Of a stretch of 12,782 nucleotides of DNA, positions 1-12,782 are shown in pieces. Below the pieces are notes generated by a model, which saw only the letters and a list, made by a program, of their open reading frames with translations, searched no databases and was not told where the DNA came from. Positions within the stretch are counted from its first letter, which is position 1. Each line of letters starts with the position of its first letter. Both the position numbers and the translations under genes were made by a program. The DNA lies in the NCBI GenBank assembly GCA_000316135.1, contig JH994013.1, forward strand, positions 1,636 through 14,417, read 5' to 3'. The DNA comes from Trachipleistophora hominis (lineage: Eukaryota > Microsporidia > Pleistophoridae).

Positions 1-88
1 AATATTCACATACATTAAAAATGCTAAGATATAATAATTACAATTCACCAATTTTGTGTATAAAAGTTTAAAAACATAAGATACAGCT

Positions 89-1225
89 TTAATTCTTTTT
101 ATTCATAAGCTCTTCGTTTCGAATAGTAAAGCATCCGATTTGTAAAGCATCACAAATCTCATTGATGATCCCGAAAACAATTAGACAAGCACTTATAAAC
201 GCAAAAAGGAACAATCCATACAAATATATATCCCGATACGTAAAATAAACACAGAATGCAAACATTGTAACTGACGGCCAGGCTATAGGAATATCTCTTC
301 GTGTCAGATGAGCGTAGCTCATCTCAACTATTAAAATGAGGAAATTAAAGGCCTCGGTGAGCATCAAAACATAGAAATTAAAGGTGTTCTTGAGTTGCCT
401 GAAATAAATGTAGAAGCAGGTGTAAAATATTATTGGCACAAGTGCTTGCAGCAAAACGGTGAGCTTATCGCCCGTTTTTATGCCTCTAATAGACGAGATT
501 ACACCACTAAGAGGAACTACTACGATGAAAAAGAGACCAAGCAATGAGATATTTGATACGTGTGAGCTTAAATCATTTCGTAGCAACCACGACCAGCACG
601 ATGGCTTGAAAATCGCAGACACCAAAAACACGAGGATGCCCGATAAAATGCCTTCTGTTGGCCCGTTGATATAGCTGAGCACAAATTTGTGCGTAAAATA
701 CTCCTCAAAACTTACAAAATAGAAAATAAGCTTGGAAGATGCCAAAAACAAGAACGATTCTAATGAACGACCAAAGCCTAGTGAGGACGTAAACATTATA
801 ACTGTTAAAGTAGCCACTAAAGAATCTATGCCGTGGTCAAAAAGCTGTCCGAGCGGTGAGCCGGTCTTTGTCCGACGGGCCTGCTTTCCATCCACAGCAT
901 CGAACATCATGTAAATAAAGAGGCACACCGCGTTAGTGTAGTAGACAAAAGAAGGTGCAGCACCAACCATCTCGTAATCATAGTAAACGTTGACTGCACA
1001 TGCAAATACAATGAATATAAAACCAAATACTGTGATTAAGTTGGGTGCAAGCCGTCTCGGAAATAGACTGACTACCAGTTCCCATAGCCTGTTCAGCACG
1101 TAGTTGCTCAGCAATGATTTGTCTACAGCAACGTACTTGTAGTTGCGCAGGTTGTTGAGGCGCTCTTCACGCTCTTCCATCGGAATACTTCGTAAATTAG
1201 CGTAGTAAATTGTTTGGCTTGTCAT
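89..1225 (-). CDS. EPT1: CDP-alcohol phosphotransferase, ethanolamine/choline phosphotransferase family
   Basis: Predicted membrane enzyme of the last Kennedy-pathway step: it moves phosphoethanolamine or phosphocholine from the CDP-alcohol to diacylglycerol, giving PE or PC, probably in the ER. The full family motif D-x2-D-G-x2-A-R-x8-G-x3-D-x3-D is visible with D109, D112, G113, A116, R117, G126, D130 and D134, so the enzyme should be active. A second family block follows (EEY at 174-176, NGPTEG at 187-192). The remainder is mostly hydrophobic, with roughly eight to ten membrane segments between about residue 62 and 355. At 378 residues it is close to the usual fungal length of about 390. 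The start is the first in-frame ATG and has a C-run 20-30 bases upstream. Whether ethanolamine, choline or both are used cannot be decided from sequence, so the symbol is a family label. The family call is firm. Confidence 0.93.
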   Translation of the reverse strand: MTSQTIYYANLRSIPMEEREERLNNLRNYKYVAVDKSLLSNYVLNRLWELVVSLFPRRLAPNLITVFGFIFIVFACAVNVYYDYEMVGAAPSFVYYTNAVCLFIYMMFDAVDGKQARRTKTGSPLGQLFDHGIDSLVATLTVIMFTSSLGFGRSLESFLFLASSKLIFYFVSFEEYFTHKFVLSYINGPTEGILSGILVFLVSAIFKPSCWSWLLRNDLSSHVSNISLLGLFFIVVVPLSGVISSIRGIKTGDKLTVLLQALVPIIFYTCFYIYFRQLKNTFNFYVLMLTEAFNFLILIVEMSYAHLTRRDIPIAWPSVTMFAFCVYFTYRDIYLYGLFLFAFISACLIVFGIINEICDALQIGCFTIRNEELMNKKN

Positions 1226-1244
1226 AATTATATTTGTGATTTTT

Positions 1245-1255
1245 GGTGGAGGGGG
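1245..1255 (-). promoter_or_regulatory. C-run start-proximal signal of the phosphotransferase gene
   Basis: On the minus strand this reads CCCCCTCCACC and ends 19 bases before the ATG. It stands out in AT-rich flanking DNA. CCC-like motifs just upstream of the start are a described transcription signal in microsporidia. Assignment is by position and composition only. Confidence 0.5.
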
Positions 1256-1775
1256 TTAATTTGATTATTCTTTCAAATTTTTGTGGAAATTTTGAAATAG
1301 AATTATATTTTAGTAAATGGCAGTATGTACAGCATTATAGACCTGGTAAAACATCAACTGATCATAACCTCGGAATATTTGATAAAATTGTTTTACGTTG
1401 TTAAATATTGATGAGTAATAAATGTTGATCAATTACTTTCGATTGGCTTTCTGATACATTAACTTTTAAAACTAATTACGGTAAAAATGATAGAATATCA
1501 CCAATAATGTATAATGTTAAATAACATTACAATAAATAAAACATAAAAAGATTTATAAACAGTAAAAGACTTAAATATACGTCTATACATTCGGTAACAA
1601 CTATTGCATTAAGAATACAAAATAAATGATGAAAAATAGAGATTATTGTGGAGCATTAGAAACTGACTTTAGAATGCAACATAAAAAGATAACTATGTAG
1701 AATAATAAGAGAAAAATAAAAACATTGTATTTTTTGATACTTCTGACGACATGAATTTTATGAATAACAGGCCTC

Positions 1776-1784
1776 GTCATTATC
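1776..1784. repeat. Target-site duplication, left copy (GTCATTATC)
   Basis: Nine bases identical to 1901-1909, lying directly against the A-tail end of element copy A apart from one intervening base. Confidence 0.65.
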
Positions 1785-1900
1785 ATTTTTTTTGAAGAAA
1801 CATGTTTAATTAATAATTAAACATTCACTCAACATCTATCTAGCATGCTCTTCCTAGTGCGTTATCACCTACCATGATCTGTTAAACCTTTGATCCATGG
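1785..1900 (-). mobile_element. SINE-like short dispersed element, copy A, with 9-bp target-site duplication
   Basis: This 116-bp element is flanked on both sides by GTCATTATC (1776-1784 and 1901-1909), a perfect 9-base direct repeat abutting the ends and consistent with a target-site duplication. Read on the minus strand it starts CCATGGATCAAAGG, carries a stem-loop (GGTGA TAAC GCACT, plus-strand 1856-1869), then a segment rich in TAATTAAA, and ends in TTCTTC plus eight A. It contains a perfect 11-bp palindrome around one central base (1802-1824). There are no terminal inverted repeats and no coding capacity. The A tail plus duplication suggests retroposition by a LINE-type machinery; the alternative is a small non-autonomous DNA transposon that has lost its inverted repeats. 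The parent RNA is not recognised. Confidence 0.75.
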
Positions 1901-1909
1901 GTCATTATC
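1901..1909. repeat. Target-site duplication, right copy (GTCATTATC)
   Basis: Nine bases identical to 1776-1784, starting at the base after the CCATGG end of element copy A. Confidence 0.65.
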
Positions 1910-2064
1910 GTTTTTAAAGCGAAATTAAACTGAGCTATCATTTTAATTTATCAGTTCTCCAAACCGTCGATTCATTTATAATTAATTTCTATCACAGTAC
2001 TTTGTTCTTTGATGAAAGTTAGAGGAGTAAAATTTTGATTGAAATTTAACTTTCTAAAATTATT

Positions 2065-2124
2065 AACAAAGAATAATTCTATTAAAATCATCTTTAAAAC
2101 AAAGAATAATTCTGTTAAAATCAT
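2065..2124. repeat. 27-bp direct repeat, two copies with 6-bp spacer
   Basis: Positions 2065-2091 and 2098-2124 are identical at 26 of 27 bases (a versus g at the 17th) and are separated by ctttaa-type sequence, giving a period of 33. It looks like a recent local duplication in non-coding DNA; no function is visible. Confidence 0.8.
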
Positions 2125-2523
2125 ATTCTGTTTCTATAAACATTAAATACGATATCTTTTAAGCAAACAACACACATTTAATTCATAGCAGTTTATTCAC
2201 ATTGAAAGTTGAGTAAAATTCTTTATTTTTTCACCAGCATCGGGCAGTTTACTTTTCAAAAGCTAATTAAACTGTTTTTAATTAATTTTAATGGTGACGT
2301 GTTTGTTATTTATACGCATTGTATTAGATTCTGGTATAAGTAGTTATGAAAAACGAGTTGAACTGTGTGGACAATCAACGATGTTTTATTACGTATTTGT
2401 ATTCGTTGACAACGTTTTAAACGAATTATGAGTGCTTGATGTAATAGCATGCAAAACCAATGATCTATATTAATGAAATGGATTAGGATTAGAAGAATTG
2501 AATACAAAGCGTTGAATTATAAT

Positions 2524-2529
2524 TTTATT
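2524..2529 (-). terminator. Possible poly(A) signal of the helicase gene
   Basis: AATAAA on the minus strand begins about 20 bases after the TAG stop of the helicase. Such hexamers are common by chance in AT-rich DNA, so this rests on position only. Confidence 0.35.
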
Positions 2530-2549
2530 GTCAATTTTATAGCCTAACA

Positions 2550-4889
2550 CTAGTTAGAATTGTTCTTCTCGCGATTCAACCTGAAAAAATCTTTAAATTC
2601 GAGCAGAGTGGATGGTTGCACTTTGCAACAATTTACCATGTAAAATGAATTTGTATATTGCAATCTCTCATAAAATATCAAATTAGCCTCTTTATCGAAT
2701 AAACTACTCGATGGATGTATCTTGAGCTTCTCATTCTCGTTAAAAATGCACAGATAAAAATTTTTGTATTTTTTTGCTATATTGAGCAAATATCCTTCGC
2801 AGAAAGCCTGAATTATTCTTTCATAGTTAATATTTTTTGCAATTTTGCTAATTTTTACTTTTTCATTGTCTTTCTTGAACATTCGTTTCAACTGGTCCAA
2901 AATTTTGTTTGCCTCTATCAGGGACTGTCGTTTCATATAGTACATTTTGCAGAAGTCCTGCGAAAAGTTCTGTTGAAAAGCCATTATAAACAGCTTTAGA
3001 TAGCTGATGTGATCACCAATGCCCTGTGAGTTACTCACCATGATATTGGTGATGCTTTTTCTCACCTCCAAATCATCATAGAATAATTTTTTAACACTTA
3101 GCACGGAACAAATGATAGCGACTTCTTCAAAAACACCATAATCTATTGCTTTAAGTAGAGTCTTGGACATTTCTACCTTCAGCGGTATTTTGTGTATCTT
3201 TTCACCCAGCTGTGTAATTTTGCTGTCCTTATCAATGCAGCCAAGTTTGAGGAGTTTTATCATCGATTTCTTGAACAGTTTTATCTTCTGGTAACCGAGT
3301 AGCCTCATACATAACGTGAAATTCATTTCACATTTCATAAATTTTAAGAGCAAGTGTGAAATATCACTGTTTACAATCTCCGGATCAAGATCATCTTCCA
3401 TAATATCGTACTCACTGCTTGTGTACATCCTAAAAACAAAACCAGGCGCTATTCGACCAACACGTCCTGCCCTTTGATCTGCCTGTGACTTAGAAATTCG
3501 CACGATTTCCAAGGATTCAGCATTTCCTCTCAAAAATTGCTTTTTGACAAGACCACTATCAATCACATACGTCAGATTATTAACTGTGATGCTTGATTCT
3601 GCGATATTAGTCGATAATATTACTTTTCTGTTATCACACTTTTCAAATATACTCATTTGTTCCTTGTATGACACTGATGCGTATAATTTAATTATTTTTG
3701 GTATTTTAACTACGGTATTCCTGATCTGCTGCTCAATTGCAAGAATATCGCTCATACCGGGAAGAAAAACCAGAATATCGCCGTTTTCAGTCTCGTTACA
3801 AATTACGCTTATGGTCTCACACACGTTCTTAACGAGCGATACCGTTGATTTTTCTAGATAGTATATCGTATTGGAGAAGGGCCGGATGGGCACTTTTACC
3901 AAACCGGCATTGAAAAAATTTGTTAATTGATCAGAGTTGATCGTTGCACTCATCAACACAAGTTTGGACAAATTTTTACACAGAAAGTACGAAATAATAA
4001 AATCATACTCCATTTTCCTTTCATGAAACTCGTCAAGCACTATCACGTCATATTGTTTGATGCTATCACTCAGGCACTCAAGACTCAAAATTCCATCTGT
4101 AACAAAGAGCACGCGTGTTTTATTGTTGTAATTGCTATCAAATCGTACTTTATAACCGATCAAATCGCCCAGTTTAACACATAGCTCTTCCGAGACCCTA
4201 CGCGCTATGTTAATTGCTGCCATCCTCCTTGGCAAAGATATTATTATCTTCTTGTAGTATTTTAATAGCATCTTCGGTATCTGTGTTGTTTTTCCACAGC
4301 CTGTTTCACCCTCAATAATTGATATCTTGTTTTCTCGTATTTTTCTGATAATTTCATCCTCATATGTATGTATTGGCAATTTATTTTTGATTCTATGTTT
4401 AATATTCTCATCTATTGTTATTTCTGCCGTATAATCCATCTCGTGTGGGCCGATCAACATTTTATCCGTCTTTTCTTTTAAAAGTCGCAGTTTTTCGTTG
4501 AATCCGGCGTAATCGCCAGCATCAGCCATAAATTCGAGATTGCATTTACTAAAATTTGCATCTAAATCGATCACCTCTATGTCGTCTGCCTTTATGTCTT
4601 CCTCATCAACGCTTTTTTCAGTTGTACTTTTTCCTTCATTTTTCTTTTTTTCACTTTTCTTTTTTTTAGGTCTTTTGGTTAACAAATCCGCATTCTCGTT
4701 CATTTTCTTGGTGATTTCTAGCAGAGTATTGAAAATCTGAACGGATATCTTTTTACTGACAATATTTTCTACCTCCAAAAATTCTTTCCGCTTCAAAAGC
4801 CTAATTACCTTTTCTTTGATCTCTTTGCTCAGATGCTTTAAATGCGGCTCTAACATTTTGATCTGTTCATCATTGAAATCAAAGGACAT
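2550..4889 (-). CDS. DEAH/RHA-family ATP-dependent RNA helicase (DEFH variant)
   Basis: A 779-residue RNA helicase of the DEAH/RHA group, which remodels spliceosomes or pre-ribosomes using ATP. Motifs occur in order: motif I GETGCGKTT (194-202), motif Ia LPRRMAA (219-225), motif II DEFHER (286-291, F replacing the usual A), motif III SAT (314-316), motif V TNIAESS (427-433), motif VI QRAGRVGR (472-479). The HA2/ratchet region follows (about 558-606, then GDH at 625-627). The OB-fold region near the end has HPSSSLF (725-731). The first about 170 residues are a poorly conserved, charged extension with a lysine-rich stretch (KRPKKKK at 72-78), a possible nuclear localisation signal, then an acidic segment. 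It lacks the S1 domain of PRP22/DHX8. The core resembles the Prp22/Prp43/Dhx35-type branch, but I cannot choose the orthologue. Two C-runs precede the ATG within about 15 bases. Confidence 0.93.
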   Translation of the reverse strand: MSFDFNDEQIKMLEPHLKHLSKEIKEKVIRLLKRKEFLEVENIVSKKISVQIFNTLLEITKKMNENADLLTKRPKKKKSEKKKNEGKSTTEKSVDEEDIKADDIEVIDLDANFSKCNLEFMADAGDYAGFNEKLRLLKEKTDKMLIGPHEMDYTAEITIDENIKHRIKNKLPIHTYEDEIIRKIRENKISIIEGETGCGKTTQIPKMLLKYYKKIIISLPRRMAAINIARRVSEELCVKLGDLIGYKVRFDSNYNNKTRVLFVTDGILSLECLSDSIKQYDVIVLDEFHERKMEYDFIISYFLCKNLSKLVLMSATINSDQLTNFFNAGLVKVPIRPFSNTIYYLEKSTVSLVKNVCETISVICNETENGDILVFLPGMSDILAIEQQIRNTVVKIPKIIKLYASVSYKEQMSIFEKCDNRKVILSTNIAESSITVNNLTYVIDSGLVKKQFLRGNAESLEIVRISKSQADQRAGRVGRIAPGFVFRMYTSSEYDIMEDDLDPEIVNSDISHLLLKFMKCEMNFTLCMRLLGYQKIKLFKKSMIKLLKLGCIDKDSKITQLGEKIHKIPLKVEMSKTLLKAIDYGVFEEVAIICSVLSVKKLFYDDLEVRKSITNIMVSNSQGIGDHISYLKLFIMAFQQNFSQDFCKMYYMKRQSLIEANKILDQLKRMFKKDNEKVKISKIAKNINYERIIQAFCEGYLLNIAKKYKNFYLCIFNENEKLKIHPSSSLFDKEANLIFYERLQYTNSFYMVNCCKVQPSTLLEFKDFFRLNREKNNSN

Positions 4890-4895
4890 TTTGCA

Positions 4896-4904
4896 GGGCT
4901 TGGG
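4896..4904 (-). promoter_or_regulatory. CCC-type signals of the helicase gene
   Basis: The minus strand reads CCCAAGCCC, two C triplets ending 6 bases before the helicase ATG. This matches the start-proximal CCC pattern at three other genes in this window. Confidence 0.5.
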
Positions 4905-5804
4905 AAACCAAAAAATAATAAAACGTATTTATTCAGCAAACTATCGTTAACGAGCTGTATGCACGGTAGATAAGTATTTTACGGGTCGATAAATTGAGTA
5001 TAAGCGAAATATCCCATCTACACAAAAATATTAGCAGTTCACGGTAAATTAAAAGGAATTAGTACTATTTGTTCTGTAGTCTTAATCTAGTTTTGTCGAC
5101 AAAAATGGAAGAAGCATGGAGAACTAGAAATTAAAGACAATCGATCATGGTTACTTCAAACGTTTGACAACGACGTATATATTTGGTAATAAATTGATGA
5201 GCCTTTAGAAAAGGACAGCATGTGTCGTATTTAATATTACAATTTATTTATAAGCTTTATATAACAATTATTTCTTGCTTGTGTTCTTTGTATAGTTATT
5301 GTGTAGAGTATTGTCTTAGTATGATATTATCATCGTGATGGAAACTTATTTTTAAATCTTGGTGGTCAAAGCATCGTATAAAAACTTACGCCATGAAATA
5401 AACTGGTAACAGCTAAAAATTAATATTGAATGATATGAGATAACGAGTCGTTAACAATCATCGTATTATGTTTTGACATATGTTTTTGTAGTACATATAA
5501 GAATAAAGTTTATTGTAACATGGATAGATGTTTAAAGGCAAATGGACGTACTGAAACATTATTTTGGGAAATTCCCAAGATATTTATGTAATATGTGATA
5601 CATTGCTAATTAATACGTTTTAGAAGAGAGCTATTGTAACATAGGCTATAAATTATGGTCCGGGTTGCTCGAGTAACTCATGTAACGATAAAATGTACGG
5701 TAATGGCTTTGATAGATGTTACAATAGGTTCTAGCAACTTTGTTTATTTTTCTTTTGAAAGTCTATTTAACTACTATTATAAAGTTTCTAGCAGTTTTTT
5801 ATAC

Positions 5805-5918
5805 TTTTTTTGAAGAAACATATTTAATTAGTTATTCAACATTCCCCCAACATCTATTTAACATGTTCTTCCTGGTGCGTTAGCACCTACCACGGCCTGG
5901 TTAGTCTTTGGTTCATGG
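5805..5918 (-). mobile_element. SINE-like short dispersed element, copy B
   Basis: This 114-bp copy aligns end to end with copy A. On the minus strand it runs from CCATGAACCAAAG through a perfect stem-loop GGTGC TAAC GCACC (plus-strand 5874-5887) to TAATTAAATATGTTTCTTC and seven A. No target-site duplication is evident. Its 5' side abuts a second fragment of the same element (5919-5940). It lies 60 bases upstream of the next gene, in opposite sense to it. Confidence 0.72.
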
Positions 5919-5940
5919 ATCTATTTAACATGCTCGTCCT
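5852..5940. repeat. 22-bp repeat: internal segment of copy B duplicated beside it
   Basis: Positions 5852-5873 and 5919-5940 agree at 20 of 22 bases (atctatttaacatg then ttcttcct or ctcgtcct), with a period of 67. The second copy lies just outside the element end, so it is either a remnant of an older insertion or a local duplication. Confidence 0.75.
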
Positions 5941-5978
5941 ATTTTGTACGGTAATATTAAAAATATTTTCTGTAAGCC

Positions 5979-7007
5979 ATGATGGAAAAATATTTGATCA
6001 ATTACTTGAACATCACACAGGACCATGTAGATCCAACGGACTACGATAATTTTGCTGAAGAGTGTATAGAATATGTGAAAAACAATAGGAAGTACATTTC
6101 GTTAGTTTTAGAGAGCTTAAATATATTTAAAAATGATGAGTTGTTAAGCATGAGCTACAAAATACTAAGAAATACGAATGGTGACAAATCCATTGATATA
6201 TGTGATAATATATTACGAAAACACATAAAAAATACAAATTTAAGAGATTCAGTGATTCTTTACTTGTCTACAACTGATAAAAACATCTGCAAGAAATATA
6301 TTTTAAAAACATTTTATGACAAATACGAGTTTAATATTGAATACTGCTTGATTTTTAATAACAGTTGCTATCAAGAGGAATTTATAAAATTCTTGGAATT
6401 ACAACAGCCTAAATTTGTGGAAAGGAAATTATATGCCATGATTTATACTGGTCGTTTCTACAACATATGGGAATATATCGAGGATTTCGGAGCAGAAGAC
6501 AAATTTAGAAGTTCACTTGTCTGTAATTTATTTAGTTTGCTAGTTGAGAAGGTTCAACAGGCTATAGCTCAGTTTAAAGGAGAATCGTGTAAACAACAGA
6601 TTCAAACTTTCTTTAAGAACGAGTTTTATGTTGGCAGGACATTTTGTTATAGGTGCGACAAGTTTATCCTCTGTATAGACGAAAATACTTTTTTTATTGA
6701 GATGGTAGGCAAGGAACGATTGAATGTACGGTCAGCAAATAATTTTGTTGTAAATTTTCTAAAATTCATGAGGGAAGAAAAAGAAGTTATAGAATGGATA
6801 AAGAACGGTGATGAAAAAAAGATAAAAGAAACTTTGTCAAGGTATATACTCAAAGCAGAGAATTTTGAACTACAGCATTATACTGATTTAGAAACGGATG
6901 ATACCAATAGCAATAATTATGTAGAGGAAAACGAAATAGATATAAATTTTGATTACTTATTTGAAAGTAAATGTTTAAAATCACACGCCGATTGTGCTGA
7001 ACCTTAG
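5979..7007 (+). CDS. Hypothetical protein, 342 residues, probably helical
   Basis: I do not recognise this protein. An in-frame TAA two codons before the ATG (5973-5975) fixes the upstream limit; a second ATG follows at once. The first about 300 residues look mainly alpha-helical, with alternating hydrophobic and charged segments, which would suit a helical-repeat scaffold, but no repeat unit is clear. A CYRC pair (C223, C226) with a nearby C232 is the only cysteine cluster and is too little for a zinc-finger call. The tail from about 303 is acidic and Asn/Asp/Glu-rich. There is no signal peptide or clear membrane segment. Intact length, low-complexity-free sequence and codon use typical of an AT-rich genome argue that it is a real gene. 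No CCC-type motif precedes it, unlike its neighbours; instead a dispersed element lies just upstream. AATAAA occurs at 7110-7115. Confidence 0.8.
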   Translation: MMEKYLINYLNITQDHVDPTDYDNFAEECIEYVKNNRKYISLVLESLNIFKNDELLSMSYKILRNTNGDKSIDICDNILRKHIKNTNLRDSVILYLSTTDKNICKKYILKTFYDKYEFNIEYCLIFNNSCYQEEFIKFLELQQPKFVERKLYAMIYTGRFYNIWEYIEDFGAEDKFRSSLVCNLFSLLVEKVQQAIAQFKGESCKQQIQTFFKNEFYVGRTFCYRCDKFILCIDENTFFIEMVGKERLNVRSANNFVVNFLKFMREEKEVIEWIKNGDEKKIKETLSRYILKAENFELQHYTDLETDDTNSNNYVEENEIDINFDYLFESKCLKSHADCAEP

Positions 7008-7622
7008 GATACCGGATTTGGGGGTGCTTCTATAGAAATTAGAATGTAGTAATGTAATAACTTTAATGGAGAGACCTGTCATTTTACAGGAACAAAGCAC
7101 AATCAACGAAATAAAATACACTCATCTGGTCTTTTGATACCTTTAATCAAAATTTTGTACCATTCTTAATAAAAAAATCACTGAAAAACAGCGGTAAAAA
7201 ATAGATACGAACACATCACAAGCATATCTTATTATCCAACGAGAAATCAAATATTTATATCAAATAAATTGCTTATTATCATAAAGTATATAAAATATAA
7301 CGTTTTTAAAAGATAATGGTATCAATAACATATTTCTATATTTATTTCACTGATTTATAGCAACATATAAATATAGTGTGCCTATCGAGTACTAATATAG
7401 AAATAGATTATAGCCAATTAACAAGGGTCATCATACACAGAAGAAGAATGTTTTTAAAACGTTGCGCATTTATACGTACAGTAACGGTTCTATGAAAAAA
7501 CAAAAAATCTTTGAAAACGATAGACTCAGCAGATATAGTAAGCACCATTGGCACAATGAACATAAATATAAAGAAAAGGAATTTAATGAAAGATTAGTTT
7601 AACTGGAACGACAGGAATCGAT
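7008..7622. other. AT-rich intergenic spacer between convergent genes
   Basis: This holds the 3' flanks of the 342-residue gene and of eIF2A. AATAAA at 7110-7115 is a possible plus-strand poly(A) signal about 100 bases after the stop. I see no RNA gene, repeat or credible frame. Confidence 0.55.
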
Positions 7623-8873
7623 TTATCTACGGCCGCTATTTACTTTCTTGCCCTTGTTCGAAAAAGACGGTGGTACATACGACTCCTCCCTATAAATATT
7701 GGGCTGAACGGGTTTCTCTAAATACTGAAAATCGGATGTGCAACCAATCCATTCAACATTAATTAAATTGCCAAAATGCTTTTCGTTGATTTTGCGTCCA
7801 AAATAATCGTAAATTACTACCTTGTTATCAACTTTCAACGCATTGGTTATCGCAACCAAAAAATATGAGCCGCACGGCGACCATTCTACGACAGAAGCTC
7901 CTAACATTTTCAAGCTGCTGATCAAATTCGATGTTTGAGCATCATAAATTTCAATCATTCCGCTCAGGTTATCAAAGCCAGCAAAGCATACTATATTACC
8001 ATGCCCATTGTAGTAAATTCTATTGCGTATTCCCTTCGGGAACCTCCTAATTTCTTTTCGGCTGTAATCGTATATGCTCACCACAGATGGCTGACTGCTG
8101 TGACATACGGCGTAACCACCCTTGATGAACGTAAAATAGTTCGGTGAAGACACGTCAAGCATATGGTAGCTCTTGGAATTAAAATCAAACAGAATTAATT
8201 CCTTTGCACCAAAATAGCTGCCAACCTTCGTTTTTATCGTGCAAAGGAGAAGAAAATTACCTTTAGGGCTGTTCCTGACGTCAATCGCATCTACTTTTTC
8301 CAAGAAGAGTTCAAAAAATTTTTTCTGGTTCTTATATACCGTAAAAAATCCATTTTCATCTAGAATAGCTATTACAGTACCGTGAACGTAAAAATCCTTG
8401 ACGTTCTTGTACGACTCTTCATGTGAAAATTTAGAATTCTCAGCCTTGAAAACACGCAAATCCTTGTTGCTACGCGCCAATAAATAACAATCACTCATTT
8501 TAAAGTCAAAAATATCCCCTACGGTGAACACAATGCCCGCGGCACATTTGTCACCGTTGGTTTCGGCGCTCATATTTTTATTTTCCTTGGTACATGCTGT
8601 TCCTGGCATCATAACATTCAACACTTTGTTCTGTAGCAGCACACCGATAGACCAGCAATCCGTGCTAACTTCAATTTTCTTTACCCTCTCCATGACAATC
8701 TTGCTTAGTTCAACTTCTTTTTCTAAATCATACACGATCAAATGCGTTCCAGTGTAATAACAGAGAATATTGTTTCTAATTTTGTATTGTAGGCAAGGAA
8801 ACACTTTAGACTCTGAACTGAACACATCTAATATAAGGCCATTCTCGCACTGCGCGACTACTTGTGGCTTCAT
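7623..8873 (-). CDS. EIF2A: Eukaryotic translation initiation factor 2A (WD-repeat eIF2A), short form
   Basis: eIF2A is a beta-propeller protein that binds the 40S ribosome and can support initiator-tRNA delivery independently of eIF2. Family signatures are visible in the second half: SYFGAKELILF (219-229), GHGNIVCFAGFDNLSG (290-305, matching the family G-F-x-N-L-x-G block), IEIYD (307-311), WSPCGSYFL (331-339, a WD-type blade), VIYDYFGR (353-360) and a YxPP-type end (YVPPSFSNKGKK, 399-410). The N-terminal half is more diverged but keeps WD-like strand spacing. At 416 residues it is well short of human (about 585) or yeast (about 640) eIF2A and stops soon after the propeller, so the charged C-terminal region is largely missing. 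A CCC motif lies 15-17 bases before the ATG. Neighbours give no functional link. Confidence 0.88.
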   Translation of the reverse strand: MKPQVVAQCENGLILDVFSSESKVFPCLQYKIRNNILCYYTGTHLIVYDLEKEVELSKIVMERVKKIEVSTDCWSIGVLLQNKVLNVMMPGTACTKENKNMSAETNGDKCAAGIVFTVGDIFDFKMSDCYLLARSNKDLRVFKAENSKFSHEESYKNVKDFYVHGTVIAILDENGFFTVYKNQKKFFELFLEKVDAIDVRNSPKGNFLLLCTIKTKVGSYFGAKELILFDFNSKSYHMLDVSSPNYFTFIKGGYAVCHSSQPSVVSIYDYSRKEIRRFPKGIRNRIYYNGHGNIVCFAGFDNLSGMIEIYDAQTSNLISSLKMLGASVVEWSPCGSYFLVAITNALKVDNKVVIYDYFGRKINEKHFGNLINVEWIGCTSDFQYLEKPVQPNIYREESYVPPSFSNKGKKVNSGRR

Positions 8874-9935
8874 GATTTCTTAAGCAAGGGCTTTTTTTGT
8901 CCTTTACAAATGATAAATTTTTAAATAATAAACTCCAATTAGAACAGTGAAACAATCACAGCGTATGATACAATTTCTTTTCAAAATCAATAAATCAAAA
9001 CTTAATGTACGTTAAACAATGAATTAAAACAAGTTTTACAGACGTGATGTGTTTCTAAGAAATTCAGGTTAAATATCTTTAATCGTAGAAAATACATTTG
9101 GATTAAAGTATACGCAGTAAAAAACTGGTTTTATGTTATAAAGTATAACAATATTTTATAAAAAACACAGTATTAAAGGTAAAATGTATGATACGATACT
9201 ATGTGAATGGACTAACGGTTAAATTTAAGTATTTTGTTTGATAGTACGGCAAATTAATTTACCCGCAAAGACCAGACAGTATGGTGCCAAAAAGCAGAGA
9301 ATAATGGGTATCAGTCATAATATGCAGCACTATTTTGTTATATCACATACATAAACGCTAATATCAATTTTAAGAAACAGAAGGAGTAACTTGCTATTTG
9401 TTCCAGATGAAACAGTTTTTATAAAACATATCCTTTAAATTAGACTGTAAGGATGTTATACCCTAGTAAAAAACATTATTGGATTTGGATATTAAATTTA
9501 ATTAAAACAAATCAGCACAACTCATTTCAATCAAAAGAAATAACATTAACGGTGACATACTGTTGATCAAAACATGTTGTTAAACATAAAGATGCGTTAT
9601 AAATTTTAGTAAATGTATTAAACATTACCATCAAACGATTTCTTGCTCAGAATTAATATAACGCATATAAGACAAGTTAGCATTACTTACCTGGTTTGCA
9701 CTTCAATTTAAAACTTTTTTGCCAACTTTCGTAATATTGTTGTTGGAACTATCATCAATACTTTTGATTGGGTATTCAGGAATTTGTTGTTGTATTGATT
9801 AGAAGAATCGGAAATTGTTAGTTAGCACGTATTTATGGTGGCGGTCACTCACAACAGTTATTTCTGCCAATTCTTATCGAAAGAACAGCACCGATAAAAA
9901 TTTGCAGGTGTCTTTCGGCCATTGGTTAAAAATTT
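8874..9935. other. AT-rich intergenic spacer (1.06 kb)
   Basis: This lies between the eIF2A start and the Pam16 3' end. I found no RNA gene, no copy of the dispersed element, no tandem repeat and no credible reading frame. Confidence 0.55.
8888..8890 (-). promoter_or_regulatory. CCC-type signal of the eIF2A gene
   Basis: The minus strand reads AAAGCCCTTGC, with the C triplet 15-17 bases before the ATG. This matches the pattern of the other CCC signals here. Confidence 0.45.
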
Positions 9936-10196
9936 TTACTGCTTATTTTCCTTCTCCGTTAGTATTCTGTATGCTGTTTCAATTTTTTCTTGTAAATAAG
10001 GTGAGCCTTTGTTTGGTATTGAGTTCCTACTGTACAGTTTTTGATAGGCTCTTTGAACATCATATCTGTTACTGTCATTTTTAACATTCAAAATATCCCG
10101 TGCCTGATTTCTATCCATAATGGAATGGTTCCAATATAATTCTAAAATTGTTTTCTTTAAAGCCGAGCAAAAAGCTCTCGTAACTTCTGTGAGCAT
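9936..10196 (-). CDS. PAM16: Pam16/Tim16-like J-like protein of the mitosomal import motor
   Basis: Pam16 (Tim16, human Magmas) is the J-like partner of Pam18 in the motor that drives proteins through the inner membrane with mtHsp70. Numbered from the start chosen here (86 residues): TRAFCSALKK (6-15) matches the family N-terminal RAFxxAL block; QARDILNV (31-38) matches the family EAxxILNV helix; and KGSPYLQEKIETAYRIL (63-79) matches the diagnostic KGGSFYLQSKVxRAxERL. The HPD triad of true J proteins is absent, as in all Pam16. In-frame ATGs at 10226 and 10220 would add ten residues. I prefer 10196 because a C-run (minus strand CACCCCTG) then sits 9-12 bases upstream, as at other genes here, and because family members have little sequence before the RAF block. 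It is much shorter than yeast Pam16 (149), having lost the linker and tail. Confidence 0.82.
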   Translation of the reverse strand: MLTEVTRAFCSALKKTILELYWNHSIMDRNQARDILNVKNDSNRYDVQRAYQKLYSRNSIPNKGSPYLQEKIETAYRILTEKENKQ

Positions 10197-10204
10197 ATTA
10201 AACA

Positions 10205-10208
10205 GGGG
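10205..10208 (-). promoter_or_regulatory. CCC-type signal that decides the Pam16 start
   Basis: The minus strand has CCCC 9-12 bases before the ATG at 10196. With the longer start at 10226 this run would fall inside the coding region, so it favours the shorter start. Confidence 0.5.
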
Positions 10209-10774
10209 TGTAAAACACATTAACATGTATTTTTAGCATTAGGCACAAGAAATAAACGGATTTTAATCAAAAACTTAAACAATCATCCTTCTCACTTCTT
10301 ATATTAAGCTGGTTCATTGGTATAAATATTTCTTGAAGAATGTTTTAAACGAAGACATTAATTATCTATGAATATTATTTGGCCTAAAATCAACTTATTT
10401 GTTAAATCTAAAAAGTTATCACATGTTATATACCAATTTATGAATATTTTCAGATCAGACCACGTTCTATAATACATTCTTATCAGTAACATTTCAATAA
10501 TCACCAAAAGTAAATACTGGATCATGTAACACATTCTATCCAAGTCGTTTGCGTAGGATTAACTTCTATAAAACAAATACCACAAAAAAATACTTTGTTA
10601 AATTAAAGAATAATAAATAATTCTGGTATTGATAACCAGCAGTTCGGTCTAAATAATCAACCAGAATCTTTTACTGTTTCATAATGTTTTATTCTAGTGT
10701 GTTATTGCCTTTTCTCGCTTAGTTGCTGGTATGAGTCACGATTGTTTGGAACAAAAAATATTCCGTGAATTAGA

Positions 10775-10892
10775 GATTGAACAAATTATTGTCTGGTGGA
10801 CATGGTCGGTCCTAACGGATCATAAGAGTGAGTTTGGTCGGATGTTGTTGTGTGAGGTAATAATTAAACTGGCATTTAGAGAAGAAAAAATA
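10775..10892 (+). mobile_element. SINE-like short dispersed element, copy C
   Basis: The plus strand reads TGAACAAA near the start, then ATGGTCGG, a stem-loop GGTCC TAAC GGATC (10808-10821; G-C, G.T wobble, T-A, C-G, C-G), GATGTTGTTG, TAATAATTAAAC and an A-rich tail GAGAAGAAAAAA. It is diverged, but the order and spacing of blocks match copies A and B. It is followed directly by copy D in the same orientation. Left boundary uncertain by several bases. Confidence 0.6.
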
Positions 10893-10895
10893 GGG

Positions 10896-10987
10896 CATGG
10901 TAGGTGCTAATGCACCGAGTAGAGTACATTAAATAGGCGTTGAATGGAATATGGGAATAATTAAATACGTCTTTCAAAAAAACAAAA
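10896..10987 (+). mobile_element. SINE-like short dispersed element, copy D (lacks the 5' part)
   Basis: The plus strand begins at CATGGTAGG and keeps the stem-loop GGTGC TAAT GCACC (10903-10916), AGGCGTTGAATGGAAT, AATAATTAAATACG and a tail of seven A. The roughly 25-30 bases that precede CATGG in copies A, B and E are missing; the tail of copy C sits there instead. This fits either 5' truncation, common in retroposition, or insertion of one copy at the head of the other. Confidence 0.62.
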
Positions 10988-11020
10988 GATATTAGAAAAA
11001 TTAATTGCAATTGTAAAAAA

Positions 11021-11174
11021 TAAAAACAAAGGCAATTATTCATAATAATAAAAAGACAAATCGCAAGATGATTGGTCAGAAGGAGAAACAAATAAAAACA
11101 AATGCAATTATTCATAATAATAAAAAGACAACTCGCAAGATGATTGGTCAGAAGGAGAAACAAATGAAAACAAA
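11021..11174. repeat. 72-bp tandem repeat, 2.1 copies
   Basis: Copies at 11021-11092 and 11093-11164 differ at only about three bases (for example g/t at 11031 versus 11103 and a/c at 11060 versus 11132). A third partial copy begins at 11165 (tgaaaacaaa). The near identity indicates recent duplication. The period is 24 codons, so frames stay open on both strands across it (plus-strand ATG at 11068, about 67 codons). No homology, start signal or sensible protein supports coding. Confidence 0.88.
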
Positions 11175-11799
11175 TTATTTCATCTTATCGCTACTATTGA
11201 TAAGTTATATGTTGTTATTTAATTTTCAGGTTCTTAAACTCGTTCAGCTGCCATTTGTAATCGATGTTTAGTGAAAATGCTTTCACCAGCCAAAAATTAA
11301 TTTTTTGATCTCCGATGAAGAACGCGAACGATGGGAAAACAGCATATTTAAGATGAAATTATGAGCAAAACAAGAATAAGTCCTATCGAGTGCATACCAA
11401 TCTAAATTCTCGTTTTATAAACGGAATAGTGCAGCTGATCCATAATAATACCGTACTCAAAACCACAGAGTTAGTTTGCAGCAATACGCTTCTAAGATTA
11501 ATTAATATTTTGATAGAGATTACTTTTTGAATATTAAATAAACAGAAAAAAAGCAAAACGAAAATGATTCATCAATTTTAAATGCAAACATATTATTTGC
11601 GCATTCTAACACGCGTTTTTTTAAAGCTATCATTTAGAAGTTATAATATTTACCAGCAATGTGTACTCTGCATTGCATATGTTATTGCGGAGTTCGTTAT
11701 GTGTAGAATACATGACCTGCTTTTAATCAAACAATGAATATTTTATTTGAGGAATCTGTGCCCACTGTATTAAGTTCGTCAATGAGATACAAAGCAATT

Positions 11800-11920
11800 C
11801 ATGAACAAACGGTCGTCAAGGTCACGGTCGGCCTCAGCGCGCCAGGAAAGCTTGTTTAGTGTGTGAAGAAATATATAGTGTTAATTAAACGGACTTTTGA
11901 ACAACAAAAAGAAATAAAAG
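11800..11920 (+). mobile_element. SINE-like short dispersed element, copy E (diverged)
   Basis: The plus strand starts CATGAACAAACGG, then CACGGTCGG, the stem-loop position GGCCT CAGC GCGCC (11830-11843), CAGGAAAGCTTGTTTAGT, GTTAATTAAAC and an A-rich tail ending AAAGAAATAAAAGG. It keeps block order with copies A and B but is GC-richer in the stem region. A weak flanking similarity (AAAGCAATT before, AAAGGTAATT after) could be a decayed target duplication. Alignment by eye. Confidence 0.5.
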
Positions 11921-12008
11921 GTAATTAATTACAATCACAACTATTGTTGAAAATATAATGTTGCAATGCAAACGAAAATAACCAATTATATAAAAGCGAA
12001 CATATAAT

Positions 12009-12014
12009 TTTATT
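12009..12014 (-). terminator. Possible poly(A) signal of MED18 directly after the stop
   Basis: On the minus strand the TAA stop is followed at once by AATAAA. In microsporidia very short 3' UTRs are known, so the position is plausible, but the hexamer is frequent by chance here. Confidence 0.35.
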
Positions 12015-12551
12015 TTATATCTTGGTAAGTTGTATAATTTCACTTATCTCATTAGAAAGGTTTGTCAGTATAAATTCTCCTTCTTGGAGATCAGTGGTCC
12101 ACAAATAAGCATGAACAACGTATTCAACCTTGTCTTCGACCTTAAGTAAATCTATGGTCAGATTACCCTTGTAGTATTTATAACCATCCAGAACAAGCTC
12201 TTCACAGTATGTGTAACCCATTTCTTGCATGAAAGTATTAACATTATGACATTCTATTATATCCATGACATTAATACGACAAGCTATGACACTTCGATTT
12301 CTATTATGATCAGGCTCGGACTTATTTACGAGCTTCTTATTCTTAATATCATGGACAACGATGTGCCCATCTTTTTTATATAATTTTCGGTGTATGTGCA
12401 AGTCCTTCTTTTTAAATTTAAGATCCATAAGTTTATCGTGCAGTAGCGCAGTCTCCATAGTGTAGGAGTATAAAGCACATTCCAGTAGAGGGTTCATCAT
12501 AATTAAGGGATAAGAAGAATTCATAAAAGAATAAAAATTGAGATCGCACAT
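12015..12551 (-). CDS. MED18: Mediator complex subunit 18 (Med18/Srb5 family)
   Basis: Med18 belongs to the Mediator head module and, with Med20, helps pre-initiation complex assembly at RNA polymerase II promoters. The strongest match is NTFMQEMGYTYCEELVLDGY (105-124) with YKGNLTIDLLKV (127-138), which follows the family pattern FxxxMG(F/Y)xxxxEFVxxGxxFxKGxxxIxxxKI. The end (EISEIIQLTKI, 168-178) matches the family LKPLVHLEKI end, and LLECALYS near residue 22 fits the first strand of the fold (LLQGSVLD in human). At 178 residues it is slightly shorter than human MED18 (208) and much shorter than yeast Srb5. The start is the first ATG; an internal ATG at 12524 (residue 10) would also keep every conserved block. 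No CCC run precedes it. GGG lies just before the ATG, and AAATTT at 12582-12587 is a candidate alternative signal. Identification rests on remembered family patterns. Confidence 0.78.
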   Translation of the reverse strand: MCDLNFYSFMNSSYPLIMMNPLLECALYSYTMETALLHDKLMDLKFKKKDLHIHRKLYKKDGHIVVHDIKNKKLVNKSEPDHNRNRSVIACRINVMDIIECHNVNTFMQEMGYTYCEELVLDGYKYYKGNLTIDLLKVEDKVEYVVHAYLWTTDLQEGEFILTNLSNEISEIIQLTKI

Positions 12552-12605
12552 CCCTATCCATGGACGACAACATGGCGCTTTAAATTTTTATTATGGCCGC
12601 TGTAA

Positions 12606-12714
12606 TTTTTTTTATTAAAAGTTGTTTTAATTATAGCCTTACATAACAACATCTAACTAAACACACTCTTCTGGTCCGCTGAGATCTATCATAGCCGCCG
12701 GCATTTGGTTTATG
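12606..12714 (-). mobile_element. SINE-like short dispersed element, copy F (diverged)
   Basis: On the minus strand it starts CATAAACCAAATG, then CTATGATAG, the stem-loop position GATCT CAGC GGACC (plus-strand 12673-12686), GATGTTGTTATGTAAGG, TATAATTAAAAC and ends TTTTAATAAAAAAAA. It shares GATGTTGTTxTGT with copy C and CAGC with copy E. It lies upstream of the Mediator gene and is read in the same direction. No clear target duplication. Confidence 0.55.
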
Positions 12715-12782
12715 AAGAAAATTAGTGCGCCATCTCGCGAAACAACTTCGCGCGCATTACCACAACAAAAGAAAGGTATGCT

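Follow-up and report, generated by a model that had tools for sequence, protein, structure and literature searches.

Six short, related blocks are dispersed over a 12,782-nt stretch of the genome of Trachipleistophora hominis, hereafter called the window, and a preliminary description took them for copies of one SINE-like retroposon. The questions raised by this locus are what kind of element the blocks represent, how they have spread, and from where such an element could arise in microsporidia, which are textbook cases of genome reduction. As to what is in print, 110 transposable-element ORFs and frameshifted non-LTR elements have been described for T. hominis (PMC3486916), and the passages of that paper that deal with non-LTR elements in T. 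hominis and N. ceranae contain nothing on short repeats, a 3′ UTR, or a relation to SINEs, the word "sine" occurring 0 times in its main text. The term SINE is absent from the searchable text of PMC4654818, PMC3749934, PMC7313128, PMC13174016, PMC12449221, PMC10542269, PMC4405373, PMC2784321, and PMC3726280, and that of PMC4202319 contains neither the singular form nor "short interspersed". For Nosema bombycis, the accessible text of PMC3614468 gives 28,669 bp of SINE (0.18%) as a class total, with no family described. This total is the only mention in the searchable literature, which comprises neither subscription papers nor supplements, and microsporidian SINEs seem hardly described there.

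Results

Six window copies from three subfamilies

Profiles built from copies collected across the genome recovered all six blocks (Table 1) on the same strands as in the preliminary description, whose claim of one dispersed family was thereby borne out. The concern that the six regions might be no more similar than shuffled sequence can be set aside, given that profile searches of the 90 loci in block-shuffled and in reversed form yielded 0 matches at E 0.01. The notion of six copies of one element needs refinement, however: the family is common to all, but its members fall into three subfamilies, A, F, and E. Likewise, copy F is a true family member, matching subfamily F, but it is not a free element, as it forms the 3′ UTR of a truncated LINE.

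Table 1. Copies of the family in the window and features associated with them
Feature	Position	Strand	Description
Copy A	~1784/1785..1900	-	Full length, subfamily A; profile E 3.5e-30; covariance model 75.7 bits
Copy A, left target-site duplication	1776..1784		GTCATTATC
Copy A, right target-site duplication	1901..1909		GTCATTATC
Copy B	5802..5918	-	Full length, subfamily A; profile E 3.2e-34; covariance model 87.8 bits
Copy C	10779..10890	+	Subfamily F; profile E 2.6e-18; covariance model 63.6 bits
Copy D	10889..10983	+	Subfamily A, 5′-truncated; profile E 5.5e-12, model positions 18-116
Copy E	~11799..11912	+	Full length, subfamily E; profile E 2.1e-29; covariance model 97.6 bits
Copy F	~12604..12715	-	Subfamily F, 3′ UTR of truncated LINE; profile E 5e-28; covariance model 96.1 bits
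LINE ORF stop codon TAA upstream of copy F	12722..12724	-	Sequence reading
LINE ORF, C-terminal end	12725..12782	-	Reads AYLSFVVVMRAKLFREMAH; cut by the end of the window/contig; similar ends in loci L036 and L005

A repeat search within the window showed copies A and B to be 82% identical over 117 nt and revealed C/F, B/D, and A/D as inverted pairs. Copy D, rightly described as 5′-shortened in that its match begins inside the model, directly abuts the tail of copy C. A covariance model built on 66 copies detected copies A, B, C, E, and F in the window at E 1.1e-13 or better and missed the truncated copy D, and an extra match at 8988-9095 (E 0.35) is at chance level. The perfect 9-bp duplication reported for copy A was confirmed: the exact GTCATTATC is present at both flanks and nowhere else in the window on either strand, and once extended, the duplication amounts to 15 bp with one mismatch. 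The duplication scores of copies B, C, D, E, and F are 5 to 7, which permuted flank pairs also reach (≥7 in 56/468), and that of copy A is the only convincing duplication among the six.

Regarding other features of the window, the first ORF encodes a CDP-alcohol transferase, whose nearest named microsporidian protein is that of Pseudoloma neurophilia (47%), and a 96-aa ORF on the minus strand (9936-10226) encodes a putative Pam16/Tim16-type J-like protein. Two tandem 72-bp units with 96% identity are situated just downstream of copy D, at 11015-11158. Copy B lies 60 bp upstream of the start codon (ATG) of a 342-aa ORF at 5979-7007, and its SINE sequence may be included in the promoter or 5′ leader of that ORF.

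Size and age of the family

In approximately 273 kb of DNA, consisting of 90 loci and the window, 162 distinct copies were found: 69 of subfamily F, 52 of E, and 41 of A. Each subfamily is about 110 nt long with a short A tail, and the elements are short, non-coding, dispersed, and multi-copy, as is expected of SINEs in the broad sense. The assembly searched comprises 5.5 Mb in 119 contigs, with the window in C75:1636-14417, and the published T. hominis assembly comprises 8.5 Mb (PMC3486916). When this genome was searched with A, F, and E, each query matched places of its own, with 32 rows for A, at least 41 for F, and 34 for E, three opposite-strand A matches being left out. The best 40 of 76 candidates were scored in the F search, and two further queries, for which the best 40 of 161 and the best 40 of 80 were scored, brought the genome totals to at least 53 F, at least 44 E, and at least 32 A copies. 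The further copies that the preliminary description had expected genome-wide therefore exist in large number.

The genome contains 75 exact occurrences of the start CCATGAACCAA, compared with one of the pattern read backwards, and this start is carried by 27/162 copies overall and by 4/77 copies not chosen by similarity; these rates translate into roughly 450 to 1,400 copies. An estimate from flank density gives 1,580. Three of six random 3.5-kb draws, two of which overlap each other, hold 0 copies (10.5 kb), and the other three, overlapping known loci, hold at least three distinct copies in the parts covered by those loci, so the draws taken together do not contradict a number of several hundred or more. 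The copy number can fairly be put at that level, and the high copy number proposed earlier holds in that sense, although the exact figure is uncertain. On average, copies differ from the consensus of their subfamily by 12.5% in A, 16.4% in F, and 14.2% in E, and the least diverged copy, a member of F, differs by 2%. The copies are mostly old, and the family now appears to be dead. A search of viral contigs with one exact pattern found 0 relatives.

Hallmarks of retroposition

The 3′ end, counted as reached when a match passes model position 100 in F and E or 110 in A, is reached by 154 of the 162 copies, and 60 of the 162 are 5′-truncated, starting beyond model position 10. A duplication score of at least 9 was obtained for 44/156 copies, compared with 9/468 permuted (mismatched) flank pairs. 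The true count is slightly below 44, because a few of the highest-scoring rows (e.g. L014, L089, and L079) reflect nested repeats or matches to the tail. Scores at this level were found in 28/90 full-length and 15/61 truncated copies, and the duplications range in length between about 9 and 16 bp. The remaining 112/156 copies have no duplication at this score, as would be expected from their age, though this is not proof. Runs of at least five A residues are present at 133/156 ends, the commonest longest run being 7. The start of the element is also sharply placed, lying -1 to +2 nt from the first C of CCATG in 24 of the 28 duplication-bounded full-length copies, a count favored by the duplication finder, which was confined to 6 nt around the profile start. 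An apparent target-site preference for T/G before AA was dropped, since duplications that extend into the A tail bias the signal.

Variable duplications, an intact 3′ end, 5′ truncation, and an A tail are what target-primed reverse transcription (TPRT) leaves in a SINE in the broad sense, and retroposition by TPRT is well supported. The duplications and A tails that the preliminary description proposed to look for in other copies were both found, and together with the 5′ truncation and the matching LINE described below, they uphold its view of a SINE-like retroposon.

Subfamily F as the 3′ UTR of a broken LINE

Matches to RVT_1 in the genome amount to nine rows. Four of the loci read, L005, L029, L036, and L043, hold a broken non-LTR element, and frameshifted non-LTR ORFs of T. 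hominis are also described in the accessible text of PMC3486916. A 117-aa piece of this LINE, which matches RVT_1 at E 2e-13, occurs at six places in the genome, and the solved structures nearest to it are R2 (3.7e-11) and then LINE-1 (2.6e-8). The 3′ region of the LINE is represented by at least 33 genome pieces of widely differing 5′ extent. Inspection by eye places after the reverse transcriptase a CCHC-like motif, about 70-75 codons, and then ...AKALREAVH-stop; the stretch following the motif, where an RLE-type (R2/R4) LINE would have its endonuclease domain, appears to leave no room for a typical C-terminal endonuclease in these truncated LINE loci, and it has no Pfam match, nor did the genome give an Exo_endo_phos match at E 0.001.

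The F element, CCATGAACC, begins about 6 nt after the stop codon of the LINE (TAA in 10, TGA in 1, and a mutated CAA in 1 of the 12 LINE-attached copies) and is followed by the A tail. When the genome was searched with the LINE end and the UTR, 30 of the 31 places matching the LINE part continued across the junction into F, with 26 of the 30 reaching query position 382 or beyond out of 402 and the one other place stopping at 247. These 31 places exclude three earlier-found pieces that end at 243-261, and an extra piece in C66 belongs to a counted place. In the fetched DNA, all 11 distinct LINE ends enter F, and another four rows stop short of it. The genome search is the fairer test, since nearly all the loci behind the 11 were fetched for their F copy. 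A SINE start lies within 30 bp of 18/33 LINE pieces among the matches listed. Copy F of the window is one of the 30 ends that cross into F (C75:14241-14415) and is in frame with the end of the LINE ORF, ...AYLSFVVVMRAKLFREMAH-stop. Subfamily F coincides in extent with the complete 3′ UTR of this broken LINE, a relation that is new here. The preliminary description had called for a LINE-type reverse transcriptase whose 3′ end matches, and for F it was found. Subfamily F accordingly has the partner LINE of a broad-sense SINE, and A and E have none among the matches listed, in which a LINE piece lies upstream of 0/44 E and 0/32 A copies and no LINE ends in an A- or E-type 3′ end.

Several loci show insertions or losses in individual elements. 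In L005, a subfamily-A copy (1501-1618) is located inside a broken LINE ORF, between stretches read by eye as IYGGK and NAHFAG, which implies that subfamily A remained mobile once that LINE copy had been inserted. The flank after the LINE A tail in L036 resembles by eye the reverse complement of a stretch of the L005 LINE ORF and suggests that one LINE was inserted here into another, the two being oppositely oriented. In L050 (~1443-1500), an F copy directly follows a short piece of LINE (query 163-216 of 290), as if the remainder of the LINE end had been deleted. Another candidate for a LINE, in C108 (L091, G000:C108:46800-52800) and one of the nine RVT_1 rows, was rejected, as its coding pieces are by eye those of a Ty3-like LTR retrotransposon; its reading frames are broken, and masked bases lie nearby.

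Relation of LINE-attached and stand-alone F copies

A tree was constructed over 108 columns from 36 rows, namely 12 LINE-attached, 20 stand-alone F, and 4 E copies, with the exclusion of five diverged rows. On this tree, LINE-attached copies are interspersed among stand-alone ones: the LINE-attached labels require 7 changes compared with a shuffled mean of 10.3, indicating some clustering, and the attached copies form one clade in 0% of 200 bootstrap trees, an arrangement that the AU test rejects (p 0.00012). The support values of the tree are low, as it has only 108 columns, and its few starred branches alone do not exclude one origin. The LINE-F junction is alike across different sub-lineages. 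Given the interleaving and the like junctions, the simplest reading is that stand-alone F copies were derived from LINE 3′ UTRs several times; they probably arose repeatedly, with a nearly fixed 5′ end.

Predicted RNA fold and searches for a SINE head

The consensus of each subfamily is predicted to fold alike, into P1, P2, and a long P3 whose end immediately precedes the A tail. P1 consists of AACC...GGTT around a GGCC-type hairpin, and P2 is GGTCC/GGACC in F, GGTGC/GCACC in A, and GGCGC/GCGCC in E. In a joint alignment, 82.3% of the cells pair, compared with 50.2% and 54.4% when the partners are slid by one. Two-sided changes affect 84 cells, compared with 52.5 in shuffles (0/500 as high); the two-sided changed pairs (14 versus 13.4) and the further pair types (38 versus 41.3) are not above the shuffles. 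Between consensus sequences, the changes are 8 double-compensated, 3 one-sided, and 2 broken for A/F and 3, 3, and 2, respectively, for F/E, and the 11 changed pairs of A/E comprise 7 double-compensated, 4 one-sided, and 0 broken, compared with 0-2 double-compensated, 1-5 one-sided, and 5-16 broken with slid partners; this counting is favorable to the fold because the structure came from the same sequences and the A register of P3 from its own fold. Within subfamilies, pairing is no better than in shuffled data, except weakly for P1b (7/500), which is expected if the source RNAs were constrained and the dead copies were not. These comparisons indicate that the three subfamilies have a common RNA fold.

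Rfam gave no match in the window or in four loci and only chance-level matches, far below gathering scores, for three isolated elements; no tRNA was found in six loci; and the best pol III A and B boxes were no better than those of a shuffled consensus. The F consensus moreover contains TTTT, which could stop pol III. No sign of a pol III promoter and a tRNA, 5S, or 7SL head, as in a classical SINE, emerged from these sequence searches, and the name SINE-like given in the preliminary description is therefore apt in the broad sense but does not extend to the promoter that defines classical SINEs. An HDV-like ribozyme had no Rfam match in the four loci and the three isolated elements; the P1 helix of such ribozymes, located at the 5′ end, has about 7 bp, and the longest helix starting in consensus nt 1-4 has 5 bp in A and F and 6 in E. 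Subfamily F differs from SIDE/RIME-type elements, which keep the 5′ end of a LINE, in that its elements extend without a break from CCATG to the tail and lie inside the 3′ UTR of the LINE, as read from truncated LINE loci. Nor does the family have the features of a MITE, since the duplication lengths vary and no terminal inverted repeats were seen by eye.

Discussion

The family very probably consists of non-autonomous, SINE-type retroposons that were spread by TPRT with the enzyme of a LINE. Its RNA of about 110 nt would be composed of the 5′ lead CCATG, the hairpins P1 and P2, the closing stem P3, and a short A tail, and the LINE whose remnants survive carries this RNA as its 3′ UTR, which starts about 6 nt downstream of the stop codon. 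The reverse transcriptase of the LINE might recognize the closing stem together with the A tail, and the enzyme would nick sites without a clear sequence preference and copy from the 3′ end, which would account for the mostly intact 3′ ends, the frequent shortening at the 5′ end, and the duplications of about 9-16 bp. Stand-alone F copies would come from LINE 3′-UTR RNA with a defined 5′ end, either released from the transcript or started at the UTR, and A and E may have been moved by the same or sister LINEs. A more specific idea, which we offer tentatively, is that the LINE 3′ UTR is a compact RNA that is freed with a precise 5′ end and copied in trans by the LINE enzyme, SINEs being born repeatedly as stable products of its decay or processing. 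The precise end could result from a 5′-to-3′ exonuclease that is halted about 6 nt short of the first stem, much as happens on exonuclease-resistant viral RNAs, or from a transcription start at that position. If this is true, SINEs could be born from their own LINE without a tRNA head or pol III promoter.

The fixed start of stand-alone F might also be explained if these copies are LINE copies on which reverse transcription halted at one favored place, for instance where a ribosome sits on the stop codon, some 6 nt upstream, or where the ORF is structured, with no separate short RNA ever formed. This seems rather unlikely: the interleaving of attached and stand-alone copies agrees with it, as do the commonness of truncation and the many positions at which LINE pieces start, but A and E have the same start and yet are never LINE-attached among the matches listed, and the stems of the UTR lie 3′ of the start, so that the enzyme would already have passed them. 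The absence of a LINE from A and E in those matches would instead fit the single capture of a pre-existing SINE as the LINE 3′ UTR, with stand-alone F forming an independent lineage with its own promoter, and LINE-SINE chimaeras are conceivable. We nevertheless regard such a capture as unlikely, because independent lineages predict one LINE-attached clade, which is rejected, and because the junction is alike in 12/12 attached copies, which speaks against many separate captures.

As for more distant classes of elements, the length, the A tail, and the duplications would suit a classical pol III SINE of tRNA, 5S, or 7SL origin whose promoter has decayed. This origin is quite improbable in view of the Rfam and tRNA searches, the A and B boxes that do not exceed the shuffled consensus, and the TTTT in F. 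Far less credible still is a MITE or another derivative of a DNA transposon, because elements that are short, multi-copy, and flanked by duplications are in this case equipped with an A tail, lack inverted repeats by eye, and have duplications of about 9 to 16 bp even on truncated copies. The fold common to the subfamilies might suggest fixed structured RNA genes or regulatory elements that are not mobile, but the duplications, the truncated copies, the insertion inside a LINE, and the identity with the LINE 3′ UTR make this extremely improbable, and the copies decay without keeping their pairs.

The SINEs of stringent-type LINEs have only a LINE-like tail, their transcription being supplied by a tRNA-type head, whereas the T. 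hominis family has no recognizable separate head. The protein of a stringent-type LINE recognizes the RNA of its own 3′ tail, according to the accessible text of PMC4176376, and such a recognition may take place here as well. EhSINE1/EhLINE1 of Entamoeba histolytica, as presented in the accessible part of PMC2996970, is similar in being a SINE of a protist parasite with duplications and a 3′ end in common with a LINE of which no intact copy is known; EhSINE1 is, however, mostly 500-600 bp long with about 70 bp common to the LINE, whereas the whole 110 nt of F is the LINE 3′ UTR. The accessible parts of PMC2996970 and PMC4035085 describe further parallels in trypanosomatids, in which RIME (with ingi) and NARTc (with L1Tc) are short, non-autonomous, and common with the LINE over their whole length, and the SIDERs are numerous and degenerate. 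These trypanosomatid elements differ in being truncated or internally deleted versions with the LINE 5′ signature Pr77, which includes an HDV-like ribozyme (PMC2996970, PMC4035085), whereas F corresponds to the 3′ UTR only, and no HDV-like ribozyme was found in it.

Hundreds of copies may also have a bearing on the 34 T. hominis-specific motifs upstream of genes that are taken as regulatory in the accessible text of PMC3486916, some of which may be pieces of this SINE. T. hominis can be grown in cell culture (PMC3486916). The SINE-type family described here thus comprises a short retroposon that is exactly the 3′ UTR of its LINE, with a nearly fixed start and a probable repeated emergence. It makes the birth of a SINE, and the need for a pol III head, directly testable with RNA of the parasite, and it reveals a source from which short parasites of parasites can arise.
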